From Streptomyces sp. NBC_00820 (GTDB taxonomy: Bacteria > Actinomycetota > Actinomycetes > Streptomycetales > Streptomycetaceae), in assembly GCF_036347055.1 (NCBI RefSeq), contig NZ_CP108882.1, positions 6,374,001 to 6,438,000 of the forward strand: a DNA stretch of 64,000 nucleotides, in the 5' to 3' direction. The translations under genes were made by a program, and so were the position numbers. The notes below the pieces were generated by a model that saw only the letters and a program-made list of their open reading frames with translations, searched no databases and was not told the origin of the DNA. Numbering within the stretch: the stretch's first letter is position 1; each line of letters begins with the position of its first letter. Positions 1-64,000 of the stretch are shown in pieces.

Positions 1-857
1 AGATCGTACGACCGCGGATGCTCCGCCAGTGCGAGCAGGCCGCCGGGGGCCGCGCCGCGCACGGTGTCGTTGCCCGCGACGGTGAGCAGGAAGAAGAACA
101 TCTCCAGTTCGGCGGAGCCGAGTTCGGCGTCGTGCGCGAGGGTCGTCATCACGTCGTCGGCCGGGTAACGCCGCTTGTAGGCCGCCAGTTGCCGGGCGTA
201 CGCGAACATGTCCCGCAGCATGGCCGGAGAGCGCGGGTTGACCGGCCTGCCCGCTCCGTCCAGCGTCGGCGTGCCGGCCTCGTCCGGGTCCTGGTAGCCG
301 ATCACCCGCTGCGTCCAGTGCAGCAGCAGCCGCCGGTCGCTCTCCGGAACCCCCAGCAGATCCGCGAGGTTGAGCAGCGCGTACTCGTCGGTGACGGCGC
401 CCACCAGATCCACCGTGCCGTCGCCGGCGTCCGCCGCGTCGCGTGCCCGCGCGAGCAGCGTGCGCGCCCGCCCGCGTGCCACGGCCGCGAACCGGTCGAC
501 GCGGCCCGGTGTGAACGCCCGGCTGACCAGGCGCCGCAGCCGGCCGTGCTGCGGCGGATCCTGGTTGAGCATCATGCTCCTGATGAACGGCAGGTCGTCC
601 GGGTCGGGGTCGCGGATCTGGGTCGCGCCGATGTACGACGAGTACGTCGCCGAGTCCTTGAGCACCCGCACCACGTCGGCGTGCCGGGTGACCGCCCAGA
701 ACCCGGGCCCGGCCGGCCAGCCCAGCACCTCGGGCTCGTCCTGCCAGGCCACCGGGTGCTCGTCGCGCAGCACCCGGTAGTCGGCGTACGGCACCCCGGC
801 GGCGTACCGGCGCGGGTCGAAGACGTCGGGTGCCGGTGCGGCCTCGCGTACGCTCAC
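1..857 (-). CDS. Cytochrome P450, C-terminus beyond left edge
   Basis: The visible part is the first ~285 residues of a soluble bacterial P450, which would use ferredoxin-delivered electrons to mono-oxygenate a small molecule. The I-helix oxygen-activating motif AGNDT lies near residues 261-265. A C-helix-type stretch NQDPPQHGRLRRLVSRAF lies near residues 100-117; its His-Arg pair normally contacts the heme propionates. The EXXR motif and heme-binding Cys would lie outside the window. The GTG start (855-857) overlaps the TGA of the upstream alpha/beta hydrolase as GTGA, so the two are probably translated together, and the hydrolase may act on the same pathway. The substrate cannot be told from sequence. 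The geosmin synthase close by runs the other way, so a joint pathway is not implied. Confidence 0.88.
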   Translation of the reverse strand, partial: MSVREAAPAPDVFDPRRYAAGVPYADYRVLRDEHPVAWQDEPEVLGWPAGPGFWAVTRHADVVRVLKDSATYSSYIGATQIRDPDPDDLPFIRSMMLNQDPPQHGRLRRLVSRAFTPGRVDRFAAVARGRARTLLARARDAADAGDGTVDLVGAVTDEYALLNLADLLGVPESDRRLLLHWTQRVIGYQDPDEAGTPTLDGAGRPVNPRSPAMLRDMFAYARQLAAYKRRYPADDVMTTLAHDAELGSAELEMFFFLLTVAGNDTVRGAAPGGLLALAEHPRSYD

Positions 858-1645
858 CCTCGCGCGCCCGCATCGGTGGTGTCCTCCCGCAGGAAGTCCT
901 CCACCACGCGGATCAGTTCCAGCGGGGTCTCGTCCATCGCGTAGTGTCCGGCGCACGGCAGGACGGCGAGCCGCGCGCGCGGGTACCAGGACATCCACGT
1001 CTGCCGCATGAGGTCGGCCGACAGTGCCGGATCGAGCTCCCCGGCCACCGCCAGCGCGGGCACGTCGCTGCCCTCGACGTCCGCGCGGAAGTCGTCGCCC
1101 GCCCAGGAGTCGAGCCACGCCCGGAACGCCTTCACGTCACTGCACTCCAGCGAGCGGTCGACCATCCGGTCGAGCCAGGCGGCGGGACGGTGGCCGCCGG
1201 TGGTGACGTCGAGGATCGCGCGCCGGTTCTCCGGCCTGTGCGCCGCGTCCGCGAACAGCACGCCCTGCTCGCCGGGGAGCGGCAGCCCCGAGGCGGGCAC
1301 GGGGGAGACCCCGACGATCCGGCGCAGCCGCTGCGGAGCGACCGACAGCAGGCGCTGCGCCACCGCGCCGCCCATCGAGTGCCCCACCACCGAGAACCGC
1401 TCCCAGCCCAGCTGGTCGGCCACCCCCACCAGGTCCACGGCCGCCTCGGTGGTCGTGTACGAGCCCACCGCCTGCCTGGCCGCGCCGTAACCGCGCAGGT
1501 CGACCAGCGCGTAGGTGAACGCGGCGCGGTCGAGGTCCGGCAGGACGGGCGCGAAAGCGGAACGGTCGGCGAGCCAGCCGTGCACGGCGAACACCTTGTG
1601 GGCGCCGTCGCCGTGCACCTCATGGGGCAGTACGAAGGAGGTCAT
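854..1645 (-). CDS. Alpha/beta-fold hydrolase
   Basis: A 263-residue alpha/beta hydrolase. The oxyanion-hole segment VHGW lies near residues 21-24, the nucleophile elbow GHSMGG has Ser90, the acid is probably Asp205 (GELDP) and the base His234 (AGHY). This is the complete triad expected of an esterase, lactonase or haloperoxidase-like family member. The start chosen is the ATG at 1645. The open frame continues upstream to 1825, but that stretch has no family similarity. The stop overlaps the GTG of the P450 gene (GTGA), so the pair looks like a two-gene operon. Substrate unknown. Confidence 0.88.
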   Translation of the reverse strand: MTSFVLPHEVHGDGAHKVFAVHGWLADRSAFAPVLPDLDRAAFTYALVDLRGYGAARQAVGSYTTTEAAVDLVGVADQLGWERFSVVGHSMGGAVAQRLLSVAPQRLRRIVGVSPVPASGLPLPGEQGVLFADAAHRPENRRAILDVTTGGHRPAAWLDRMVDRSLECSDVKAFRAWLDSWAGDDFRADVEGSDVPALAVAGELDPALSADLMRQTWMSWYPRARLAVLPCAGHYAMDETPLELIRVVEDFLREDTTDAGARG

Positions 1646-1879
1646 GCGCCTACCGTGGCCCGCCCGCGGAAGCTCGGCAAGGGCGCGTACGGGCGTTCGC
1701 CTGAACGCCCCCTTCCCCTCGCTGCCTTGGCCCACCCGCGCGCCGACGGCCTCCGCCCCCTGCCTGCCGGAAACCCTTAACGCCACACATACCGGCGGAA
1801 GTTCACTGTTTCCGCGAGGGTTCACGCGATGGTGTGATCATGTCCCCGCGAGCGGATGCCGTTCCGGGGGCACGGGTAG

Positions 1880-4048
<2,169 letters not shown>

Positions 4049-4161
4049 CGTCCGGGACGCTCCGGACACCGGGACGCCTCGGGGCCTCGGACAGCGGGAT
4101 GCTCCGGACTCCGGTGCCGCCGCGGCTGCCGCCGACCGTCCCGCCCGCTTTCCGGTCCGCT

Positions 4162-4893
4162 TCAGGCGGTCCGGCACGCCCGCGCGGCGTGCTCGACCGC
4201 GGCCTGGGCCAGGGCGCGCACGACCGGGTGCGGACGCGAGCCGTCGCCGGACAGCTCCGGCTGGAAGAGGGTGCCCAGGAAGAAGGGATGGTCCGGCAGT
4301 TCGGCGACGCGGACCTGGCCGTCCTCGTCGTGCCCGGAGAACCGCAGACCGTGCGCGCTCAGCGTGTCGAGGTGGCGGGAGGGGCCGTACGCGCAGAAGT
4401 ACCGCTCGACCGTGCGCGCCGAGCCGATCACGGAGTGGGCCAGCGAGCCCGGCTCCAGGGTCACCGCGGCCTCGTGACCGATCAGCGAGCAGGCCAGCGG
4501 CTCGATGAGGGGGTCCTCGGTGCCGGGGTCGTTCTCGGCGTGCGCGACCCGGGCCAGCCCGCACACGTTCCGGGCGAACTCCAGCAGCGCGTGCTGGAAG
4601 CCGCCGCACGTACCGAGGAACGGGATGCCCTCCTCGCGCGCGGTGCGGACGGCCGCGAGGACACCGGCCTCGCTGCGGTACGGGCTGCCCGGCAGCACCC
4701 ACACGGCGTCGAACCCGCGTACCGCGCCCTCGGCCTCCGCCTCCTCGGACGGGATCCAGTAGGCGTCCAGGACCAGTCGGTCGCGTTCGGCGAGCGCGTC
4801 GAGCAGGAGGGGGATCCGGGTGTGCGAGACGACGTTGGGGGAGCGGTCCCCGACGAGGGCGATGGTGGCGGTGCGAGCCGCGGTGTTCGTCAT
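4162..4893 (-). CDS. CTP synthase C-terminal-like class I amidotransferase homologue
   Basis: A 243-residue protein resembling only the glutaminase half of CTP synthase, a stand-alone family (annotated elsewhere as CTP synthase C-terminal region-related protein). The nucleophile is in GTCGGFQHALLE (Cys96). In class I amidotransferases the Cys is activated by a His in an HPE motif; here the equivalent is FQPE (Gln211, Glu213), so classical glutaminase chemistry is doubtful. As I recall, Gln at this position is shared by the family. No synthetase domain is encoded nearby. The ATG at 4893 is chosen because an AGGA lies ~8 nt upstream; an ATG at 4902 is possible. Divergent from the LysR gene across a 93-bp spacer with two palindromes. 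Confidence 0.82.
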   Translation of the reverse strand: MTNTAARTATIALVGDRSPNVVSHTRIPLLLDALAERDRLVLDAYWIPSEEAEAEGAVRGFDAVWVLPGSPYRSEAGVLAAVRTAREEGIPFLGTCGGFQHALLEFARNVCGLARVAHAENDPGTEDPLIEPLACSLIGHEAAVTLEPGSLAHSVIGSARTVERYFCAYGPSRHLDTLSAHGLRFSGHDEDGQVRVAELPDHPFFLGTLFQPELSGDGSRPHPVVRALAQAAVEHAARACRTA

Positions 4894-4924
4894 GCCGTTC
4901 ATCCTGGGCGGCGCCCGTGGTTCA

Positions 4925-4960
4925 CGTCCAACGATGATTCCTGGACGCTCGATAAGCGTT
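4925..4960. promoter_or_regulatory. Two perfect inverted repeats between divergent genes (LysR operator candidate)
   Basis: CGTCCA at 4925-4930 pairs with TGGACG at 4942-4947 across 11 nt. A second palindrome, ACGCT (4945-4949) with AGCGT (4955-4959) across 5 nt, overlaps it by 3 bases. Both sit 27-60 bp before the LysR start and 32-66 bp before the amidotransferase start. LysR regulators usually bind dyad sites with about 11-nt spacing between divergent genes, so this is the natural autoregulatory site. Binding is inferred only. Confidence 0.5.
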
Positions 4961-4986
4961 TCTGATGGAGTGGCATCCTGTCCGGC

Positions 4987-5853
4987 ATGGACCCGCACCT
5001 GCTGCGCACGTACGTCACCGTGGCGCGCCTCGCCTCCTTCTCCGAGGCCGCCCGCGAGCTGGGCTACACCCAGTCCGCGGTCTCCCAGCACATCGCCGCC
5101 CTCGAACAGGACCTCGGCGCGCCCCTGCTCACCCGGCGCCCGGTCACGCCCACCGCTGCCGGTGAGCGCCTCCTGGAACACGCGGGCCCGCTGCTGCTGC
5201 GCCTGGACGCGGCCCGCGTCGACGTCGTACGCATGGCGGCGGCCCCCGCGCACGGCCTGACCCTCGCCACCACCCCCACCGCCCTCGGCCCCCGCGTCCT
5301 CGCCCTGCTCCCCGCGGCCGGCGTGACGCTGCGCGTCCTCACCCGCGACGACATCCCGGCCGCCGTCGCCACCGGCACCGCCGACCTCGGTCTGGTCGAC
5401 GGCCTCGCCGCTCCCAGCGACCCGCTGAGGCTGCCCGACGTGGCGCCGCTGACGGTTCACGGGGTCGACGAGGAACCCGTCGCCGTCCTGCTGCCCGCCG
5501 GACATCCCCTGGCCGGCCGTCCCGGCCTGCGCCTCGGCGACCTCGCCGACGCCCGCTGGATCGACGCCCCGGACGCCGGCCTCCCGCTCGCCCAGCTGCG
5601 TGCCGTGAACGGCGGGGGCGCCTTCCGCCCGGCCCTGCGCTACGAGGGCACCGACCTGCGTACCCTCACCGCGCTCACGGCCGCCGGCCACGGCCTCACC
5701 CTGCTGCCCCGCTCCACGGCCGACGCGGTACCGGGCGCTGTCGCCGTTCCCCTCACCGCACCCCGGGTCGTCCACCGCACGGAACTCGTGCACGCGGGTG
5801 CCGTCGGCGGCGCGGCGGGGGAGTTGGTACGTGGGGTGAGGGAGGGGGTGTGA
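4987..5853 (+). CDS. LysR-family transcriptional regulator
   Basis: A 288-residue LysR regulator. The N-terminal winged helix is clear: MDPHLLRTYVTVARLASFSEAA, recognition helix around YTQSAVSQHIAALEQ (residues ~28-42), then the linker helix. Residues ~90-285 form the effector-binding domain. It is divergently transcribed from the CTP-synthase-like amidotransferase, the usual arrangement for a LysR protein controlling its neighbour. Start ATG at 4987 places the helix-turn-helix at the extreme N-terminus as expected. Effector unknown. Confidence 0.93.
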   Translation: MDPHLLRTYVTVARLASFSEAARELGYTQSAVSQHIAALEQDLGAPLLTRRPVTPTAAGERLLEHAGPLLLRLDAARVDVVRMAAAPAHGLTLATTPTALGPRVLALLPAAGVTLRVLTRDDIPAAVATGTADLGLVDGLAAPSDPLRLPDVAPLTVHGVDEEPVAVLLPAGHPLAGRPGLRLGDLADARWIDAPDAGLPLAQLRAVNGGGAFRPALRYEGTDLRTLTALTAAGHGLTLLPRSTADAVPGAVAVPLTAPRVVHRTELVHAGAVGGAAGELVRGVREGV

Positions 5854-6045
5854 GAGAGGGCGGGGCGTGGGGGTGTGAGTGGGAGAGCGGTGGGTGTGAC
5901 CCGGGAGGTGCACGAAGCGTCCCGCTCGGCACGGGCGTAGCTCTCCGCATGACTACCCTCCGCAACCCTCCGGCCAGTCTCACTCGTTCGTGCCTCGTCG
6001 TGGCGGGGTGCCCCGGGTAGAGCACCAGCCGGAGGCGAGCGAACC

Positions 6046-6720
6046 ATGGAACAGACAGTGTTGCGTCCCAAGCCGATGCCCGGCCGGGACCGGTGGTCCA
6101 GGCGGGAGCGGGGCGAGAGGGAAGGACGGGGTGAGAGGGAAGGACGGGGTGAGAGGGAGGCGCCGGACCGGGCCGGCGAGCCGGGGGCTTCGACCGCCCT
6201 GGTCCGGCGGCCGCACGCCGCTCGCCGGCGTGGCCGGCGGATCAGGACCCTGCTGTTCAGCCTGACCGTCGGCACCGTTCTGGTGCTCTGCGGGATCGGG
6301 CTCGGCACGGTGGGCGCCACGGTGATCGGCATGAGCAGGCTGGCCGAGGCACGGGGCCACACCGCGCCGTTCGAAGCTTCGGTGAAGTCCGAGTCCGCCA
6401 AGTCCGCCGCGTCCCCGCGGGGCGCCGGGTCAGCGGGCCCGGCCGAGGTCAGGCCCGGCGTCACGCTGGGCGTGGAGGCCGTGGACGCCGAGAACGTGGG
6501 CGCGCTGATCACCGGCGTCCACCTGCCCGGCCCCGGCTACACGGCGGGCCTGGTGCGCGGCGACATCCTGCTCCAGTTCGGCGCCGCCCGCATCGACAGC
6601 GCCGCCGACCTCGCCCGAGCCGTCGCCCACGGCCGCCCCGGCACGGAGGTGAGCGTCACGGTGCGCCACCACAGCGGGAACTTCCAGCAGTTGACGGTGG
6701 TACTGGGCGTGGTGACCTGA
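6046..6720 (+). CDS. Membrane-anchored PDZ-domain protein
   Basis: A 224-residue protein with a basic N-terminal tail, one transmembrane segment (residues ~68-95, RTLLFSLTVGTVLVLCG...) and an extracytoplasmic PDZ domain (~135-222, including GALITGVHLPGPGYTAGLVRGDILLQF and a terminal RHHSGNFQQLTV). The PDZ is like those of HtrA/DegP proteases, but no protease domain is present, so it probably recruits or senses exported proteins. The cytoplasmic tail contains an 18-bp tandem repeat giving repeated GEREGR. No evident operon partner. Confidence 0.85.
   Translation: MEQTVLRPKPMPGRDRWSRRERGEREGRGEREGRGEREAPDRAGEPGASTALVRRPHAARRRGRRIRTLLFSLTVGTVLVLCGIGLGTVGATVIGMSRLAEARGHTAPFEASVKSESAKSAASPRGAGSAGPAEVRPGVTLGVEAVDAENVGALITGVHLPGPGYTAGLVRGDILLQFGAARIDSAADLARAVAHGRPGTEVSVTVRHHSGNFQQLTVVLGVVT
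6112..6159 (+). repeat. 18-bp tandem repeat inside the PDZ protein gene
   Basis: About 2.6 copies of GAGAGGGAAGGACGGGGT, in frame, encoding GEREGR repeats in the predicted cytoplasmic tail. Copy number could vary between strains without breaking the frame. Confidence 0.8.
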
Positions 6721-7005
6721 GCGCAGTGGGTGGGGGAGGCGGAGTGGGACGGGGGCGTGGACAGGGTCGCGGGCAGGGGCGCGGGCAGGGGTGGCGAGGG
6801 CGGTCCGGGCGGTCCGGCCCAGGTCGTCCCCGCCACCCTCCTTCCTCCCGCCCCTCCTCGTTCCTCCCGTAAACCCGCTGGTCACCCCACGCCCCACAGG
6901 GGATGATGGCCCCATGCCCACCGCGCGCTCCCGGTCGGCCCGACCGGGCGGGAGACCGTGCGGAACGGCTTCGCCCCGTCACCTCGACCGCGTTCGGAGG
7001 CCCGG

Positions 7006-8133
7006 ATGACCGGTAGCACGCCCGCACACTTCACCGCCGACGACTACAAGGCCCGCATGGAACGCGCCGCGCGTGCCGCGGGCGATGCCGGTCTGGCGGG
7101 GCTGCTCGTGGCGCCGGGTCCGGACATGGTGTGGCTGACCGGGTACACGCCCACCGCGATCACCGAACGGCTCACCGTCCTCGTCCTCACCCCCGGCCGT
7201 GAACCCGTACTCGTCGTGCCCACCCTGGAGGCCCCGGACGCCGAGGAGGCGGCCGGCGCGACCGCGCTGACCCTGCGCGACTGGACCGACGGCAAGGACC
7301 CGTACGCGGTCACCGCCGAGCTGCTCGACAGGCGTGGCCGCTTCGGTATCAGTGACAACACCTGGGCGATGCACCTGCTGGGCCTCCAGCGGACGTTGCC
7401 GGACACCGGCTACGCCTCTCTCACCGACGCCCTCCCGATGCTCCGCGCGGTGAAGGACGCGGCCGAACTGGAGCTCCTGGCAGCCGCGGGCGCGGCTGCC
7501 GACGCAACGTTCGAGGAGATCCGCAACGTTCCCTTCGCCGGGCGCCGCGAGTCCGACATCGGCCGCGACCTCGCCGACCTGCTGCTGCGATTCGGGCACT
7601 CCCAGGTCGACTTCACCGTCGTCGGCTCCGGCCCCAACGGCGCCAACCCGCACCACGAGGTCGGCGACCGCGTCATCCAGGACGGCGACATGGTCGTCCT
7701 GGACTTCGGCGGCCTGAAGGGCGGCTACGGCTCCGACACCACGCGCACGGTCCACGTCGGCGAGCCGACCGAGGAGGAGCGCCGGGTCCACGACACCGTG
7801 CGCGCCGCACAGGAGGCGGGCTTCCGGGTCGTACGGCCGGGCGTGGCCTGCCAGGACGTCGACCGGGCCGCACGCGCGGTGATCACCGACGCCGGGTACG
7901 GCGAGTACTTCATCCACCGCACCGGGCACGGCATCGGCGTCACCACGCACGAGCCGCCGTACATGATCGAGGGCGAGGAACAGCCCCTCGTGCCCGGCAT
8001 GTGCTTCTCCGTGGAGCCCGGGATCTACCTGCCCGGCCGGTTCGGGGTGCGCATCGAGGACATCGTCACGGTGACCGAGGACGGTGGCCGCCGGTTCAAC
8101 AACACCACCCGTGAGATGGTCATAGTGGACTGA
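7006..8133 (+). CDS. M24-family metallopeptidase (Xaa-Pro aminopeptidase/prolidase type)
   Basis: A 375-residue pita-bread peptidase. All five dinuclear-metal ligands are visible: Asp233 (VLDFGG), Asp244 (GSDTTRT), His308 (RTGHGIG), Glu337 (SVEPGI) and Glu351 (RIEDIV). The substrate His is in THEPPY. Residues ~10-145 are the creatinase-like N-terminal domain. The ATG at 7006 is preceded by GGAGG at 6996-7000; the frame is open upstream, but this ribosome site decides the start. Likely a cytosolic enzyme removing N-terminal residues before proline or splitting X-Pro dipeptides. The next gene follows after 55 bp on the same strand and may be co-transcribed. Confidence 0.93.
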   Translation: MTGSTPAHFTADDYKARMERAARAAGDAGLAGLLVAPGPDMVWLTGYTPTAITERLTVLVLTPGREPVLVVPTLEAPDAEEAAGATALTLRDWTDGKDPYAVTAELLDRRGRFGISDNTWAMHLLGLQRTLPDTGYASLTDALPMLRAVKDAAELELLAAAGAAADATFEEIRNVPFAGRRESDIGRDLADLLLRFGHSQVDFTVVGSGPNGANPHHEVGDRVIQDGDMVVLDFGGLKGGYGSDTTRTVHVGEPTEEERRVHDTVRAAQEAGFRVVRPGVACQDVDRAARAVITDAGYGEYFIHRTGHGIGVTTHEPPYMIEGEEQPLVPGMCFSVEPGIYLPGRFGVRIEDIVTVTEDGGRRFNNTTREMVIVD

Positions 8134-8188
8134 GAGGGCCAAGAGGCACATTCTCGACGGACATCCCGGAACGGCGACCACACGACCC

Positions 8189-9199
8189 ATGACCCAGGCA
8201 CCGACACCCACTGCCGACACCGTGCGCAGACTCGTGCGTTCGCTGCTCAAGGAGAGCAGGGAGAGCAGGGAGAGCAAGGAGAGCGGGGAGGGCAGGGGCA
8301 AGAACGGCGCGGACGGCGGCGTGAGCGCGCACGGCACCGCCGTACCCGACGTCCGCCCGGTCACTGAGGGCCGCGCGTACACCTGGTGGGTCGGCACCCG
8401 GCACGTGCTGCGGCTCGCACCCGACCGCGAGGCCTCCCTGCGCCGTCGCCGTGAACTGCGCCTGCGCGACATCGTGCGCCCGCACGTCCCCGTCCCCGTC
8501 GTCGTACCGGTCTCCGTCGCGCACGGTGAGTGGGCGCCCGGTCTGGCCTGCACGCTCGACGCCAAGGTGCCCGGGGGCACCACGGACGAGCACGACGTCT
8601 CCGCCCTCGGCGAGGCCGATCTCGCCGGACTGCTCACCGGGCTGCGCGCGGTGCCCGTACGGCAGGCCGAGACGCTCGGCGTGCCGCGTACGGCCCCGCG
8701 CTCCCTGGAGGCGTTGCGCCGCATGTCCGTGCACGCGGCCGAACGGCTCGCCGCCGCCGACGAGTTCGACCCCGCCCGGCTGCACCAGCTCACCTCGCCC
8801 GGCGCCGTCCAGCTCGCCGCTCAGCCCGGTTCCGCCGTGCTCACCCACCACGGACTGGCCGGCGAGCACGTGGTGGTCAGCGCCGACGGGCGGGTCCGCG
8901 GCATCCTGGACTGGACCCGGGCCGTGGTCGGTGACCCGGCCGAGGACATCGCCGGTCTCGCCGTCGCCGTCGGCTCCCCGGCGGCCGTCCGCGCCGCCAC
9001 CCTCGCCGGCTACGGCGCCCGGCCCTGCCTGCGTGGCCTGTGGCTCGCCCGCTGCGACACCGTCCTGCGCCTCGCCGACCACCTGGAGGGCCGCGCGCCC
9101 GGCTCCCTGCCCCTGCTGCGCACCCAGTTGCGGCGCGCCTGGGAGCCGATCCTGCTGGAGCGGGTCACCGAGCTGAAGGACGAGGAGACCGAACTCTAG
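8189..9199 (+). CDS. Aminoglycoside-phosphotransferase-fold protein, degenerate catalytic loop
   Basis: A 336-residue APH/choline-kinase-fold protein. The metal-binding end motif GILDWTRAVVGDPAEDIAGL (Asp241) and the overall C-lobe are recognisable. The catalytic loop, normally HGDLHPGNVL, reads HHGLAGEHVVV (residues 220-230): catalytic Asp is Leu223 and the metal-binding Asn is His227. As read, it is unlikely to transfer phosphate, so it may be a pseudokinase or a nucleotide/ligand binder. Residues 22-35 are a low-complexity Ser/Arg/Glu stretch from a 9-bp tandem repeat (8251-8290). Contrast the intact APH homologue at 26257-27120. Confidence 0.78.
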   Translation: MTQAPTPTADTVRRLVRSLLKESRESRESKESGEGRGKNGADGGVSAHGTAVPDVRPVTEGRAYTWWVGTRHVLRLAPDREASLRRRRELRLRDIVRPHVPVPVVVPVSVAHGEWAPGLACTLDAKVPGGTTDEHDVSALGEADLAGLLTGLRAVPVRQAETLGVPRTAPRSLEALRRMSVHAAERLAAADEFDPARLHQLTSPGAVQLAAQPGSAVLTHHGLAGEHVVVSADGRVRGILDWTRAVVGDPAEDIAGLAVAVGSPAAVRAATLAGYGARPCLRGLWLARCDTVLRLADHLEGRAPGSLPLLRTQLRRAWEPILLERVTELKDEETEL

Positions 9200-9221
9200 G
9201 GGCCTCCTCGCGGGCACGAGC

Positions 9222-9245
9222 CGAGCCGGGCGCCCGCCCGGCTCG
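9222..9245. terminator. Hairpin terminator between convergent genes
   Basis: A perfect 10-bp stem CGAGCCGGGC / GCCCGGCTCG with a 4-nt loop, 23 bp after the APH-like gene stop and downstream of the convergent treZ. No U-tract, typical of Streptomyces bidirectional terminators. Confidence 0.65.
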
Positions 9246-9373
9246 ACTCGCCTCCGCAGGGCCTCAGCCCCGGCCCCACTGTTCCCGGCCCAGCATCGGC
9301 CTTGCCGTGCGCGCCGTGTCCTCAAGGGCATGCGCGATGCCCCGGTGCCTCCCGCTCGGCGCAGCACCCCCGC

Positions 9374-11119
9374 TCAGGCCTGCGTCAGCACCACGCACGA
9401 CTCCCCGGGGACCTGCAGCAGCCCGTCCGGGCCCGGGGCCAGAACCGGGTCCCACGCGGCGAGCACCCGCAGCCGGCCGGTGCCGAGCGGGATCGCCGCC
9501 GGCTGCTTGCCGAGATTGACGGCCACGCGGACGTCCCCGCGCCGGAAGGCCAGCCAGCGGCCCTCCTCGTCGTACGCCACCTTCGTGTCGGCGAGGTCGG
9601 GAGCGGTGAGGTCGGGCAGTTCGCGGCGCAGCCCGATCAGCCGGCGGTACCAGGAGAGCACGCGCGCGTGGGGTTCGCGCTCGGGCTCCGACCAGTCCAG
9701 GCAGGACCGCTCCCGGGTCGCCGGGTCCTGCGGGTCGGGTACGTCCTCCTCGGCCCAGCCGTGCGCCGCGAACTCCCGTCGCCTGCCCTGCCGTACGGCC
9801 TCCGCCAGCTCCGGGTCCGTGTGGTCGGTGAAGTACTGCCACGGCGTGCCGGCCGCCCACTCCTCGCCCATGAACAGCATCGGGGTGGACGGCGCGGTGA
9901 GCGTGAGCGTGGCCGCGCAGGCCAGCAGTCCGGGGGAGAGTGTGGCCGAAAGCCGGTCGCCCTGGGCGCGGTTGCCGATCTGGTCGTGGGTCTGGCTGTA
10001 GCCCAGCAGCCGGTGGGCGCCCACGCGCCCGCGGTCCAGTGGCCGTCCGTGGTCACGACCCCGGAAGGACGAGTAGGTGCCGTCGTGGAAGTAGCCGCGG
10101 TTGAGGGTCTTGGCGAGCGCGGCGAGCGGGGCCCGCGCGAAGTCGGCGTAGTAGCCCTGGGACTCGCCGGTGAGCGCGGTGTGCAGGGCGTGGTGGAAGT
10201 CGTCGTTCCACTGCGCGTGCAGCCCGAGGCCGTGCTCCCCGCGCGGGGTGATGATCCGGGGATCGTTCAGGTCCGACTCGGCGACCAGGAACAGGGGGCG
10301 GCCCACCTCGGCGGCGAGGCCGTCGACCGCCGCCGACAGCTCCTCCAGGAAGTGACGCGCGCGCGTGTCGTGCAGCGCGTGCACGGCGTCCAGACGCAGC
10401 CCGTCGAGCCGGTAGTCGCGCAGCCACGCCAGCGCGCTCTCCAGGAAGTACGCGCGCACCTCGTCCGAGCCGGGCGCGTCCAGGTTCACCGCCGCACCCC
10501 AGGGCGTCTGATGCGTATCCGTGAAGTACGGCCCGAACGCGGGCAGATGATTGCCCGACGGGCCCAGGTGGTTGTGCACGACATCCAGGACGACACCCAG
10601 TCCCAGCTCGTGCGCCCGGTCCACGAACCGCTTCAGCGCCTCGGGACCGCCGTACGGCTCGTGCACCGCCCAGGGCGCCACCCCGTCGTACCCCCAGCCG
10701 TGCCGTCCCGGGACAGGGGTGAGTGGCATCAACTCCACGTGCGTGATGCCGAGTTCGGCGAGATGGTCGAGGCGTTCCGCGGCGGCGTCGAGGGTGCCCT
10801 CGCGGGTGTACGTGCCCACGTGCAGTTCGTAGAGCACCGCGCCCGGCAGCCCTCGCCCCTGCCACGGCGTACGCCACGCGTACCGCCCGTGGTCCACGAC
10901 CGCGCTCAGGCCGTCCGGACCGTCCGGCTGGCGGCGCGAGCGCGGATCGGGCAGCACGGCGCCGCCGTCCAGCCCGAAGCCGTAGCGGGTGCCGTCCACG
11001 GCCTGCGCCCGCCCTGTCCACCACCCCACCCGCTCCGGATCGCGCTCCAACGCGCGCGTGGCGCCGTCGCACTGAAGCGTCACGCGGTCTGCCTGTGGTG
11101 CCCACACGTCGAACTGCAC
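9374..11119 (-). CDS. treZ: Malto-oligosyltrehalose trehalohydrolase
   Basis: A 581-residue GH13 enzyme releasing trehalose from the malto-oligosyltrehalose made by TreY. An N-terminal beta-sandwich (~1-90) precedes the barrel. GH13 regions are visible: DVVHNHLG (~179-186), nucleophile Asp244 in GLRLDAVHAL, acid Glu281 in LVAESDLND, and transition-state Asp in YSQTHDQIGNR. HVELMPLTPVPGRHGWGYDGV is characteristic of TreZ rather than of branching enzyme. It starts with GTG at 11119. treY lies ~3.4 kb upstream on the same strand with glgX beyond it, so the genes share a pathway but are not contiguous. Confidence 0.95.
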   Translation of the reverse strand: MQFDVWAPQADRVTLQCDGATRALERDPERVGWWTGRAQAVDGTRYGFGLDGGAVLPDPRSRRQPDGPDGLSAVVDHGRYAWRTPWQGRGLPGAVLYELHVGTYTREGTLDAAAERLDHLAELGITHVELMPLTPVPGRHGWGYDGVAPWAVHEPYGGPEALKRFVDRAHELGLGVVLDVVHNHLGPSGNHLPAFGPYFTDTHQTPWGAAVNLDAPGSDEVRAYFLESALAWLRDYRLDGLRLDAVHALHDTRARHFLEELSAAVDGLAAEVGRPLFLVAESDLNDPRIITPRGEHGLGLHAQWNDDFHHALHTALTGESQGYYADFARAPLAALAKTLNRGYFHDGTYSSFRGRDHGRPLDRGRVGAHRLLGYSQTHDQIGNRAQGDRLSATLSPGLLACAATLTLTAPSTPMLFMGEEWAAGTPWQYFTDHTDPELAEAVRQGRRREFAAHGWAEEDVPDPQDPATRERSCLDWSEPEREPHARVLSWYRRLIGLRRELPDLTAPDLADTKVAYDEEGRWLAFRRGDVRVAVNLGKQPAAIPLGTGRLRVLAAWDPVLAPGPDGLLQVPGESCVVLTQA

Positions 11120-11294
11120 GGACGGTTCCCCTTCGTCTGCTCACAGTGACCCAGCCCGTCCATCGTGCCCGGAAAATGATCAATCCGCTTTCCCAAACGG
11201 CGTTTTCCTCGCGGGTGTCGCGGAAGTGGGCGCGGGTGACGGCCGGTTCTCCCGTTTCTGGACACCCGGGGTCCACTGACCGACAATCACGAAC

Positions 11295-11846
11295 GTGACG
11301 TCGTCCTTCGAGTTCCCCACGTACCCCGCGCGGCCTTCCGACGCGGAGCGCGACAAGGCGCTGCAGGTGCTGCGAGACGGCGTCGCCATGGGCCGCCTGT
11401 CGCACGACACCTTCGTGCGCCGCATGGAACTCGCGCTCTCCGCGCGCGCCTCCGACGAACTCGCCGCCCTCACCGCCGACCTGCCCCACGAGAACCGTCT
11501 CTCGCGAGCGGTGCTGGGCACCGTGGAGGCCGTCTCCGGCTTCACCGTACGACTGCGCCGCGCCTGGCAGGCCGAACGGCTGCCGAAGCTGCTCCTGCCG
11601 CACCCCGCGCACGACCATCCGCTGCGCATCGGCCGCGACCCGGCCAACGGGTTGCGCCTCAACCACGAGACGGTGTCCCGCGTGCACGCCGACCTGCGCC
11701 GCCAGGGCGGCGTGTGGGTCCTCAGGGACCTCGGTTCCACCAACGGCACCACCGTCAACGGCCGCCGCGTGGTCGGCGCCGTCGTCGTCCGGGAGGGCGA
11801 CATGATCAGCTTCGGGAAGACCGCCTTCCGGCTGGCGGCGAACTGA
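11295..11846 (+). CDS. DUF1707 plus FHA-domain protein
   Basis: A 183-residue cytoplasmic protein. Residues ~14-66 are a DUF1707 module (PSDAERDKALQVL...GRLSHDTFVRRMELALSARASDEL), a short actinobacterial domain often at the N-terminus of membrane or regulatory proteins. Residues ~105-183 form a forkhead-associated phosphothreonine-binding domain with the expected RIGRDPANGL, SRVHADL and GSTNGTTVNG signatures. It probably reads Ser/Thr kinase phosphorylation. No kinase gene is adjacent. The start is GTG (11295), divergent from treZ by 175 bp. Confidence 0.9.
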   Translation: MTSSFEFPTYPARPSDAERDKALQVLRDGVAMGRLSHDTFVRRMELALSARASDELAALTADLPHENRLSRAVLGTVEAVSGFTVRLRRAWQAERLPKLLLPHPAHDHPLRIGRDPANGLRLNHETVSRVHADLRRQGGVWVLRDLGSTNGTTVNGRRVVGAVVVREGDMISFGKTAFRLAAN

Positions 11847-12005
11847 GCGGTTCCGGGGACGGTTCCCGGCATGGGCTCTGGGTGTGAGTGCGGGTGCGGG
11901 TGCCGGGGCCCGGTTGGCGGGTGCCGGGTACCGGGTGAGGCGTCGACGGCTCCTTTCGGGTGAGCCGGACTGGGGGAAACCGGCGGCCGTGCCGATGCAC
12001 CGGGA

Positions 12006-12419
12006 ATGACCTACCTCACCCGAGCGGCGGCCGCGGCCGGCGCTCTGCTGGCCGCCGCGGGCCTCCTCACCGCGGGCCCCGCCCACGCCGCGCCCCGCGG
12101 AACGGCCGCCGACGACTGGCTGTACCTGACCGTCACCCGCGGCGACGCGCAGTCCGGCGTCACCAGCGGCGCCCTGCTCCTGTGCGACCCGCCCCTGGGC
12201 CACCCGCACGCGGCGGAGGCCTGCGCCGAACTCGCCGCCGCCGACGGTGACATCGCGCGTATCCCGCACAAGGACGTGTTCTGCCCACTGATCTTCGCCC
12301 CGGTGACCGCCCACGCGCACGGGCGCTGGAACGGGCGGCCGGTCGACTACCAGGAGACCTACACCAGCAAGTGCGTGATGGACGCGCGGACGGGGTCGGT
12401 GTTCGCCCTGGAGGACTGA
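12006..12419 (+). CDS. Secreted SSI-family (subtilisin inhibitor-like) protein
   Basis: A 137-residue exported protein with a signal peptide (cleavage about after AHA, residue 29). The mature part matches Streptomyces subtilisin inhibitor topology: paired Cys60/Cys73, then Cys93/Cys123. The reactive-site loop FCPLIFAPV lines up with SSI MCPMVYDPV, putting the P1 residue at Leu95 and P1' at Ile96. Leu at P1 suggests inhibition of chymotrypsin- or subtilisin-like proteases. The C-terminal YTSKCVMDARTGSVFALED also matches SSI. It faces a convergent M14 carboxypeptidase gene. Confidence 0.88.
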   Translation: MTYLTRAAAAAGALLAAAGLLTAGPAHAAPRGTAADDWLYLTVTRGDAQSGVTSGALLLCDPPLGHPHAAEACAELAAADGDIARIPHKDVFCPLIFAPVTAHAHGRWNGRPVDYQETYTSKCVMDARTGSVFALED

Positions 12420-12508
12420 GCGACGCCACTCCCGGCGTACGGACCGGATCCCGGGGGACGAGCGATGTCCCGTGCCCGGCCGCCCGTGCCCGGCTGGGGG
12501 CGACGCCG

Positions 12509-13759
12509 TCAGGCCGCCTGCTCGCGGGCCTGCCGGGCCGCCACCAGCACGGTCCGGGACTGGTGTTCCACCTGGTGCTCCAACGGCACCCAGCGGGCCC
12601 GGAACCGCAGCGCGAAGGACTCGCACCAGGCGGCGACGAGGTGTTCCAGCCAGGGCGCCGCCAGGTCGTCCGTCTCCCGCAGGACCCGCAGCAGCATCGC
12701 CGCGGCCCGCAGCGGCAGCCGCCGCCCGAAGGCGTCCACGCTGCCCACGTACGCCATCGTCGTGCCGGCCGGCGCCGTGTGGGTCCAGTCCCGCGCCAGG
12801 CCGGGGATCAGCCCCAGTGCCCACCGGGCGGCCCGCAGCAGCGGGCCGCCCGTGTCGTCCAGCCGGGGCAACGCCTCGGCGAGCACCCGTTCCACCTCCG
12901 TCGCGTCCCGCAGCAGGCGCGCGGCCAGTTGCCGCAGTGCCGCCGCCGGCGCCGGGTGCGGTGCCGGGTCGTCCACCAGGTCGCTGGCCCACATCGGCAC
13001 CTCCACCACGGCCGTCAGACCGCCGTAGCGGTGTGCGTGGTACCAGGTGCTGTGCCGGGCGTCGTCGGGCATGCTCGGGTAGGCGGCGCGCGAGTCCGGG
13101 CCGGGCATGACATGCACGCCCGGCCCCGAGGACGGCCAGCCCGCCGCGTCCGAGGCGCCCGTCTCCACCGGGATGTGCAGCTGTGCCGCGGACTTGGCGA
13201 ACGGCTCGGCCAGCCCCGGCACGTCCTTCGTCAACTGCACCCAGCTGCCGCCCAGATCGGTTCCGTGCAGGGTCACCTGCAGATACGGGCGCAGCTCGTC
13301 GATCACGCCGGTCAGGGTGCGCGTCTCGGGCGGCAGCCGGTCCGGGGGCAGTACCGACGGCGCCCACTCCGGCTGCTCAGCCCCCGTGGGACGGTAGAAA
13401 CCGAGGTGGTAGTCGAACAGGCTGCGCGGGGCCGGGGTCACGTGCAGACTCGCGCCGTCCGGGTCGGCGCACAGCAGGAAGTGCCAGGAGGTGCCGGAGC
13501 GCAACTCCCGTTCCGCCAGCACCCGTTCGGCCAGCGCGCGGAGGGTGGAGCCCCCGGTCGGTTCGTTGGCGTGGGCGCCCGCCACCACCAGCACGGCACG
13601 GCGTGCATGCCCCACCGACAGCAGATGCAGGGGCCGGCCCGCCCGGGAGAGACCCACCTGCCGCAGCACACACAGCCCGGGCTCCTGAGTGGCCAACGCG
13701 TGTGCGAAGGACACCAGTTCGGGAAGGTTGGGGTAGCGCAGCTCCGGCAGGAGACTCAC
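12509..13759 (-). CDS. M14-family zinc carboxypeptidase
   Basis: A 416-residue M14-type metallopeptidase. Zinc ligands are seen in GAHANEPTGG (HxxE) and in QVTLHGTDLGG; a likely catalytic Glu is in LTAVVEVPMW. No signal peptide is apparent, so it is probably cytoplasmic, unlike classical secreted carboxypeptidases. The GTG at 13759 is chosen because it follows a G-rich site and the upstream extension is low-complexity. It might process peptide or peptidoglycan amino acids; aspartoacylase-like activity is the alternative. It ends against the SSI-like gene. Confidence 0.82.
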   Translation of the reverse strand: MSLLPELRYPNLPELVSFAHALATQEPGLCVLRQVGLSRAGRPLHLLSVGHARRAVLVVAGAHANEPTGGSTLRALAERVLAERELRSGTSWHFLLCADPDGASLHVTPAPRSLFDYHLGFYRPTGAEQPEWAPSVLPPDRLPPETRTLTGVIDELRPYLQVTLHGTDLGGSWVQLTKDVPGLAEPFAKSAAQLHIPVETGASDAAGWPSSGPGVHVMPGPDSRAAYPSMPDDARHSTWYHAHRYGGLTAVVEVPMWASDLVDDPAPHPAPAAALRQLAARLLRDATEVERVLAEALPRLDDTGGPLLRAARWALGLIPGLARDWTHTAPAGTTMAYVGSVDAFGRRLPLRAAAMLLRVLRETDDLAAPWLEHLVAAWCESFALRFRARWVPLEHQVEHQSRTVLVAARQAREQAA

Positions 13760-13993
13760 CCCCGACTCGTGTCCGCCCGGCTTCGCCCTCTCAGTGCCGC
13801 ACGGCCCGGGTGAACTGTCAAGCGCATGGCGGGGTGGCTCCAGGGGGCGCCCGGACGCGCACGCCGGCGGGACCTCGGCCTCGCCCTTCCGGCGCGCCCC
13901 CGCACCACCCGGCAGGACGCGCCGGCCGGGGACCGCCGCTGGTGTGGGTCGGAATCCCGTGGGTACCACCGCTGGTGTGGGCCGGGGTGCGCG

Positions 13994-14428
13994 CGGGCCG
14001 GATTCCGGCCCTGGACAGCCGTGTGGACCGAGCACACCTCCACGGCCGTACGGATGGCCGCCGCAGGTGTCGGGGTGTGCGCCGTACCCGCCCACCTCGT
14101 GCGGGGTGTCGTCGGCGAGGACTGTGTGGTCCTCAGCCCCGACCCGGTCTGGAAGCGTCCGCTGACCGTCTACGCGCGCGTGCCGCTCACCGGAGCCGCG
14201 GAGGCGTTCGTGCACCTGCTGTGCGCCATGTGGCCCTCGCTGGCCGCGGCGCCCACGGCAGCCACCGCGTTCACGGCAGCCATCGCGCCCACGGACGCGC
14301 CGACGACCGCGGCCACTGCCTTTGTGGCGACCGAGGTCACGGCCTCGCCGGATGCCAGGGATGCCATTGCCTCCGTGGCCTCCCTGGCGACCGCGGCCCG
14401 CGAGGCGGTCGCTCCGTCGGCCGGCTGA
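13994..14428 (+). pseudogene. LysR effector-domain remnant
   Basis: The reading frame through 13994-14236 encodes ARAGFRPWTAVWTEHTSTAV followed by an MAAAGVGVCAVPAHLV segment and LTVYARVPLTGAAEAFV, the C-terminal third of a LysR substrate-binding domain. There is no helix-turn-helix or upstream half: the start of the M14 gene lies only ~230 bp away. Beyond the domain the frame runs into Ala/Thr low-complexity repeats before a stop. Just upstream, an imperfect direct repeat (13932-13952 and 13966-13986) disrupts the frame. I read it as the decayed end of a regulator gene, not a working protein. Confidence 0.5.
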
Positions 14429-14502
14429 CCGTGTCCCGGCCGGCCGGCCGGCCGAGCGTGCGCTGACCGGGCTGACCGGGCACCGGCCGGCCGACGCCAT
14501 GT

Positions 14503-16896
14503 TCAGCGGGCCCCCGGCTCTCCCTCACTCACTCGCTCGAGCAGTGCCACGGGCAGCGCCTCGAAAAGGTCCGCCACGCGCGCGTACCCCGTGAACTCCC
14601 GTCCCGGCGTGAGCAGGTCCGTCCAGCGCCCGGGCGGCAGCGGCAGCCGTGTCTCCCGCCAGCCGCCCGCCTCGTCCAGCCGCAGGGACAGCCTGGTCAC
14701 CGCCGTGACGACCTCGCCCGAGCGCGCGAACGCCAGGCAGTGGCCGGCCGCCGGGCCGTCGGCGGCGAGCGGGGCGTAGGCCGCGTCCGTGCCGAACGCG
14801 CCGGGCCGGCGGGCCCGCAGCCCCAGCGCCGCCGCAGTCAGGGCGTCCTTCTCGCCCGGCGCCGCCGCCGGGAAGGACACCGGCCGCCGGTTGTCGGGGT
14901 CCACCAGCGCCCGGTACTCGCTCTCCGTGCCCTGGTACACGTCCGGCACGCCCGGCATCGTCAGATGGACCAGGGCGGTACCGAGGACGTTGGCCCGGAT
15001 GTGCGGCTCCAGGGCCTTGCGGAAGGCGGCCACGTGCTCGCCGGGCGGCCCGCACGGTCCGGCCGCGACGAACGCGGCCACCGCCTCCTCGTACGGCGGC
15101 TCCGGCTCCGTCCAGCTGGTGTACATGCCCGCCTCGCGCACGTGCTTGAGCAGAGCCTCCCGGACCCGTTCCCGCTCGGCCGGACCCAGCCCGAACACCG
15201 TCTGCCAGGCCGCCCATGCGAGCTGCCCGTCCGGGACGGCCTCCTCGGCCCGTGTCACCTCGGCGAGCAGCCGCGCCCAGCGTCCGGGGCACTCGGTGAG
15301 CACGGCCAGCGCCGCCCGCACGTCGGCGCTGCGCTTGGTGTCGTGCGTGGTGACGACGGTGCCGGTGGCCGGCCAGTCGCGCTGCACGCGCGCGCAGTAG
15401 GCGTGGAAGTCCTCCGGGGACACCCCGGGGCTGCCCGGATCACCGCCCACCTCCGTCGCCGCGGGCAGCGGCACGTAGCGGTAGAACGCCTTGTCCTCGA
15501 CGGACTTGGCGCGCAGCGCCGACGCCGTCTGCGCGAACCGGGTGCGCAGCTCCGTCCGGCCCGCGTGGTCCCCGGCGGACCCTGCCGAGACGTGGTCGGA
15601 CGGCTCGACCAGCAGCCCCCGTACGACGTCCACGGCCCCGGCCTCCTCGGGCACCACGAACGCCGAGCGGGCCTCCTCGGCGGCCCGCTCGGTGACGACC
15701 GCGGCGGCGTCACCGGAGCCGTACGGCCGGTAGACACGCATCCGGACCAGCAGCTCCTCCAGGGCCGTGCGCAGCGCCCAGGGCGCCCGGTCGCGCAGCG
15801 CGAGGTCCGGTGAACCGGCGCACAGCCGCGCGGCGGCCCGGGTGAGCCGGTCGCCCTCGGCAGCCAGCTCGTGCCGGAGCACCTCGTACGCGGCCCGCCG
15901 TACAGTGGCCTCCCAGTCGCCGCCCCGGTCCGTCTGCGGGGCCGCGAAACCCCGGTAGTGGGCGAGTAGTTCGCCCGCTCCGTCCGGGTCCGTGAACAGG
16001 CCGTCGATGTGGCGCAGGGCGTCGTAGCCCGTGGTGCCCGCGACGGGCCAGGAGGCCGGCAGACGTTCGCCGTCGGCCAGGATCTTCTCCACCACCGTCC
16101 AGCGGCCGCCGGTCGCCTCGTCGAGCCGGGCCAGGTAGCCGTCGGGGTCCGCGAGGCCGTCGGGGTGGTCGACGCGCAGTCCGTCGAGCACCCCCTCCGC
16201 GAGCAGCTGGAGGATCTTGGCGTGGGTGGCCTCGAACACCTCCGGATCCTCCACGCGCACCCCGATCAGCTCCGAGATGCTGAAGAAGCGCCGGTAGTTC
16301 AGCTCGGTGCGGGCCAGCCGCCACCACACCGGGCGGTACCACTGCGCGTCCAGCAGCCGGGGCAGCGGCAGGTCCTCGGTGCCCGTGCGGATCGGGAAGG
16401 CGTGGTCGTGGTAGCGCAGCACGTCACCGTCGACCACCAGGTGTTCCAGCTCCGTGCCGAGCGGCCCGCCGAGCACGGGCAGCAGCAGCCGGCCGCCCTG
16501 CGCCTCCCAGTCGATGTCGAACCAGCGCGCGTAGCGCGACCCGGGGCCCTCCCGCAGCACCTCCCACAGGGCGCGATTGTGCCGGGGTGCCATCGCCATG
16601 TGGTTCGGCACGATGTCCGCCACCAGGCCCAGGCCGTGCTCCCGCGCGGTCCGTGCCAGCGCGCGCAGGCCCTCCTCGCCGCCGAGCTCCTCGCGCACGC
16701 GCGCGTGGTCCACGACGTCGTACCCGTGCGTGGAGCCAGGTACGGCCTCCAGCACGGGGGACAGGTGCAGGTGGGAGACGCCGAGCGACGCCAGGTACGG
16801 GACGGCCGCCGCCGCGGCGGCGAACGGGAACGCGGGCTGGAGCTGCAGCCGGTAGGTGGCCGTGGGCACTCCCGGTCCGGATCGCGCAGAGGTCAT
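14503..16896 (-). CDS. treY: Malto-oligosyltrehalose synthase
   Basis: A 797-residue GH13 maltooligosyl trehalose synthase, which rearranges the reducing-end alpha-1,4 bond of malto-oligosaccharides to alpha,alpha-1,1. Signatures: N-terminal TATYRLQLQPAFPF, ADIVPNHMA, GLRVDHPDGLADP with the nucleophile Asp, TVVEKIL with the acid Glu, and TTHDTKRSADVRARL-type region IV (here TTHDTKRSADVRAAL). The ATG at 16896 is favoured because AGGT lies ~6 nt upstream; a GTG at 16902 is possible. Its product feeds TreZ. Between treY and treZ lie the M14, SSI-like and FHA genes. Confidence 0.95.
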   Translation of the reverse strand: MTSARSGPGVPTATYRLQLQPAFPFAAAAAAVPYLASLGVSHLHLSPVLEAVPGSTHGYDVVDHARVREELGGEEGLRALARTAREHGLGLVADIVPNHMAMAPRHNRALWEVLREGPGSRYARWFDIDWEAQGGRLLLPVLGGPLGTELEHLVVDGDVLRYHDHAFPIRTGTEDLPLPRLLDAQWYRPVWWRLARTELNYRRFFSISELIGVRVEDPEVFEATHAKILQLLAEGVLDGLRVDHPDGLADPDGYLARLDEATGGRWTVVEKILADGERLPASWPVAGTTGYDALRHIDGLFTDPDGAGELLAHYRGFAAPQTDRGGDWEATVRRAAYEVLRHELAAEGDRLTRAAARLCAGSPDLALRDRAPWALRTALEELLVRMRVYRPYGSGDAAAVVTERAAEEARSAFVVPEEAGAVDVVRGLLVEPSDHVSAGSAGDHAGRTELRTRFAQTASALRAKSVEDKAFYRYVPLPAATEVGGDPGSPGVSPEDFHAYCARVQRDWPATGTVVTTHDTKRSADVRAALAVLTECPGRWARLLAEVTRAEEAVPDGQLAWAAWQTVFGLGPAERERVREALLKHVREAGMYTSWTEPEPPYEEAVAAFVAAGPCGPPGEHVAAFRKALEPHIRANVLGTALVHLTMPGVPDVYQGTESEYRALVDPDNRRPVSFPAAAPGEKDALTAAALGLRARRPGAFGTDAAYAPLAADGPAAGHCLAFARSGEVVTAVTRLSLRLDEAGGWRETRLPLPPGRWTDLLTPGREFTGYARVADLFEALPVALLERVSEGEPGAR

Positions 16897-17006
16897 GCAC
16901 ACCTACGTACCCCGCCCACGGCCGTTCGTGTCATAGACGCGCGCACGACCCCGCGCATGCCGCAGATGGCGGATGGTCCCACGCGCGCGTGCGCCGTCAG
17001 GGGGCC

Positions 17007-17055
17007 CCTTACGGAGCCCCTTACGGCGTTCCCTACGGAGTTCCTTACGGAGCCC
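17007..17055. repeat. Short tandem repeats between treY and glgX
   Basis: Four imperfect ~12-bp copies of TTACGGAGCCCC/TTACGGCGTTCC immediately 3' of the glgX stop codon and upstream of treY. No hairpin explains them; they may be a slipped-strand expansion. Confidence 0.6.
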
Positions 17056-19200
17056 TCACGCGGGTCGTCGCAGCACCGTCATGCTGCGGTCCGGCAGGGT
17101 GAGGCGATCGCCGGCCGCCACCTTCGGGCCCCCGCCCGGTGCCACGCCCTCCGGCCGGGCGGTGTCGACGACGACCTGCCACTGCCGGCCGTGGTCGACC
17201 GGCACCAGGAAGTCCAGCGCCCCGGGGGAGGCGTTGAACATCAGCAGGAAGGAGTCGTCGGCGATGCGCTCCCCGCGCGGACCCGGCTCGGAGATCGCGT
17301 TGCCGTTCAGGAACACCGTCAGGGCGGACGCCTGGGCCGAGTCCCAGTCCCGCTGCGTCATCTCCGCGCCCTCCGGAGTGAACCAGACGATGTCGGACAG
17401 CTCGTCGTGGGTGCCCTCCACCGGCCGGCCGTGGAAGAAGCGGCGCCGCCGGAACACCGGGTGGTCCCGGCGCAGCCACACCATCGCCCGGACGAACTCC
17501 AGCAGATCGCTGCTGCTGCCGCTGCTGCTGCTGCTGTCGTTGCCGGCGCCGTCCTCGGGCCAGTGCACCCAGGACAGCTCGTTGTCCTGGCAATAGGCGT
17601 TGTTGTTGCCACGCTGGGTGCGGGCGAACTCGTCTCCGTGACTGATCATCGGCACGCCCTGGGACAGCATCAGCGTGGCGACGAAGTTCCGCATCTGCCG
17701 CGCCCGCAACCGCAGCACGTCCGCGTCGTCCGTCTCGCCCTCGGTGCCGCAGTTCCAGGAGCGGTTGTGGCTCTCGCCGTCCCGGTTGTCCTCGCCGTTG
17801 GCCTTGTTGCGCTTCTGGTCGTACGACACCAGGTCGCCGAGGGTGAAACCGTCGTGGCAGGTGACGAAGTTGATGGAGGCGAGCGGACGGCGGCCGTCGT
17901 CCTGGTAGAGGTCGGAGGAGCCGGTCAGCCGCGAGGCGAACTCCGCGAGCGCGCGCGGCTCGCCGCGCCACAGGTCCCGCACCGTGTCGCGGTACTTGCC
18001 GTTCCACTCGGTCCACAACGGCGGGAAGTTGCCCACCTGGTAACCGCCCTCGCCCACGTCCCAGGGCTCGGCGATCAGCTTGACCTGGGAGACCACCGGG
18101 TCCTGCTGCACCAGGTCGAAGAACGAGGACAGCCGGTCCACCTCGTGGAACTGCCGGGCGAGGGTCGCCGCGAGGTCGAAGCGGAACCCGTCGACGTGCA
18201 TCTCGGTCACCCAGTACCGCAGCGAGTCCATGATCAGCTGGAGCACGTGCGGCGACCGCATGAGCAGCGAGTTCCCGGTGCCGGTGGTGTCCGTGTAGTA
18301 GCGCGGATCGTCCGCCAGCCGGTAGTACGACGGATTGTCCAGGCCCTTGAAGGACAGGGTCGGGCCCAGGTGGTTGCCCTCGGCGGTGTGGTTGTAGACG
18401 ACGTCCAGGATGACCTCGATCCCGGCCTCGTGCAGCGCCCGGACCGCCGACTTGAACTCCAGGACCTGCTGGCCGCGGTCGCCCCAGGAGGCGTACGCGT
18501 TGTGCGGGGCGAAGAAGCCGATCGTGTTGTAGCCCCAGTAGTTGCTCAGGCCCATGTCGGCCAGCCGGTGGTCGTTCACGAACTGGTGTACGGGCATCAG
18601 TTCGAGTGCCGTCACGCCGAGTTCGGTCAGGTGGTCGAGGATGGCCGGGTGCGCGAGCGCCGCGTACGTGCCGCGCAGCTCCTCCGGAAGTCCCGGATGG
18701 CGCATGGTCAGCCCCTTGACGTGGGCCTCGTAGATGACCGTGTGGTGGTACTCGATGCGCGGGGGCCGGTCGTCGCCCCAGTCGAAGTACGGGTTGATCA
18801 CCACCGAGGTCATGGTGTGCGGCGCCGAGTCCAGGTCGTTGCGCCGCTCGGGGGCACCGAAGTGGTAGCCGTACACCTCCTCGCCCCATCGCACGGATCC
18901 GGCGATCGCCTTCGCGTACGGGTCGAGCAGCAGCTTCGCCGAGTTGCAGCGCAGCCCGCGCCCCGGGTCGTACGGGCCGTGCACGCGGAAGCCGTAGCGC
19001 TGGCCCGGCATCACGCCCGGCATGTACGCGTGCCGCACGAACCCGTCGCTCTCGCGCAGCTCCACCGCCGTCTCCGAGCCGTCGTCGTGCAGCAGACACA
19101 GCTCTGCTCGGTCCGCGGCCTCCGTGAAGACCGCGAAGTTGGTTCCGGCGCCGTCATAGGTGGCGCCGAGCGGATACGCCTCTCCAGGCCAGACCTGCAT
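17056..19200 (-). CDS. glgX: Glycogen debranching enzyme (isoamylase type)
   Basis: A 714-residue GH13 debranching enzyme, cutting alpha-1,6 branches of glycogen or limit dextrin. An N-terminal CBM48 module (GATYDGAGTNFAVFTEAADRAEL...) precedes the barrel with DVVYNHTAEG, HVDGFRFDLAATLARQ (nucleophile Asp), KLIAEPWDVG (Glu) and NFVTCHDGFTL (Asp). With treY and treZ on the same strand it gives a glycogen-to-trehalose route. The ATG at 19200 follows a GGAAGAG site; the frame is open far upstream without similarity. A CTG-type triplet repeat (17511-17539) creates a Ser/Gly run in the C-terminal half. Confidence 0.95.
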   Translation of the reverse strand: MQVWPGEAYPLGATYDGAGTNFAVFTEAADRAELCLLHDDGSETAVELRESDGFVRHAYMPGVMPGQRYGFRVHGPYDPGRGLRCNSAKLLLDPYAKAIAGSVRWGEEVYGYHFGAPERRNDLDSAPHTMTSVVINPYFDWGDDRPPRIEYHHTVIYEAHVKGLTMRHPGLPEELRGTYAALAHPAILDHLTELGVTALELMPVHQFVNDHRLADMGLSNYWGYNTIGFFAPHNAYASWGDRGQQVLEFKSAVRALHEAGIEVILDVVYNHTAEGNHLGPTLSFKGLDNPSYYRLADDPRYYTDTTGTGNSLLMRSPHVLQLIMDSLRYWVTEMHVDGFRFDLAATLARQFHEVDRLSSFFDLVQQDPVVSQVKLIAEPWDVGEGGYQVGNFPPLWTEWNGKYRDTVRDLWRGEPRALAEFASRLTGSSDLYQDDGRRPLASINFVTCHDGFTLGDLVSYDQKRNKANGEDNRDGESHNRSWNCGTEGETDDADVLRLRARQMRNFVATLMLSQGVPMISHGDEFARTQRGNNNAYCQDNELSWVHWPEDGAGNDSSSSSGSSSDLLEFVRAMVWLRRDHPVFRRRRFFHGRPVEGTHDELSDIVWFTPEGAEMTQRDWDSAQASALTVFLNGNAISEPGPRGERIADDSFLLMFNASPGALDFLVPVDHGRQWQVVVDTARPEGVAPGGGPKVAAGDRLTLPDRSMTVLRRPA
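17511..17539 (-). repeat. Serine triplet repeat in glgX
   Basis: On the coding strand this is a near-continuous run of AGC/AGT-type codons giving SSSSSGSSS between the AGND and LLEFV segments. It inserts a flexible loop and could change length in 3-nt steps. Confidence 0.8.
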
Positions 19201-19513
19201 GGCTACGACTCTTCCAGGTGTGGCGCCCCGCCGGGGGCGCGTTGACCGCGAGTCTGCGCGAAAGTAAGGGAACCTCCCGTGACTTACACCCCTCTTACGG
19301 GCCGACCGGTGCATACGGCACATCGTGGATCGAGGGTGGCAAGAGGTACCTGGAGGTGCTCGGGGCACTCCGGATGCTCGGGGAGCTCTGGGGGACCGAC
19401 CGCGACCGATCGTGACCGATGGCGACTCGCGTCGACCAGCGCGGGTGCCGGCCGTGTGTCGAGCCAGTGGACAGACACGTACTCCCGGGACACAGGGGGA
19501 GTAGGGGGAAGAT
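19201..19513. other. Divergent intergenic region glgX / Tat-secreted protein
   Basis: About 310 bp without a gene. It must hold the promoters of both flanking genes. I see GC-rich direct repeats (several GCTCGGGG / CGGGGA elements, 19372-19395) and a GGGGGAAGAT ribosome site right before the GTG at 19514, but no convincing -10/-35 pair or strong palindrome. Confidence 0.5.
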
Positions 19514-20341
19514 GTGCGCGAGACAGTGCGCCGCCATCTGGGCAAGGTGATGGCGGGGGTGGGCCTGGCGACCGCCGGGACCGCGATGATGGCCGCCGTC
19601 ACCCTGCCGGGCACGGCGGGGGCGGACGACGGCGGCGGCGGAGGCGGCGGCGGAGGAGCGGGCGGCAGGCAGGCCGCGTGGCAGTCCGGGCAGGGAGCGG
19701 ACCCGGTACCGCCGGGCGTGGTCGAACCGGCGCCGGCCGAGGGCGAGAAGGGGACCGGCCGCGACCCGCTGACCGGCGACGAGATCCGGCGGGTCGACAG
19801 GATCGCCAGGACGGGGCAGTTGCTGACCGCCGGCGAGAACGTCGCCGGCGACCGGGGTCCGCAGCGCCTCGGCGTCGACCTCGCCGAACCGCACGCGGAC
19901 GAAGTGGACGACCCGAGCCCGCCGCGGCGGGCCGACGTGACCTTCTACGACTACCGGAGCGACTCGCTCGTCACCAGGACGGTCGACCTGGAGGCCGGTA
20001 CCGTCGAACGGACGGTGGTCAGCCACGGCGTCCAGCCGCCGCTGAGCCGGGCCGAGAACGCCGAGGCAGCCGAGCTGCTGATCGCCGACCCGCTCGGCGC
20101 GGGCCTCAGGGCGGACTACAAGGACGCCACCGGCCGCGAACTGACCACCGCGGACCAGCTCTTGCTCAACGGAGCGGTCTACCGGGCCGTCCCGGGCGGG
20201 CAACCCGCCGCTCTGGGAGCGTGCGGTGAACACCGCTGCGTTCGGCTGTTCCCGAAGGTCAGGAACGGCCCCTGGATCGACGCCCGGTGGCTGGTCGTCG
20301 ACCTGAGCGCCCGCAAGGTCGCCCGTCTCGACCGGCACTGA
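19514..20341 (+). CDS. Secreted protein, possible accessory subunit of the downstream copper amine oxidase
   Basis: A 275-residue protein with a Tat-like signal (VRRHLGK then a hydrophobic stretch to ~residue 36), followed by a glycine run and a globular domain from ~90 (DPLTGDEIRRVDRIA...ADVTFYDYRSDSLVTRTVDL). The beta-rich part resembles the small N-terminal domains of copper amine oxidases and the proteins labelled tyramine oxidase subunit B in Streptomyces. The next gene encodes an amine-oxidase catalytic domain lacking those N-terminal domains, so the two may together rebuild one enzyme. Two cysteines occur close together near the C-terminus (GACGEHRCVRLF). Function is inference from context. 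Confidence 0.65.
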   Translation: MRETVRRHLGKVMAGVGLATAGTAMMAAVTLPGTAGADDGGGGGGGGGAGGRQAAWQSGQGADPVPPGVVEPAPAEGEKGTGRDPLTGDEIRRVDRIARTGQLLTAGENVAGDRGPQRLGVDLAEPHADEVDDPSPPRRADVTFYDYRSDSLVTRTVDLEAGTVERTVVSHGVQPPLSRAENAEAAELLIADPLGAGLRADYKDATGRELTTADQLLLNGAVYRAVPGGQPAALGACGEHRCVRLFPKVRNGPWIDARWLVVDLSARKVARLDRH

Positions 20342-20502
20342 ACACCGGCGCCGGCTTCGGCGCGCGGTGTCCTCGCCCGGCATCCGATGACCGGCGCACG
20401 GCGTCGGGGCCCCGGCATGCCCCGGACGGCGAAGTACGCCGCACCGCCCGGCTGTTCGCCCACCCATCCTCCACGCTCGCACTTCAGGAGAGTCGTCTCG
20501 TC

Positions 20503-21840
20503 ATGCCCGTGAACAGGATCACGCGCGCCCGCACCCGGGCCTCCGTCGGCCTCACCGTGGCCGTGCTCGCCGTCGGCGCCGCGGTGGGCGCGGGACCGGC
20601 CGCCGCCCGTCCGGCGACCGCCACCGCCCAGCAGCGGACCGGCACCGCCGCTGCCGCCGACTGCGGCGCCGCCCACCGCATCGAACAGAAGCTGGCCGGC
20701 GGCACCACCTGGCGGATGTGCTGGCGCTACGACAGCAAGGCCGGGCTCGTCCTGGAGGACGTCTCCTACCGGTCCAAGGGCGAACCCGCACCCATCAAGG
20801 TCCTCAACAGCGCCCGCCTCGCCCAGATCGACGTCCCCTACGACGACGGCAGCGTCGAGTACGACGACCTGACCGGCTTCGGCTTCGCCCAGGGCCTGGT
20901 GAACCTGGCACCGGGCGAGTGCCCCGGCGGCACCATCACGACCGTGCGCGTCCCGGACGCCGTGGACCCGGACCATGCGGACGTCAAGGGCCTGTGCACG
21001 ACCACCCGTTCACGCGGACACGCCTACCGCATGCAGGGCAACAGCGCGAACACGGTCTTCCAGGCCCAGGGCAAGGACCTGCTCGTCTACACGGTCAACC
21101 AGGTCGGCTGGTACGAGTACTTGACCGAATGGCGCTTCCAGGACGACGGCACCGTCCACATGAACGTCGGCGCCACCGGCAGCCTCTCCTGGGACGACTA
21201 CGACGCCGGCGACGGCCGCGGCTGGCCCATCGGCAAGGGCGCCAAGGCCTACGCCACCAGCCACAGCCACAACGTCTTCTGGCGACTGGACTTCGGCCTC
21301 GACGGCTCCTCGAAGACGAAGGTCGAGCAGTACGACTCGGCCGTCACCGCCCCCGCCCGGGGGCGCCAGGCGCCCACCAACAAGACCACCCGGACCAGGG
21401 TCACCAAGGAACTCGGCGGCGACGCCAAGACGTACCGCTGGTGGCGGATCGTCAGCGCGGCCGGCAAGAACCGGGACGGACACGCCCGTTCGTACGAGAT
21501 CGTGCCCGGACCCACCACCAGGTACCCGGGCCGCGCGTTCACCCGCCACGACGTGTACTTCACCGAGTACGAAGCGTGCGAGCTGTTCGCCAGCAACAAC
21601 CCCGGATGCCCCGCCGGGGCGCCCCGTTCGGTCGACCGATGGGTCAACGGACAGGCCCTCACTCACCCGGTGGTGTGGATGAACGTGGGCTTCCATCACA
21701 TCGCCCGCGACGAGGACCAACAGCCCATGCCGGTCCACTGGCAGGGCTTCAGCATCGCACCTCGCGACGTCACGGCTATGAATCCGCTCACTCCCGGCGA
21801 GCTGGCTGGGCAGAACGGCCATTGGCGTCCGCGTAGTTGA
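20503..21840 (+). CDS. Secreted copper amine oxidase catalytic-domain protein
   Basis: A 445-residue exported protein covering only the amine-oxidase catalytic domain. Copper-ligand motif HSH is at residues 254-256 (SHSHNVFWRLDFGLDG), and the third ligand region is GFHHIARDEDQQPMPVHWQGF. The topaquinone site, normally N-Y-D/E-Y, reads W-Y-E-Y (residues 203-206): the precursor Tyr204 is kept but the preceding Asn is Trp. VPYDDGSVEYDD (~111-122) aligns with the catalytic-base region. The signal is ~40 residues. It starts at ATG 20503 with AGGAG upstream. Whether it forms cofactor and oxidises amines, or is a lectin-like relic, is open. Confidence 0.78.
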   Translation: MPVNRITRARTRASVGLTVAVLAVGAAVGAGPAAARPATATAQQRTGTAAAADCGAAHRIEQKLAGGTTWRMCWRYDSKAGLVLEDVSYRSKGEPAPIKVLNSARLAQIDVPYDDGSVEYDDLTGFGFAQGLVNLAPGECPGGTITTVRVPDAVDPDHADVKGLCTTTRSRGHAYRMQGNSANTVFQAQGKDLLVYTVNQVGWYEYLTEWRFQDDGTVHMNVGATGSLSWDDYDAGDGRGWPIGKGAKAYATSHSHNVFWRLDFGLDGSSKTKVEQYDSAVTAPARGRQAPTNKTTRTRVTKELGGDAKTYRWWRIVSAAGKNRDGHARSYEIVPGPTTRYPGRAFTRHDVYFTEYEACELFASNNPGCPAGAPRSVDRWVNGQALTHPVVWMNVGFHHIARDEDQQPMPVHWQGFSIAPRDVTAMNPLTPGELAGQNGHWRPRS

Positions 21841-21942
21841 GAAACCGACCTGTCCATCCGGCTGCACCGGCCGCCGCTCCCGGAGTACCCTTCCTTGATC
21901 GTTGGGACGGGGAAGGTCCGGGGGACGGAAGGCGGTGCACGG

Positions 21943-23181
21943 GTGGGCTCGGGAGGGCTGGAGCTGCCTCCTGGTGGCGAGGGTCACGAGGGAAACTCCA
22001 CAGACGTCCCGCCCGGCGCGGTGTCCCTGGCCCGTCCGATGGGCGCGGGGTCCATCGGGCCGGAACTGGACTGGGACGCCGACGCCTGGCACGAGGTGCG
22101 CACCCGCGCCCAGCGGGCGGGCCGGGCCTACATCTGGCTGAACCTCGTCGAACAGCGGATGCGGGCCGTCGTCGCGGCGGTGCTGCGCCCCGTCTACGAA
22201 CCCGTGCACGGTGACGAGTGGGTGGTGGCCGCGGCCGGCCACACCGGACAGGAATGGATGCAGCGGGCGGTCGCCGTGCGCGAAGTCAGCCGCCGCAAGG
22301 GCTACTTGCTCGACCCGGCCGACGACAACGTGCTCAGCTTCCTGACACTGCCCCAGCTTCGCGAGCTGATGGTGCAGCACTGGCCGTGCTTCGCGCCCTA
22401 CTTCGAGGAGCGCAGAGACCTCGAACTCGCCCTGGACGAGCTGGAGGTGACCCGCAACGTCGTCTCCCGCAACCGGGCCCTGTCCGAGGCCGTGCTGAAC
22501 CAGGCCGAGCGCGCCTCGGCCCGGCTGCTGGAACTGCTCGGCGCCGGGGCCGACGTGCCCTCCGCGCGCCGGCTGCCCGTCGACGCGGTCGAGGACCTGG
22601 TCGGCGACCGGTACGCGGACGTGGTCGCCGTCCACCCGGACCGGGTGCGGCTCATGCGCCAGTTCCCGGCCGAGGACTTCTTCGGCCGCGCCCGGCGCCT
22701 GGACGCCATCGGCATCGGGCTCAACCTGCTGGTGCAGAACTTCTCAGGCCGCCGTCTGGTCCGGCTCGCCGAGGGCGGCACCCGGGTGCGCCTGCTCTTC
22801 CTCAACCCGGCCTCCAGCGCGGTCAAGCGCCGCGAGCGCGAGCTCGGGATGAAGCGGGGCGAGCTGAGCCGCGCCGTGGAGATGAACATCCTGCACATGC
22901 GCCGGGTGCGCTCCCGGCTGCGCGACCCGGGCGCCTTCGAGATCCAGGTGTACGACGAGACGCCGCGCTTCACCGCCTACCTGGTGGACGGGGACGGGGC
23001 CGACGGTGTCGCCGTGGTGCAGTCGTATCTGCGCGGGGCGCGCGGGATGGAGTCTCCGGTGCTGGTGCTGCGAGGCGGCAGCCGGCTGGTCAAGTCGGAC
23101 GATGTGGTCGAATCCGGACTCTTCCCCACATACCGCGAGGAATTCGAGCTGGCTTGGTCGGATTCGCGCCCTGTGTCCTGA
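21943..23181 (+). CDS. SAV_2148-family HEPN-domain protein
   Basis: A 412-residue cytoplasmic protein typical of Streptomyces. The N-terminal SGGLELPPGGEGHEGNSTDVP and IGPELDWDADAW segments are strongly conserved in this family. The first half is an all-helical HEPN-like domain (AYIWLNLVEQRMRAVVAAVL...). The second half (from about LMRQFPAEDFFGRARRLDAIGIGLN) resembles DUF5919, a domain that may bind or process a nucleotide/phospho-ligand (VRLLFLNPASSAVKRRERELG). No canonical RxxxxH HEPN RNase motif is obvious. The GTG at 21943 matches the conserved N-terminus; the frame is open to a TTG at 21895. Confidence 0.8.
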   Translation: MGSGGLELPPGGEGHEGNSTDVPPGAVSLARPMGAGSIGPELDWDADAWHEVRTRAQRAGRAYIWLNLVEQRMRAVVAAVLRPVYEPVHGDEWVVAAAGHTGQEWMQRAVAVREVSRRKGYLLDPADDNVLSFLTLPQLRELMVQHWPCFAPYFEERRDLELALDELEVTRNVVSRNRALSEAVLNQAERASARLLELLGAGADVPSARRLPVDAVEDLVGDRYADVVAVHPDRVRLMRQFPAEDFFGRARRLDAIGIGLNLLVQNFSGRRLVRLAEGGTRVRLLFLNPASSAVKRRERELGMKRGELSRAVEMNILHMRRVRSRLRDPGAFEIQVYDETPRFTAYLVDGDGADGVAVVQSYLRGARGMESPVLVLRGGSRLVKSDDVVESGLFPTYREEFELAWSDSRPVS

Positions 23182-23281
23182 CCTGTCCCCGGGCAGGCGG
23201 AACGCGGTCCTCGGATTGTCAGTACCCCGTGCGAGGGTGGAACCCACTGGGGGAAAGCACCACCGAGAAGGGGGACCACCC

Positions 23282-23446
23282 ATGGGACGGCACCGGAAGC
23301 CGCTGACCGGCTTCGACCTGGAGACGGCCGGGACCGATCCGCACGAGGCGCGCGTCGCCACCGGCGCGGTCGCCGGCGTGCTCACGTCCTGCGGGCGGAC
23401 GGGCACTCAGGCCGTCGCCCTCGCCGGTGCGGGGGTCGTGCGATGA
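23282..23446 (+). CDS. 54-aa ORF carrying a copy of the exonuclease first motif
   Basis: A short frame, ATG 23282 with AAGGGGGA ribosome site 6 nt upstream, encoding GFDLETAGTDPHEARVATGA near its N-terminus. This copies the Exo I metal-binding segment of the next protein (AFDLETTGTDVETDRIVTAA). After ~30 residues the similarity fades into Gly/Val/Ala sequence. The stop overlaps the exonuclease start as ATGA, so the two are translationally coupled. It lacks Exo II and III motifs and cannot be a nuclease by itself. It looks like a partial tandem duplication kept as a leader ORF. Confidence 0.6.
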   Translation: MGRHRKPLTGFDLETAGTDPHEARVATGAVAGVLTSCGRTGTQAVALAGAGVVR

Positions 23447-24156
23447 GCTGGATCAGTGGGCCGTTGATGGCCTTCGACCTGGAGACCACGGGCACCGACG
23501 TGGAGACCGACCGCATCGTCACGGCGGCGGTCGTGCGGCTGGACCCGGACGGGGCCGTCTCGGGGGAGCGGAACTGGCTGCTCGATCCCGGCGTCGCGAT
23601 ACCGGAGCAGGCGTCGGCGATCCACGGAATCTCGACGGAGCGTGCCCGCGCGTACGGGGCACCGCCCGCTTCCGCGGTCGAGGAGATAGCGGAGGCCGTC
23701 GCCGAGGGGATGCGTTCGGGGACGCCTCTGGTGGTGATGAACGCACGCTATGACCTGTCACTGCTCGACCGTGAGTGCCGGCGGTACGGGGTCGAGTCGA
23801 TCAGCGAGCGGCTGGGCGGCGGGACTTTGACGGTCATCGACCCGCTGGTGATCGACAAGCACGTGGACAAGTACCGCAAGGGGAAGCGGGCCCTTCACGC
23901 GCTGTGCGCTCACTACGGGGTGTCGCTCGACGACGCGCACAACGCGAGGGCCGACGCCGTGGCCGCCGGCCGGGTGGTGCGGCGCATGGGGGAGAAGCAC
24001 CAGCTCGTCGGGATGATGCCCTTGGCGGAGCTTCATGCCCTTCAGGTGCGCGCCGCGGCCGAGCAGTCGGTTTCCCTGCAGGCCTATCTGCGGCGCACCG
24101 CGGATCCGGCGGCTGTCGTCGAGCCGGCGTGGCCGCTCATACCCCGGAGGCCGTGA
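23443..24156 (+). CDS. DnaQ-like 3'-5' exonuclease
   Basis: A 237-residue DEDDh exonuclease of the polymerase III epsilon type. Exo I FDLETTG (Asp12, Glu14), Exo II MNARYDLSLLD (Asp104), Exo III HNARADAVAA (His166, Asp171) are all present, so it should be active on DNA or RNA 3' ends. The C-terminal ~60 residues (QSVSLQAYLRRTADP...) are a Streptomyces-specific tail. It is not fused to a polymerase or helicase, suggesting repair or RNA processing rather than replication proofreading. Start ATG at 23443 overlaps the 54-aa ORF stop. Confidence 0.9.
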   Translation: MSWISGPLMAFDLETTGTDVETDRIVTAAVVRLDPDGAVSGERNWLLDPGVAIPEQASAIHGISTERARAYGAPPASAVEEIAEAVAEGMRSGTPLVVMNARYDLSLLDRECRRYGVESISERLGGGTLTVIDPLVIDKHVDKYRKGKRALHALCAHYGVSLDDAHNARADAVAAGRVVRRMGEKHQLVGMMPLAELHALQVRAAAEQSVSLQAYLRRTADPAAVVEPAWPLIPRRP

Positions 24157-24218
24157 GGCCTGGCCGGTCGTCGCTGCCCGTCCGGTGAGGGCCGCCGGGC
24201 CGGCGCGGCGCGGGTGCG

Positions 24219-24255
24219 CATTGTTGCCGAGAGCCTCGGCTGACGGGCAACAATG
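24219..24255. promoter_or_regulatory. Perfect 10-bp inverted repeat upstream of methyltransferase
   Basis: CATTGTTGCC (24219-24228) and GGCAACAATG (24246-24255) flank a 17-nt spacer that itself contains GCCGAG...CTCGGC. It ends 55 bp before the methyltransferase ATG. The relatively AT-rich arms within GC-rich DNA suggest a protein-binding operator; a transcript hairpin is the alternative. Confidence 0.55.
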
Positions 24256-24310
24256 AGGGGAGGCAGGGGAGTTGGAGGCCCTGAGGACTGCCGTGTGTCA
24301 TGCTTCGGCC

Positions 24311-25114
24311 ATGACTGACCGAGACGACTGGGGCAGCAGGCTGCAGACCGATCGACCCCACTCAGCGCGTGTGTGGGACTACCTGCTCGGCGGGAAGAAC
24401 CACTACCCGGTGGATAGTCAGGCCGGCGACCTGATCCTCCAGCACTTCCCCGAGTTCGCAGCCATCGCCCGAGTGCAACGGCGCTTCCTGGTACGAGCGG
24501 TGCGGTTTCTGGCGCGCGATGCCGGGATCCGCCAGTTCCTCGACATCGGCACCGGGTTGCCCACCACCGACAACACCCACGAGGTCGCCCAGGGCGTCGC
24601 GCCCGAGAGCAAGATCGTCTACGTGGACAACGACCCCATCGTCCTGGCCCACGCCGACGCGTTGTTGCGCAGCAAGCCGGAAGGAAAGTGCGCTTACCTC
24701 GACGCCGATGTGCGCGACCCGCAGAAGATCCTCACCGAGGCCGCTCACACGCTGGACTTCGACCAGCCCATCGGCCTGATGCTGCTCAACATCATGGGCC
24801 AGGTCTCGGACGAGGAGGAGCCCGAGCGGATCGTGGCCGAGCTGATCGACGCTCTGCCGCGGGGCAGCTACGTGGCCCTGAGCGACGGCACGGCCACCAG
24901 CGAACCGCTCAAGGCGGCCGTCGAGGCGTACAACGCGCAGTCCGTCAACACGTACCACCTGCGCTCGCCCGAGCGCATCGGGAGCTTTCTGCAGGGGCTG
25001 CGCCTGGTCGAACCAGGCCTGGTCAGGTCCGCCGACTGGCGCCCGGACCCCGACTCCGCGGGCATCCCCCGCGAGCAGGGCCACGCGGCCGGAGCGGTGG
25101 GCCTGAAGGAGTAG
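24311..25114 (+). CDS. DUF574-family SAM-dependent methyltransferase
   Basis: A 267-residue protein of the actinobacterial DUF574/Methyltransf_19 family, expanded in Streptomyces. The diagnostic N-terminal segment PHSARVWDYLLGGKNHYPVD and SAM-binding loop FLDIGTGLPTTDNTH are present; the acidic residue after beta2 is in VYVDNDPIVLAHA. The methyl acceptor of this family is unknown; members are often near regulators and developmental genes. ATG 24311 gives the usual family N-terminus, but its ribosome site is weak, and a TTG at 24272 is possible. Confidence 0.9.
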   Translation: MTDRDDWGSRLQTDRPHSARVWDYLLGGKNHYPVDSQAGDLILQHFPEFAAIARVQRRFLVRAVRFLARDAGIRQFLDIGTGLPTTDNTHEVAQGVAPESKIVYVDNDPIVLAHADALLRSKPEGKCAYLDADVRDPQKILTEAAHTLDFDQPIGLMLLNIMGQVSDEEEPERIVAELIDALPRGSYVALSDGTATSEPLKAAVEAYNAQSVNTYHLRSPERIGSFLQGLRLVEPGLVRSADWRPDPDSAGIPREQGHAAGAVGLKE

Positions 25115-25230
25115 GAGTTCCTCCTGGGTCGAACGTGCGGGGCCACTGCTGTCAGACCGGGGTTGGAGGGTGACCCCGCGCTCGGTGAACGTCTTCAGTG
25201 TGGCCCCTTGACCGGGTGACGTGGCCGGGG
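25115..25230. other. Gene-free stretch after methyltransferase
   Basis: The first part of the 460-bp interval up to the SapA-like gene. I see nothing recognisable; the inverted repeats and transposase-like remnants follow directly. Confidence 0.4.
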
Positions 25231-25254
25231 CGATGGAAGGACCCGCAACGCACG

Positions 25255-25311
25255 AGGCTCCTGCGCCGTTGAGTGAGGTATCGAAGCCTCGACCCAGCGG
25301 CACAGGAGCCT
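25255..25311. repeat. 20-bp imperfect inverted repeat (IS end or hairpin)
   Basis: AGGCTCCTGCGCCGTTGAGT (25255-25274) pairs with ACCCAGCGGCACAGGAGCCT (25292-25311) over 17 of 20 positions, with a 17-nt loop. It lies directly before coding remnants that look like a transposase, so it may be the terminal repeat of a decayed element; it could also act as a terminator for the methyltransferase gene. Confidence 0.6.
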
Positions 25312-25479
25312 TGTTGGATACCTGTGCTGCCGCACTCGACCTCCCGCATGCCCTGGTCGAGTGGGTCGCGATGCGCAGCGTCATCCGTGAGGGTGGAGGA
25401 CGGTGCAGACTACCGCCGCATCGGCGTGCGCATGACCGTCATCGCCAGAGCCGTCCTCACCCTGGAGCGGCAACGCTGA
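25312..25479 (+). pseudogene. Probable transposase remnant with internal deletion
   Basis: One frame of 25312-25420 reads LLDTCAAALDLPHALVEWVAM...GGRCRLPPHRRA, resembling the N-terminus of Streptomyces IS5-like transposases. The neighbouring frame then gives DYRRIGVRMTVIARAVLTLERQR and a stop (25479), which looks like a transposase C-terminal end. The catalytic DDE core is absent, and the two parts are in different frames. I conclude a deleted, frameshifted insertion-sequence scar. Assignment rests on remembered sequence feel, not on a search. Confidence 0.4.
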
Positions 25480-25575
25480 AAACGCTCGGTGAAAAGACAT
25501 CAGGCCACCGAAACAAATCATGCCACGTGCACCGAAGCTGTCAGCCGAAAACGGCTGACGGTCCGATATGAATCA

Positions 25576-25992
25576 TCACCCGCAGTGGGAGTTCACCCGG
25601 TAATCGCTGCTTTCGTTGAAGGTGCCTCCCCAGTTGATGCAAGTGCCCGGGGCGGAAACGTAGACCGGCCCCGCGTAGGTCGTGTACTGACCCCCGTCGC
25701 TGTCGTAGCCCGTCCCGTCCGCTCGCGAGACCCACGCGCTTATCCCGATGGGGCTGCCGGCGGTGTTGCGGATGGTGACCACGCAGTTTTTGCCGGTCGC
25801 GCCGCTATACGTCAGGTACACGATGCCGCCCGTGAGCGGAAGCGAGTCGATCACGCTGTACCCGGAGCCGCATGCGCCGTTGTACGGCGCACTGCCGGCG
25901 GCACTCGCACTGGGAGCCGTCGCAATAGCCAGACCAGTGATGGACGCCGCAACGGTAAGCATCGCGGCAACTCTCTTCCTCAGCGACGACAT
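25576..25992 (-). CDS. SapA-like spore-associated secreted protein
   Basis: A 138-residue exported protein: signal peptide to about residue 32 (ATAPSASAA), then APYNGACGSGYSVIDS...GGIVYLTYSGATGKNCVVTIRNT...YAGPVYVSAPGTCINWGG. This matches the layout of spore-associated protein A of Streptomyces, including the four-plus cysteines. In that family the protein is found on the spore surface and has no known catalytic role. AAGGAG lies 5 nt upstream of the ATG. Base composition is lower in GC than the surrounding genes, and it sits between a transposase-like scar and an AT-rich spacer, suggesting acquisition. Confidence 0.8.
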   Translation of the reverse strand: MSSLRKRVAAMLTVAASITGLAIATAPSASAAGSAPYNGACGSGYSVIDSLPLTGGIVYLTYSGATGKNCVVTIRNTAGSPIGISAWVSRADGTGYDSDGGQYTTYAGPVYVSAPGTCINWGGTFNESSDYRVNSHCG

Positions 25993-26256
25993 TTTTCTCC
26001 TTCGAAGCTTTATCTAAAAGGTGACCTGCGAGACTTCATCCTGAAAAGCGATCTGATGCTTGCAGTCAAATGTGAATGCGGCAACGTGACGGGATGCGCC
26101 AAAGACGCATACCATCAAAGATCGATTGGTGATCTGAATCACAGCCTTGAAGTGTTTGGACTTCCGCGGAGATCTTTTATTCCAATTGGCCGCAGACCCT
26201 CTGTGCCCGCCGATGCCCGGCTGTCGTGAGGTCGTATGCAGGGCCGTGCGTACCAC
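25993..26256. other. AT-rich gene-free spacer
   Basis: About 260 bp clearly richer in A/T than the rest of the window (for example 25993-26050 and 26095-26190). It includes the SapA-like gene's upstream region with TAGATAAAG near the ribosome site. An 80-codon minus-strand frame through it has no family features and unusual codon use, so I do not call it. Likely foreign or junction DNA. Confidence 0.55.
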
Positions 26257-27120
26257 TCAGAACGGATACCAGCGCACCGTCTCGTCGCCGGCGCGCAGGG
26301 ACGCCACGCGACGTTCGAACTCGGTGAGGGCCTTGGGGTTGGCCGGGGCGTGTTGGGCGACCCAGGCGCAGCTGGCGGTCTCGCGGGCGCCGCGCAGCAC
26401 CGAGCAGCCCTCCCACGCGCGCACGTCCCAGCCGTAGGCCTCGGTGAAGGAGTCGTACGCCTCGTCGGGGAGTCCGTAGCGGTCGTGGGAGAGGGCCATG
26501 ACCACCAGGTCGTGCTCGCGCAGGTCGGCGGAGAAGGTCTCCAGGTCGACCAGGACCGGGCCGTCGGGGCCGATGTGCACATTGCGGGGGAGCGCGTCGC
26601 CGTGGATGGGGCCCGGTGTGAGGTGGGGCGTGAGCGCGGCCGCGGCCGCCGCGAAGCCGTCGCGGCGCTCGCGCAGGTAGGCCGCGTCCTGCGGCGCGAT
26701 CGCGTCGCCCGCGAGCCGCAGCCAGCGTTCCACGCCGCCCAGCAGCTCGCGGGGCGGCAGTGCGAAGGGGGGAGCGGGCAGCGCGTGCACAGTGCGCAGC
26801 AGCTGGGCCAGGTCCCGGGGTTCGGCCGGGCGTACGGCGTCCGGCAGCCGGTGCCACACGGTGACCGGGTGTCCGTCCACCAGCAGCGGCTCCGGCTCGG
26901 CCGCGCGCACCGCCGGTACGTTTGCCCCGGCCAGCCAGCCGGCGATGTCCAGCTCGCGGCGGGCGCGGTCCAGCAGTTCGGGGTCGCGGCCGACCTTGAC
27001 GACGAGGTCACCGGCGGCGAACACCGCGTTCTCGCCGAGAGCGAGGAGCCGCGCGTCCCGTGCCGGGCCCGGCAGCACCTTCGCCGCGGCCAGTACGTCC
27101 CGCGCCCGTGCCTCGTCCAT
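26257..27120 (-). CDS. APH-family small-molecule kinase
   Basis: A 287-residue aminoglycoside-phosphotransferase-fold protein with an intact active site: catalytic loop IHGDALPRNVHIG (Asp, Asn) and metal-binding VLVDLETFSADLREHD. The ATP-binding Lys is probably in DLVVKVGRDPELL. Such chromosomal APH-fold kinases phosphorylate varied sugars, amino-alcohols or antibiotics; the substrate is not predictable here. ATG 27120 is chosen; GTG 27147 would add 9 basic residues. Divergent from the sugar ABC transporter by 132 bp. Confidence 0.85.
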   Translation of the reverse strand: MDEARARDVLAAAKVLPGPARDARLLALGENAVFAAGDLVVKVGRDPELLDRARRELDIAGWLAGANVPAVRAAEPEPLLVDGHPVTVWHRLPDAVRPAEPRDLAQLLRTVHALPAPPFALPPRELLGGVERWLRLAGDAIAPQDAAYLRERRDGFAAAAAALTPHLTPGPIHGDALPRNVHIGPDGPVLVDLETFSADLREHDLVVMALSHDRYGLPDEAYDSFTEAYGWDVRAWEGCSVLRGARETASCAWVAQHAPANPKALTEFERRVASLRAGDETVRWYPF

Positions 27121-27252
27121 CGTCCGCCTCCGTGCCGTTCTTCTCACGCCGTTCGTCCCGTGCCGGGTGTGTCCCGACTCCGGTCAGTCTCGCATTCGTA
27201 CAGGTCGTGCGGTGTGCGCGGGCTCTTGACGTGACTTCACACCTTTACAACC

Positions 27253-28224
27253 ATGAACGCGTCAAGCGGCACGGGTGGAAGAGCGGGGGCTGATTCCGTG
27301 GCATCGGTGGCCGAAGCGGGACGGGCGAGACGGGTCAGACGGGCGAGCGGACGGGCCGCCGGTCCCGGCGCCTGGTTCCTGGTCCTGCCCGCCCTGATCC
27401 CGATCCTCGTCCTCAGCGTGGGACCGCTGCTGTACGGCATCCTGCTGGCGTTCACCGACGCCCAGTCCGGCCGCACCACGCCCACCGCGTGGACCGGTGT
27501 CCTGAACTTCCGGGACCTGCTGCACGACACGCTGTTCTGGGAGTCGTTCCGGATCGGCCTGGTGTGGGCGGTCGGCGTGACCGTGCCCCAGTTCCTGCTG
27601 GCCCTCGGCCTCGCCCTCCTGCTCGACCAGGATTTGCGGCTGCGCTGGCTGGCCCGCGCCCTCGCGATCGTCCCCTGGGCGATGCCCGAGGTCGTCGTCG
27701 GCATCATGTGGCGCCTCGTCTACAACCCGGACGCCGGCATCCTCAACGAGACCCTGCGCGATCTCGGCCTCGGCGCCGGCCGGGACTGGCTGAGCGGACT
27801 GGCCACCGCGCTGCCCGCCGTCATCGTCGTCGGCGTCTGGGCCGGCATGCCACAGACCACGGTCGCCCTGCTCGCCGGACTCCAGAACACCCCGCGCGAA
27901 CTGCACGAGGCGGCGGCCGTGGACGGCGCCGGCGCCTGGCGCCGCTTCCGCACGGTCACCTGGCCCGCCCTCCGCCCGGTCGCCCTCGCCATCACCGCGC
28001 TCAACCTCATCTGGAACTTCAACTCCTTCGCTCTCGTGTACGTCCTCACGAACGGCGGACCCGGCGGCAGGACCCGGCTGCCCATGCTGTTCGCCTACGA
28101 AGAAGCCTTCCGCTACGGCCAGTTCGGCTACGCGGCGGCGATGGGATGCGTGATGGTCGCGGTGATCTCGGTCCTGCTCGCGGTGTTCCTGGCCGGCCGG
28201 CTGCGAGGAGGCGAGGACGCGTGA
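27253..28224 (+). CDS. CUT1 sugar ABC transporter permease (MalF type)
   Basis: A 323-residue inner-membrane permease with a basic cytoplasmic start, six predicted helices and the EAA-loop ELHEAAAVDGAGAWRRFRTVTWPALRPV, which docks the ATPase. Helix 1 is GAWFLVLPALIPILVLSVGPLL. It is the first gene of a three-gene operon: stop overlaps the next GTG (GTGA). A TTGACG hexamer stands 22 bp before the ATG with no good -10 visible. Expected substrates of CUT1 systems are di-/oligosaccharides or glycerol phosphates. Confidence 0.92.
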   Translation: MNASSGTGGRAGADSVASVAEAGRARRVRRASGRAAGPGAWFLVLPALIPILVLSVGPLLYGILLAFTDAQSGRTTPTAWTGVLNFRDLLHDTLFWESFRIGLVWAVGVTVPQFLLALGLALLLDQDLRLRWLARALAIVPWAMPEVVVGIMWRLVYNPDAGILNETLRDLGLGAGRDWLSGLATALPAVIVVGVWAGMPQTTVALLAGLQNTPRELHEAAAVDGAGAWRRFRTVTWPALRPVALAITALNLIWNFNSFALVYVLTNGGPGGRTRLPMLFAYEEAFRYGQFGYAAAMGCVMVAVISVLLAVFLAGRLRGGEDA

Positions 28225-29063
28225 GCGCGCTGAGGACCCGCCCCGCGGCGCGCGCCGGACAGTACGCCGCCCTGCTCGCCTACCTGCTCTTCCTGGCCTT
28301 CCCGCTGCTGTGGCTGCTGTCCACCGCGTTCAAGTCGCCGCGCGAGCTGGGCAGTCTCCACCCCACCTGGATCCCGCGCCATCCCACGCTCGCCAACTTC
28401 CGCCAGGCCTTCGACGAGCAGCCGCTGCTGCACGCCGCCCTCAACTCCCTGCTCGCGGCGCTCGGCGCGGCCGTCGTCGCCGTACTGATCGCGACACCGA
28501 TGGCGTACGTCACGGCCAGGCGGCGCGGCCCGCTGGCCCGGGCGGCGAGCGGCTGGGTGGTGGTCAGCCAGGCCTTTCCGTTCGTGCTGCTCGTCATCCC
28601 GCTGTTCCTGGTGCTGAAGAACCTGCGGCTGATCGACTCGCTGGCCGGACTGGTGATGGTCTACGTGGTGTGGGCGCTGCCCTTCGCGCTGTGGATGCTC
28701 ACCGGATACGTGCGGGCGGTGCCCGTCGAGCTGGAGGAGGCGGCCGCCGTCGACGGGGCCGGGCGGCTGCGGACCCTGGTGTCGGTGACGGCGCCGCTGC
28801 TCGCGCCGGGGATCGCGGCGACGGCGCTGTTCGCGTTCGTCACCGCGTGGAACGAGTTCTTCTTCGCGCTGGTGCTGCTGAAGAGCCCGGGCAACCAGAC
28901 CCTCCCGGTCGTCCTCACCCATTTCATCGGCGCGGAGGGCGTCGCGGACCTCGGCCCGCTGGCAGCCGCCGCGCTCCTCGCCACTTTGCCCTCCCTGGCC
29001 GTGTTCGCCCTTGTCCAACGGCGGATCACGGGTGGCCTGATCACCGGGGCGGTGAAGAGCTGA
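28221..29063 (+). CDS. CUT1 sugar ABC transporter permease (MalG type)
   Basis: A 280-residue permease, partner of the preceding MalF-type protein. Six helices, the EAA loop ELEEAAAVDGAGRLRTLVSVTAPLLAPGI, and the typical FAFVTAWNEFFFALVLL segment of MalG proteins are seen. GTG start 28221 overlaps the upstream TGA; its own stop overlaps the binding protein's ATG (TGATG), so all three are translationally coupled. Confidence 0.93.
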   Translation: MSALRTRPAARAGQYAALLAYLLFLAFPLLWLLSTAFKSPRELGSLHPTWIPRHPTLANFRQAFDEQPLLHAALNSLLAALGAAVVAVLIATPMAYVTARRRGPLARAASGWVVVSQAFPFVLLVIPLFLVLKNLRLIDSLAGLVMVYVVWALPFALWMLTGYVRAVPVELEEAAAVDGAGRLRTLVSVTAPLLAPGIAATALFAFVTAWNEFFFALVLLKSPGNQTLPVVLTHFIGAEGVADLGPLAAAALLATLPSLAVFALVQRRITGGLITGAVKS

Positions 29064-30361
29064 TGCGGAGCCCGAGCACGCGGACCAGGCTCACCACGGC
29101 GGTCGCCGCCGTCCTCCTGCTGCTCCTCGCCGGGTGCTCCCCGGGAGCCCGCGACAAGGGCGGCCCGGTCACCCTGCGCTTCCAGTCCCTGGCCTGGCAG
29201 CAGGACTCCGTCGCCGCCAACAAGGAACTGGTCCAGGAGTGGAACGCGAGCCACCCGGACGTCAAGGTCGAGTATGTCCAGGGCAGTTGGGACAGTGTGC
29301 ACGACCAGCTGCTCACCTCCTTCGAGGGCGGCGAGGCCCCCGACGTCATCCACGACGCCTCCGACGACCTCGCCGACTTCGCGTACGGCGGCTACCTCGC
29401 GGACCTCGACGACCTCCTGCCCGCTCGCCTCAAGTCCGCCATCCCGCAGCGCAGTTGGGACACGGCGGCCTTCGGGAAGGGCGTGTACGGCGTGCCGTTC
29501 CTCCAGGAACCCCGGGTGCTGATCGCCAACGCCGCATGGCTGCGCACGGCCGGGGTGCGCATACCGACCCCGGCACATCCGTGGAGCTGGGCCGAGTTCC
29601 GGCAGGTCACCAAGAGCCTCAGCGGCGACGGCAAGTACGGAGTGGCCTGGCCGCTGAAGGAACCCGTGTCCGCCACCCTCAACCTCTCGCTCTCGGCGGG
29701 CGGCCGGCTCTTTCAGCGGGACGCCGGCGGCAAGGTGACCGTGCGGTTCGGCGCCGGCGAGTCCGTCGTACCGCGAACCGTCCACGACCAGGTCGCCGTC
29801 GACCACAGCGCGCCCGCCTCGACGCTCGGCAGCGGCGGCTCGGACACGCTGCCCGGCTTCTTCGGCGGCCGGTACGCGATGGTCCCGCTCGGCTTCTCCT
29901 ACCGTCAGCAGATCGCGCAGCAGGCCCCGAAGGGCTTCGACTGGAAGGTGCTGCCCGCTCCCGCCGGCGCCGACGGCCTCACCCAGGGTGTCAGCCCGCA
30001 GACCCTGTCCATCAGCGCGGACTGCCCCCACAAGAGGGAGGCCGCCGAGTTCATCGCCTTCCTGTTGCGGCCGCGGAACATGGTCCGCCTCGCCCTCGGC
30101 GACTGGATGCTGCCCACCGGCACCGAGGCACTGAAGGACCCCGCGCTGCACACCGCGAAGGACGGCTGGGCGACCGGCACCGCCCTGGCCGCCCATCTCC
30201 GTCCGGCACCCGCCCAGTCCGTGCGCGGATACCCCGAGTGGAAGGACAAGGTGGCCACCCCCGCCTTCCAGGAGTACTACAGCGGCGCCACCGGCCTCGC
30301 CGGGCTGCGCCGGCGCCTGGAGCGGGACGGCAACCTGGTCCTCGCCCGCTACCAGCGCTGA
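29063..30361 (+). CDS. Sugar-binding lipoprotein of the ABC transporter
   Basis: A 432-residue extracellular solute-binding protein (family 1). Signal II peptide with lipobox LLAGCS (Cys25) for lipid anchoring. The fold is marked by VTLRFQSLAWQQDS, WNASHPDVKVEYVQGSWDSVHDQL and GGEAPDVIHD. Placing the binding protein last is less common than binding protein first. No ATPase or LacI regulator is in the operon. In Streptomyces the shared ATPase MsiK usually energises such systems, so a missing ATPase is expected. Sugar unknown. Confidence 0.92.
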   Translation: MRSPSTRTRLTTAVAAVLLLLLAGCSPGARDKGGPVTLRFQSLAWQQDSVAANKELVQEWNASHPDVKVEYVQGSWDSVHDQLLTSFEGGEAPDVIHDASDDLADFAYGGYLADLDDLLPARLKSAIPQRSWDTAAFGKGVYGVPFLQEPRVLIANAAWLRTAGVRIPTPAHPWSWAEFRQVTKSLSGDGKYGVAWPLKEPVSATLNLSLSAGGRLFQRDAGGKVTVRFGAGESVVPRTVHDQVAVDHSAPASTLGSGGSDTLPGFFGGRYAMVPLGFSYRQQIAQQAPKGFDWKVLPAPAGADGLTQGVSPQTLSISADCPHKREAAEFIAFLLRPRNMVRLALGDWMLPTGTEALKDPALHTAKDGWATGTALAAHLRPAPAQSVRGYPEWKDKVATPAFQEYYSGATGLAGLRRRLERDGNLVLARYQR

Positions 30362-30364
30362 CCC

Positions 30365-30406
30365 GCGTGGGCCCGCCGGCCTCCTGGGAGGCCGGCGGGC
30401 CCACGC
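30365..30406. terminator. 20-bp perfect stem, bidirectional terminator
   Basis: GCGTGGGCCCGCCGGCCTCC (30365-30384) is followed after 2 nt by its exact reverse complement (30387-30406). It lies 4 bp after the binding-protein stop and 18 bp from the end of the convergent MMPL gene. Confidence 0.85.
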
Positions 30407-30423
30407 CCGCACCGTGACCGGGG

Positions 30424-32670
30424 TCAGACGCCCAGCCGTTCGCCCTCGCCGCGCGCGGGGAGCGCGTCGGCCGGCTGCGGCGCCTCGTCATGGGTGAGGT
30501 CGGGCAGGCGGTGCAGCCACTTCGGCAGGTACCAGTTGCGCTCGCCGAGCAGGGCCATCACGGCCGGCAGCAGCACCCCGCGGATGACCGTCGCGTCGAT
30601 GAGCACGGCGGCGGCCAGACCCACGCCCATCTGCTTCATGGACTGCATGGACAGCGTGCCGAAGATCGCGAACACCGCGACCATGATGACGGCGGCACTG
30701 GTGACGACCCCGGCCGTGGTGACCACCCCGTGCTGGATCGCCTCCATCGTGTCGCGGCCGCGCAGCCGGGCCTCGCGGATCCGGGAGACCACGAACACGT
30801 GGTAGTCCATCGACAGGCCGAACAGGATCACGAACAGGAACAGCGGCAGCCAGGTGACGATCGCGCCGACGCCCTCCGCCCCCACCAGCGACGCCCCCCA
30901 GCCGTGCTGGAAGACCGCGACGAGGATGCCGTAAGCCGCGCCCACGGACAGCAGGTTGAGGACGATCGAGGTGATCGCGACCGTCAGCGAGCGGAAGGAC
31001 AGCAGCATCAGCAGGAAGGCGAAGACGACCACGAACGCGAAGACCGGGACGACGGACCCGAGCAGCTGGTCGTTGAAGTCGTGGTTGCCCGCGACCTGCC
31101 CGGTGACGGGCGCCTCGACGCCCGCGACCCTGCCGAGCGTGGCGGGCCGCACCTCGTCGCGCAGCTTGGTGAGGCTTTTGACGGCCTGGTCCATGTCGGA
31201 GCCGCCGACCAGGGGAACGTCGATCAGGGCGACGTTCCGCTCCTCGTGCAGCGTGATGTCGACAGGGCCGCGCGAGGCGCCCGAGGAGATCGCCAGCTGC
31301 TTGAAGTCCTCCATCGCCCGCTGGACTTCCGGCGCGCCGATGTCCTTGGCCCTGACGACCACCTCGGCGGGCTCGGAACCGCCCGGGAAGGCGTCATTGA
31401 GCCGCTCGTACGTCTGCACGATCGGCAACGAGTGGCCGAACTCCTGGTCCAGGGTGAGCTGTTGGGTGTTCATGCCCAGTGCGGGCGCGGCCACCGCCAG
31501 CAGCGCGCCCGCGGCCACCACGACGGAGAGCAGCGGCTTGGCCAGCACACGGCGCAGCACGGCGGTCCAGAACCGGCTGCCCTCGCCCGGTCCGGCCGTG
31601 CGGCGGCGCAGGAACGGGATCCGGCCCTTCTCCACCCGCTCGCCCAGCAGCGACAGCAGCGCGGGCAGCACCGTCACGGAGCCGACCATGGCGACCGCCA
31701 CCACCATCAGCGAGGCCAGTCCCATCGCCTCGAACTCGGCGAGGCCGGTGAAGAGCATGCCCGCCATCGCCACGCACACCGTGACACCGGAGACGATGAC
31801 CGCGCGGCCACTGGTGGCGGCGGCGATCCTGAGCGCGGTGCCCGGGTCGTGCCCGGCGGCCCGTTCCTCACGCTCGCGGCGCAGGTAGAACAGGCAGTAG
31901 TCGACGCCGACGGCCATTCCGACCAGCAGCATCACGGAGCTGGCGGTGTCGCTCATCGGCTGTACATGACTGACCAGGCCCATCAGCCCCATCGTCGCCA
32001 TGATCGCGGTGATCGCCAGGCCCATCGGCAGCAGCGCCGCCACCAGCGCGCCGAACGCGATCAGCAGGATGCCGAAGGCGACCGGGACCGCCGAGTACTC
32101 GGCCTTCTGGAAGTCGTCCCCGAAGGCGTCCTTGTACTGCTTGTTCATGCTGGCGCCGCCGATCTCCTCGATCCGCAGCCCGCCGTGGGCCTTCCGCACC
32201 CCGGCCACGGCGTCCAGCACCGGCTCCACCCGTTCGCCGGCGGTGTCGGCGTCGCCGCGCATGTCGAAGCGCACCAGGGCGCTGCGCCCGTCACGGGAGA
32301 TGGTGTCCGTGTCGTACGGCGACGTGACGTGGGTGGCCCTGCCGGTGCCCTCGACGGCCTTGACGACATCGGCGACGGCGGTGCGGAACTCGCCGCTCGT
32401 GGCCCGCAGTGAGCCGTCCCTGGACTGGATCAGGACGGTCTCGCCGGCCGGCTCCTTGATCCCCGCGTCCTCGATGATGCGTGCGGCGGTGTGTGTCTCG
32501 CCCTTGAGCTGGTCGCTCTCGTTCACGTCCACCCGGCCCGCCGCCGAGCCGAGTCCCACGGCCAGCACGACGAACAGCACCCATATGCCGACGGCGGCCC
32601 AGCGGTGCCGGGCGCTCCACCCGCCGGCGCGGGCGGCCAGCCCCCGTACCCGCACGTCTGTCTTCCCCAT
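30424..32670 (-). CDS. MMPL-family RND transporter
   Basis: A 748-residue inner-membrane protein with the duplicated MMPL/RND plan: helix 1 (WAAVGIWVLFVVLAVGL), a periplasmic loop, five helices (~185-370), central helix, second loop and a final five-helix block. The proton-relay type segment AVGVDYCLFYLRREREE in the first half and GLSMDYHVFVVSRIREA in the second both carry the conserved Asp-Tyr. Family members export lipids, siderophores or antibiotics. ATG 32670 follows GAGGGGGA. No TetR regulator is adjacent; substrate unknown. Confidence 0.92.
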   Translation of the reverse strand: MGKTDVRVRGLAARAGGWSARHRWAAVGIWVLFVVLAVGLGSAAGRVDVNESDQLKGETHTAARIIEDAGIKEPAGETVLIQSRDGSLRATSGEFRTAVADVVKAVEGTGRATHVTSPYDTDTISRDGRSALVRFDMRGDADTAGERVEPVLDAVAGVRKAHGGLRIEEIGGASMNKQYKDAFGDDFQKAEYSAVPVAFGILLIAFGALVAALLPMGLAITAIMATMGLMGLVSHVQPMSDTASSVMLLVGMAVGVDYCLFYLRREREERAAGHDPGTALRIAAATSGRAVIVSGVTVCVAMAGMLFTGLAEFEAMGLASLMVVAVAMVGSVTVLPALLSLLGERVEKGRIPFLRRRTAGPGEGSRFWTAVLRRVLAKPLLSVVVAAGALLAVAAPALGMNTQQLTLDQEFGHSLPIVQTYERLNDAFPGGSEPAEVVVRAKDIGAPEVQRAMEDFKQLAISSGASRGPVDITLHEERNVALIDVPLVGGSDMDQAVKSLTKLRDEVRPATLGRVAGVEAPVTGQVAGNHDFNDQLLGSVVPVFAFVVVFAFLLMLLSFRSLTVAITSIVLNLLSVGAAYGILVAVFQHGWGASLVGAEGVGAIVTWLPLFLFVILFGLSMDYHVFVVSRIREARLRGRDTMEAIQHGVVTTAGVVTSAAVIMVAVFAIFGTLSMQSMKQMGVGLAAAVLIDATVIRGVLLPAVMALLGERNWYLPKWLHRLPDLTHDEAPQPADALPARGEGERLGV

Positions 32671-33136
32671 GACGGGATGTCCCCCTCGTCCGCGGTGACG
32701 GCCCCCTGCCGCCACGCCTTCGTTTCTCCGCTTCGACAGTAGGCGCGGGGTGCCGGCGTCTCGTCGTACTGACCGGTGACGTGCGCGGGGTCCGGCTCAC
32801 CGCTGGGGAGGACGACGACCCCTTACATCTATCGGCGGTTCTCGGGGGCGCCTCTCGGGGATGCCGTCTCGGGGTCGCCCCTTGGGGACGCCTCCGGTCG
32901 CGACGCTCGGGGACGGCTCGGGTACTCCCGGTGCCGGCTTCCCGGACCGTCCTGTCCGATCCGCCGACAGAGATCCACTTTGTGATTTCGAAAGCTTGTT
33001 GAACAAGTCACAGCTGCGTGTAGAGGTTGCCCCGCACCTGCCTGATCGGCCAGAGTTTCGCGCAACCCGGCGCACGCCGGGGCATGGTCGTCGTGCCCGC
33101 CCCCACGGGGCACGACGACCGCTCTATCGTGTCCGG
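32671..33136. other. Gene-free interval MMPL / DUF1697
   Basis: About 465 bp between divergent genes. It contains imperfect direct repeats of CTCGGGG(A)(T)GCC around 32848-32930 and a relatively AT-rich stretch near 32975-33015 (CTTTGTGATTTCGAAAGCTTG). No ORF has family features. It presumably holds promoters for both flanks. Confidence 0.45.
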
Positions 33137-33682
33137 ATGACGACCTATGCGGCGCTGCTGCGCGGGATCAACGTCGGCGGCAGCAGGAAGCTCCCGATGG
33201 CCGACCTGCGCACCCTCATGACGGGCCTCGGTCACGACGACGTACGGACTTATCTGCAGAGCGGCCAGGCCGTGTTCACCGCCGGACGCGGTGAAGAGGA
33301 GTCCCTGGCGGCCGAGTTGACCCGGGCAATCGAAGCGCGCTTCGGTTTCGCCGTCGACGTGCTCGTGCGCGACCACGCCTATCTCGCGGCGGTCGCCGAC
33401 GCCTGCCCCTTCCCGGCCGCCGAACTGCAGGGCAGGCAGCTGCACGTCACCTATCTCTCCGCGCCGGTCACCCCCGACCGCTTCGCGTCGATCGACCAGC
33501 CCGCCCGCCTCCCCGAGGAGTTCCGTACGGGCGACCGCTGCCTGTACCTGTACACCCCCGGCGGCCCCACCCCCTCCAAGCTGGCCGGGGAGCTGTCCCG
33601 CCCCAGGGTCACCAAGGGCCTGATCGCCACCAGCCGGAACTGGAACACCGTGCTCAAGCTCGTCGAGATGACCCGCGACTGA
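33137..33682 (+). CDS. DUF1697-domain protein
   Basis: A 181-residue cytoplasmic protein of the DUF1697 family. The N-terminal signature YAALLRGINVGGSRKLPM and the later RTYLQSGQAVF match. The Asn of the usual SGN motif is Gln here. The C-terminal TKGLIATSRNWNTVLKL is also typical. The family has a ferredoxin-like duplicated fold and no proven role. The ATG at 33137 follows CCGG with a weak ribosome site. It stands alone. Confidence 0.9.
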   Translation: MTTYAALLRGINVGGSRKLPMADLRTLMTGLGHDDVRTYLQSGQAVFTAGRGEEESLAAELTRAIEARFGFAVDVLVRDHAYLAAVADACPFPAAELQGRQLHVTYLSAPVTPDRFASIDQPARLPEEFRTGDRCLYLYTPGGPTPSKLAGELSRPRVTKGLIATSRNWNTVLKLVEMTRD

Positions 33683-33783
33683 GGAGATCGTGTTCCGGTG
33701 CGTCACAGGAGCCGGAATGGCCCAAGGGGACGGTGGCCGATTGGACCGCGATACGAGGCCGGTGGCGCACTAGCGTCGACGGC

Positions 33784-34425
33784 ATGACACAGCCCGAGTC
33801 CGAGAACCGCCCGACGGCCGAACCCACGCGGGTCGACTTCTACTTCGACCCCGCCTGTCCCTTCGCCTGGATCACGTCCCGCTGGATGCTTGAGGTCGAG
33901 CGGTCACGCCGGCTCGACCTCCGGTTCCACGTCATGAGTCTGTACGTGCACAACAGGGGCAACGAACTGCCGGACTGGTACCGGGACCTGGTCGACCGGT
34001 CGATCGGGCCCGTACGGGTCGCCGTGGCCGCGGCCGAGCGGCACGGCGAGAAGGTGCTGCGGGAGCTGTACACCGCGTTCGGCGTCCGGATCCACGAGCG
34101 GGGGGTCGAGGACTTCGACGTGGTGATCGCGGAGTCCCTGGCCGAACTCGGGCTCCCGGCCGAACTGGCCGACGCGGCGCGCGACGAGTCGTACGACGAC
34201 GCGGTGCGCCGCAGTCACGAGGAGGGCATGGAGCCGGAGACGGGGGGCTATGTGGGCACGCCCACCATCCATGTCGACGGAACCGTGTGGTTCGGGCCCG
34301 TGCTGCGGGCTGTACCACGTGGCGCCGAGGCCGCAGAACTCTTCGACAGTTTCCGGACTTTGGCGCGCCACCCGGACTTCTTCGAGCTCAAGCGCACCCG
34401 CACGGGCGGACTTTGCTTCGACTGA
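33784..34425 (+). CDS. DsbA-like thioredoxin-fold protein (Rv2466c-type)
   Basis: A 213-residue DsbA-superfamily protein strongly resembling the mycobacterial mycothiol-dependent nitroreductase/oxidoreductase Rv2466c: DFYFDPACPFAWITSRWMLEV, FHVMSLYVHN, GPVRVAVAAAERHGEKVL, YVGTPTIHVDG and FFELKRTRTGG. As I recall, Rv2466c has a CxxC (Cys-Pro-Trp-Cys) active site; here it is Cys25-Pro-Phe-Ala28, a single catalytic cysteine. It would therefore work by a monothiol mechanism, probably with mycothiol. No signal peptide, so cytosolic. It stands alone. Confidence 0.88.
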   Translation: MTQPESENRPTAEPTRVDFYFDPACPFAWITSRWMLEVERSRRLDLRFHVMSLYVHNRGNELPDWYRDLVDRSIGPVRVAVAAAERHGEKVLRELYTAFGVRIHERGVEDFDVVIAESLAELGLPAELADAARDESYDDAVRRSHEEGMEPETGGYVGTPTIHVDGTVWFGPVLRAVPRGAEAAELFDSFRTLARHPDFFELKRTRTGGLCFD

Positions 34426-34939
34426 CCGGACGCGAGAGATGGAACAGTGCTTACCGGCAGATGTCAACCATGCCGCACCGAAAGCAGGTTGGCCGATAAC
34501 CATCGGTGCGGTGTGACGACACGGTGCCCCCCTGTGACATTTACCTCCGGTGTGGCGCAGAACGAAGGGCCGCCCACGATCCGACGTCACAGGGGAACGC
34601 CGGAACGTGGGCGGCCCTTCCCGTACGCCCCTCCGTCACGGACCCGCCCACGTGAACCCCGCTACGGGCACCCCGCGCCGTCCCTCGCACGGCGCCCGCC
34701 CACCACGGCGCACGAGGGGCGGGGAGCGCCCCGCGAGAAGGGGTCAACGGCCATCCATCACCCGAACGGGCGGCGATTTTCGGCCCTCTGTCCACGCTCG
34801 TGGCCCTCTGATCCACTGTTGAGAACCGGTGGGGCGCCCCGCGACATCGGTAACGTCAGCGGTCCGGCGATGTCGGCACCAGCGCCCTCGCCGTGGCCCG
34901 CACCCCACGGCCCGGTCGGATCAGGAGTGAGGACACGAA
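34426..34939. other. Gene-free interval with one strong stem-loop
   Basis: About 510 bp between two plus-strand genes. The stem-loop at 34564-34620 is the only strong structure; a smaller GGGGCG/CGCCCC hairpin lies near 34712-34728. Open frames through it lack recognisable features or a plausible ribosome site. Confidence 0.5.
34564..34620 (+). terminator. 15-bp perfect stem-loop downstream of the DsbA-like gene
   Basis: GAAGGGCCGCCCACG (34564-34578) and its exact reverse complement (34606-34620) flank a 27-nt loop. It is 138 bp after the DsbA-like stop, rather far for a simple terminator. It could be a terminator, a structured RNA or the arms of a small mobile repeat. Confidence 0.5.
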
Positions 34940-35239
34940 TTGAGTACGTACAACTTCCACGGCAGCACCCCCGCCCGCTACGAGCCAGGCGCCGAACTCG
35001 ACCTGGAGGCCCTGACCCGGCTCGCGGACGGCCTCGCCGAGGCGCTGCGGACGGAGTACCCGGTGCTCGCCGGCCACGGCGAGGTGATCCAGGACGAGCT
35101 GGCCCAGGCCGTGGAGGACGGCTACCCGCCCAACCGGGGCCGCATCCGCTCCGCCCTGGAGGCCGTCAGCATCGGAGCGATGGCCGGCACCGGCAGCCTC
35201 GCCTACACCCAGCAGCTCATGAACGCCCTCGGCCTGTGA
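34940..35239 (+). CDS. Small Streptomyces protein of unknown function
   Basis: A 99-residue soluble acidic protein, MSTYNFHGSTPARYEPGAEL at its start, then a helical region (LTRLADGLAEALRTEYPVLAGHGEVIQDELAQAVEDGYPPNRGRIRSALEAV) and a small hydrophobic tail. I do not recognise a named domain. TTG start 34940 is supported by GTGAGG ~7 nt upstream. No operon partner; convergent with the chelatase gene. It looks like a real conserved small gene rather than a shadow because of its codon bias and ribosome site. Confidence 0.7.
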   Translation: MSTYNFHGSTPARYEPGAELDLEALTRLADGLAEALRTEYPVLAGHGEVIQDELAQAVEDGYPPNRGRIRSALEAVSIGAMAGTGSLAYTQQLMNALGL

Positions 35240-35258
35240 CCCACCGGCCCCGCCGCCA

Positions 35259-35282
35259 CCGGCCCCGCCGTCACGGGGCCGG
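35259..35282. terminator. Hairpin terminator between convergent genes
   Basis: CCGGCCCCG (35259-35267) and CGGGGCCGG (35274-35282) with a 6-nt loop form a perfect 9-bp stem. It lies between the ends of the small unknown gene and the sulfur cluster's last gene, so it can stop both. Confidence 0.7.
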
Positions 35283-35321
35283 CCGTCACGGACCCCGCCG
35301 CCGCAGGCCGCCCGGACCGCT

Positions 35322-36074
35322 TCAGGCGCCCAGCGCCAGCGGCGCCGACACGACCGCCTCCGCGTAACGTTCGAGCAGCACCCGGGCCACCTCGGGCGCC
35401 GGTCCCAGCACGTCCGCCAGCACGTCCGCCTCGGCCGCGCCCCGCGCGATGCGGTCCGGGAGGAAGCCGGGGGCGAGGACGTACGGCGCGACGGCCACCC
35501 GGGCGCAGCCGAGGGCGCGCAGCTCGGCGACGGCCTGCTCGGTGCGCGGGAAGCCCGCGGGAGAGCCGGCGGAGGCGAACGCGGGTCGCACGGCGCACCA
35601 ACCGGTGTGCCACCACTCCCGCGCGATGTCGGCGATCACCGCGATCGCCTCCGGGTCGGAGGACCCCGCCGAGGCCAGCACGACCCCGGTCGAGGACTTG
35701 TCGGCGGGACTCAGCCCCGACTCGTACAGCCGCCGTTCCAGCGCGGACAGCAGCAGCGGGGACGGCCCGAGCACCTCCGCCTGCCGGATCCGCAGCCGCG
35801 CCGGCGCGTCCCGCAGGACGGCGGGGATGTCGGCCTTGGCGTGGAAGGCACGCGTCAGCAGCAGGGGCAGCGCCACGACATCACGGACCCCGTCGGCCGC
35901 CAGCGACTCCAGCACGCCGTGGACGGAGGGGAGGTTGAAGTCGAGGAAGCCGGTCTCCACGCGCAGGCCCGGCCGCAGCGACCGCAGCCGCCGTACGAGG
36001 GCGTGCACGGTCGCGGCGTGCCGCGGGTCGCGGCTGCCGTGGGCGATGACGAGGAGGACCGGGGTGCCGGGCAC
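35322..36074 (-). CDS. Sirohydrochlorin chelatase (CbiX-like)
   Basis: A 250-residue class II chelatase with two tandem CbiX halves. The active-site His motif AHGSRDPRH is near residue 11, and a second His is in LTRAFHAKADIP; the second half has the weaker ASAGSSDPEA. It inserts iron (or cobalt) into sirohydrochlorin. At the end of the sulfur operon it most likely completes siroheme for the CysI sulfite reductase. GTG start 36074 begins 6 bp after the ssuC stop, consistent with one transcript. Confidence 0.9.
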   Translation of the reverse strand: MPGTPVLLVIAHGSRDPRHAATVHALVRRLRSLRPGLRVETGFLDFNLPSVHGVLESLAADGVRDVVALPLLLTRAFHAKADIPAVLRDAPARLRIRQAEVLGPSPLLLSALERRLYESGLSPADKSSTGVVLASAGSSDPEAIAVIADIAREWWHTGWCAVRPAFASAGSPAGFPRTEQAVAELRALGCARVAVAPYVLAPGFLPDRIARGAAEADVLADVLGPAPEVARVLLERYAEAVVSAPLALGA

Positions 36075-36080
36075 GGGACG

Positions 36081-36974
36081 TCAGCTCTTCACCAGCAGGC
36101 CGCGGCTGCGCAGCACCCACCGCTCCAGCGGGCTGAAGAGGAGCAGGTCGATGGCGATGCCGACGAACAGGATGAGCAGGATCGCCTCGAACACCATGGC
36201 CATGTCGAGGGCGTTGCGGCCGTTCTCCAGCAACTGGCCCAGCCCGACGCCCAGATCGGGGAAGGACGCGATGATCTCGGCGGCCATCAGCGAGCGCCAC
36301 GAGAACGCCCAGCCCTGCTTCATGCCCGCCACGTACCCGGGCAGCGCCGCGGGCAGCAGGACGTGCCGGACGCCGCGCAGACCGGAGGCCCCCATGGTGC
36401 GGCCCGCCCGCAGGAACAGCGGCGGCACCTGGTCGACGCCGGACACCAGACCGTTGGCGATGGAAGGGACCGCGCCCAGCAGGATCACGGCGTACATCAT
36501 CGAGTTGTTCAGGCCCAGCCAGATCACGGCCGGCGGCACCCACGCCACCGACGGCAGCGACTGCAGGCCCGACAGGATCGGCCCGATCGCCGCGCGCACG
36601 AACCGCACCCGGGCCACCAGCAGCCCCAGCGGGGTGCCGATGAGCAGGGCGAAGAAGAAGCCGAGCAGGCCGCGCGAGACGCTGGTCCAGATGTAGCCGA
36701 GGAGCTTGCCCTCCAGCCAGTCCCGCTCGATCGCGTGCCACACCGCGGCAGGCGAGGGCAGCTTGCTCGGGTCGTCGACGACCTTCAGGGAGATCAGCGC
36801 CTGCCAGACCACCAGGACCACCAGGACCGCGGTGACCGGCGGCACGACCTTGTCGAGGAGGGTGCGGCGCAGCGGAGTACGGCCCGACCGCACCGTCTCC
36901 AGCGCGTCGAGGCCCGCCTCCACGCTTCCGGTGCTCCCCGTCCCGGGAGCGGGCGTCGTCTCAGTGCTGGCCAT
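36081..36974 (-). CDS. ssuC: Aliphatic sulfonate-type ABC transporter permease
   Basis: A 297-residue permease of the NitT/TauT family. Six helices and the ATPase-docking loop GLRGVRHVLLPAALPGYVAGMKQGWAFSWRSLMAAE are visible. It overlaps the ATPase gene by 14 bp (ATG 36974). Family members move sulfonates, taurine or nitrate; being inside a sulfur operon points to a sulfur compound. Sulfonate use needs an SsuD monooxygenase, which is not in this window. Confidence 0.9.
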   Translation of the reverse strand: MASTETTPAPGTGSTGSVEAGLDALETVRSGRTPLRRTLLDKVVPPVTAVLVVLVVWQALISLKVVDDPSKLPSPAAVWHAIERDWLEGKLLGYIWTSVSRGLLGFFFALLIGTPLGLLVARVRFVRAAIGPILSGLQSLPSVAWVPPAVIWLGLNNSMMYAVILLGAVPSIANGLVSGVDQVPPLFLRAGRTMGASGLRGVRHVLLPAALPGYVAGMKQGWAFSWRSLMAAEIIASFPDLGVGLGQLLENGRNALDMAMVFEAILLILFVGIAIDLLLFSPLERWVLRSRGLLVKS

Positions 36975-37740
36975 GGCGGCGGATCTCCCCACGCAGGACT
37001 TCGGTGATCTCCAGGGACAGTTCCGCCACCGGAGCGTCCTCGATGCGGCGCGGCTGCGGGATGTCCACGGCCCACTCCCGGGCCACCCGGCCGGGGCGGG
37101 AGGACAGCAGCACCACGCGCTGGGCCAGTCGTACGGCCTCGCGCACGTTGTGTGTGACGAACAGGACGGAGAGGCCGGTCTCCTTCCAGATCCGGGTCAG
37201 CTCGTCGTGCAGCACGTCCCGGGTGATGGCGTCCAGCGCCGCGAACGGCTCGTCCATCAGCAGCAGGCTGCTCTCCTGGGCCAGCGCGCGGGCCAGTGCC
37301 ACACGCTGGCGCATCCCGCCCGACAGCTCGTGGACGCGCTTGCCGTGGGCGCCCTGCAGCCGGACGAGTTCGAGCAGTTCCTCGGCCCTGGCGCGCCGCG
37401 CCGGCTTGGGAACTCCGCGCAGTTTCAGGGCGAGTTCGATGTTCTTGCCCGCGGTCAGCCACGGGAACAGCGCGTGCTCCTGGAACATCAGCGCGGGCCG
37501 GCCGTCCGTGCTGATGGACCCGGAGGTGGGCCGGTCCAGTCCCGCCACCAGGTTCAGCAGCGTGGACTTGCCGCAGCCCGACGCTCCCAGGAGCGTGACG
37601 AACTCGCCGGGCGCGACATCGAGACTGATGCCGTCCAGGACGAGCTGCCGGCCGTCCGGGCCCGCGAAGGACTTCGAGACGTCGTCGAGGCGTGCGGCGT
37701 ACCCGACCGACTGGTCGGCTTTGGCGAGGGTCGTGGCCAT
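36961..37740 (-). CDS. ssuB: Aliphatic sulfonate-type ABC transporter ATPase
   Basis: A 259-residue ABC ATPase: Walker A GASGCGKST, Q-loop MFQEHALFPW, signature LSGGMRQRVALARAL, Walker B LLLMDEPFAALD, H-loop THNVREAVRLA. ATG 37740 is preferred over GTG 37749 because AGGAGG sits 8 nt upstream. It energises SsuC with SsuA. Confidence 0.94.
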   Translation of the reverse strand: MATTLAKADQSVGYAARLDDVSKSFAGPDGRQLVLDGISLDVAPGEFVTLLGASGCGKSTLLNLVAGLDRPTSGSISTDGRPALMFQEHALFPWLTAGKNIELALKLRGVPKPARRARAEELLELVRLQGAHGKRVHELSGGMRQRVALARALAQESSLLLMDEPFAALDAITRDVLHDELTRIWKETGLSVLFVTHNVREAVRLAQRVVLLSSRPGRVAREWAVDIPQPRRIEDAPVAELSLEITEVLRGEIRRHGQH

Positions 37741-37776
37741 GGTCGTCACCTCCTGGGAGATCGGCGGGGCGGGGCG

Positions 37777-38889
37777 TCAGTCGGTACCGAGACCGGCGGC
37801 GTCGACGGTGCCGGCGCCCTGGCCCCTCAGGACCTTGTTGAGGATCGTCAGGTCGTAGATCCCCTTCAGGTCCGGCTTGTCCAGCAGGCCGGCCTTGACC
37901 GCGTGCTCGGCCTCGGCGTCCAGGGTGGCGGCCAGCGGGTCGTCGGTGACCTGGATGGACTTCCACGCAGGGTCCAGGACGGCCGCGGGCAGCGCCTTGC
38001 CGGAGTCCGTCTCCAGCTGCTCGTTCGTCGCCGCCTTGGCCGCGTCGGGGTTGGCCTTGATCCACTTGTTGGTCTCGACGGAGGCCTTCAGCACCGCCTC
38101 GACGGCCTTGGGGTGTGCCTTGAGGAACTTCTGCGACACGATGATGTTCGTGATCACGAACTTCTTGTCCGGCCACAGCGACGACTCGTCGAGCAGCACC
38201 TTGCCGCCCTCGGCGACCAGCTTGGACGCGGTCGGCTCCGGCACCCACGCGCCGTCTATGGAGCCGGACTTGAAGGCGTCCGGGGTCACCTTGTTGTCGC
38301 TGCGGACGACCGTGACGTCACCCTTGCCGCTCTGCGCGTCGACCTTCCAGCCCTGATCCGCGGCCCAGTTGAGGAACGCCACGTCCTGCGTGTTGCCCAG
38401 CTGAGGCGTGGCGATCTTCCTGCCCTTGACGTCCTTCAGGGACTTGATCTTCTTCGGGTCGACGACGAGCTTCACACCGCCGGACGCCGAACCCCCGATG
38501 ATCCTCAGGTCCGTGCCGCCCGACTTGGTGTAGCCGTTGATCGCCGGGGACGGGCCTATCCAGCCGATGTCGATGGAGCCGGAGTTGAGCGCCTCGATCT
38601 CGGAGGGGCCCGCGTTGAAGGTGGCGTACTCGGCCTTGGTGGCGCCCAGCTGCTTCTGGAAGACGCCCTGCCGCCGGCCGACCAGCGCGGTCGCGTGCGT
38701 GAGGTTCCCGAAGTAGCCGATCTTCACGGAGTCCAGGCCGTCGATCTTCTTCGACCCGGCGGCGACCTTCTGGTTGGCGCCGTCGTCCTTGGCCTCGGAG
38801 CCGTAGCCGCAGGACGCGAGGGCCAGCAGGGGCAGCGCGGCGATCGCGGTCACACCGCGGCGGAACAGTTTCGAGCTGGTGGCAGGCAC
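37777..38889 (-). CDS. ssuA: Sulfonate/sulfur-compound-binding lipoprotein
   Basis: A 370-residue ABC solute-binding lipoprotein. Signal II peptide with lipobox LALASC near residue 27. The mature NitT/TauT-type fold is marked by VKIGYFGNLTHATALVG, the NSGSIDIGWIGPSPAINGY loop and DGAWVPEPTASKLV. It captures the sulfur source outside the membrane for SsuBC. GTG 38889 has AGAGGA 10 nt upstream. The 235 bp separating it from cysN contains a 34-codon ORF and may hold an internal promoter. Confidence 0.9.
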   Translation of the reverse strand: MPATSSKLFRRGVTAIAALPLLALASCGYGSEAKDDGANQKVAAGSKKIDGLDSVKIGYFGNLTHATALVGRRQGVFQKQLGATKAEYATFNAGPSEIEALNSGSIDIGWIGPSPAINGYTKSGGTDLRIIGGSASGGVKLVVDPKKIKSLKDVKGRKIATPQLGNTQDVAFLNWAADQGWKVDAQSGKGDVTVVRSDNKVTPDAFKSGSIDGAWVPEPTASKLVAEGGKVLLDESSLWPDKKFVITNIIVSQKFLKAHPKAVEAVLKASVETNKWIKANPDAAKAATNEQLETDSGKALPAAVLDPAWKSIQVTDDPLAATLDAEAEHAVKAGLLDKPDLKGIYDLTILNKVLRGQGAGTVDAAGLGTD

Positions 38890-39017
38890 GGGAGGTGGTC
38901 CTCTCGGTGGCCCGGCGGTCACGGGTTATCAGGCCGTGGCCGGGAGGTCGGCAAAGGGTCTTCGTCGCTGCTGGTGCTTCACGTGGGGGAGCCGGGCGCG
39001 CGAGCGGTGCGCGTACG

Positions 39018-39122
39018 TCAGCACGCACATCGCGCGACTCCGCCCTGCCCGCTACCGAGGGTCCCGCTGCCGACGCGGCCGCCCTCCTTCGCGAACGTGG
39101 CGTAGAAGTCGGTGGAGTTCAT
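39018..39122 (-). CDS. 34-codon ORF after cysN, unknown
   Basis: Begins 2 bp after the cysN stop (TGACCATG) and runs MNSTDFYATFAKEGG, a Gly-rich middle, and ends ARCAC. Terminal cysteines in a sulfur operon recall cysteine-sensing leader peptides, but it does not match the known RRHVDL leader type seen upstream of cysI. A further short frame starts within its end. It may be a translated spacer before ssuA or chance. Confidence 0.35.
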   Translation of the reverse strand: MNSTDFYATFAKEGGRVGSGTLGSGQGGVARCAC

Positions 39123-39124
39123 GG

Positions 39125-40459
39125 TCAGAAGTCCCAGCCCTCTTCTTCAGATGCGTTCTTGACCGGTTCGGGCGCGGCGAACGACTCGCCGACCATGCCC
39201 GCCGTGAGCGTGGTGCCGTCGCTCGGGTCGATCAGGATGAAGGAGCCCGTGCGGCGCGAGTCGGCGTAGGAGTCGACCGGCAGCGGCTCGGCGGTACGGA
39301 TCTTCACCCGCCCGATGTCGTTGGCGACGAGCCGGCCCGGATGCGGATGCAGGGACAGGTCGTCGAGCGTGAGCCGGGACGGGATGTCCCGCACCACGGC
39401 CTTGACCGTGCGCGTGCCGTGCTTGAGCAGCACCCGGTGCCCGACGGTCAGCGGCTGGTCGGCGACATGGCAGACGGTCGCCTCCACGTCCTGCGTGGTG
39501 GCCGGCGCGTCCTTCGACGGCACGATCAGGTCGCCGCGCGAGACGTCGATGTCGTCCTGGAGCAGGACCGTCACCGACTGCGTCGTCCAGGCCACGTCCA
39601 CCGGCGCACCGAGCAGGTCGATGCCGGAGATCCGCGTCGTGCGCCCGGACGGCAGGACGGTGACCTCCTCGCCCACCCGGAAGCTGCCGGCCGCGATCTG
39701 GCCCGCGTAACCCCGGTAGTCGGGGTGCTCGGCGGTCTGCGGGCGGATCACGTACTGCACGGGCAGCCGGGCGTGGCAGTGCGACAGGTCGTGGCTGACC
39801 GGCACGGTCTCCAGGTACTCAAGGACGGTCGGGCCGCCGTACCAGTCCATGTGCGCGGACGGCTCCACCACGTTGTCGCCGGTGAGCGCCGAGATCGGGA
39901 TCGCGGTGACCGCGGGGACGCCCAGTTCGGTCGCGTACGCCGTGAACTCCTCGGCTATCGCGGCGAACACGGACTCCTGGTAGTCGACGAGGTCCATCTT
40001 GTTCACGGTCAGCACCACGTGCGGCACGCGCAGCAGCGCGGCGATCGCCGCGTGCCGGCGGGTCTGCTCGACCACGCCGTTGCGGGCGTCGACCAGGACC
40101 ACGGTCAGCTCGGCCGTGGAGGCGCCGGTGACCATGTTGCGCGTGTACTGCACATGGCCGGGCGTGTCGGCCAGGATGAACCGGCGGCGCGGGGTCGCGA
40201 AGTAGCGGTAGGCCACGTCGATGGTGATGCCCTGCTCCCGCTCGGCGCGCAGGCCGTCGGTCAGCAGCGCGAGGTCGGGGCCGTCCTGGCCGCGGCTAGC
40301 GGACGCCCGCTCCACGGCCTCCAGCTGGTCGGTGAGGACCGACTTGGAGTCGTGCAGCAGCCGTCCGACGAGTGTGGACTTGCCGTCGTCGACGGAGCCG
40401 GCGGTGGCGAACCGCAGCAGGGTGGTGGCCGAGAGTGCCTCGGTCGTCGTCGTGGTCAT
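39125..40459 (-). CDS. cysN: Sulfate adenylyltransferase GTPase subunit
   Basis: A 444-residue EF-Tu-like GTPase. G1 GSVDDGKST (~residues 21-29), G3 DTPGHVQYTRNM, G4 NKMDLVD. It activates the CysD adenylyltransferase by GTP hydrolysis in ATP + sulfate to APS + PPi. No APS-kinase domain is fused at its C-terminus; the kinase is separate (cysC). Start is 2 bp after the cysD stop. Confidence 0.96.
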   Translation of the reverse strand: MTTTTTEALSATTLLRFATAGSVDDGKSTLVGRLLHDSKSVLTDQLEAVERASASRGQDGPDLALLTDGLRAEREQGITIDVAYRYFATPRRRFILADTPGHVQYTRNMVTGASTAELTVVLVDARNGVVEQTRRHAAIAALLRVPHVVLTVNKMDLVDYQESVFAAIAEEFTAYATELGVPAVTAIPISALTGDNVVEPSAHMDWYGGPTVLEYLETVPVSHDLSHCHARLPVQYVIRPQTAEHPDYRGYAGQIAAGSFRVGEEVTVLPSGRTTRISGIDLLGAPVDVAWTTQSVTVLLQDDIDVSRGDLIVPSKDAPATTQDVEATVCHVADQPLTVGHRVLLKHGTRTVKAVVRDIPSRLTLDDLSLHPHPGRLVANDIGRVKIRTAEPLPVDSYADSRRTGSFILIDPSDGTTLTAGMVGESFAAPEPVKNASEEEGWDF

Positions 40460-40461
40460 GC

Positions 40462-41406
40462 TCAGAAGTACCCCTCGCGCTTGCGGTCTTCCATCGCGGC
40501 CTCGGAGAGCTTGTCGTCGGCGCGGGTCGCGCCCCGCTCGGTGAGCCGGGAGGCGGCGATCTCGGTGATCACGGCGTCCAGCGTGGTCGCGTCGGAGTCG
40601 ACGGCGCCCGTGCAGGACATGTCACCCACCGTCCGGTACCGCACCAGCCGCTTCTCGGTGGTCTCGGTGTCCTTCGGGCCGCCCCACTCGCCGGCCGTCA
40701 GCCACATCCCGGCCCGCCGGAACACCTCGCGCTCGTGCGCGAAGTAGATCTCCGGCAGCTCGATGCCCTCGCGGGCGATGTACTGCCACACGTCCAGCTC
40801 GGTCCAGTTGGACAGCGGGAAGACGCGTACGTGCTCGCCGGGCGCGTGCCGCCCGTTGTACAGGTTCCACAGCTCGGGCCGCTGCCGGCGCGGGTCCCAC
40901 TGGGAGAACTCGTCCCGCAGCGAGAACACCCGCTCCTTGGCGCGGGCCTTCTCCTCGTCGCGCCGGCCACCGCCGAAGACCGCGTCGAACTTCTCGCTCT
41001 GGATCTTCTCCGTGAGCGGCAGCGTCTGCAGCGGGTTACGGGTGCCGTCGGGACGTTCCTTGAGCACACCCCGGTCGATGTAGTCCTGTACGGAGGCCAC
41101 ATGGAGGCGCAGCCCATGGGCGGCGACCACACGGTCCCGGTACTCCAGCACCTCGGGGAAGTTGTGTCCCGTGTCCACATGGAGGAGTGAGAAGGGGACC
41201 GGGGCCGGGGCGAACGCCTTCAGCGCGAGGTGCAGCATGACGATGGAGTCCTTGCCCCCGGAGAACAGGATCACCGGGTTCTCGAACTCGCCCGCCACCT
41301 CGCGGAAGATGTGCACCGCCTCGGACTCCAGCGCGTCCAGGTGGGAGAGGGCGTACGGACCGGCCGTGCCCTCCTCGCCGCCCGTCACCTCGGCGACGGT
41401 CGTCAT
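40462..41406 (-). CDS. cysD: Sulfate adenylyltransferase catalytic subunit
   Basis: A 314-residue PAPS-reductase-fold adenylyltransferase. PP-loop VILFSGGKDSIVMLHLALKAF, DTGHNFPEVL, and the C-terminal RYRTVGDMSCTGAV typical of CysD are seen. With CysN it makes adenosine 5'-phosphosulfate. ATG 41406 overlaps the cysC stop (ATGA); the longer open frame upstream is cysC in another frame. Confidence 0.96.
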   Translation of the reverse strand: MTTVAEVTGGEEGTAGPYALSHLDALESEAVHIFREVAGEFENPVILFSGGKDSIVMLHLALKAFAPAPVPFSLLHVDTGHNFPEVLEYRDRVVAAHGLRLHVASVQDYIDRGVLKERPDGTRNPLQTLPLTEKIQSEKFDAVFGGGRRDEEKARAKERVFSLRDEFSQWDPRRQRPELWNLYNGRHAPGEHVRVFPLSNWTELDVWQYIAREGIELPEIYFAHEREVFRRAGMWLTAGEWGGPKDTETTEKRLVRYRTVGDMSCTGAVDSDATTLDAVITEIAASRLTERGATRADDKLSEAAMEDRKREGYF

Positions 41407-41969
41407 GCCAGTCCCCTCTCGCTGAGCAGCGCGCGGACCAGCGCCGCGGACTCCGGCACGGTCTGGTGCTGCGACTCGATCCGCAGGTCGGGCTCGGCCG
41501 GCTCCTCGTAGGGGTCGTCGACCCCGGTCAGACCCGACAGTTCGCCCGCGGCCTGCTTGGCGTAGAGCCCCTTCACGTCCCGCGCCGAGCACACCTCGAC
41601 CGGGGTCGCCACATGGACCTCCAGGTACGGCGTCCCGTTCTTCTCGTGCCGCTCGCGCACCGCCTCCCGGCTGTCCGCGTAGGGCGCGATCACCGGCACC
41701 AGCGCCTTGACGCCGTTGCGGGCCAGCAGTTCGGCCACGAAGCCGACGCGCCGTACGTTGGTGTGCCGGTCAGCGCGGGAGAAGCCGAGGCCCGCCGAGA
41801 TGAACTCGCGGATCTCGTCCCCGTCGAGGACCTCGACGCGGTGGCCCTCGGCGCGCAGCCGGCCGGCCAGTTCGTACGCGATGGTGGTCTTGCCCGCGCT
41901 CGGCAGACCCGTGAGCCAGACAGTGGCTCCGCTCGTCACCAGGCTCTCCTCAATCCGATCGTGCGTCAT
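41403..41969 (-). CDS. cysC: Adenylylsulfate kinase
   Basis: A 188-residue APS kinase: P-loop GLPSAGKTTIA, DGDEIREFISAGLGFSRADRHTNVRRVGFVAELLARNG, and VKGLYAKQAAGELSGLTGVDDPYEEP. It phosphorylates APS to PAPS. ATG 41969 overlaps the cysH stop (ATGA). Confidence 0.95.
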   Translation of the reverse strand: MTHDRIEESLVTSGATVWLTGLPSAGKTTIAYELAGRLRAEGHRVEVLDGDEIREFISAGLGFSRADRHTNVRRVGFVAELLARNGVKALVPVIAPYADSREAVRERHEKNGTPYLEVHVATPVEVCSARDVKGLYAKQAAGELSGLTGVDDPYEEPAEPDLRIESQHQTVPESAALVRALLSERGLA

Positions 41970-42676
41970 GCGTGCAGCCCGCATTCGGTCTTGGCCCGGC
42001 CTGCCCAGCGGCCGGCCCGCGCGTCCTCGCCCTCCAGGACCCGCCGTGTGCACGGGGCACAGCCGACGGAGGCGTAGCCGTCCATCAGCAACGGGTTGGT
42101 CAGTACGCCGTGTTCGGCAACGTAGGCGTCCACGTCGTCCTGCGTCCAGCGTGCGATCGGGGAGACCTTGACCTTGCCCCGCTTCTCGTCCCAGCCGACG
42201 ACCGGCGTGTTCGCCCGGGTCGGCGACTCGTCGCGGCGCAGGCCCGTCGCCCAGGCCTGGTAACCGGCCAGGCCCTCCTCCAGCGGCCGCACCTTGCGCA
42301 GCGCGCAGCACAGGTCGGGATCGCGGTCGTGCAGCTCGGGGCCGTACTCCGCGTCCTGCTCGGCGACCGTCTGCCGCGGGGTGAGCGTGATGACGTTGAC
42401 GTCCATCACGGCCTCGACGGCGTCCCGGGTGCCGATGGTCTCCGGGAAGTGGTAGCCGGTGTCGAGGAAGACGACGTCGACGCCCTTCAGTACGCGGGAG
42501 GCGAGGTGGGCGACCACGGCGTCCTCCATGGAGGAGGTGACGCAGAAGTTCCTGCCGAAGGTGTCCACCGCCCACCGGAGGATGTCCGCTGCGGTGGCGT
42601 CCTCGAGGTCGCGCCCCGCCTGCTCGGCGAGTTCCCGCAACTCCGCCTGCGTGCGCGGCTCCTGGTCGTCCGTCAT
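41966..42676 (-). CDS. cysH: Phosphoadenylyl-/adenylylsulfate reductase
   Basis: A 236-residue reductase converting APS (or PAPS) to sulfite. It has the 4Fe-4S cysteine pairs Cys123-Cys124 (DLCCALRKVRPLEE) and Cys206/Cys209 (GCAPCTRRV), plus the catalytic Cys232 in the ECGLH tail. The CC...CxxC pattern marks an APS reductase of the plant/Bacillus/Mycobacterium type, not the cluster-free enterobacterial PAPS reductase. ATG 42676 overlaps the zinc-ribbon stop. Confidence 0.95.
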   Translation of the reverse strand: MTDDQEPRTQAELRELAEQAGRDLEDATAADILRWAVDTFGRNFCVTSSMEDAVVAHLASRVLKGVDVVFLDTGYHFPETIGTRDAVEAVMDVNVITLTPRQTVAEQDAEYGPELHDRDPDLCCALRKVRPLEEGLAGYQAWATGLRRDESPTRANTPVVGWDEKRGKVKVSPIARWTQDDVDAYVAEHGVLTNPLLMDGYASVGCAPCTRRVLEGEDARAGRWAGRAKTECGLHA

Positions 42677-42855
42677 GTGCGCTTCTCCCCTGCGTCGTCG
42701 GCTCGCCGCAGCCCCCGGGCGAGCAGCCCGAGGAACTTCAGCTGGAATGCGCGGTTGCACGCCCCGCATTCCCAGGCGCCATGGCCCTGCTCGTTGGGAC
42801 GCAGGTCCTCGTCGCCGCAGTAGGGGCAGTGGAACGGCGCGGCACGTTCGCTCAC
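42673..42855 (-). CDS. 60-aa zinc-ribbon protein of the sulfite reductase operon
   Basis: A small protein lying between cysI and cysH and overlapping both (GTGA, ATGA). Two CxxC knuckles, FHCPYCGDEDL and WECGACNRAF, spaced ~17 residues, form a rubredoxin-like zinc or iron site, followed by a basic helix FLGLLARGLRR. Conserved position in actinobacterial cys operons suggests a role with sulfite reductase, such as electron transfer or assembly. That role is inference. Confidence 0.85.
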   Translation of the reverse strand: MSERAAPFHCPYCGDEDLRPNEQGHGAWECGACNRAFQLKFLGLLARGLRRADDAGEKRT

Positions 42856-44549
42856 GACAGGGCCTCCTCGGAGGCGCGCGCGGCCCAGGTGGCGAACCGC
42901 TCGCCGTCCTCGCGCTCCGCCCGGTAGCGCCTGAGCACCCGCTCGATGTAGTCCGCCAGCTCCTGCGAAGTCACCTTCAGGCCGCGGACCTTGCGGCCGA
43001 AGCCCGGATCCAGACCGAGCGCGCCGCCGAGGTGCACCTGGAAGCCCTCGACCTGGTCGCCGTTCTCGTCCAGGACGAGCTGGCCCTTGAGACCGATGTC
43101 CGCCACCTGGATGCGGGCGCAGGCGTTCGGGCAGCCGTTGATGTTGATGGTGAGCGGCTCGTCGAAGTCCGGGAGCCGGCGCTCCAGTTCGTCGATGAGC
43201 GCGCTGCCCCGCGCCTTGGTCTCGACGATGGCGAGCTTGCAGAACTCGATGCCGGTGCAGGCCATGGTGCCGCGCCGGAACGGGGACGGGTGCACCGTGA
43301 GGTCCAGCGCCTCCAGGCCGGCCACCAGGGACTCGACCCGCGCCTCCTCGACGTCCAGCACGATCATCTTCTGCTCGGCCGTGGTCCGGATACGGCCGGA
43401 GCCGTGCACCTCGGCGAGGCCGGCGATCTTCGCCAGCGTGCTGCCGTCGACGCGTCCGACACGCGGCGCGAAACCGACGTAGTACCGGCCGTCCCGCTGC
43501 CGGTGCACACCGACGTGGTCGCGCCACCGCTCCACCGGCTGCGCGGGCGCCGGACCGTCGACGAGGGGCCGCTTCAGGTACTCCTCCTCCAGCACCTCCC
43601 GGAACCGCTCCGCGCCCCAGTCGGCGACCAGGAACTTCAGCCGGGCCCGGGTGCGCAGCCGCCGGTAGCCGTAGTCGCGGAAGATGGAGATGACGCCCTC
43701 GAAGACGTCCGGGACCTCCGCCAGCGGCACCCAGGCGCCCAGTCGCACGCCGATCTTCGGGTTGGTCGACAGACCGCCGCCCACCCACAGGTCGAAACCG
43801 GGCCCGTGCTCGGGGTGTTCGACGCCGACGAACGCGATGTCGTTGATCTCGTGCGCCACGTCCAGCAGGGGCGAACCGGAGACCGCGGACTTGAACTTGC
43901 GGGGCAGGTTCGAGAACGCCTTGTTGCCGATGACCCGCCGGTGGATCTCCTCGATGGCCGGGGTGCCGTCGACGATCTCGTCCTCGGCGATGCCCGCGAC
44001 CGGCGAGCCGAGGATGACCCGGGGCACGTCGCCGCAGGCCTCGGTGGTGGACAGGCCGACCGCTTCGAGCCGCTCCCAGATCGCGGGCACGTCCTCGATC
44101 CGCACCCAGTGCAGCTGGATGTTCTGCCGGTCGGTGATGTCGGCCGTGCCACGGGCGAACTCCTGCGAGATCTCCCCGATGACCCGCAGCTGCGCGGTCG
44201 TCAGCCGGCCGCCGTCGATCCGCACCCGCATCATGAAGTACTCGTCGTCCAGCTCCTCCGGCTCCAGGATCGCGGTCTTGCCGCCGTCGATCCCGGGCTT
44301 GCGCTGGGTGTACAGACCCCACCAGCGCATCCGGCCGCGCAGATCGTTCGGGTCGATCGAGTCGAAGCCCCGCTTGGAGTAGATCGTCTCAATGCGTGTC
44401 CGCACGTTGAGACCGTCGTCGTCCTTCTTGAGCTGTTCGTTGCCGTTGAGCGGGGTGAAGTGACCCGCGGCCCACTGACCCTCACCGCGGTGACGACTCA
44501 CCTTGCGGCGGGGCGCTGAGGCAGCGGGATTCTGCGGGGTGGCGGCCAT
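42852..44549 (-). CDS. cysI: Ferredoxin-dependent assimilatory sulfite reductase
   Basis: A 565-residue nitrite/sulfite reductase hemoprotein reducing sulfite to sulfide. The siroheme-4Fe4S cysteines are in ACTGIEFCKLA and NGCPNACAR; Arg/Lys sulfite-binding residues sit in DRQNIQLHW and FKSAVSGS. It resembles the mycobacterial SirA rather than flavin-coupled enterobacterial CysI, so ferredoxin is the expected donor (no cysJ here). ATG 44549 follows GAAGGA. A leader peptide gene lies 178 bp upstream. Confidence 0.95.
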   Translation of the reverse strand: MAATPQNPAASAPRRKVSRHRGEGQWAAGHFTPLNGNEQLKKDDDGLNVRTRIETIYSKRGFDSIDPNDLRGRMRWWGLYTQRKPGIDGGKTAILEPEELDDEYFMMRVRIDGGRLTTAQLRVIGEISQEFARGTADITDRQNIQLHWVRIEDVPAIWERLEAVGLSTTEACGDVPRVILGSPVAGIAEDEIVDGTPAIEEIHRRVIGNKAFSNLPRKFKSAVSGSPLLDVAHEINDIAFVGVEHPEHGPGFDLWVGGGLSTNPKIGVRLGAWVPLAEVPDVFEGVISIFRDYGYRRLRTRARLKFLVADWGAERFREVLEEEYLKRPLVDGPAPAQPVERWRDHVGVHRQRDGRYYVGFAPRVGRVDGSTLAKIAGLAEVHGSGRIRTTAEQKMIVLDVEEARVESLVAGLEALDLTVHPSPFRRGTMACTGIEFCKLAIVETKARGSALIDELERRLPDFDEPLTININGCPNACARIQVADIGLKGQLVLDENGDQVEGFQVHLGGALGLDPGFGRKVRGLKVTSQELADYIERVLRRYRAEREDGERFATWAARASEEALS

Positions 44550-44727
44550 GGTTCTACATCCTTCGGGACAGCAAGGGATGGGGGGCGGCGCGCGGCGCCG
44601 TCGATGAAGAGTGCTGGTCGGGCGGCGAGGCAAGGCTCTGACCTGCGTACACGTGCGCACACGGAGACGCGTGCGCGTCATTGCGCAGCGAGAGGTGAGA
44701 CCGGGGGGATCGGCGGTGCTGAGTAGG
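44550..44727 (-). promoter_or_regulatory. Leader between uORF and cysI
   Basis: The 178 nt between the leader-peptide stop and cysI. It contains a GCGCAC/GTGCGC stem (44655-44676) and other GC repeats that could form alternative structures. I see no classical SAM riboswitch. Attenuation coupled to translation of the upstream peptide is plausible. Confidence 0.4.
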
Positions 44728-44811
44728 TCAGCTCGCCGGACAGATGGCGCTGGACATGCGGCCGAGGTCGACGTGCCGCCGACTCACCAAGGCAACTCCA
44801 GTTCCGGGCAT
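44728..44811 (-). CDS. 27-aa cis-regulatory leader peptide of the cys operon
   Basis: A short frame from ATG 44811 encoding MPGTGVALVSRRHVDL, then GRMSSAICPAS and stop. The VSRRHVDLxR...SSAIC pattern is the hallmark of the actinobacterial putative leader peptides placed before sulfur genes (cysteine near the end). It sits directly upstream of cysI, on its strand. By analogy, ribosome stalling at the Cys codon (position 24) under cysteine shortage would affect transcription or translation of the operon. Mechanism is inferred. Confidence 0.85.
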   Translation of the reverse strand: MPGTGVALVSRRHVDLGRMSSAICPAS

Positions 44812-44952
44812 GACGGAAGCCTGTCACGGGGATCTCCGGCCAGTCCACCATTGTCCGTCATCTGGACGAAAGTATTCCGAACAGTGAGACAGGTGAGTGG
44901 GGTGCCGGGCGAGGGCCGTCGGGCGCCCGCCCGGCACGCCCGGGAACGGTTG

Positions 44953-45528
44953 TCAGCCGGCGAACGCCCCGGGCCACGGGCCCGGGGCCGGCACGTCCGG
45001 CTCCAGCTCCACCTTCGTCTCGTACAGCTTGAACCCGCGTCGCTGGTAGTTCTCCATCGCGAACTCGCCGTCCTTGCTGCACGTGTGCACCCACACCCGC
45101 TCGGTCGCGGGCCGCTGCGGCCACCGCTCGGCCAGGTCCCAGGCGCGGGCGGTCCCGTACGACAGCAGGTGGCCGCCGATGCGCCGGCCGCGGAAGGCGG
45201 GGATCAGGCCGAAGTAGGCGATCTCGACCGCGCCCTCGTCGTGCGCGTCCAGCTCGATGTAGCCGGCCGGGGTGCCGCTGTCGTACGCCACCCACGTCTC
45301 CACGCCGGGCCGGTCCAGGTACTCCTGCCAGCGGGCGTAGGACCAGCCGAGCCGGTCGGTCCAGGTGATGTCGCCGCCGACCGAGGCGTACAGGAAGCGG
45401 CTGAACTCGGGGGAGGGGACCTCGGCGCGCACGATCCGCAGGCCGTCGCCCTCGGGGGCGGCGGCCGGCAGGACGTCGGCCGGGGAGGTCTGCTCCAGGT
45501 ACCAGGTGGTGACGGGGACGCTGCTCAT
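44953..45528 (-). CDS. GNAT-family N-acetyltransferase
   Basis: A 191-residue GNAT. The acetyl-CoA pyrophosphate loop is in YFGLIPAFRGRRIGGHLLSYGTARA (QxxGxG-like RGRRIGG), followed by VWVHTCSKDGEFAMENYQRRGF, the C-terminal beta4-alpha4 signature. Substrate unknown; family can acetylate antibiotics, peptides or metabolites. ATG 45528. It is followed downstream by the cys leader, on the same strand, but 140 bp apart. Confidence 0.9.
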   Translation of the reverse strand: MSSVPVTTWYLEQTSPADVLPAAAPEGDGLRIVRAEVPSPEFSRFLYASVGGDITWTDRLGWSYARWQEYLDRPGVETWVAYDSGTPAGYIELDAHDEGAVEIAYFGLIPAFRGRRIGGHLLSYGTARAWDLAERWPQRPATERVWVHTCSKDGEFAMENYQRRGFKLYETKVELEPDVPAPGPWPGAFAG

Positions 45529-45600
45529 GCGGGCCAGGCAATCATCCCGCCCGGCCACCTGTCGATCGCCTTGTCGCCCCGGCCGCATCGGTCGACCCGG

Positions 45601-45656
45601 CGCGTTCCGGACGGCCCTCGCCGCCCGGCGCGTTCCGGACGGCCCTCGTCGTCCGG
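45601..45656. repeat. 28-bp tandem duplication
   Basis: Two near-identical copies of a 28-bp unit starting CGCGTTCCGGACGGCCCTCG, differing at 3 positions, between the GNAT and secreted-protein genes. Confidence 0.75.
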
Positions 45657-45676
45657 CGGCGGTCCGAACGGCCGGG

Positions 45677-47014
45677 TCACTCCAGCGAGCGGTCGAGCGT
45701 GTCCAGCGGCACCGTGAACAGCATCCGGTCCGACACCGACCACACCTCACCCGTCTCCTGCCAGTACGACAGCGAACCCGGGCCTTGGGCCCAGCAGTGG
45801 TGGGAGTGGTCCGTGCCGCAGCGGGCGGCCTTCGCGGCCTCGGTGTCCTGCCGCCAGAGTCCGCCGTGACCGGCCCTGGAACCGGGCAGCCGTCCCACGT
45901 ACCAGGACGAGCGGGCCGCCCCGGCCTTCCGGTACGACAGCACGCCCCGGACCCCGCTCGCCCGCGTCCGGTAGACCTCCACCGGGTCCGCCCGCCCGGC
46001 CGCGTCGGTGGCGAGCAGCCCGCTGCGCGCGGGGTCCTTGCTGAACGCGTACCGCCACAGGCGGGCGCGCCGCTCGCCGCCGGGGGCGGTCCACTCGCCC
46101 GCGACGAGACTGTCCGGCGCCGTGGTGCGGTCCAGGGAGAGGGCGCCGGGGCAGGCCACCGGGCCGGAGGACGCGCAGTGGCCGGTGCGCGGGCGGTAGG
46201 AGCCCACGGCGGGCATCACGTACTGGTAGCCGTCGGCGGACCAGCCGCCGGGCACCCGGCCGATCGCGGGGCTGTCCACGGTGGTGCGCTGGATGCGGTG
46301 CAGGTTGTAGACGTAGAGGGACTCGTCACCGCCGCTCTCCGTGGTGACCAGCAGCTTGTCCTGGTACCAGACCATGCCGGAGACCCGGGACACCAGGCCG
46401 CGGTAGTTCCGGCCGCCGTCGACCGGGACCACGAGGAGGACCCAGCGGTAGACGGGCCGGGCCGGGTCGTCGGCGTCGACGAAGGCGACCTTCGCCAGGC
46501 CGCGCTCCGCGGCGGGTCCGGTGCCGGCACGGTGCGTCCAGCCGCTGAGGACCACCCGGTGGGGGCCCCAGAAGCCGTCGTCGTCGGCGTCCCCGGAGGT
46601 GGTCACCGAGGCCGGCCGCCAGGCCGTGTCCGCGGCGTCCGCCCGGTCCCAGCACCAAGCCCGGGCGGGGGCCGGATCGACGGGCAGGGAGGCGCGGTCC
46701 CGGGCGCCGCAGTCGGCGCCCTCGCGAAGCGTGTGGTCGGCGCTGCGCAGCACGGCGTCCACGCCGACCGGGCGGCCCATGGACGAGGCGAGCCGGTCCA
46801 GCGTACGGGCGGGCACCAACTGCTCCTGGAGCCGCAGCGGGGCGGTGTCGGAGGAGGAGGTCAGCTGCTTGAGCGCGCCGGGGTTGCCGGCGACCGTGGC
46901 CTGCGAGGCGCTGATCATCGTGGCCGCCGCGGTGAGCGCCAGCGCGGTCCCGGCCAGGACCGCGCGCAGCGCCGCGCCCCGTCTGCGTCGGCGGTGTCTG
47001 CCGCGATGCTTCAT
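45677..47014 (-). CDS. Secreted protein, possibly beta-propeller-like, unknown function
   Basis: A 445-residue exported protein: basic start MKHRGRHRRRRRG, hydrophobic signal to ~residue 36, then a soluble domain with repeated strand-rich segments (RWVLLVVPVDGGRNYRG, SGMVWYQDKLLVTTESGGDESLYVYNLH, GGWSADGYQYVMPAVGSYRP). Scattered Trp/Gly blade-like repeats suggest a propeller. No catalytic motif is recognised. GGAGGAG is 5 nt before the ATG. It has several cysteines in pairs, consistent with export. Confidence 0.75.
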   Translation of the reverse strand: MKHRGRHRRRRRGAALRAVLAGTALALTAAATMISASQATVAGNPGALKQLTSSSDTAPLRLQEQLVPARTLDRLASSMGRPVGVDAVLRSADHTLREGADCGARDRASLPVDPAPARAWCWDRADAADTAWRPASVTTSGDADDDGFWGPHRVVLSGWTHRAGTGPAAERGLAKVAFVDADDPARPVYRWVLLVVPVDGGRNYRGLVSRVSGMVWYQDKLLVTTESGGDESLYVYNLHRIQRTTVDSPAIGRVPGGWSADGYQYVMPAVGSYRPRTGHCASSGPVACPGALSLDRTTAPDSLVAGEWTAPGGERRARLWRYAFSKDPARSGLLATDAAGRADPVEVYRTRASGVRGVLSYRKAGAARSSWYVGRLPGSRAGHGGLWRQDTEAAKAARCGTDHSHHCWAQGPGSLSYWQETGEVWSVSDRMLFTVPLDTLDRSLE

Positions 47015-47202
47015 GGTCTCCTCCCGGGGCGAGCCAACTGCGCCTGATGATCGTTACGTTGACCGAGGAGCAGCTGGGAAGTCCCGTCAGGGGATGCTAC
47101 GGCAGTGGTGTGCGCCGCAGGGCCAAGACCCCGCAAACAGGCGAGGGACACCCGTGCGAAAAGGGGCACGCCCCGGCTCGGGCGCCCCGCGCAGAGCCCC
47201 GC

Positions 47203-48522
47203 TCAGCCGCCCCGTTCCGCCGTCCGCCGCCGGGCCACGGCCGGTGCCGCCGAGCGGGGCAGCAGGTCACGGGGGTCCTCGGGCAGCAGTACAGTCACCT
47301 CGACATCCGCGCGGAAACGATACGGCCGATGCTGCAGAAGAGCCCCCAGATAACGCCGTACCCGTGACATCTCCGCCCGCACCGTGACCGTTCGCGACGC
47401 GTCGCCGAACAGGTCCCCGGCCAGGTCCGCCGCACCGCGCCCGGCCGGGTGCTCGGTGAGCAGATAGAGCAATTCGGCGTGCCGGGGGCTGAGTTCGCGG
47501 GACCACGAACCCGCCGGACCGGCGACGGTGAGCGCACCGCGGTCCGGCCGCGTCAGGTCCAGCGCGAGGCGGGTCGCGGCCGTGGCCGGCGGCTCGTCGG
47601 CCGCGCGCAGCAACCAGCCCCCGGCCAGCGGTTCCACCACGCACGGACCCAGCGTGGCCAGCCACCGGCGGCCCGGCGACAGGGACTTGGGCAGCGACAC
47701 CCGCCGCACGTACGGTATCCCGGTCACCGCCGCCGCCCAGCCGTCCCGGTCCACCACCAGCGCCCGCCCGTCCAGCCGGGCCAGCACCGGCGCCCCCACC
47801 GTGCGCAGCCGCTCCAGCGAGTCCAGGTGCAGCTCCCGCAGGCGGGCCTCGGCGAGCTTGGCCACCGCGTCCACCCAGGCCAGGGTCGCCGGGTGCATGG
47901 TCTCCAGCGGGCCGCTGACGTCCACCACGCCGAGGAGCCGGCCGTCGCGGGGGTCGGTGACCGGGGCGCCCGCGCAGGTCCAGGTGGTGTGCGAGCGGAC
48001 GAAGTGCTCGGCGGCGAAGACCTGGACGGGCCGCCGTACGACCGCCGGGGTGCCCACGCCGTTGGTGCCGACGACCTCCTCCCGCCAGTCCGCGCCGACT
48101 TCGAAGCCGAGACCGTCGGCCTTGCGCAGCACCGCCGGTGATCCCTCGCGCCACAGCACGCGCCCCTCGGCGTCCGCGACGACCACGATGTGCCGGGCGG
48201 CGTCCGCGACCGAGAGCAGCCCCTCGCGCAGGACCGGAAGGACATGCCGCAGCGGCGACTCGTCCCGCCGGTGTCGCACCTCCTCGGCGGACAGCAGCCC
48301 GGATCTGAAGTCACGTTCGGGATCGACCCCGCCGCGCAGCATGCGTTCCCAGGACTGCTCGATCACCGGCCGGGGCGCGATCCGGGCCCGCCGGCCCGCG
48401 AGTGTCGCCTCCCGCACCTCGTTCAGCACCCGCGCCGCCCGCGCCGCGTCCACGGCGACCAGGCGCGTCACGTCCATCGGCGGGTTCACCACGGGGGTCC
48501 TCCCGGGAAGCGTGTCGGACAT
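47203..48522 (-). CDS. GAF-domain transcriptional regulator
   Basis: A 439-residue regulator like AcoR/MimR without the AAA+ ATPase. Residues ~30-95 are helical (RVLNEVREATLAGRRARIAPRPVIEQSWERMLRGGVDPER). A GAF sensor spans ~100-210 (VVVADAEGRVLWREGS, VVGTNGVGTPAVVRRPVQVFAAEHFV). The C-terminus (~375-420, LSPRHAELLYLLTEHPAGRGAADLAGDLFGDASRTVTVRAEMSRVRRYL) is a winged helix. In Streptomyces such proteins sit by dehydrogenase genes. ATG 48522. Confidence 0.85.
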   Translation of the reverse strand: MSDTLPGRTPVVNPPMDVTRLVAVDAARAARVLNEVREATLAGRRARIAPRPVIEQSWERMLRGGVDPERDFRSGLLSAEEVRHRRDESPLRHVLPVLREGLLSVADAARHIVVVADAEGRVLWREGSPAVLRKADGLGFEVGADWREEVVGTNGVGTPAVVRRPVQVFAAEHFVRSHTTWTCAGAPVTDPRDGRLLGVVDVSGPLETMHPATLAWVDAVAKLAEARLRELHLDSLERLRTVGAPVLARLDGRALVVDRDGWAAAVTGIPYVRRVSLPKSLSPGRRWLATLGPCVVEPLAGGWLLRAADEPPATAATRLALDLTRPDRGALTVAGPAGSWSRELSPRHAELLYLLTEHPAGRGAADLAGDLFGDASRTVTVRAEMSRVRRYLGALLQHRPYRFRADVEVTVLLPEDPRDLLPRSAAPAVARRRTAERGG

Positions 48523-48741
48523 TCTCGTCGAACCGCGTGCGCGAAGCCGGCCGGACGACGTTTTCCGGCCGGGCCGTTCCCCCACATACTGCCGGTCGAG
48601 GCATGCCGGAAGCACACGCTCCGGGCACTGACGCCGATAAGTTGCAACCCCCTGCAACCCTGGTGAACCTCACCGGGGTGGCCGAGACTTGACCAGTGCG
48701 CCGCCTCCGGGTGGCGTTCACGGCCTCCAACGGGCCCATGA

Positions 48742-48781
48742 GGCGGGGGTGGTGCCGTGTCGGCGCAGCACCACCCCCGCC
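48742..48781. terminator. 14-bp perfect stem terminator
   Basis: GGCGGGGGTGGTGC (48742-48755) pairs with GCACCACCCCCGCC (48768-48781) over a 12-nt loop, ~31 bp beyond the acyl-CoA dehydrogenase stop on the minus strand. It separates that gene from the GAF regulator. Confidence 0.7.
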
Positions 48782-48811
48782 GGGGCGGCCGGCAGCGGTC
48801 GTGCGGGGACC

Positions 48812-50449
48812 TCAGGAGACCGGTCGGGCCCGTTCCACCACCGACGCCAGGTCCAGCCCGGAGGGCAGCGTGCCGAAGGCGGCGCCGTGGTCGCCGCCCA
48901 GGCGGGAGGCGCAGAAGGCGTCGGCGACCGCGGACGGCGCGTGACGTACCAGCAGTGATCCCTGCAGGACGAGGGCGAGGCGCTCCACCAGGCGCCGGGC
49001 GCGGCCCTCGACGCCTTCCAGGTCGGCCAGCTCGGTGAACAGGTCCTTGACCGCGCGGTCCAGCCGGTGATCGGCGCCGTGCGCGCGCCCGATCTCGGTG
49101 AGGCAGGCGTCCAGGGCGCCCGGCTCGCGTTGCAGGGCCCGCAGCACGTCCAGCGCCTGGACGTTGCCCGCGCCCTCCCAGATCGAGTTCAGCGGCGACT
49201 CGCGCACCAGCCGGGGCAGACCGGACTCCTCGACGTACCCGTTGCCGCCCAGGCACTCGGCGGCCTCGACCGCGAGCGGCGCGCAGCGCTTGGTGATCCA
49301 GTACTTCGCGGCCGGCACCGCGAGCCGCAGGAAGGCGCGCTCCCGCTCGCTCCCGTCGTCGTGGGCGGCCGCGAGGCGGAGGGTCAGCGCGGTCGCGGCC
49401 TCGGCCTCCAGCGCGAGATCGGCGAGCACGTTGCGCATCAGCGGTTTGTCGATCAGCTTGCCGCCGAAGGCCTCCCGGTGGGCGCAGTGGTGGACCGCCT
49501 GCGCCACCGCCTGCCGCATCAGGCCGGCCGAGCCGAGCGCGCAGTCCAGGCGGGTCGCGGCGACCATGTCGATGATGGTGCGCACCCCGCGCCCCTCCTC
49601 GCCGACCCGGCGGGCCCAGGTCCCGGCGAACTCGACCTCGGCGGAGGCGTTGGACCGGTTGCCCAGCTTGTCCTTCAGCCGCTGGATGAGGAAGGTGTTC
49701 CGGGTGCCGTCCGCGAGGACGCGCGGAACCAGGAAGCAGGTCAGGCCGCCGGGGGCCTGCGCCAGCACCAGGAAGCCGTCCGACATCGGCGCCGAGCAGA
49801 ACCACTTGTGTCCGGTGAGCGTGTACGTCCCGTCCTCGGCGAGCGGCCGGGCCTCGGTGGTGTTCGCCCGTACGTCGCTGCCGCCCTGTTTTTCCGTCAT
49901 GCCCATACCGAAGAGGGCGCCGGGCTTCAGGGCCGCCGGGCGCAGCGCGGGGTCGTAGACCGCCGACGTCAGCAGCGGCTCCCACTCGGCGGCCAGCTCC
50001 GGGTCGGTCCGCAGCGCCGGTACCGCCGCGTGTGTCATCGACAGCGGACAGCAGTTGCCCGCCTCCACCTGGGTCCACACGGTGAAGCCCGCCGCCCTGC
50101 GCACATGCCCGGCCGGCCGGGTCCAGGCGTCGGTCAGCCCCGCCCCGACGCCCTTGCCGAGCAGCCGGTGCCAGGCCGGGTCGTAGTCGACCTCGTCGAT
50201 CCGGTGGCCGTACCGGTCGTGGGTGCGCAGCCGCGGCGGATGCTCGTTCGCGCGCACCCCCCACTCCTGCGCCTGCGCCGATCCCGAGGCCCGGCCCAGC
50301 GCGGACAGCTCGGCCAGCACCTCCTCGCGCAGTGCGGGCTCCGTGTACCGCTCGACCGCCTCGACGAGGGCGCGGTCCGCGGTGAAGACGTCGTACTCGA
50401 CCAGCGGGGGCGGCTGGTTCGTCACGGTGTGGGTGGAGATGCCTGCCAT
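48812..50449 (-). CDS. AidB-like acyl-CoA dehydrogenase
   Basis: A 545-residue flavoprotein of the acyl-CoA dehydrogenase superfamily closest to AidB. FAD-binding segments MTEKQGGSDVRANTTEA and TLTGHKWFCSAPMSDGFLVLAQA; the catalytic/AidB-like Glu is in RESPLNSIWEGAGNVQALD. E. coli AidB protects DNA from alkylation and binds DNA; here the activity could be either dehydrogenase or protective. ATG 50449. Upstream lies the yihY gene, divergent, across a minisatellite. Confidence 0.88.
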   Translation of the reverse strand: MAGISTHTVTNQPPPLVEYDVFTADRALVEAVERYTEPALREEVLAELSALGRASGSAQAQEWGVRANEHPPRLRTHDRYGHRIDEVDYDPAWHRLLGKGVGAGLTDAWTRPAGHVRRAAGFTVWTQVEAGNCCPLSMTHAAVPALRTDPELAAEWEPLLTSAVYDPALRPAALKPGALFGMGMTEKQGGSDVRANTTEARPLAEDGTYTLTGHKWFCSAPMSDGFLVLAQAPGGLTCFLVPRVLADGTRNTFLIQRLKDKLGNRSNASAEVEFAGTWARRVGEEGRGVRTIIDMVAATRLDCALGSAGLMRQAVAQAVHHCAHREAFGGKLIDKPLMRNVLADLALEAEAATALTLRLAAAHDDGSERERAFLRLAVPAAKYWITKRCAPLAVEAAECLGGNGYVEESGLPRLVRESPLNSIWEGAGNVQALDVLRALQREPGALDACLTEIGRAHGADHRLDRAVKDLFTELADLEGVEGRARRLVERLALVLQGSLLVRHAPSAVADAFCASRLGGDHGAAFGTLPSGLDLASVVERARPVS

Positions 50450-50528
50450 GATGGCGAACCTACCTGGGACGGCGGGGATGATGGCCCCAGCCTGGCACAG
50501 CGGGTTCCGGAGGCGCCGTCAAGGCGCC

Positions 50529-50642
50529 GTGGAGCGGGTCCGAGGGCGTCGTGGAGCCGGTGTGGAGCGGGCCCGAGGGCGTCGTGGAGCCGGTGTGAGG
50601 CGGGTCCGAGGGCGTCGTGGAGCCGGTGTGGAGCGGGTCCGG
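50529..50642. repeat. 33-bp minisatellite, ~3.5 copies
   Basis: Unit GTGGAGCCGGTGTGGAGCGG plus GCCCGAGGGCGTC; a 22-nt partial copy (50529-50550), units at 50551-50583, 50584-50616 and 50617-50642 with few changes. It fills most of the divergent promoter region of aidB-like and yihY genes and is a multiple of 3 long. Confidence 0.85.
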
Positions 50643-50700
50643 GCCGTTCTCCCGCCCCCGGAAGGTGAGGGCGGTCCCCTGCGACGGATACCGTTAGGAC

Positions 50701-51852
50701 GTGCAGCCAGCAAGTGAAACCCCCGAACGGCCCGCCGGCCGGCTCCACCGCGCCCGAGCCCTCTACCGGAACGTCTCCAAGCGCAGGACCGTCTGGCTGC
50801 TGCTGAAGGACACCGTCAACTCCTGCATGGAGTACCGCATCCTCGGCCTCGCCGCCGAGGCGGCGTTCTTCACGCTGCTCTCCGTGCCGCCTCTGCTGCT
50901 CAGTCTCATCGGCCTTCTCGGCTACGTCGACGACTGGACAGGCGCCGACACCATCCAGAGCCTGGAGACCAACCTCCTCGACGCCGCCCGCACGGTCCTG
51001 TCGGACAAGGGCGTCAAGGAGATCGCCGAGCCGATCCTGAACGACGTGATGAGAGGCGGCAGACCCGACGTCATCTCCATCGGCTTCCTGTTCGCCCTGT
51101 GGTCGGGCTCCCGCGCGGTGAACGTCTTCATCGACACCATCACCGTCATGTACGGCCTCGACGGCGTCCGCGGCATCGTCAAGACCCGGATCATGGCCTT
51201 CCTGCTGTTCATCGTGGCCCTGCTGATCGGCTCGGTCGCGCTGCCGCTGATGGTGGCCGGACCGGACGCGGTGGTACGGGTCCTGCCCTGGTCGGAGACG
51301 GTCGTCCAGGTCCTGTACTGGCCGGTGGTCATCGTCCTGTCCATCGTCTTCCTCACCACCCTCTACCACGTCTCCGTCCCGGTCCGCTCGCCCTGGATCG
51401 AGGACGTCCCCGGCTCCCTCGTCGCCCTCGCCATGTGGGTCCTCGGCAGCTTCCTGCTGCGCATCTACCTCACCCACACCATCGAGGGAGCCACGATCTA
51501 CGGCTCCCTGGCCGCGGCCGTCGCCGTGCTCCTGTGGATCGGGGTGGGCGCCTTCGCCGTGCTCGTCGGGGCGGCCGTCAACGCCGCCATCGACCGCGTC
51601 TGGCCCGCCGCCTCCACGGCCGCCGCCCGTGCCGCCAACGAGCAGCTCCGCAAGGCCCAGGTCGTCGAGTACGTCGCCCGCGCCGCCGCCCGCGAGGCCG
51701 ACCCCGACGACCCCGACATGCCCTCCGAATTCCCCGAACGCTGGTCCCGCTTCCTCCCCCCGGAGGACGTCACCGCCCGCCTGCGCACCCACGCCAGGAA
51801 CACCCATCACACGCGGAAGGGCGGCGGGGGGACGACGCAGCCGCAGAAGTGA
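50701..51852 (+). CDS. YihY/BrkB-family inner-membrane protein
   Basis: A 383-residue integral membrane protein. Family signatures: MEYRILGLAAEAAFFTLLSVPPLLLSLIGLLGY, GSRAVNVFIDTITVMY, and the late LYLTHTIEGATIYGSLAAAVAVLLWIGVGAFAVLVGAAVNAAI-like helix (here RIYLTHTIEG...). Six or so helices, and a cytoplasmic C-terminal tail. Function unproven; once mis-assigned as RNase BN. GTG start 50701 has no strong ribosome site. No operon partner. Confidence 0.88.
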   Translation: MQPASETPERPAGRLHRARALYRNVSKRRTVWLLLKDTVNSCMEYRILGLAAEAAFFTLLSVPPLLLSLIGLLGYVDDWTGADTIQSLETNLLDAARTVLSDKGVKEIAEPILNDVMRGGRPDVISIGFLFALWSGSRAVNVFIDTITVMYGLDGVRGIVKTRIMAFLLFIVALLIGSVALPLMVAGPDAVVRVLPWSETVVQVLYWPVVIVLSIVFLTTLYHVSVPVRSPWIEDVPGSLVALAMWVLGSFLLRIYLTHTIEGATIYGSLAAAVAVLLWIGVGAFAVLVGAAVNAAIDRVWPAASTAAARAANEQLRKAQVVEYVARAAAREADPDDPDMPSEFPERWSRFLPPEDVTARLRTHARNTHHTRKGGGGTTQPQK

Positions 51853-52409
51853 GGGGAAGCCGCCGCCGCGCGGCTCGGGCTCCGGCTCCGGCTCCGGCTT
51901 CGGCGCAGGGGCGGCCCGCTACCCCTTCCCTCGCGCTGTCGCCCCTTCCCCGCGCCGCCGCGCGTCTCTCGGGCCTCCGGCCAGGACTACGGCGGTCCGG
52001 TCGCCCCTCCCTGGCGCGTGCGGGCACCTGCGCGGCGGTTCGGCGCCTTCCTCGGCGCTCCCCGGCAGGTCCGCAGCCCTTGTCGGCCCTTCGGCCGGCC
52101 TGTAGCTCTCTCCGGCCCCCGGTAGGTCCGTAGCCTTTTCCGACCCCCCAGTAGGTCCGCAGCCGTCTGCGCCCCCGCTCCCTCCCGCGTCCACGGCGGA
52201 AGGGCACGGGCCCCGGGCGCGGATTCCCGGCACCCCTCAAGGCCTGTCCGGCGGATCGTGCCTCAGACGCGGGGTCTGGTGCGCCCTCCTCCGCCCCGCG
52301 CACGCACCACACCCCGCTCACCGGCACCAGCAAGGCACCGCTGCTTCCCCGTGACCTGATCCGCCGGGCAGACCCCAGGTCCCGGGGCGGCCGACGTACG
52401 CTGACACAC
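51853..52409. other. Gene-free interval with short repeats
   Basis: About 555 bp. It starts with GGCTCC tandem hexamers (51877-51900) and later has three imperfect copies of GGTAGGTCCGYAGCC (near 52062, 52122, 52150). Minus-strand frames across it have no family features. Probably non-coding, with the AraC promoter at its right end. Confidence 0.5.
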
Positions 52410-53102
52410 GTGTACACCGAGCGGGCGTCCCGGCTGGCCGGCGCCGCCGTCTGGACGAACACGCCGAGCGGGACCGGGACACGCCACGTCCTGCCCGACG
52501 GCTGCATGGACCTGCTGTACTGCGAGGGCCGGCTGCTGATCGCCGGACCCGACACCCGCGCCCACGCCGTCGAAGGGCCGCCCCGCGCCTGGGCGGGCAT
52601 CCGGTTCCACCCGGGCACCGCGCCCACGCTCCTCGGCGTACCCGCGCACGAACTTCTCGACAGCCGGATCGACTTGGCCGACCTGTGGCCCGCCGGACGG
52701 GTACGGCGCCTGCTCGACCGCGTCGAGGCGGCCCCCGACCCCGGCACGGGTCTCGAAGGCATCGCCCTCGACCGTGCGGCCGGCTCCGCACCGCCCGACC
52801 CGCTCCTGCGCAGGCTCGTCGAACGCCTCGACCAGGGACAGCCGGTCTCGGCCACGGCCGACGAACTCGGCATCGGCGCACGCACGTTGCACCGCCGCTG
52901 CCTCACCGCCTTCGGCTACGGCCCCAAGACCCTCGCCTGCATCCTGCGTCTGCGCCGCGCCCTGGAACTGGCCCGCTCCGGCGTGCCGTACGCCGAGACG
53001 GCCGCCCGCGCCGGATACGCCGACCAGCCCCACCTGTCCCGGGACGTCCGCCGGTTGACCGGGATGCCGCTCGGCCGGCTACTCGGCGACGGCCCCGGGT
53101 AG
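52410..53102 (+). CDS. AraC-family transcriptional regulator
   Basis: A 230-residue AraC regulator with an N-terminal DUF6597-like ligand domain (HVLPDGCMDLLYCEGRLLIAGPDTRAH, RFHPGTAPTLLGVPAHEL) and C-terminal double helix-turn-helix (VSATADELGIGARTLHRRCLTAFGYGPKTLACILRLRRAL, ETAARAGYADQPHLSRDVRRLTGMPLGRL). GTG start 52410. Its 3' end overlaps the convergent glyoxalase-fold gene by 24 bp, so it may regulate it. Confidence 0.9.
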   Translation: MYTERASRLAGAAVWTNTPSGTGTRHVLPDGCMDLLYCEGRLLIAGPDTRAHAVEGPPRAWAGIRFHPGTAPTLLGVPAHELLDSRIDLADLWPAGRVRRLLDRVEAAPDPGTGLEGIALDRAAGSAPPDPLLRRLVERLDQGQPVSATADELGIGARTLHRRCLTAFGYGPKTLACILRLRRALELARSGVPYAETAARAGYADQPHLSRDVRRLTGMPLGRLLGDGPG

Positions 53103-53486
53103 CGGCGCGAACAGGTCCACCCCGTTGCCGTCCGGGTCGTGCACGGTCGCGTACCGCTGCCCCCAGAACGCGTCCCACGGCTTGAGTTCACCGTGGCATC
53201 CGGCACCCACCAGGTCCTCGTACACGGTGTCCACCTCGGCCGGCGAGTCGCACCGGAACGCGAGCGCCACCCGGCCGCCACCGGCCGGCGGCCGCCACCC
53301 GGGGTGGAAGGACCGCATGGTCTCCTCGGTGTCCAGCGCGAGCACCAGCCCTCCCGGCAGCTCGGCCTCGACATGCGGCTGGGCCTCGGCGCCGTCGGGG
53401 AAGACCAGCCCGAGGCGACGGTAGAAGGCGAGCGAGGCGGCCAGGTCGGAGGCCACCACGCCGATCACGGCGAATCGTGGAGTCAT
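53079..53486 (-). CDS. VOC (glyoxalase/bleomycin-resistance) family protein
   Basis: A 135-residue VOC fold protein: FAVIGVVASDLAASLAFYRRLGLVFPDGAEAQPHVE, GGRVALAFRCDSPAEVD and ATVHDPDGNGVDLFAPL. One metal-ligand set (His/Glu) is plausible. Members are dioxygenases, lyases or drug binders. ATG 53486; overlaps the AraC gene tail. Confidence 0.9.
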   Translation of the reverse strand: MTPRFAVIGVVASDLAASLAFYRRLGLVFPDGAEAQPHVEAELPGGLVLALDTEETMRSFHPGWRPPAGGGRVALAFRCDSPAEVDTVYEDLVGAGCHGELKPWDAFWGQRYATVHDPDGNGVDLFAPLPGAVAE

Positions 53487-53690
53487 GCGGCCACCGTAGA
53501 CACGAAGCCGGCCACCGGTCTTGAACGAATCGGACACGGCTGCCGCGAGTGCCACCGCCGGGCCCGGGCCGGGGCACGCTCCCCGGCCGAAGACCACCGG
53601 CTCCCGGTTCCCGCGTGGCGGAGGAGCGTGAACCAAACCGCCGAAACGCCTCTCACCGCTCGGCGCGGCGCCCGGCGTAGGGTCGCCGCC

Positions 53691-54341
53691 ATGACGCCCC
53701 GGCTGCTGCTCTACACGCGCACCACCGCCTACCGCCACGACTCGATCCCCGCCGCCGTCGCCGCCGTACGCGCGATGGACACCTTCGCCGTCGACCACAC
53801 CGAGGACCCCGCCGACCTCGAACTCCCCCTGGAGCACTACGCGGTCCTCGTCTTCCTCTCCACCAGCGGCGAGGTGCTGACGCCCGCCGGACGCGAACGC
53901 CTCGCCGCCTACGTGGAGTCGGGCGGCGGCTTCGCCGGCGTCCACGCGGCCGCCTGCACCGAGTACGACTGGCCGTACTACGGGGAACTCCTCGGCGCCC
54001 GCTTCGACCGGCACCCCGCACTCCAGCCGGGCCGGGCGGTGGTGGAGGACCCCACCCACCCGGCGACCCGGCCGCTGCCCGCCGTCTGGGACTTCACCGA
54101 CGAGTGGTACGACTTCCGCTCCAGCCCGCGCGACCGCGCCCGGGTGCTGCTGCGCGCCGACGAGACGTCGTACGAAGGCGGTCGGATGGGCCCCGACCAC
54201 CCCCTTGCCTGGTGCCGCGAGCAGGGGAGTGGACGCGTGTTCTACACGGCCCTCGGACATGCCGACGAGGCCTACCGCGACCCCTCCTTCCTGGCTCACC
54301 TGAGTGGCGGTGTGAGCTGGGCGGGACGGCTCCTCATGTGA
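53691..54341 (+). CDS. ThuA-domain protein
   Basis: A 216-residue ThuA-family protein (class I glutamine-amidotransferase-like fold). PRLLLYTRTTAYRHDSIP, VLVFLSTSGEVLTPAGRERLAAYVESGGGFAGVHAAACTEYDWPYYGELLGARFDRHP and VFYTALGHADEAYRDP are standard signatures. ThuA is named for trehalose utilisation in rhizobia; elsewhere members accompany sugar metabolism. ATG 53691. Not coupled to the next gene. Confidence 0.9.
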   Translation: MTPRLLLYTRTTAYRHDSIPAAVAAVRAMDTFAVDHTEDPADLELPLEHYAVLVFLSTSGEVLTPAGRERLAAYVESGGGFAGVHAAACTEYDWPYYGELLGARFDRHPALQPGRAVVEDPTHPATRPLPAVWDFTDEWYDFRSSPRDRARVLLRADETSYEGGRMGPDHPLAWCREQGSGRVFYTALGHADEAYRDPSFLAHLSGGVSWAGRLLM

Positions 54342-54499
54342 CGTTTCTGCGGTGAACGCACTCCTCCGTTGAGGTGAGTAAAGCCCGCGCAGGGCGAGGG
54401 TCACGCCCACATCTAGAGATCCTTTTCTCCAGGTAAAGGGCGTCGAGGCGCGGAGGCCCGAGCCTTCCTGCGTCACCCACCCACAGAAGGAGCCGGACC

Positions 54500-55363
54500 T
54501 TGACTTACGGGAAGAATCTGCGCGAGAGCATCGCCGGGCCCGGGACCACACCTCTGATCGGCGTGTACGACATGTACTCGGCGTCGATCGCGGCCAAGCA
54601 CTACGACGGCATGTTCGTCTCGGGCTTCGGCTTCGCGGCCTCGTACTACGGGCTGCCCGACATCGGATTCATCGCCTGGCCCGACATGGTGGCCTTCGTC
54701 CAGCGGCTGCGGGGCGCGTTCCCGCACCACCACCTGCTGGTCGACATCGACGACGGGTACGTCGACCCCGAGGTCGCCTGCCACGTCGTCGAGCAGCTCG
54801 AACGCATCGGCGCCTCCGGGGTGATCCTCGAGGACCAGAAGCGGCCCCGCCGCTGCGGGCACGCCGACGGCAAGCAGGTGCTGCCGCTGGAGGAGTACCT
54901 GGAGAAGCTGCACAAGGTGCTGGAGACCCGCAAGGACCTGGTCGTCGTCGCCCGCACGGACGCCACGGACGAGGGCGACATCCTGCACCGCGCCGAACGG
55001 CTCGCCGCGACCGACGCCGACGTCGTCCTCGTCGACGGGGTGCGCAGCATCGAGTGGATCAAGCGGATCCGGGAGGTCGTCGGCTCCAAGCCGCTGCTGT
55101 TCAACCAGATCGGCGGCGGCAAGTCGCCCCGCCTCTCCCTCGGCGAGCTGTCCGACCTCGGTGTCGACGTCGCGATCTACAGCACCCCGTGCCTGTTCGC
55201 CGCCCACGAGGCGATGGACTCCGCGCTCGCCGAACTCAAGGCGGCCGACGGCCGGTTGCCCCAGGTCGACCCGGCCAACGGCATCGGTGTGAAGGCGTCC
55301 ACCACCCTGCTGGAACGCAACATCGACCCGGAGCGGCTCACCCCCGAAAGCGTGGGCGTGTGA
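54500..55363 (+). CDS. Isocitrate lyase/PEP mutase-superfamily enzyme (PrpB-like)
   Basis: A 287-residue (beta/alpha)8 enzyme. DIDDGYVDPEV (metal-binding Asp pair), EDQKRPRRCGH, with the catalytic Cys in the (K/R)RCGH loop typical of isocitrate/methylisocitrate lyases, and VVVARTDATDEGD. It likely cleaves or forms a C-C bond in a 2-hydroxy-carboxylate. TTG start 54500 with AAGGAG 8 nt upstream. Its stop overlaps a small secreted-protein gene (GTGA). Confidence 0.88.
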   Translation: MTYGKNLRESIAGPGTTPLIGVYDMYSASIAAKHYDGMFVSGFGFAASYYGLPDIGFIAWPDMVAFVQRLRGAFPHHHLLVDIDDGYVDPEVACHVVEQLERIGASGVILEDQKRPRRCGHADGKQVLPLEEYLEKLHKVLETRKDLVVVARTDATDEGDILHRAERLAATDADVVLVDGVRSIEWIKRIREVVGSKPLLFNQIGGGKSPRLSLGELSDLGVDVAIYSTPCLFAAHEAMDSALAELKAADGRLPQVDPANGIGVKASTTLLERNIDPERLTPESVGV

Positions 55364-55662
55364 CGGGTGCCGGTGGGCGACGCGCTCGCGTCGCCGGAGC
55401 GCGTGCGGCGGCCGCGGTGCCCCGCCTCGGCGCGGCCGCGGCGATCGCCGCCGCGCTCCTCGGGGCGGCCGCCGTACCGGCGGCCGCGAACGACAGCATG
55501 GTCACCGTCCTGGACAACTCCCATGCCGACTCCATCCTGGAGGTCGACCGCACGGCCAACCTCCAGACCGGCAGCGGTACGGCCGGCAGCGACCACGACG
55601 GCAGCGCCGTGGACGTCGTGGAGGCCCTGGTCGGCGCGCATCGCCAGGGCGAGGAGGACTGA
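55360..55662 (+). CDS. Small secreted acidic protein, unknown
   Basis: A 100-residue exported protein with a long Ala-rich signal (to about residue 43, AVPAAA|ND) followed by ~57 residues: NDSMVTVLDNSHADSILEVD...GSDHDGSAVDVVEALVGAHRQGEED. It starts with GTG overlapping the lyase stop. No family recognised. A second small secreted protein gene is convergent nearby (55832-56035). Confidence 0.65.
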   Translation: MTGAGGRRARVAGARAAAAVPRLGAAAAIAAALLGAAAVPAAANDSMVTVLDNSHADSILEVDRTANLQTGSGTAGSDHDGSAVDVVEALVGAHRQGEED

Positions 55663-55689
55663 GGGGCGACGCGAAGGACGGACGAGCGT

Positions 55690-55752
55690 GCGGCGAGCGG
55701 CGAGTGACGTGCGGCAAGCGGCAAGCGGCAAGCGGCGAGCGGCGAGCGGCAG
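55690..55752. repeat. 7-bp tandem repeats
   Basis: Nine heptamers, eight of them GCGGCRR (GCGGCGA/GCGGCAA/GCGGCAG), between two small secreted-protein genes. Non-triplet unit, so non-coding. Confidence 0.85.
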
Positions 55753-55831
55753 GCCGACGGCCGGGCATCCCCTGGGGGACCGCCCGGCCGTCGCCGCGTG
55801 CGGTGCCGCCCGGCCCCCGTCGAGGTGCCGT

Positions 55832-56035
55832 TCAGTCCTCGTTGAGGTCGGGGCGGCCGTTCTCGTCGACTTCGGGGTCCTCCTTCGGGTCGTGTTCGTC
55901 GCCGGGGGCGGCCACGGTGGCGCGGTGCTGGGCGGGGGCGACGGTCCGGCTCGCGGCCTGTGCCGTGCCGTAGACGGTGCACAGGGCGACGGCGGCCGCG
56001 GCGAGCGTCGCCGCGGTGCGCGTGGTGAGTGTCAT
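55832..56035 (-). CDS. Small secreted acidic peptide, unknown
   Basis: A 67-residue protein: MTLTTRTAATLAAAAVALCTV signal, then ~38 residues rich in Asp/Glu/Pro ending DPKEDPEVDENGRPDLNED. ATG 56035 is chosen; the frame is open to 56068. No recognised family. Charged acidic tail may bind metal or cell-wall components. Confidence 0.6.
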   Translation of the reverse strand: MTLTTRTAATLAAAAVALCTVYGTAQAASRTVAPAQHRATVAAPGDEHDPKEDPEVDENGRPDLNED

Positions 56036-56255
56036 GCCCGACAAACGATCATGAATGGGCGAGGTCACAGAGGGTCACCGAAGTGCGGCCGAACGGAGTG
56101 GGGCGCGACGGGAGCACGTGGAGCACGTGGGGCGTGAGGTGCGGGCGGGCGTGTCCCGTTCCGTCGTACGCCGGGTCCGTGCGCCGGAATACATCGGGGT
56201 GCCGCGGTGCTCTGATGTGAACGGTGCACGAGCTCGGTGAAAGGGCTGGTGGGCG

Positions 56256-57824
56256 ATGACGGCAAACCAGACAGGCCCCGTGGTCGGAACGCCCCACGGT
56301 GCCGTACGCGGTCGTCACGAGCGGGGGATCGCGGTGTTCCGGGGCATCCCGTACGCCGCCCCGCCCTTCGGTCCCCGGCGCTTCCGGCCGCCCGAGCCGC
56401 CCGAGCCCTGGGAGGGCGTGCGCGACGCCGGAGCCTTCGGGCCGACCGCGCCGAAACCGCCGTACTCGGAGGCGTTCGCCCAGTACCTGTCCGACCCGGT
56501 CATCCCCGGCGACGACTGCCTCAACCTCAACGTGTGGACCCCCGATCCGGACCCCGGTGCCCGGCTCCCCGTCCTGGTCTGGCTGCACGGCGGAGCCCTG
56601 ACCAGGGGTTCTTCGGCCGTTCCCGTGTACGACGGCAGCGCCTTCGCCCGTGACGGGGTCGTCTGCGTCTCGGTCAACTACCGGCTGGGGGTGGAAGGCT
56701 ACGGACTGTTCCCGGGCGCGCCCTCCAACCTCGGCCTGCGGGACCAGCTGGCCGCCCTGAGCTGGGTGCACGAGGCCATCGGGGCCTTCGGCGGCGACCC
56801 GGGCAACGTGACCCTGTGCGGACAGTCCGCGGGCGCCATCAGCGTGGGAGCCCTGATCGCCGCACCGCAGGCCCAGGGCCTGGTCCGGCGGGCCGTGCTG
56901 CAGAGCGGCCCGCCGGAGGTCGCGGAGCGCGACAGGGTACGGCGGATGGTGCGGCGCATGGCCGCCCGGCTGAGGATCCCCGCCACCGCCGAGGCCTTCG
57001 CCGCCGTCGACCGCGACCTGCTGCTGCGCACCCAGGCGGAGGCGGGACGGCTGAGCAGCCCCGTCCTGGGCGGCCCGGCCTTCGGCATCGTCGTGGACGG
57101 CGACGTCGTACCGCGCGACCCGCTCCAGGCCCTCGTCGACGGCGACGCCGCCCCGGGCATCGAGCTCCTGATGGGCTGGACCCGGGACGAGTACCGGCTG
57201 TGGCTGGTCCCCGGCGGACTCCTGGAACGCGTCGACCGGCTCGGCCCGGTCGTCCTGGCCGGCGCCATGGCCCGCTGCCACGCCGGGCACGAGGTCCCCC
57301 GCGGCTACCGCACCCTGCACCCGGACGCCGGCACCGCCGAGATCGTCGGCCAGATGGTCACCGACCACCTGCTCCGCGTCCCCCTGCACCGGCTCGCCGA
57401 CGCCCGCCCCGGCACCTCCTACCTCTACGAGTTCGCCTGGCCCTCCGGCATCCCCGCCCTCGGCGCCTGCCACGCCCTCGAACTCGGCTTCGTCTTCGAC
57501 TCCGGTGACACCCCCGAGTCGGCCATGCTGGCCGGTGAGGGGGCCCCGCGCGAGCTGTGCGAGGAGATGCACGACGCGTGGGTGCGGTTCGCCGCGACCG
57601 GCGACCCGGGCTGGCCGGCCTGGGACGCGAGCCATCCGGTACGGATCTTCGACGATGGCGGCCCGCGTGTCGCACACGGTCCACGGGACACGGAGATCGC
57701 CCTCTGGTCGGCCGTCCCCAAGGTGCCGAAACCCACCCCGGCCTCCGACCCCCGGGCCCCCGGAGCGGAACTCGCCTCGGCGGTACGCCGCCTGCGCCGC
57801 TCGGTGGGAGTACGGCGGCGCTGA
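56256..57824 (+). CDS. Type-B carboxylesterase
   Basis: A 522-residue esterase of the cholinesterase/para-nitrobenzyl esterase family. Oxyanion HGG (111-113), nucleophile Ser191 in GQSAGA, and the expected RGIPYAAPPFGPRRFRPP, EDCLNLNVW-type DDCLNLNVWTP and MHDAWVRFAATGDPG signatures. His of the triad is in GACHALELGFVF region. Signal peptide absent. ATG 56256. Hydrolyses esters; substrate broad. Confidence 0.92.
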   Translation: MTANQTGPVVGTPHGAVRGRHERGIAVFRGIPYAAPPFGPRRFRPPEPPEPWEGVRDAGAFGPTAPKPPYSEAFAQYLSDPVIPGDDCLNLNVWTPDPDPGARLPVLVWLHGGALTRGSSAVPVYDGSAFARDGVVCVSVNYRLGVEGYGLFPGAPSNLGLRDQLAALSWVHEAIGAFGGDPGNVTLCGQSAGAISVGALIAAPQAQGLVRRAVLQSGPPEVAERDRVRRMVRRMAARLRIPATAEAFAAVDRDLLLRTQAEAGRLSSPVLGGPAFGIVVDGDVVPRDPLQALVDGDAAPGIELLMGWTRDEYRLWLVPGGLLERVDRLGPVVLAGAMARCHAGHEVPRGYRTLHPDAGTAEIVGQMVTDHLLRVPLHRLADARPGTSYLYEFAWPSGIPALGACHALELGFVFDSGDTPESAMLAGEGAPRELCEEMHDAWVRFAATGDPGWPAWDASHPVRIFDDGGPRVAHGPRDTEIALWSAVPKVPKPTPASDPRAPGAELASAVRRLRRSVGVRRR

Positions 57825-57892
57825 GCCCCACGGAGGCCGCCTGTCCCGCAGCCCCGGCAGAGCCGCGACGGCGGCGGCCCGGAGGGGACGGG

Positions 57893-57955
57893 CCGGACGG
57901 CGACGGCCCGGACGGTGGCGGCCCGGACGGTGGCGGGCCGTTCGGTGGCGGGTCG
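57893..57955. repeat. 15-bp GC-rich tandem repeats
   Basis: Several copies of CGGACGGTGGCGGCC-like units directly before the TPR-like ORF, giving the low-complexity N-terminus of its frame. Confidence 0.7.
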
Positions 57956-58349
57956 GCCGAGACCGGTCCGGAGTCAGTGGAGCAGCGACCGGTACAGCGC
58001 ATGCAGGGCCTCCGCGGAGCGGCTGTACCGGTTCGCGGCCGAGGGCGGGTACGCGCCGGCGCTGCTCTCCCTCGCCTGGGTTCGCCGGGATGCCGGTGAC
58101 GCCGAGGAGGCCGAGCGGCTGTTCCGTACGGCGATCGACGCGGGCAGGCCGGACGCCGTGGGGGCTCTGGCCCAGCTGTGGGAGGAGAGCGGGGACCACG
58201 AACGCTCGGGCCGCCTGGTCCTGTACGGCCTGGAACCCGACGGCACGTCCACGGCCCCCTGGCTGCCCCTCCGCGAGGGACACGAGCCGTCCTTGGGGCA
58301 CTACGCGGTCGAGGGGTGGCTGAAGATCAGCCGCCACGCCGCCGACTGA
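57915..58349 (+). CDS. Small TPR/SEL1-like protein or remnant
   Basis: A frame encoding AERLYRFAAEGGYAPALLSLAWVRRDAGDAEEAERLFRTAIDAGRPDAVGALAQLWEESGDHERS, about 2-3 helical TPR/SEL1 repeats at residues ~34-100, and a C-terminal YAVEGWLKISRHAAD. The first ~30 residues come from the GC tandem repeat and look non-native, and there is no good start codon or ribosome site. It may be the surviving end of a longer TPR protein. The codon bias supports coding from ~57990 on. Confidence 0.5.
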   Translation: MAARTVAGRSVAGRPRPVRSQWSSDRYSACRASAERLYRFAAEGGYAPALLSLAWVRRDAGDAEEAERLFRTAIDAGRPDAVGALAQLWEESGDHERSGRLVLYGLEPDGTSTAPWLPLREGHEPSLGHYAVEGWLKISRHAAD

Positions 58350-58481
58350 CCCGGTCTCGCGCGCGGGTCGGCCCGCGTGGACCCGTCGGCGCCTGGGCAC
58401 GTCTGCCTGAGGCGAGTCCGGCGGTCTCCGTGGCGGTCCGTCCCGTGGCCCGGCTGCCTGTGCCCATCCGGTGAGCGGGCT

Positions 58482-59423
58482 CTATCCGGTGGGCGGGCCC
58501 TGCTCCGACAGTGTCCGGGCGATCGCCGCGATCGTCTCCGGGCCCACGCGGCAGCAGCCGCCGATCAGGCGGGCCCCCGACTCCCGCCAGCCGCCCACCC
58601 GCCGGGCGGTGAAGGTGGGGCGGCCGTTCCAGGCGCGCGCCGCCGCGTCCCACGCCTCACCGCTGTTGGGGTAGACGACGACCGGCTTGCCCGTCACCCG
58701 GGCCGCGGTCTCGACCGCGTGGTCGGCGTCCTCGGGCGCACAGCAGTTCACGCCCACCGCGATCACCTCGTCCGCGTCGGCGGCCTGCGCGAACGCCTCC
58801 TCCAGGGGCTGTCCGGCGCGGGTGTGCCGGCCGTCCACGGTGTACGAGAGCCACGCGGGCACCCCCAGCCCCCGCACCGCCCGCAGCAGCGCCGCCGCCT
58901 CGTCCGCGTCCGGGACCGTCTCCAGCGCCAGGACGTCGGGCCCGGCGGCTGCCAGCACCTCCAGCCGCGGCCGGTGGAACCGCTCCAGTTCGGCGACGCT
59001 CAGCCCGTAGCGCCCCCGGTACTCGGAGCCGTCCGCGAGCATCGCCCCGTACGGCCCCACCGAGGCCGCCACCCACAGAGGCCGGGCGACCCTGGCGTCC
59101 CGTGCCCGCCGGGCCGCCTCGCGGGCCAGTTCCACGCTCAGCGCCATAAGCCGTGCGGCGTCCTCGCGGCCGATCCCGCGCTTGCCGAAACCCTCGAAGG
59201 TGGCCTGGTAGCCGGCGGTGATCGCCACGTCCGCGCCCGCCGTGAAGTAGGCCAGGTGCGCCTCGACAACCGCCTCGGGGCGTTCGGCGAGCAGCCGCGC
59301 GGACCACAGGTCGTCGCTCAGGTCGTGGCCGGCCGATTCGAGCTGGTTGGACATGCCGCCGTCGAGCACGAGGGGTGCGGTGGCGAGGGCGTCAGCGAGG
59401 CGGGGCGACGTGTTGCCGGTCAT
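58482..59423 (-). CDS. mmuM: Homocysteine S-methyltransferase
   Basis: A 313-residue zinc methyltransferase of the MmuM/betaine-homocysteine type. Zinc cysteines: Cys227-Cys228 (GVNCCAPED) and Cys290-Cys291 (GGCCRVGP); N-terminal LVLDGGMSNQLE is typical. It makes methionine using S-methylmethionine or SAM as donor. No permease is adjacent. ATG 59423. It may complement the sulfur genes 15 kb away but is not linked in operon. Confidence 0.95.
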   Translation of the reverse strand: MTGNTSPRLADALATAPLVLDGGMSNQLESAGHDLSDDLWSARLLAERPEAVVEAHLAYFTAGADVAITAGYQATFEGFGKRGIGREDAARLMALSVELAREAARRARDARVARPLWVAASVGPYGAMLADGSEYRGRYGLSVAELERFHRPRLEVLAAAGPDVLALETVPDADEAAALLRAVRGLGVPAWLSYTVDGRHTRAGQPLEEAFAQAADADEVIAVGVNCCAPEDADHAVETAARVTGKPVVVYPNSGEAWDAAARAWNGRPTFTARRVGGWRESGARLIGGCCRVGPETIAAIARTLSEQGPPTG

Positions 59424-59741
59424 GTCACGACGCTAGTCCACGCGCGGTCGGACGGGTCCGCGCGTCCCGGCGGCCGGACAGCGGACCTCTGCCGGTGACG
59501 TGCGGAGATTCTCCGTCGGAGGTCTGGAAAGCGCTTACCCGAAGCGCTAGGGTCCAGCCGCCGGACCCTTCTCCCTCCCCGCCCCACGGGCTTCCCCGCC
59601 CCCGCGAGTCTCCCGCCCCATGAGCCTCCCGCCCCACGAGTCTGCGCCCCACGAGTCGGATCGATCCCTCGGACGCCCCGGGCTCCCGGCATCAGGGCAC
59701 CACGCGGCCGCCGAGGCCCGCACGGAAGGACACCCGCCCAC
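59424..59741. other. Intergenic region holding the LacI-type operator
   Basis: About 318 bp between the divergent mmuM and DUF2264 genes. A clear palindrome lies at 59526-59539; later there are short repeats of CCCGCCCC(A)(C)GAG around 59571-59653. No gene visible. Confidence 0.5.
59526..59539. promoter_or_regulatory. LacI/CcpA-like operator palindrome
   Basis: GGAAAGCGCTTACC, a 14-bp near-palindrome with the central AAGCGCTT core, matches LacI-family operators of Streptomyces sugar regulons (one arm base differs). A second GAAGCGCTA half lies 3 bp on. It is ~200 bp upstream of the DUF2264 gene. Regulator not in the window. Confidence 0.65.
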
Positions 59742-61544
59742 GTGATCCACCTGCCCGCCGACGACCGCTCGCTCAGCCCGTACACCGGCTACACCCGCGC
59801 CCACTGGGAGGCCGCGGCCGACGCCCTGCTCGCCGCCGTCGAGCCCTACGCCACTTTCGACCGCGCCCTCTACCACCTCCCCGGCGACCACGTGAGCCAC
59901 TCGGGGTACCTGTCCGACGGCCTGGAGGGGTACGCCCGCACGTTCCTGCTGGCCGCGTTGTGCCGGGACGAGACGGTGCTCGGCCGCTATGCCGAGGGCC
60001 TGGCCGCGGGCCCCGGCGGTGTCTGGCCCCGGGTGACCGACCGCGGCCAGCCCCTGGTCGAGGCCGCCTCGATCGCGCTCGCCCTGCGCCTGACCCGCCC
60101 GCTGTTGTGGGACCGCCTGGACCAGCCGGTGCGCGAACGCACGGCGGCGTGGCTCACGGACGCGCTCACGGCCGAACCCTGGCCCTGCAACTGGGAGTTG
60201 TTCCCGGTCACGGTCGGCGGCTTCCTGCGCGAGATCGGTCACCGGCCGGAGGAGGCGGGCAAGGCGGTCGACCGCGGCCTGGAGCGGATCGAGGCCTGGT
60301 ACGCGGGCGGCGGCTGGTACACCGACGGCGACGGCCGCAAGTACGACTACTACAACGGTTGGGCCCTGCACCTCTACCCCGTGCTGCACGCCTGGCTCGA
60401 CGGCGACAGCGCGCGGCTCGACCGCTACGGCGCTCGCCTCCAGGCCCATCTGGCCGACTACGCCCACCTGTTCGGCTCCGACGGCGCCCCGATGCGGCAG
60501 GGCCGCTCCCTCACCTACCGGTTCGCGACCGCCGCTCCCCTGTGGCTCGGCGCGCTCACCGGACGCACCCCGCTGTCCGCGGGGGAGACCCGCAGGCTGG
60601 CCTCGGGCGCGCTGCGCTACTTCCTGGACCGGGGCGCGGTGGACGATCGCGGCCTGCTGTCCCTCGGCTGGCTCGGCCCCGACGAGGCGGTGGTGCAGAG
60701 CTATTCGGGCCCGGCCTCCCCGTACTGGGCGAGCAAGGGCTTCCTCGGCCTGCTGCTCCCGCCGGAGCACGAGGTGTGGACGGCGACGGAGGAACCGGGA
60801 CCGGCGGAGCGGGCGGACGGGGTCAGGCCGGTACGCGCACCCAACTGGCTGCTCCAGTCGACCCGTTCGGACGGTCTCGTACGGCTGCACAACCACGGAA
60901 GCGAGGACGTCCGCTACGACCCCCACTACACCCGGCTCGCCTACTCGACCGCGACCGGGCCCGTTCCGTCGTACGACAACTGCGTGATCGTGCACGGGGA
61001 TCCGAGCCGTACGGACATCGTGCCGCTCGGCACGGGCGAGGGCTGGGCCGCCTCCCGTCACACCGTGCGCGACGGGGTCACCGTCACCAGCGTGGTGCTC
61101 GCCCGGGGTGCGGTGGAGGTGCGGGCGCACCTCGTCTCGGGAGCCGGGCCCGGGACATCGGTCCGGATCACCGGGTGGGCCGCACAGGACGGCGTACGGG
61201 CCGAACTCCTGCCCGCCATAGGCCTGTCGTCCGGCACCTCAGCCGAACCCGCGGGCAGCAGCGGCAGTGGCAGTGGCAGTGACAGCGGTAGTGGCAGTGA
61301 CAGTGGTGGCGGGCTTTCGGGTGTCACCGGCGGCGAGGCCGGCACGCTGTTCGTGGCGCTGGTGCGGCTGACCGCCGAGCCGGATCCCGCGCCCCTGTCC
61401 GGGCTGGTAGCCGTGCGGGCGACGGGAGTTGACGGGGTGGAGGTCAGGTGGAGCGACGGAGGCGAGGTGACGGCCCGGCTGACGGCGTCCGGGGTGGAAA
61501 TCCGTCGTCAGCCGTCGACGGATCGGGCACACTCACGCCCATGA
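59742..61544 (+). CDS. DUF2264-domain protein (putative glycoside-active enzyme)
   Basis: A 600-residue cytoplasmic protein of the DUF2264 family. The N-terminal (alpha/alpha)6-like domain (RAHWEAAADALLAAVEPYATF, DGLEGYARTFLLAA, WPRVTDRGQPLVEAASIALAL, CNWELFPVTVGGFLREIG, DGDGRKYDYYNGWALHLYPVL) resembles unsaturated glycan hydrolases; a C-terminal beta domain follows. A Gly/Ser repeat (61254-61312) makes a linker near residues 505-525. The LacI-type site upstream supports a sugar role. GTG start 59742. Coupled (ATGA) to a VOC gene. Confidence 0.85.
   Translation: MIHLPADDRSLSPYTGYTRAHWEAAADALLAAVEPYATFDRALYHLPGDHVSHSGYLSDGLEGYARTFLLAALCRDETVLGRYAEGLAAGPGGVWPRVTDRGQPLVEAASIALALRLTRPLLWDRLDQPVRERTAAWLTDALTAEPWPCNWELFPVTVGGFLREIGHRPEEAGKAVDRGLERIEAWYAGGGWYTDGDGRKYDYYNGWALHLYPVLHAWLDGDSARLDRYGARLQAHLADYAHLFGSDGAPMRQGRSLTYRFATAAPLWLGALTGRTPLSAGETRRLASGALRYFLDRGAVDDRGLLSLGWLGPDEAVVQSYSGPASPYWASKGFLGLLLPPEHEVWTATEEPGPAERADGVRPVRAPNWLLQSTRSDGLVRLHNHGSEDVRYDPHYTRLAYSTATGPVPSYDNCVIVHGDPSRTDIVPLGTGEGWAASRHTVRDGVTVTSVVLARGAVEVRAHLVSGAGPGTSVRITGWAAQDGVRAELLPAIGLSSGTSAEPAGSSGSGSGSDSGSGSDSGGGLSGVTGGEAGTLFVALVRLTAEPDPAPLSGLVAVRATGVDGVEVRWSDGGEVTARLTASGVEIRRQPSTDRAHSRP
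61254..61312 (+). repeat. GGCAGT/GACAGT hexamer repeat in DUF2264 gene
   Basis: Tandem hexamers encoding GSSGSGSGSDSGSGSDSGGG, a flexible linker that could vary in length. Confidence 0.8.
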
Positions 61545-61909
61545 CTTCCAAGATCCGGCACGTCACGATCGACAGCGCCGACCCCTACGCCCTCGCCTGC
61601 TTCTGGTCGAAGGTGCTGGACGAACCCCTGCACGAGGACGACCACCCCGGCGACGAGGCGGCGCTGATCGAGGGCGCGGGCCTGCTCTTCGTCACCGTGC
61701 CGGAGGCCAAGACCGTCAAGAACCGGGTGCACCTCGACGTCCAGCCACAGGACCGCCGCCGCGACGAGGAGGTCGACCGGCTCCTCGCCCTCGGCGCCAC
61801 GCAGGTCGACGACCGGCGCAACCCCGACGGCACCGGCTGGGTGGTTCTCGCCGACCCCGAGGGCAACGAGTTCTGCGTGGAGCGCAGCATGGCCGAGCGC
61901 GCGGGCTAG
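61541..61909 (+). CDS. VOC-family (glyoxalase-fold) protein
   Basis: A 122-residue VOC protein: KIRHVTIDSADPYALACFWSKVLDEPL, KNRVHLDVQPQDRRRDEEVDRL and WVVLADPEGNEFCVE. It matches the common Streptomyces type with His and Glu metal-site positions. ATG 61541 overlaps the DUF2264 stop; its own stop TAG is the first bases of a palindromic element. Confidence 0.9.
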   Translation: MTSKIRHVTIDSADPYALACFWSKVLDEPLHEDDHPGDEAALIEGAGLLFVTVPEAKTVKNRVHLDVQPQDRRRDEEVDRLLALGATQVDDRRNPDGTGWVVLADPEGNEFCVERSMAERAG

Positions 61910-62071
61910 GGGGTGTCTCCCCGATCTTCGTGGGTCCGTGACGCCCGGCACGGCACCTCGCCGCACGGCCGAATCGCCCACGTACGCCCAGTACGAGGAC
62001 GATCCGGCCGCACGCCGAGGCACCGCACCGGACGCCGCGGCCTGATCCACGAAGACCGAAGAGACACCCCC
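61909..62071. mobile_element. MITE-like 163-bp imperfect palindrome
   Basis: The left end GGGGGTGTCTC...CTTCGTGG (61909-61933) and the right end CCACGAAG...GAGACACCCCC (62047-62071) are 25-bp inverted repeats with ~4 mismatches. The arms continue inwards as an imperfect palindrome to the centre (CGTACGCCCAGTACG). No protein with family features is encoded. Its left end begins at the last base of the VOC stop codon. The size and structure fit a MITE or a repetitive extragenic palindrome of Streptomyces. Confidence 0.65.
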
Positions 62072-62174
62072 TGGCCCCGGGAATGGAGGGGCGGGGAGCG
62101 GGTGCCGGGGGCGACACGTCTTCCGTGCGCATGGTTCGGCCGTCGCCGAAACGACCGGCGCCTAGCGTGGCCGT

Positions 62175-62963
62175 ATGACCGCAGAGCCCGCCGTGACGTC
62201 GTTCGCCGCCCTTCACCACCGGGACGGGGAGCCCCTGCTGCTGCCCAACGCCTGGGACCACGCCTCGGCCGCCGCCCTCGCGGCCAGGGGCTTTCCCGCG
62301 ATCGGTACGACGAGCCTGGCCGCGGCGGCGGCGGAAGGCCTGCCCGACGGGCAGGGCGCGACCCGCGCCCAGACCCTGCGCCTGGCCGGCGTCCTCGGTT
62401 CGGGCCCGTATCTGCTCTCTGTGGACGCGGAGGGCGGCTTCAGCGACGATCCGGATGAAGTGGCCGAGCTGGCGGGCGAGTTGTGGTCCGCGGGGGCCGT
62501 GGGGATCAACCTGGAGGACGGGCTGGGGCCGGTCCGCCGGCACGCCGCGAAGATCGCCGCGGTGAAGGCGGCGGTGCCGGGTCTGTTCGTGAACGCCCGT
62601 ACCGACACGTACTGGTCGGGTGAGGGCGACGAGACGGAGACCCTGCGGCGCCTGGACGCCTACCAACAGGCCGGAGCCGACGGGATGTTCGTCCCGGGGG
62701 TGACCGATCCGGGCCGGATCGAGGCCCTCGTGCGGAGCGTCGGCACCCCGCTCAACATCCTCTACTCGCCCGCCGGACCCACCGTGCCCCAGCTCGCCGC
62801 CCTCGGGGTCCGCCGCGTCAGCCTCGGCTCGCTGCTCTACCGAAGGGCGCTCGGCGCGGCCCTGGACGCGGTGTCCGACATCGCGGCCGGGCATGCCCCG
62901 GGAGGTACGACACCGGCCTACGACGAGGTGTGCGCGCTGCGACGCCGGGGCTCGTCTTCCTGA
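62175..62963 (+). CDS. Isocitrate lyase/PEP mutase-superfamily enzyme (second type)
   Basis: A 262-residue (beta/alpha)8 enzyme: LLLPNAWDHASAAALAARGFPAIGTTS, LLSVDAEGGFSDDPDEVAEL (metal-binding Asp/Glu), GAVGINLEDG and LFVNARTDTYW. It lacks the RCGH loop Cys of lyases, so it is more like oxaloacetase/PEP-mutase relatives. ATG 62175. Family members are often mis-annotated as carboxyphosphonoenolpyruvate mutase. Convergent with the TetR gene. Confidence 0.9.
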   Translation: MTAEPAVTSFAALHHRDGEPLLLPNAWDHASAAALAARGFPAIGTTSLAAAAAEGLPDGQGATRAQTLRLAGVLGSGPYLLSVDAEGGFSDDPDEVAELAGELWSAGAVGINLEDGLGPVRRHAAKIAAVKAAVPGLFVNARTDTYWSGEGDETETLRRLDAYQQAGADGMFVPGVTDPGRIEALVRSVGTPLNILYSPAGPTVPQLAALGVRRVSLGSLLYRRALGAALDAVSDIAAGHAPGGTTPAYDEVCALRRRGSSS

Positions 62964-62983
62964 TCGGGCCGGCTCCGGCGGTG

Positions 62984-63568
62984 CTACTCGCCGGCGCTCT
63001 TCTCCCGGGGCCAGTGTTCGAGGGTGAGGTGCAGTGCGGCGACCGCCTTGTCCCAGGAGGCCTGTACGTCCCGGGCCGCGCCGAAGCCGCCGGTGGACTC
63101 CAGGGCGCAGTAGCCGTGGAAGGTACTGCGCAGCAGGCGCACGGCGTCGGTGAGGTCGGGTTCGTCGAGTCCGTAGGCGCGCAGCATGCCGTAGGTGATG
63201 TCGGCCGTGCGGCGCATGGCGGGGGAGCCGGCGATCAGGGTCTGGTCGATGCGGATCTGGGTGGCCGCGTACCGGCCGGGGTGCTCCAGGGCGTAGGACC
63301 GGTAGGCGCCGGCGAACGCGGCCAGCGCGTCCTTGCCCGCACGCCCGGCGACCGCCGCCGCGATCCGGTCGATCAGTTCGCCGCCCGCGTGCAGGGCGAG
63401 CCGGGTGCGCAGGTCGCCGAGGTTGCGGACGTGGGAGTACAGGCTCGCGTCCTTCACGCCGAAGCGCCGGGCCAGCGCGGAGAGGGTGACGTTCTCGAAG
63501 CCCACCTCGTCGGCGAGTTCGGCGGCGGCCGCGACCAGCCGTTCGACGGTGAGACCCGCTCGGGCCAT
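62984..63568 (-). CDS. TetR-family regulator with WHG-type C-terminal domain
   Basis: A 194-residue TetR regulator. HTH at ~20-48 (ENVTLSALARRFGVKDASLYSHVRNLGDLRTRLAL). The C-terminal RSTFHGYCALESTGGFG is the TetR_C_33 (WHG) signature. Divergent from the ArsR-type gene and convergent with the PEP-mutase-like gene; it may control either. ATG 63568. Ligand unknown. Confidence 0.9.
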   Translation of the reverse strand: MARAGLTVERLVAAAAELADEVGFENVTLSALARRFGVKDASLYSHVRNLGDLRTRLALHAGGELIDRIAAAVAGRAGKDALAAFAGAYRSYALEHPGRYAATQIRIDQTLIAGSPAMRRTADITYGMLRAYGLDEPDLTDAVRLLRSTFHGYCALESTGGFGAARDVQASWDKAVAALHLTLEHWPREKSAGE

Positions 63569-63666
63569 GGGTCACCTCCTTGGATTCCTCGGGGAAATCC
63601 TAGGAGGCCCAGGAAGCTCAGGAGGTGCCCGGGCGGGGAGTCCGTGTGCGATGACGCTTTCAGGTC

Positions 63667-63682
63667 TGAGAGTTGACTCTCA
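63667..63682. promoter_or_regulatory. Perfect 16-bp palindrome overlapping an ArsR gene promoter
   Basis: TGAGAGT-TG-ACTCTCA (63667-63682). A TTGACT -35-like hexamer (63673-63678) overlaps it; 17 bp on is AACACT (63696-63701). A second copy GAGA-ACAC-TCTC lies at 63693-63704, right before the ATG. Classic position for autorepression by the ArsR-type regulator. Confidence 0.65.
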
Positions 63683-63709
63683 CACTTTCTGGGAGAACAC
63701 TCTCACACC

Positions 63710-64000
63710 ATGGAATCGGGAAACCGCTTCGGAGACCTGGAACTCGACGACCCCAAGGCCATGCGGGCCCTCGCCCACCCCGTGCGGCTCGCCGTCCTGG
63801 AACGGCTTCAGCGGTACGGCCCCGCCACCGCCACCCAGCTGTCCCCGCACGTCGGCGCCACCCCGTCCGTCACCAGCTGGCACCTGCGCCACCTCGCGGG
63901 CTTCGGGCTGGTGCGGGACGCGGAGGCGGCGGCGGACCGGCGGGAGCGGCGCTGGGAGGCGGTGGCGCGCGGTTTCCGCTTCGAGCCGCCGGACGACGAG
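63710..64000 (+). CDS. ArsR/HTH_20-type regulator, truncated by right edge
   Basis: The first 97 residues of a winged-helix regulator: ELDDPKAMRALAHPVRLAVLERLQRYGPATATQLSPHVGATPSVTSWHLRHLAGFGLV, then a basic wing. This is the HTH_20 group that often precedes MFS transporter genes in Streptomyces. ATG 63710. Continues beyond the window. Confidence 0.88.
   Translation, partial: MESGNRFGDLELDDPKAMRALAHPVRLAVLERLQRYGPATATQLSPHVGATPSVTSWHLRHLAGFGLVRDAEAAADRRERRWEAVARGFRFEPPDDE

What the first reader, a model, noticed from the sequence alone, without database searches (positions are those of the whole stretch)
44728..44811. 27-codon RRHVDL-type leader peptide before the sulfite reductase operon
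Directly seen: an ATG frame with the VSRRHVDLxR and SSAIC pattern, on the cysI strand, 178 nt upstream. Such actinobacterial leader peptides are associated with sulfur genes, but how they act is little studied. A Cys codon near the end suggests stalling at low cysteine. A stem (44655-44676) follows. It would control the whole eleven-gene sulfur cluster.
Basis: partly seen in the sequence, partly recalled or inferred. Interest (0 to 1): 0.72.

Follow-up and report, generated by a model that had tools for sequence, protein, structure and literature searches.

The report
Cysteine-sensing leader peptide, invariant UGU codon
A tiny gene in front of a Streptomyces sulfur-assimilation operon probably lets the ribosome sense cysteine, and nearly every relative compared here spells the sensing cysteine with the same rare codon at the same place, which makes the mechanism easy to test.

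Summary
In detail: a 27-codon frame (44728-44811, minus strand) 178 nt before cysI. It belongs to a described family, NCBIfam NF042934 "putative leader peptide" (33.2 bits, cut-off 27). Such a leader precedes cysI in 124 of 136 actinobacterial loci and 79 of 80 named, nearly all Streptomyces, loci. Poly-Cys leaders at cysI in some families share the motif. The leader itself is not new.

What I did not find described is codon-level. The key Cys lies 9 residues after the Asp of HVD in 115 of 117 leaders and is UGU in 124 of 124 and 79 of 79. cysI itself uses UGC for 282 of 290 and 404 of 408 Cys codons. Other leaders of the family: UGU in 62 of 63 with that Cys.

Best reading: a leaderless cotranslational sensor of charged tRNA-Cys that stalls at UGU. 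The output step is unresolved: no intrinsic terminator, no general ribosome-binding-site switch; the spacer is C-rich and G-poor, which would suit Rho. The same leader type precedes cysteine dioxygenase in Streptomyces, a polarity puzzle. New variant of a known kind.

The parts
44728..44811 (-). leader ORF, 27 codons, MPGTGVALVSRRHVDLGRMSSAICPAS
   Evidence: NF042934 33.2 bits; ATG exactly 10 codons before R1 in 79 of 79 named loci and 70 of 124 of the wider set
44740..44781 (-). family core RRHVDLGRMSSAIC (R1 to C14)
   Evidence: only such motif in the window, R1 at 44781; core positions tabulated
44740..44742 (-). key Cys codon UGU (Cys24), presumed stall codon
   Evidence: UGU in 124 of 124, 79 of 79, 62 of 63, 8 of 8
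44767..44783 (-). possible mRNA hairpin inside the leader frame (GUCGGCG-GCA-CGUCGAC)
   Evidence: consensus fold and pair table; R1 codon ends in a purine in 79 of 79 and 60 of 60 Streptomycetaceae leaders
44818..44847 (-). promoter-like TGGACT - 18 nt - CAGGCT, ending 6 nt before the leader ATG: leaderless geometry
   Evidence: position; consensus TGGACT..CACGCT TCCGtC ATG in 79 named loci; the strict sigma-70 scan found no match
44853..44867 (-). NdgR-like site GTCCAGATGACGGAC (12 of 15 to the published motif, matched by hand)
   Evidence: position; motif and cysI as NdgR target in S. coelicolor from passages of PMC4340878
44550..44727 (-). 178-nt spacer, C-rich, no U-run terminator
   Evidence: position
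44638..44647 (-). CGCAGGTCAG, short conserved spacer element, unexplained
   Evidence: 27 of 116 spacers with at most 1 mismatch, 0 of 116 shuffled
44559..44563 (-). Shine-Dalgarno AAGGA of cysI
42852..44549 (-). cysI (nitrite/sulfite reductase hemoprotein)
   Evidence: Pfam NIR_SIR and NIR_SIR_ferr over cut-off; no NCBIfam equivalog over cut-off

Best explanation
The frame is a real, probably leaderless regulatory leader peptide. While the ribosome makes it, the conserved stretch RxHVDLxR lies in the exit tunnel about 6 to 13 residues behind the peptidyl-transferase centre when the key UGU codon, at a fixed register, enters the A site. If charged tRNA-Cys (anticodon GCA, which reads UGU only by G-U wobble) is scarce, the ribosome stalls there, usually 3 codons before the leader stop, and the downstream sulfate-reduction genes are expressed; if it is plentiful, the ribosome runs off and expression falls. 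My guess for the output in Streptomyces is Rho-dependent early termination in the C-rich, G-poor spacer, hindered by the stalled ribosome (as recalled for tnaC), about 0.40; translational unmasking about 0.35; mRNA stabilisation or other about 0.25. Shown here by comparison: a conserved peptide-coding frame, fixed register, invariant UGU, leaderless promoter geometry. Inferred: the stall, the Cys signal, the tunnel contact, the output.
For: Family match. Leader before cysI in 124 of 136 loci, in 23 of the tool's families, and in 79 of 80 named loci. Cys at position 14 in 115 of 117 and UGU in 124 of 124; Fisher p 1e-25 against the other Cys of the same leaders (15 UGU, 36 UGC), one-per-family 23 of 23. 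Neighbouring two-fold NNY codons of the core mostly end in C (His 130 C to 11 T, Asp 106 to 23), so UGU goes against the local trend. R1, H3 and D5 invariant as residues with synonymous codons varying: coding constraint. 1-4 codons between key Cys and stop in 111 of 117. A tRNA-Cys GCA gene in this genome (30 of 79 tRNA places scanned). The other leaders of this genome precede mostly sulfur-related genes: CysO-like ThiS, rhodanese, FMN reductase, MetY-type enzyme. Poly-Cys leaders with the same motif at cysI in family f4; mycobacterial poly-Cys leaders reported to act as Cys-dependent attenuators (passages).
Against: No expression, footprint or TSS data. The strict promoter scan found nothing. 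Spacer C>G in 112 of 113, against 66 of 115 upstream of the leader, but the first 200 nt of cysI are also C>G in 112 of 116, with a smaller mean (0.071 against 0.157), so Rho is only suggested. One Cys-bearing relative uses UGC (L204) and one own-genome hit has Gly at the key place (L008). The same leader type precedes cysteine dioxygenase, which low-Cys induction does not explain. Related genomes are not independent samples.
Confidence: 0.7

Rival explanations
1. Translational attenuation as reported for mycobacteria: spacer or leader RNA hides the cysI ribosome-binding site and a ribosome stalled at UGU frees it.
For: Reported for poly-Cys relatives of M. smegmatis (passages; the masking detail is recalled). 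In 21 short-spacer loci the site is somewhat less open than with shuffled leaders (0.400 against 0.456; below all 15 shuffles in 4 of 21), and 0.509 when the leader is masked. Outside the window's family (50 loci) real leader/start duplexes are 1.40 kcal/mol better than swapped ones, p 0.015.
Against: In 101 loci the site is no more hidden than with shuffled spacers (0.404 against 0.418), and stall minus termination does not differ (-0.007 against -0.002). Over 110 loci real and swapped duplexes are alike (-22.80, -22.90; p 0.65), and in the window's family (60 loci) real is worse by 1.35. Spacer-only consensus fold is no better than column shuffles (5 of 60 as good).
Confidence: 0.3
2. Classical transcription attenuation with an intrinsic terminator in the spacer.
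For: A G+C-rich stem at 44655-44676.
Against: No terminator found; TTTTT in 2 of 116 spacers; no conserved spacer structure.
Confidence: 0.05
3. Plain hungry-codon attenuation: any Cys codon would do and the peptide does not matter.
For: Poly-Cys versions in family f4.
Against: Residues R1, H3, D5 invariant in 117 of 117 strict hits (the search pattern itself fixed D5 and limited the other places) and fixed register; many leaders have one Cys only; UGC is avoided at that one place.
Confidence: 0.12
4. The conserved letters are a DNA operator or RNA structure, not a translated peptide.
For: In Streptomycetaceae the frame carries a GUCG(R)C/GUCGAY hairpin and R1 always ends in a purine.
Against: Across the wider set synonymous codons vary while residues hold; stop 1-9 codons after the key Cys; hairpin letters are not kept outside that family (R1 purine in 37 of 64).
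Confidence: 0.05

Closest known systems
NCBIfam NF042934 cis_reg_atten, putative leader peptide
   Same: profile match over the curated cut-off
   Different: the family is a protein profile; codon identity and mechanism are not part of it as shown by the tool
NCBIfam NF042936 Ms4527A family Cys-rich leader peptide; mycobacterial poly-Cys leaderless short ORFs (Canestrari 2020, not held)
   Same: same core; poly-Cys members stand before cysI in tool family f4 (L141, L143, L146, L149, L151, L153), likely mycobacteria and kin by recall
   Different: below the NF042936 cut-off (27.9 against 45); one Cys instead of a run; no general binding-site masking seen
Cys-run leader peptides of Seliverstov 2005 (PMC1262725, passages)
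   Same: candidate leaders before cys operons, no conserved terminator, Rho suggested
   Different: defined by Cys runs in Mycobacterium, Propionibacterium, Bifidobacterium; no Streptomyces cys leader in the passages seen
uORFC-8-2 before cysS of Rhodobacterales (PMC8632094, passages)
   Same: uORF with Cys control codons
   Different: tandem Cys, UGC dominates, intrinsic terminator
leu attenuators with rare Leu codons; tnaC (recalled)
   Same: synonymous choice of a slow control codon; stall near a Rho entry region
   Different: no family relation; recalled, no call

Membership tests
NF042934 cis_reg_atten | profile score over curated cut-off 27 | tested here: met
   33.2 bits
NF042934 cis_reg_atten | short frame ahead of a metabolic operon on the same strand | tested here: met
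   178 nt before cysI
NF042936 Ms4527A | profile score over cut-off 45 | tested here: not met
   27.9 bits
poly-Cys leaderless attenuators of mycobacteria | run of Cys codons | tested here: not met
   single Cys
poly-Cys leaderless attenuators of mycobacteria | leaderless transcript | tested here: inconclusive
   conserved -35/-10 spacing before the ATG, strict scan negative, no TSS data
poly-Cys leaderless attenuators of mycobacteria | stalled ribosome unmasks the downstream binding site | tested here: inconclusive
   no signal in 101 loci, weak signal in 21 short-spacer loci
poly-Cys leaderless attenuators of mycobacteria | expression responds to cysteine | not testable with these tools
   needs a reporter
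classical trp-type attenuator | intrinsic terminator after the leader | tested here: not met
Rho-dependent tnaC-like leader | C-rich, G-poor Rho entry region behind the leader stop | tested here: inconclusive
   but the cysI 5' end is also C>G
Rfam RNA families | match to a covariance model | tested here: not met
   none at E up to 1 in 35000-48000

The most novel reading that the evidence does not exclude
A codon-specific arrest peptide: stalling needs both the tunnel motif RxHVDLxR at a fixed distance and wobble decoding of UGU by tRNA-Cys(GCA), so the silent change UGU to UGC alone would weaken or abolish regulation; one module of this kind coordinates a large actinobacterial sulfur regulon, and in Streptomyces it is also wired to cysteine dioxygenase, presumably with the opposite sign.
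Probability: 0.35. Interest if true: 0.82.

Novelty: new variant of a known kind. Interest (0 to 1): 0.62.

Why it matters
Attenuators are usually read as counting codons for an amino acid. Here one synonymous codon at one register is kept in genomes that otherwise avoid it (4 of 408 cysI Cys codons in the named set are UGU). If the cause is decoding kinetics, a single silent substitution separates tRNA sensing from peptide sequence, and the same test can be run at many operons of one genome. The cysteine dioxygenase case would show whether one arrest module can give opposite outputs.

Tried and rejected
Intrinsic terminator: rejected. Switching of the cysI binding site by ribosome position: no signal in 101 loci; that control kept the leader intact, so I added leader shuffles for 21 short-spacer loci (weak signal) and swapped duplexes for 110 loci (none overall; opposite signs in two subsets). 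Pairing of CTGAC at the leader stop with GGTCAG in the spacer: looked likely by eye; variants there were not compensated, no formal test made. GCCAU of the leader with AUGGC at the cysI start, seen in the consensus fold: not supported. Rfam: nothing. Whole 272-nt fold: no better than shuffles. The column-shuffle result for leader plus spacer (-22.9 against -3.3) rests on the leader-coding hairpin, whose letters are also held by the protein; I do not count it as proof of RNA structure.

Literature: (listings) gave no paper that I saw describing the invariant UGU; the library holds only CC-licensed PMC papers, and Canestrari 2020 is not in it, so it may be in print. Papers seen as passages only: PMC8079986, PMC1262725, PMC13236596, PMC4633059, PMC9094748, PMC8632094, PMC4340878, PMC9031893, PMC7790235 (a reference entry), PMC4833913, PMC2580772.

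Full report
Observation. The 27-codon frame is at the stated place, 178 nt before the cysI ATG. It scores 33.2 bits against NF042934 "putative leader peptide" (cut-off 27) and 27.9 against the Ms4527A family (cut-off 45). It has no Pfam match, and 35000-48000 has no Rfam match at E up to 1. It is the only frame with the core motif in the window.

Sample. cysI was sought in 61 genomes of the window's family (61 with a match) and 118 of its class (88 with a match). Eight genomes are in both lists, so 141 had cysI. I took 137 upstream regions; four (G010, G115, G117, G132) begin too near a contig end and were left out. One more (L138) had under 100 nt upstream, leaving 136. A motif blind to the Cys codon was found in 117 of 136, in 0 of 2720 single-base shuffles and on the reverse strand of 12 of 136. 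Allowing H or N at position 6 gave 124 of 136, 104 distinct DNA sequences, in 23 of the tool's families.

Codon result. In the 117 strict hits the key Cys is the 14th residue of the core in 115 and the 15th in 2. Its codon is UGU in 124 of 124 and 79 of 79. Other Cys of the same leaders: 36 UGC, 15 UGU and 17 UGC, 0 UGU. Cys codons of cysI: 282 UGC, 8 UGU (whole gene or its start, 137 loci) and 404 UGC, 4 UGU. Fisher p is 1e-25 against the other leader Cys and 8e-97 against cysI; with one leader per family, 23 of 23. Related genomes are not independent, so these values only rank the effect. Other two-fold pyrimidine codons in the core mostly end in C.

Other leaders. The family search finds 8 places over the cut-off in the window's genome, this one included, and hits in 29 of 40 genomes of the class; none in 14 control genomes. 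It misses some real leaders: G085 has none although L062 shows one. Of 71 places (68 rows plus three weaker own-genome hits) I read 64; left out were the window's own, five cysI leaders already counted and one at a contig end (G077:C174). In these 64 the key residue is Cys-UGU in 62, Cys-UGC in one (L204) and Gly in one (L008); four of the 62 are cysI leaders also in the first set, so 58 of 59 Cys-bearing non-cysI leaders are UGU. The own-genome ones stand before a luciferase-like monooxygenase, a ThiS-like protein followed by a cysteine-synthase-like ORF, cysteine dioxygenase, an FMN reductase, an ABC permease, a rhodanese, a GST-domain protein, a flavin reductase, a 2OG-Fe oxygenase and a Cys/Met PLP enzyme (first ORF chosen by codon composition).

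Cysteine dioxygenase. The enzyme was found in 47 of 61 genomes of the family. Of the 30 loci handed out, the 8 of the window's genus all have the leader and the 22 of other genera have none by my motif within 900 nt; UGU 8 of 8, other Cys 15 UGC. A gene that destroys cysteine should not be induced by cysteine scarcity, so the output there is either inverted or the signal is not simply low cysteine.

Promoter. Among 79 named loci the consensus before the leader is GTCC.cat...GGA....g.TGGACTg...18 nt...CACGCT TCCGtC ATG, in the window TGGACT at 44847 and CAGGCT ending at 44818, six nt before the ATG. This fits a leaderless transcript, but the strict sigma-70 scan finds nothing. GTCCAGATGACGGAC (44853-44867) matches 12 of 15 places of the NdgR motif; S. 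coelicolor cysI is an NdgR target in ChIP-seq (PMC4340878, passages).

Output. 116 loci had an assignable cysI start; spacer 28-233 nt, median 133. TTTTT occurs in 2 of 116. Binding-site openness: 0.404 against 0.418 with shuffled spacers; stall minus termination -0.007 against -0.002; 101 loci (ribosome front taken as 13 nt past the A-site codon start). In 21 short-spacer loci there is a weak sign of masking by the leader. Leader/start duplexes: no difference over 110 loci, worse than swapped in the window's family, better in the other 50. Spacer composition C 0.44, G 0.28; C>G in 112 of 113 spacers, 66 of 115 regions upstream of the leader, and 112 of 116 cysI beginnings, the last with a smaller mean. 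So Rho is suggested, not shown.

Streptomycetaceae extra. The R1 codon ends in a purine in 79 of 79 named and 60 of 60 family leaders, against 31% of cysI CGN codons; elsewhere 37 of 64. This fits a hairpin within the frame (44767-44783) whose inner pairs hold in 57-60 of 60 family members, while some outer pairs fail. Changes are one-sided only.

Reading. The conserved residues, fixed register, single invariant codon and a tRNA-Cys with anticodon GCA (30 of 79 tRNA places scanned) fit a nascent-chain-assisted stall at a slowly read Cys codon. The stall, the signal and the output are inferred.

Noticed in passing
L319-L326; own genome L003: NF042934-type leader RVHMDLVRYAGCVCRPSC before cysteine dioxygenase in all 8 loci examined of the window's genus, none in 22 of other genera.
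   Followed up: partly
window 44638-44647 and relatives: CGCAGGTCAG kept in 27 of 116 spacers (at most 1 mismatch), 0 of 116 shuffled; function unknown.
   Followed up: partly
window 44779-44781 and relatives: Purine-ending Arg codon at R1 in all 139 Streptomycetaceae leaders counted (79 named, 60 family; four overlap), CGA or CGG, although CGC dominates in cysI.
   Followed up: partly
L001 and L008 (G000:C1:7044997-7046621): Two leaders about 1.6 kb apart on the same strand; the first has Gly at the key place and UGC at position 10.
   Followed up: no
L134, L142, L152, L130: Leaders on the divergent strand next to cysI, seen as family hits; L130 has one on each strand.
   Followed up: no
L204: Only Cys-bearing leader read with UGC at the key place; downstream gene not examined.
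   Followed up: no
window 42673-42855: 60-codon ORF with four CxxC-type Cys overlapping the cysI stop, homologous by position to SCO6101 (recalled from the gene list in PMC4340878).
   Followed up: no
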